A DNA stretch of 7,421 nt from Candidatus Poribacteria bacterium (GTDB lineage: Bacteria; Poribacteria; DTPJ01; WJIO01), in the NCBI GenBank assembly GCA_014730235.1, contig WJIO01000376.1, forward strand, positions 1-7,421, read 5' to 3'. Under the pieces are notes generated by a model. It was given only the letters and a program-made list of their open reading frames with translations. It did no database searches and had not been told where the DNA came from. Numbering within the stretch: the first letter of the stretch is position 1; the number at the start of each line of letters is the position of its first letter. The translations under genes were made by a program, and so were the position numbers. Shown one piece after another: positions 1 to 7,421 of this stretch.

Positions 1-370
1 GTGGTACAATCGTATCTATTACTTCCCGTTCTCCACTTCCGGGAACAATGCGAATTGACCTGGAACCAAGCCTGTGGGCAATGTCAATGGTTTTCTTTGT
101 ATCTTTTATTTCCTGCTTTACCTCATCATCTGAATCGCTGGAAAATTTTCGTCCACAGTAAGTGCCGATATTGGCTATTTGTAAACCATATGTGTCAGTA
201 AGTTCAATCAGTCTATCAACATCATATTCTGATTCATTAATGGAAAAATGGGGCATACCTCCCCATAAGTCTACTTTTTTGAAATCTGAACCTGCAATAA
301 CGTGTAGTGTATATTCCAACTCCTTTTTTCTCAAATCATAAGTACAAGCTGAAACTCTTGAAACATCCAT
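1..370 (-). CDS. Sugar phosphate isomerase/epimerase, TIM-barrel (xylose isomerase-like), N-terminal part
   Basis: The reverse strand from the ATG at 370-368 is open for 123 codons to the window edge, so only the N-terminal third to half is present (family members are usually about 260-300 residues). The protein begins MDVSRVSACTYDL. It shows spaced barrel strands: KKVDLWGG (about residues 31-38), GLQIANIGTY (about 62-71) and IAHRLGSRSIRIVPG (about 97-111). These match the family's usual 'vELWG', 'GL.i..i' and 'iA..LGa..irv.pG' pattern of beta strands. Enzymes of this group isomerise or epimerise sugars or inositols using a divalent metal held by acidic and His residues; most of those ligands would lie in the missing part. 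The start is supported by GAGAGGTG just upstream of the ATG. The lactonase and ThuA-like genes upstream on the same strand suggest carbohydrate catabolism. The substrate cannot be named, and an AP-endonuclease 2-like relative of the same fold is not excluded. Confidence 0.8.
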   Translation of the reverse strand, partial: MDVSRVSACTYDLRKKELEYTLHVIAGSDFKKVDLWGGMPHFSINESEYDVDRLIELTDTYGLQIANIGTYCGRKFSSDSDDEVKQEIKDTKKTIDIAHRLGSRSIRIVPGSGEREVIDTIVP

Positions 371-428
371 ATTTTCACCTCTCTGGTTTCCCGATAAACG
401 ATCATGATAAATTCTTCTTATTTAGTCC

Positions 429-457
429 ATAATATTTCTTAATTATGTAATCGTTAA
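429..457 (-). promoter_or_regulatory. Possible promoter for the isomerase gene
   Basis: On the reverse strand TTAACG (457-452) and TATTAT (434-429) are separated by 17 bp and lie about 58 bp upstream of the isomerase start codon. The -10 matches consensus at five of six positions and the -35 at four of six. The -35-like hexamer falls inside the terminal inverted repeat of the adjacent repeat element, so the element may supply half the promoter. AT-rich DNA gives such matches by chance, so this is a weak call. Confidence 0.3.
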
Positions 458-717
458 AAAATTAGGCTCTTCCGGGTTTAGTGTGTTTATAATTGAAAAT
501 TCTCTCAGCTTGTCATTCCTGCTTCAAGCTTTTTCAAAAAGCTTGAAGCAGGAATGACAGAATGAAGAAGTTGCTTATCTTTACCACACTAAACCCGGGA
601 AGAACTAAAAATTAAAGATATATTTAGAAAAACAGCTTTATAGTAATGAAAAATTCTATAATTGACTATAGAAAAAGCAATTATTATAAACAAATTTTTC
701 ACTTTTTAACGATTACA
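446..717. repeat. MITE-like nested palindromic element, copy 1 (complete)
   Basis: This is most of the 373-bp gap between the isomerase and lactonase genes. The outer ends are a perfect 15-bp inverted repeat, TGTAATCGTTAAAAA at 446-460 and its complement at 703-717. Inside lies a second pair of arms: CTCTTCCGGGTTTAGTGTG (467-485) against CACACTAAACCCGGGAAGA (about 585-603), imperfectly paired near the outer end. At the centre is a 24-bp perfect stem (511-534 with 536-559) beginning TGTCATTCCTGC. About 95 bp of AT-rich DNA separates the right inner arm from the right terminus. No ORF is present, so it could only move with a transposase supplied elsewhere. Target-site duplication is not clear: the flanks are AATTA and ATTAT. 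The central hairpin could also attenuate transcription from either side, though no clean U-tract follows it. Confidence 0.8.
662..690 (+). promoter_or_regulatory. Possible outward promoter inside repeat copy 1
   Basis: TTGACT (662-667), a 17-bp spacer and TATAAA (685-690) form a near-consensus sigma70-type promoter, five of six matches in each hexamer. It reads rightward out of the repeat and into the 3' end of the lactonase gene on the antisense strand. No plus-strand gene follows within 2 kb, so any transcript would be antisense or non-coding. The surrounding AT-richness makes chance a real explanation. Confidence 0.35.
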
Positions 718-743
718 ATTATAACAACTGATTCTTAAAAGTC

Positions 744-1826
744 TTAAAATTTAATTACCTTTATACACACAGGTTTTGACACATTAATATTACATCCTGT
801 AGGTTCAATGTTACCTGTTTCCTGATGTATTCTGTATGTAACAATATTATCAGTATTCTGATTAGCTGCCAGCAGAAATTCACCTGTTGGATCAAGGGCA
901 AAACCCCTGGGGAAATTTCCCTTAGTTGATTCATATCCTATAAGGGTGAGTTTTCCTGTATCTTCATCAACGAAAAAAATCACAATAGTATCATGTCCAC
1001 GATTTGACCCATAGACGAATTTACCCGACGGATGAACATGGATATCAGCACAGTAATTGGTTTCGTTATAATCATCCGGAATTGTGGAAATTGTCTGGAT
1101 TTCATTCAGTTTTCCCTGGACTTCATCATATTCAAACGCAATCATGGTTGAATTGAGTTCGTTTATCACATAAGCATATTTGTTATTGGGATGAAATACA
1201 AAGTGACGAGGCCCGGAGCCAGCTTTTACCTCTGCCCAGGGATGCTTGTTGGGAACAAGTTTTCCATTTTCCAGATCAAGATTGTATATAATTATTTTAT
1301 CAAGACCTAAGTCCGGTGCAAAAGCATATTTGTTGCCGCTGTCGGGTGTAATAGAATGAGCATGAGGGCCTTCCTGTCTTGATGAATTAACACTTGAACC
1401 TTCATGCTGTATCATATCACTAGCTTCTGCTAGTTTTCCATCAGATTCAATAGGTAATATAGCCACGCTTCCGCTTCCATAATTTGCTATCAGTGCAAAT
1501 CTGCCTGTGGAATCTATGCTGATATAGCATGGTCCGCTACCTTCAGACGACTGGTGGTTCAGGAATGTAAGCTTTCCTGTTTCCCGGTCTATGGCAAAAG
1601 CACTAACTGCTCCGGTGGGTTTATTATTAAAATTGCCGACTTCGTTTACAGCATAAAGATAACGCTTTTCAGGCTCTATTGCCAGGAATGATGGATTGAC
1701 TATATCTTTAGCCACACCAACCAGATTTAAATCTCCGGAATCCATGTCCAGATGGTAGATATAAATTCCTTCGCTATCACCCTGTGTATATGTGCCGACG
1801 TAAACCAATGGGTCGTTTTTATTCAT
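744..1826 (-). CDS. Lactonase family protein, seven-bladed beta-propeller (6-phosphogluconolactonase-like)
   Basis: A 360-residue protein of full length for the Pgl/YbhE-type lactonase family. Seven blade-boundary motifs of the 'D.tGkL...' kind are visible at about residues 29, 82, 128, 186, 236, 289 and 336, for example ETGKLTFLN and DTGKLTLIG, matching a seven-bladed propeller. Other typical stretches are YVGTYTQ (9-15), EGPHAHSI (152-159), GSGPRHFVFHP (203-213) and FPRGFALDPTGEFLLAANQ (305-323). Family members hydrolyse 6-phosphogluconolactone or related sugar lactones, but many are uncharacterised, so the exact substrate is open. There is no signal peptide, so it is probably cytoplasmic. 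The start has AAGGAG 9 bp upstream. The ThuA-like gene ends 42 bp upstream on the same strand, so the two are probably co-transcribed. No convincing terminator follows; repeat copy 1 begins about 27 bp downstream. Confidence 0.9.
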   Translation of the reverse strand: MNKNDPLVYVGTYTQGDSEGIYIYHLDMDSGDLNLVGVAKDIVNPSFLAIEPEKRYLYAVNEVGNFNNKPTGAVSAFAIDRETGKLTFLNHQSSEGSGPCYISIDSTGRFALIANYGSGSVAILPIESDGKLAEASDMIQHEGSSVNSSRQEGPHAHSITPDSGNKYAFAPDLGLDKIIIYNLDLENGKLVPNKHPWAEVKAGSGPRHFVFHPNNKYAYVINELNSTMIAFEYDEVQGKLNEIQTISTIPDDYNETNYCADIHVHPSGKFVYGSNRGHDTIVIFFVDEDTGKLTLIGYESTKGNFPRGFALDPTGEFLLAANQNTDNIVTYRIHQETGNIEPTGCNINVSKPVCIKVIKF

Positions 1827-1868
1827 GGTTTAATACTCCTTCCCAATTGTCAACTGATAAAATTATAT

Positions 1869-2495
1869 CTATTTACCAGCACTCCAGCAAATACCTCTAT
1901 ATAGCACCTGCTGGAACTGGGGAACTGAATATGTTTCGTTATCGTGACCGCTCTGTAAGCATAATACCTGGGATTTTCCGTATTCCCTGACCCATGCTAT
2001 TGCGTCCATACTTTTCGGATGGTCGCAGGTCAGAAGAATTCGGCTGTCCTGACCTGGGCTTTTCATCGTGTAAATTTCATCAACCATCTCCCAGTCTTCT
2101 AAGCCTTTGGTCACAGGATGCTCATGGTCCTCTACATGAACTTTTATCTTTTCACCTATATGATAACCAAATTTTCGATCTGATATACCACAAATATTTT
2201 CAAATTCTTTCCAATCAGGGAAAGCCAGAATAGCATGATGAAGTATAACAAGCCCTTGCCCTCTTTCAGTGAGTTTAAGAATAGAATTGGCTGTCTTTTC
2301 ATCAGGAACATACTGGTGGAAGTTATAAAAGACCAGGCTTTGATATTTATCCTGATCCGGACTATTTACAAAATCTGAAAGTTCCTGTCTTGTATAATTT
2401 ATTCCCTCCATATTCTGGAACAAGGCATCAAATTCCTTTTCCTGAAAGGGATGATCTCCTGTCAATACTATGATATTTATCTTATTTATACCCAT
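1869..2495 (-). CDS. ThuA-like domain protein (class I glutamine amidotransferase fold)
   Basis: A 208-residue protein made of a single ThuA-like domain. Visible signatures are an N-terminal strand INIIVLTGDHPF (6-17), GQGLVILHHA (79-88), the HPVTKGL loop (126-132), DEIYTM (139-144), SGHDNETY (182-189) and the C-terminal helix ending ICWSAGK. ThuA was named for trehalose utilisation in rhizobia. The fold resembles glutamine amidotransferases but lacks a demonstrated glutaminase activity in most members, and these proteins often sit in sugar oxidation or 3-keto-glycoside clusters. The neighbouring lactonase and sugar isomerase agree with such a role, but the reaction is unknown. The start is firm: AGGAGG lies 6 bp upstream of the ATG. 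It is the first gene of the minus-strand group. No good -35/-10 pair is obvious upstream; TAGAAT around 2563-2568 has no matching -35. Confidence 0.85.
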   Translation of the reverse strand: MGINKINIIVLTGDHPFQEKEFDALFQNMEGINYTRQELSDFVNSPDQDKYQSLVFYNFHQYVPDEKTANSILKLTERGQGLVILHHAILAFPDWKEFENICGISDRKFGYHIGEKIKVHVEDHEHPVTKGLEDWEMVDEIYTMKSPGQDSRILLTCDHPKSMDAIAWVREYGKSQVLCLQSGHDNETYSVPQFQQVLYRGICWSAGK

Positions 2496-2645
2496 ATTAA
2501 TCCTCCTGTAATATTGTTATCCAGACTAATAACCATATTCTACAGTATTGAGAGATTATTTACTAGTGATTTTTGATGCTTCTAATTTGCTATTCTGAAG
2601 GTTTTTTCCCAACCGACTAATTTGGAACAGGTTCCTCAATTTTAT
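2496..2645. other. Leader region of the ThuA-like gene, no gene seen
   Basis: Together with repeat copy 2 this makes up the 479-bp divergent gap between the ThuA-like gene and pyrE. It must carry the minus-strand promoter, but only an isolated TAGAAT-like -10 (reverse strand) can be picked out. A small imperfect palindrome, GGAACAGGTTCC, lies at 2624-2635 and could be an operator, but with 5-bp arms it may be chance. No ORF with a ribosome site is present. Confidence 0.4.
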
Positions 2646-2913
2646 AATTCTATCCAAGCATAAAATTTATGTCCGTGAAAACTTTGGCTCTTCTGGTTTG
2701 AGTATGGTAATAATTTGAATTTTCTCAGCTTGTCATTCCTGCGAAAGCAGGAATGACAAATGGAGGATGTTTTTTCTTAATTAGACAATGTTTGTTATAC
2801 TTCCACACTCAAACTGGATGAGCCAAAACTTCTGATACAGACTAAAAACTTTATTTGTTACTCCGTTCTTCGCAATAACACAGGGATGTAAAATTTATGC
2901 TTGGTGGTAATTC
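2646..2913. repeat. MITE-like nested palindromic element, copy 2 (divergent subfamily)
   Basis: Three nested inverted repeats share one centre. The outer arms are CCAAGCATAAAATTTATG (2654-2671) and its near-complement around 2885-2904, extended by AATT on both edges. The middle arms are TTGGCTCTTCTGGTTTGAGT (2684-2703) and a near-complement ending GAGCCAA (about 2806-2825). The core hairpin is TGTCATTCCTGC, loop GAAA, GCAGGAATGACA (2731-2758). The C-GAAA-G cap would be a GNRA tetraloop in RNA. The core and middle arms are related to copy 1, but the outer arms differ, so the family is modular. No coding capacity. Its right edge stops about 11 bp before the pyrE promoter. Confidence 0.75.
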
Positions 2914-2923
2914 TATGTAATTC

Positions 2924-2952
2924 TTGACAAATAATAAACGTTATGTTAAATT
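2924..2952 (+). promoter_or_regulatory. Strong sigma70-like promoter for pyrE
   Basis: A perfect -35 TTGACA (2924-2929), a 17-bp spacer containing an extended -10 TG at 2944-2945, and -10 TAAATT (2947-2952, four of six). Transcription should start near 2959. That leaves about 55 nt of leader before the ATG at 3014 but only about 16 nt before the alternative TTG at 2975. It is the only good promoter seen before the plus-strand cluster, so it may drive pyrE and, by read-through of repeat copy 3, the fusion gene and tsaB. Confidence 0.65.
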
Positions 2953-3013
2953 TCTCTGGCGTTAAGTTTTAATATTGCGAAAAATTTTATCACATATTTA
3001 CAGGTATTTCCAT

Positions 3014-3565
3014 ATGATTATTAAAGAGTATCGAAAACGTTTACTTGACTTGCTAAAAGAAAAAGCTCTGGTAATCGGTAAAGTAAAACTTTCATCAGGT
3101 AAGGAGAGCGATTATTACCTGGATGAAAGAATTGTAACACTTATGCCTGAAGGCGCATATTTGACTGCAAAGATAATGATCCATATGCTTAAAGACATCA
3201 ATGTTGATGCTATAGGCGGTATGACCCTGGCGGCAGATCCCATTATCGGCGCAGTTACAGCCATGAGTTATGCTGATAATCAACCGTTATCAGGTTTGAT
3301 TGTGCGCAAAGAGCCAAAGGGCCATGGAATGGGTAAACAGGTGGAAGGTCCGGTTAAAAAAGGCTTGAAAGTTGCTGTTGTTGACGGAACTATGACTACC
3401 GGCGGCTCAGTCCTTAAAGCTGTAGAAGCTCTGGAAAGAGTAGGTTGCGAAATCGTTAAAGTAATTATTATGATAGACAGGTTGGAAGGCGGCAAGGAAA
3501 ATGTTGAGGCAGAAGGATACAGTATAGAATCAGTATTTACAAGGCATGATTTGTTTAATCAGTAA
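3014..3565 (+). CDS. pyrE: Orotate phosphoribosyltransferase-like protein
   Basis: A 183-residue type I phosphoribosyltransferase, close in pattern to OPRTases, which make orotidine 5'-phosphate from orotate and PRPP in UMP synthesis. Visible elements, numbered from the chosen start: KLSSGKESDYYLD (25-37), GGMTLAADPIIGAV (68-81), the mobile catalytic loop RKEPKGHG (98-105) with its Lys and His residues, and the PRPP motif VAVVDGTMTTGGS (120-132). The PRPP motif is odd: the usual acidic pair (ED or DD) reads DG, so the second acid is missing. The open frame extends upstream to a TTG at 2975, but that start has no ribosome site. ATG 3014 gives the usual family N-terminus (MIIKEYRKRLLDLLKEKAL) with a weak AGGT upstream. 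No other pyrimidine gene is in view. An OPRT paralogue with a different base substrate is possible. The stop codon is followed at once by repeat copy 3. Confidence 0.85.
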   Translation: MIIKEYRKRLLDLLKEKALVIGKVKLSSGKESDYYLDERIVTLMPEGAYLTAKIMIHMLKDINVDAIGGMTLAADPIIGAVTAMSYADNQPLSGLIVRKEPKGHGMGKQVEGPVKKGLKVAVVDGTMTTGGSVLKAVEALERVGCEIVKVIIMIDRLEGGKENVEAEGYSIESVFTRHDLFNQ

Positions 3566-3566
3566 A

Positions 3567-3690
3567 GTAATCGTTAAAAATGAAGATTTTTATAAAAAAC
3601 AAGCATAAATTTTTACCATTCCTGCTTTCGTAGGAATGACAGCATGAAGAAGTTTCTTATCTTTACCACACCAAACCCGGAAGAACCAAA
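3567..3690. repeat. Partial copy 3 of the palindromic repeat, between pyrE and the fusion gene
   Basis: Starts 1 bp after the pyrE stop with GTAATCGTTAAAAA (3567-3580), identical to 14 bases of the copy 1 terminus. A short spacer containing CAAGCATAAATTTT (resembling the outer arm of copy 2) leads to the core hairpin CATTCCTGC-TTTC-GTAGGAATG (3618-3639, one mismatch). The right part, about 3633-3686, matches copy 1 (551-605) at all but about four positions. The left inner arm and the right terminus are missing, so this is a decayed or rearranged copy. It lies inside the presumed pyrE operon, so its hairpin could modulate read-through. Confidence 0.7.
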
Positions 3691-3713
3691 TAAATTTATT
3701 GGACGGATAAAAC

Positions 3714-4880
3714 ATGGAGTTAAAAGAAAAACAATACAAAGTCAAAATATGCGGCACGGCAAGCATTCGGGATGCCCTTATGGCTGATAAAGAGGGGGCG
3801 GATTACCTGGGTGTTCTGGTGGATGTTCCCTATTCCCGGCGAACCAACACTATTAAACAGGCGGCGGAAATTGTCCAAGTCGTAAATATACCTGTAGTAA
3901 CACTCCTTTCGGATAAAAGTGAGGAGGAGATACAGGATATTGTCAACAAACTGCACCCTTTTGCCGTACATATATTAAGAGGTGGTTTACCTCAGATGAT
4001 AAGCAACCTGAAAAATAAGCTGACTTGCCAGGTATGGCCTACTGTGTATCTCCCGGCCAAAGGCCAGGGTAAAGCCGATATAAATACAGTAAAGCGATCT
4101 ATGCGGGAATTTGAAAAGGTTGGTGCAGACTTAATAGTAATAGATACTGTGGTAATAGCAAAAGACGGAAGCAAAGGAAGTTTCGGCGGAACAGGAAAAA
4201 CCGCTGACTGGGATGCAGGTAAAGAGCTGGTTAAGGCCGTTAATATTCCGGTTTTTCTGGCCGGTGGCATAAATCCTGATAATGTAAAAGACGCCGTCAG
4301 AAAGGTCGATCCCTACGGCGTAGATCTAGCCTCCGGGGTTGAAAAAACAAAATGCAATCGGGACCCGGAAAAAGTCAAAAGACTGATGCAGGAAGTGCGA
4401 AAAGCCAGCAAGCTGAGCGCTGATCTGGTAACCCATAAACCTGAATCCACAAGACAATTAGCCGCAGAGATAGGAAGGCTTATCTTTCCCGGAAGCTTAA
4501 TCGCTTTATGTGGCAATCTTGGTTCAGGAAAAACGGTTTTCGCCCAAGGACTTGCCCAGGGATTGGATGTAGATGCAATTGTAACAAGCCCCACCTTTGT
4601 AATTATTAACGAATACGAAGGCAGGATTCCATTTTATCACATAGATACATATCGTCTGGATTCCTCGGATGAGATGATGGAACTGGGATATGAAGAATAT
4701 TTTTACGGTGGCGGCCTAACAGCCATAGAATGGGCCCAGAAGATCGAGGATTTACTGCCGGAGGAATACCTGAAAGTGGAACTTAAAGTTGTAGGGGAAT
4801 CAGACAGGGAGATAAGCCTTATTCCCTATGGTAGTAAATACGTTGAACTGGTTAAATCCATAGAATATATTGAATCATGA
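3714..4880 (+). CDS. TrpF-like phosphoribosylanthranilate isomerase fused to TsaE, t6A biosynthesis ATPase
   Basis: One uninterrupted 388-codon frame carries two complete domains. Residues 9 to about 230 are a TrpF-type (beta/alpha)8 barrel: KICG with the catalytic-base Cys (C13), an S-x-R loop (41-43), the general-acid Asp in IVIDT (D144), GGTGKTADW (158-166), LAGGINPDN (182-190) and YGVDLASGVE (201-210), which bind phosphate and shape the active site. The usual 'QLHG' segment is altered to VHILRGG. Residues about 243-388 are a full-length TsaE (YjeE) ATPase: Walker A GNLGSGKT (267-274), TSPTF (291-295), HIDTYRL (309-315) and IEWAQKIEDLLPEEYL (338-353). TsaE works with TsaB and TsaD to form t6A on tRNAs decoding ANN codons. 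GGACGGA lies 6 bp before the ATG. No ribosome site or convincing internal start precedes the TsaE half. The 3' end overlaps tsaB by 4 bp. TrpF and TsaE are normally separate proteins, so a sequencing or assembly join should be excluded. Confidence 0.9.
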   Translation: MELKEKQYKVKICGTASIRDALMADKEGADYLGVLVDVPYSRRTNTIKQAAEIVQVVNIPVVTLLSDKSEEEIQDIVNKLHPFAVHILRGGLPQMISNLKNKLTCQVWPTVYLPAKGQGKADINTVKRSMREFEKVGADLIVIDTVVIAKDGSKGSFGGTGKTADWDAGKELVKAVNIPVFLAGGINPDNVKDAVRKVDPYGVDLASGVEKTKCNRDPEKVKRLMQEVRKASKLSADLVTHKPESTRQLAAEIGRLIFPGSLIALCGNLGSGKTVFAQGLAQGLDVDAIVTSPTFVIINEYEGRIPFYHIDTYRLDSSDEMMELGYEEYFYGGGLTAIEWAQKIEDLLPEEYLKVELKVVGESDREISLIPYGSKYVELVKSIEYIES

Positions 4881-5563
4881 TAATACTAGGTATTGAAACA
4901 GCAACAATGACCGGTGGTGTTGCCCTGATTGATGATAAACGACTCATATCAGAATACACCCTGAACGTAAAGACAACCCACACAGCCCGGTTAATGCCGG
5001 CTCTGGATCTGATTTTAAGGGATTCAAAGATAGACAAAAAACAACTGGAGGGTATAGCCGTATCCATAGGTCCCGGCTCTTTTACCGGACTACGTATAGG
5101 ACTTGCTACGGCAAAAGGCCTCGCTATTGGTCTGGACGTACCCATGGCAGGAATACCGACTCTGGAAGCTCTTGCCAGCAATATACCTTTTCCTGAATAC
5201 CAGGTTTGTCCTGTATTGGACGCAAAGAAAAAAGAGGTTTATGCTACCATTTATCAGCATGTAGATGATAAGCTTGTAAAAAAGATACCTTATCAGGTCA
5301 TGCCTCCTTCAACCCTTGTTAATCATATAAAAGAAAAAACCATATTCCTGGGTGATGCCCTGGATGCATACAGGGATTTTTTTACCCGGGAACTGGGAAA
5401 ATTAGCCCTTTTTGCTCCTGATGCTCAACGGCTGCCCCGGGCAGCCGTTATCGCCGAACTGGGTTTGGCCAGGCTAAAATCCGGTGATTATATGGATATT
5501 GTCACCAGTGAACCTATTTACATAAGACCTTCAGATGCAGAACTTTCTATAAGAAAAGAATAA
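4877..5563 (+). CDS. tsaB: tRNA t6A biosynthesis protein TsaB (Kae1/TsaD paralogue)
   Basis: A 228-residue protein of the ASKHA fold and normal TsaB length. Signature parts are the N-terminal IETAT (6-10), the H-T-x-R-L-M-P segment (35-41), SIGPGSFTGLRIGLATAKGL (63-82), DAKKKEVYAT (115-124) and the C-terminal EPIYIRPSDAE (212-222). TsaB dimerises with TsaD and, with TsaE and ATP turnover, transfers the threonylcarbamoyl group to A37 of tRNA; it is a scaffold without its own catalytic metal site. The start overlaps the stop of the preceding gene (ATGA at 4877-4880) and has no ribosome site of its own, which points to translational coupling with the TsaE-containing fusion. In many bacteria rimI follows tsaB; here the next gene is an unrelated secreted protein behind a repeat. 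Confidence 0.93.
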   Translation: MIILGIETATMTGGVALIDDKRLISEYTLNVKTTHTARLMPALDLILRDSKIDKKQLEGIAVSIGPGSFTGLRIGLATAKGLAIGLDVPMAGIPTLEALASNIPFPEYQVCPVLDAKKKEVYATIYQHVDDKLVKKIPYQVMPPSTLVNHIKEKTIFLGDALDAYRDFFTRELGKLALFAPDAQRLPRAAVIAELGLARLKSGDYMDIVTSEPIYIRPSDAELSIRKE

Positions 5564-5682
5564 TGGCTCTTAAGATAAAATGTGGAAATAATTTGAGGAT
5601 TTTCTAAACATGTCATCCCTGCTTTTGCAGGGATGACATGTTTTAGAAGTTTTATCATTACAAAACTCAACCCGGTAGAATC
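5564..5682. repeat. Copy 4 of the palindromic repeat, downstream of tsaB
   Basis: Begins directly after the tsaB stop with TGGCTCTTA (remnant of the left inner arm) and ends with AACTCAACCCGGTAGAATC (5664-5682), related to the right inner arm of copies 1 and 3. The core stem is long: CTAAACATGTCATCCCTGC (5604-5622), loop TTTT, and a complement at 5627-5646 with a single bulged base. Compared with the other copies, the stem has C in place of T on the left and G in place of A on the right, so pairing is kept. The hairpin could end transcription of the tsaB operon, although only a short T-run (GTTTT) lies within its right arm. It fills most of the 157-bp gap before the next gene. Confidence 0.7.
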
Positions 5683-5720
5683 AATTTATAAGTCAATATT
5701 CCCGCTAAGACTTTCAAATA

Positions 5721-7421
5721 ATGATACACCAGAAAAACTCACAATATAAAAAAAGACTATTCATAAAGCTTTTCCTCTGTCTTATATTAACAATATTAGT
5801 AACCTCAAATACCCACTCAGCACCACCGTTATGGACAGAAACAACCCAAATATCCCTTGGCAAATATCTATCCACTGAAGTTGATGTATGTTCCCGCGGC
5901 GAAGAGATACATGTGGTATGGAGCGATGACCGCACCGGTAACAGGGAAATATTTTACAGATTTAGTCAGGATTCGGGCCGTTCCTGGAGTAAAGAGGAAA
6001 AGCTTACCAACACCCAGAACCATTCCCTCAGTCCCGCCATAGCCTGTGATGCCAATATCCTCTACCTCGTATGGCGCGAAAGAACCGATGATGGATCAAT
6101 CATTTATTTCAGGACATGGAACGGTATCTCCTGGAGCAGTGATCTGCTTCTATCGGCTGATCAGACGGACTGCCGTAAGCCGGAAATTACATCAACAACC
6201 ATGTTTCCGGGTAATTACATTTACGTCGTATGGGAAAATCACGGGGATAATGGGGTTAAATCATACATTACAAGAAGTTCGGATACCGGCAAGAGCTTTT
6301 CATACCCCGAACCTATTACATCACTGGATTGGGATACAAAAGATCCTTATATATGGGGTGGTGTGAGGGATGCTTATGTTGTATGGACAGATAATCGGGA
6401 AGGTGACTTGCACATATTCTTTAAAAAATGGGGTGAAGTACAAAACACCGCTGATGTCCGACTTTCACAGGTTCCCAATTGCCGCTTTCCGTCTATAAGT
6501 GGTTCTGAGCCTAATATATCCGCTGTTTGGCAGTGTGTGGAAAAGGATACCGTCTATGCTGATATACATTTTTCTCAAAGCAGCGATTACGCCTTTAACT
6601 GGGAACAGTCATTTCCAATTACCCGAGGGGAAGCTGAATCTATATACCCAAAAGTTATAATATATGACGAAACCGTATGGATATTCTGGCAGGATGGACG
6701 GAACGGTGAATGGCAAATATTATCCCAGCAGATTGATCAGGATAATCCACAAATATACGAACTTACCGACCCCAGAAACCAGTCCATATCAACGGATGTA
6801 TCAATCACACCAGGGCAGATTCACGTCTTCTGGACTCAGGTTGAAAGCGATTCCATGTCAAAGATCCTTTACACCCGTCGGGATGAAGTTCCCCCGCAAC
6901 GTCCCAATAATCCTGAGCACTTCGATCTTACGTCAAATATAGGATACGATGATGACGATAAAGTAACATTTATATGGGAATTATCCACCAGCAGCTATAA
7001 AGTAAGTTATAATGTTTATGTAAGGGTGGATAATGAAGATTTCATTTTAGCTGATAACACATTCGCTAATTCATATGACATACAGGGCGAAAATGGCAGG
7101 GCATACCAAATATACATAGAAGCCGTTGATGAGGTAGGTAACACAAGCCAGCCATCAGGATTATCTCCAAAGATAATGTGTGATAATCATGATCCACAGA
7201 TTATAATCCATTCTCCCCAGCCGGGTTCTACAATACGGGGGGATACATCTATAATACTGAGCGTGCAGGATGAGAATTTCCTCAGCTATTCTCTGGAATA
7301 CGGCATGGGTGCTGTTCCTTCCGATTGGTTACCTTTGGCTGGGCCTTTTATTGAGGAAGCCGAACGCCACCAAATTATGACCTGGCGGACTTCGGCCCTG
7401 GATGGAATATATACCCTTAAA
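5721..7421 (+). CDS. Secreted Asp-box (BNR) beta-propeller protein with FN3-like domain, C-terminus missing
   Basis: The frame is open for 567 codons from ATG 5721 to the last base, so the protein is partial. An in-frame TAA at 5706 makes this the first ATG; no clear ribosome site precedes it. Residues 8-34 form a signal peptide (YKKR followed by a long hydrophobic stretch, then THSA). Residues about 37-388 hold seven repeats with the core 'V-x-W-x-D-x-R-x-G', at about 65, 116, 168, 220, 268, 321 and 369. Several are followed by an Asp-box such as SQDSGRSWS (82-90), WNGISWS (133-139) or SSDTGKSFS (186-194). This suggests a seven-bladed propeller. An FN3-like unit spans about 391-482 (VTFIWELSTSSYKVSYNVYV, then YIEAVDEVGNTSQPS). 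A further beta-rich, Ig-like segment starts at DPQIIIHSPQPGSTI (491). Asp-boxes occur in sialidases and other secreted binding or hydrolytic proteins. No sialidase Arg triad or FRIP motif stands out, so a structural or binding role is more likely. Confidence 0.8.
   Translation, partial: MIHQKNSQYKKRLFIKLFLCLILTILVTSNTHSAPPLWTETTQISLGKYLSTEVDVCSRGEEIHVVWSDDRTGNREIFYRFSQDSGRSWSKEEKLTNTQNHSLSPAIACDANILYLVWRERTDDGSIIYFRTWNGISWSSDLLLSADQTDCRKPEITSTTMFPGNYIYVVWENHGDNGVKSYITRSSDTGKSFSYPEPITSLDWDTKDPYIWGGVRDAYVVWTDNREGDLHIFFKKWGEVQNTADVRLSQVPNCRFPSISGSEPNISAVWQCVEKDTVYADIHFSQSSDYAFNWEQSFPITRGEAESIYPKVIIYDETVWIFWQDGRNGEWQILSQQIDQDNPQIYELTDPRNQSISTDVSITPGQIHVFWTQVESDSMSKILYTRRDEVPPQRPNNPEHFDLTSNIGYDDDDKVTFIWELSTSSYKVSYNVYVRVDNEDFILADNTFANSYDIQGENGRAYQIYIEAVDEVGNTSQPSGLSPKIMCDNHDPQIIIHSPQPGSTIRGDTSIILSVQDENFLSYSLEYGMGAVPSDWLPLAGPFIEEAERHQIMTWRTSALDGIYTLK

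Follow-up and report, generated by a model that had tools for sequence, protein, structure and literature searches.

A single gene in a Candidatus Poribacteria genome encodes, in one continuous frame, a TrpF-like (beta/alpha)8 barrel followed by a complete TsaE ATPase domain, and the same fusion is present in the only other genome of its class that we examined. We propose that the gene specifies a bifunctional protein in which the barrel acts as a phosphoribosylanthranilate (PRA) isomerase and the C-terminal half as the sole TsaE of the cell, with the two domains working independently; judged by sequence comparison, we consider this reading probable, though well short of certain. The window, meaning the whole stretch of DNA analysed, is a complete contig of 7421 bases (C321) from a MAG of 5.5 Mb in 451 contigs (G000). 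The second genome with the fusion, G001, belongs to the same order and to a different family. The features of the window and of the loci compared with it are collected in Table 1.

Table 1. Coordinates of the fused gene, its parts and neighbours in the window, and of related loci in other genomes
Feature	Position	Strand	Basis or remark
pyrE	2975..3565	+	TIGR00336, 141 bits; 148 bases upstream of fusion
Fused gene, 388 aa, TrpF-like barrel + TsaE	3714..4880	+	Stop-free frame, two Pfam domains
TrpF-like (beta/alpha)8 barrel, residues 1-232	3714..4409	+	Pfam PRAI residues 10-226, AlphaFold, Foldseek
Cys13 codon (T. maritima Cys7)	3750..3752	+	Invariant across all groups compared
Arg43 codon (T. 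maritima Arg36)	3840..3842	+	Alignment
Leu88 codon (T. maritima His83 position)	3975..3977	+	Leu in both fusions
Asp144 codon (T. maritima catalytic Asp126)	4143..4145	+	Alignment
In-frame ATG (codon 225) and GTG (codon 228) at join	4386..4397	+	Without Shine-Dalgarno
Joint, residues 231-243	4404..4442	+	0/13 residues match G001
TsaE ATPase domain	4434..4811	+	PF02367, 133 bits
TsaE Walker A GNLGSGKT	4512..4535	+	Aligned with 5np9
tsaB	4877..5563	+	TIGR03725, 180.5 bits vs cut-off 69.3
G001 fusion	L033 18794-19927		58% protein identity to window fusion, both halves
Type a + beta-RFAP synthase/GHMP loci	L111 4995-8486; L117 4790-8574; L119 4907-6663
Further type a + beta-RFAP synthase/GHMP loci	L110, L116, L118, L128, L131, L132, L136, L140

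The preliminary description had read this frame as a TrpF-like isomerase joined to a full TsaE, and the profile searches bear it out. The predicted protein, of about 43 kDa, exceeds the Pfam cut-offs for both families (PRAI, PF00697, over residues 10-226 and model positions 1-192 of 193, E 1.7e-25, 90.3 bits against 22.7; TsaE over residues 241-366, E 4.1e-38, 130.7 bits against 26.6), and the alternative frames across the gene hold 38 and 27 stops. Because of these E-values and the recurrence of the fusion in a second genome, chance is ruled out. An assembly or base-calling error that merged two overlapping genes might be suspected in so short a contig of a fragmented MAG; we consider it exceedingly improbable, and reject a frameshift or misassembly as the explanation, since the independent G001 carries the same fusion with no stop at its join. 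Separate genes in close relatives had been named as the finding that would speak against the fusion: the class-mate proves to be fused, and the remaining Poribacteria have two genes. The regions flanking the joint are 59-67% identical between G000 and G001, and in each half the first two codon positions are conserved (0.68/0.77 and 0.70/0.85) while the third is not (0.39 and 0.36), a pattern indicating that purifying selection is acting on both halves of the fusion. Two domains under selection, linked by a joint free to vary, should leave just this trace of conserved halves around an unconserved joint, whereas an assembly error should not.

An internal start at codon 225 or 228 could yield an additional, free TsaE beside the fusion. 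The join does contain an in-frame ATG (position 4386) and GTG (position 4395), contrary to the earlier statement that it lacks any internal start, and in G001 an in-frame ATG lies where the TsaE domain begins. The companion statement that there is no ribosome site stands: neither of the window's candidates has a Shine-Dalgarno sequence at the proper spacing, and the G001 candidate lacks one as well. Moreover, codon 225 encodes a near-invariant Met in the last barrel helix of stand-alone relatives, and we regard a second, shorter product as improbable.

The TsaE half has every sequence hallmark that we looked for. It passes the TIGR00150 TsaE equivalog cut-off (112.4 bits against 60.1), matches B. 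subtilis TsaE (5np9) with an E-value of 4e-34, and in alignment with that protein shows the switch I, Walker B and EW motifs (TSPTF, HIDTYR, IEW). Thus, like the TsaE/YjeE/YdiB proteins (PF02367, TIGR00150; 5np9, 6nak), it comprises the whole domain, all the nucleotide motifs and a tsaB neighbour, and differs in that a barrel replaces the free N-terminus. As first described, tsaB is coupled to the fusion by an ATGA overlap, its start at 4877 overlapping the fusion stop by 4 bp. A PF02367 search of the source genome returned the fusion alone, and this sole TsaE, joined to tsaB, is likely to be functional, in agreement with the preliminary description. Published work places TsaE at the TsaD-TsaB interface with its ATP facing TsaD, where hydrolysis returns the complex to a state ready for another tRNA (PMC9654439, PMC11648230). 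The AlphaFold model of this half is of low confidence, being informed by two sequences, and is too weak for judging the domain interface.

Upstream of the fusion the two genomes differ: pyrE is absent from that position in G001, where the upstream gene is unrelated, and pyrE is probably not part of the fusion-tsaB system. The stretch separating pyrE from the fusion holds a palindrome-like sequence, CATTCCTGCTTTCGTAGGAATGA, at 3612-3645, and near the left end of the window an imperfect inverted repeat of 63 nt occupies 472-598. Beyond tsaB, 43 bases past its end, a perfect inverted repeat of 17 nt around a 4-nt loop (5606-5643) could serve as a terminator or represent a repeated palindrome.

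The barrel half resembles TrpF in fold and in most, not all, of its active site. The catalytic site of TrpF includes roles for Cys7, Arg36 and His83 in the numbering of T. maritima TrpF; the reference sequence used for this protein agrees with the PDB alignments over the corresponding stretches. Equivalents of Cys7, Arg36 and Asp178 are kept in the fusion, as is that of Asp126, whose catalytic role has been described (PMC9088769), together with GGTGKT and YGVDLASGVE motifs. The claim that all the main active-site signatures are present is therefore accurate for Cys13, Asp144 and the two motifs and fails at His83, a position that is His in 19/19 canonical proteins (9/9 Poribacterial TrpF and 10/10 other TrpF) and Leu in the fusions. 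In the AlphaFold model the barrel has eight strands, in blocks mostly above 85 pLDDT, and its last helix spans residues 218-232; the top Foldseek matches of the model in the PDB are the TrpF structures 1dl3, 1lbm, 4aaj and 1nsj, and the matches include B. subtilis TsaE 5np9. The complete (beta/alpha)8 barrel is thus shared with TrpF (PF00697; T. maritima 1nsj/1lbm, P. furiosus 4aaj), as are the four residues, the GGTGKT and SGVE loops and the best fold matches, whereas the fusion barrel is about 20 residues longer, lacks His83, falls outside the canonical clade and is fused to TsaE. It reaches none of the NCBI TrpF equivalog cut-offs, the best score being 119.8 bits against 215. These missed cut-offs, and the change of His83 to Leu in both fusions, count against our preferred reading of the barrel as a PRA isomerase.

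Searches of 84 Poribacteria genomes place the barrel in a wider family. Two main kinds of PRAI homologue occur in the phylum. Type b, found in 32 genomes (135-173 bits where complete), groups with canonical TrpF and in several families shares a gene cluster with trpC or trpA; type a, found in about 80 genomes (64-118 bits where complete), forms a clade apart from canonical TrpF (support 96/86) that also includes proteins of Desulfobacterota, Caldilineaceae, Nitrospirota and Nitrospinota. The window and G001 barrels are sisters within the type a clade (support 100/91), and the named close relatives found by alignment-based contig search are mostly Candidatus Poribacteria. All type a members compared retain the equivalents of Cys7, Arg36, Asp126 and Asp178, and in nearly all of them His83 is replaced. 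The closest relatives of the fusion barrel are stand-alone type a proteins of Poribacteria, Desulfobacterota, Caldilineaceae and Nitrospirota (about 36-50% identity), which differ in being unfused and in sitting, in some cases, beside beta-RFAP synthase and in others beside secA. Two Poribacteria have a third PRAI homologue (G003:C30, L077; G014:C568, L076), which in G003 is grouped with additional copies of trpC and trpD, the second of each.

Do type a proteins make tryptophan? The fused barrel is the only PRAI homologue in the source genome in a search to E<=1, and neither a second stand-alone trpF nor a second tsaE, both of which we looked for there, was found; G001 likewise gives a single PRAI and a single TsaE match, both genomes being incomplete MAGs (91.6% and 88% complete, respectively). 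Both encode TrpD, TrpC and TrpA. More broadly, 49/84 Poribacteria, these two included, carry type a but lack type b, and 47 of those 49 encode TrpD, TrpC and TrpA, among them the single-contig genomes G045, G079, G081, G082 and G083. In such genomes some enzyme must convert PRA to CdRP. Three further Poribacteria with trpC and trpD (G031, G039 and G054, of which G039 is 95% complete) yield no match to PRAI at E<=0.01.

A PriA-like HisA is a known substitute for an absent canonical TrpF. This bifunctional HisA/TrpF isomerase is diagnosed by Glu109 and Arg143 (PMC4732765), residues absent from the HisA of the source genome, which has Lys and His at those positions, while other type-a-only genomes that we read have Lys plus His, Asp or Glu. 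We accordingly rejected a PriA-like HisA as the real TrpF, the source genome and the other type-a-only genomes read being without the Glu109/Arg143 pair. G001 HisA has Lys at both positions, and Lys at 143 occurs in reconstructed bifunctional ancestors (PMC4732765); this HisA may, to judge by that residue, have a TrpF side activity. The best reading of type a is PRA isomerase, since it is the sole PRAI of genomes that have the trp genes and a HisA that is not PriA-like, and since clade members from other phyla that are the sole PRAI likewise lack His83. Another phosphoribosyl substrate is possible.

That last possibility underlies the main rival reading, in which the barrel is not a tryptophan enzyme but a paralogue that isomerizes some other phosphoribosyl or aryl-ribosyl phosphate and whose joining to TsaE was accidental; TrpF activity would then come from a side activity of HisA or from a missed gene. 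Besides the loss of His83, gene neighbourhoods lend it weight. In Desulfobacterota-type loci the operon that holds type a also encodes a GHMP protein, a Zn-alcohol dehydrogenase and an ADTH-synthase-like aldolase, and in L111 and three Caldilineaceae it adjoins beta-RFAP synthase (NF040726, cut-off 328; 356 bits in L111, 324 in L119). Most of the checked genomes with such beta-RFAP synthase- or GHMP-linked type a genes have a second PRAI, which in the Desulfobacterota-type genomes is canonical-like (131-168 bits), and a TrpF-like ring-opening of an aryl-riboside phosphate by the beta-RFAP-linked proteins is conceivable. Within Poribacteria, most of the 32 genomes with canonical TrpF carry type a as well. 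Were both to catalyse the same reaction, one of them would be superfluous, and the co-occurrence thus counts against our preferred reading too. In addition, the neighbour of type a is a cupin gene rather than a trp gene in 12/20 Poribacterial loci. This gene, of about 119 residues, lies directly upstream of stand-alone type a in 12 of about 20 loci (L042-L051, L053, L061; for example L044 5569-5925, minus strand).

Against this rival stand the 49 Poribacteria that have no other PRAI, several of them single-contig and 47 with the trp genes, and the source-genome HisA, which is not PriA-like. Other branches of the clade point the same way. Some Desulfobacterota and relatives have the PRAI gene just before secA and argJ (L124, L126, L127, L130), and two Nitrospirota loci have it after coaX and a lipoprotein-like gene (L129, L135); in the genomes checked these SecA- or CoaX-linked proteins are the sole PRAI, and they too lack His83. 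The fusions, moreover, carry DLASGVE, as in the sole-PRAI Nitrospirota, and not the DLCSGVE of the GHMP/beta-RFAP operon group. On balance we think it possible, and rather doubtful, that the barrel is such a paralogue.

We infer the activities of the two halves, the independence of the domains and the order of evolutionary steps that follow. In our preferred, bifunctional reading, a stand-alone type a gene would have landed in front of a tsaE-tsaB pair before the split of the class's two known families, and the frames would have become joined through a short joint. The tsaE-tsaB pair seems older than the fusion, because the two genes are adjacent in the unfused Poribacteria G002, G003 and G004. 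As the sole PRA isomerase of the genome, the barrel would serve tryptophan synthesis by converting N-(5'-phosphoribosyl)anthranilate (PRA) into CdRP through an Amadori rearrangement, in which Cys13 is the predicted base and Asp144 the predicted acid. The TsaE domain would bind the TsaB-TsaD interface, where ATP cycling would permit t6A turnover, and the covalent link would provide fixed co-production without cross-talk.

The preliminary description had also raised the idea that the fusion couples a signal of phosphoribosyl or amino-acid metabolism to t6A synthesis. A ligand in the barrel would then alter the ATP cycle of TsaE or its docking to TsaD-TsaB, or the reverse, and t6A synthesis would track tryptophan or PRPP supply. 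Two families have retained the fusion, with selection acting on each of its halves, and the very short joint after the last helix of the modelled barrel would permit contact between the domains. However, not one joint residue is conserved, and the pairing of tsaE with tsaB, which explains co-transcription, exists without the fusion. TsaE is present in 80/84 Poribacteria genomes and shares a frame with PRAI in G000 and G001 only; in none of the other genomes examined did we see tsaE next to a TrpF-like gene, and in many genomes of genus g21 and in family f7 the two share a contig at a distance of about 11-40 kb. Apart from the fusion as such, we therefore find nothing to favor coupling and consider it very improbable; the plain co-expression that had been offered as the alternative fits better. 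Equally slim, in our estimate, are the chances of its most specific form, in which a barrel sensing PRA/CdRP or PRPP supply would gate TsaE and link t6A to tryptophan synthesis within one protein; if true, metabolism would here directly control an essential modification of tRNA. As a separate observation on tsaE neighbourhoods, a purE-like gene, recognized by eye, lies upstream of tsaE in several Poribacterial families (L160, L163, L175, L179).

Fusions of TrpF to a second enzyme are known from the bifunctional TrpC-TrpF and TrpF-TrpB enzymes (1pii, PRK09427, PRK13803). There the partner belongs to the same pathway, whereas the partner here belongs to tRNA modification. The architecture had been called unusual, and we agree: in the open-access literature searched we found no paper with both 'phosphoribosylanthranilate isomerase' and TsaE, and a literature search for published TsaE fusions gave nothing useful. 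What appears new is the TrpF-TsaE architecture, confined to a single small class, together with the divergent clade of TrpF to which its barrel belongs. Since the fusion joins unrelated pathways, it offers a test case for regulation versus mere co-expression in such fusions. Beyond this class, a TrpF clade without His83 appears, from its distribution among genomes, to have replaced canonical TrpF or to coexist with it in Poribacteria and other phyla, and statements about tryptophan prototrophy in these phyla rest on a predicted enzyme.
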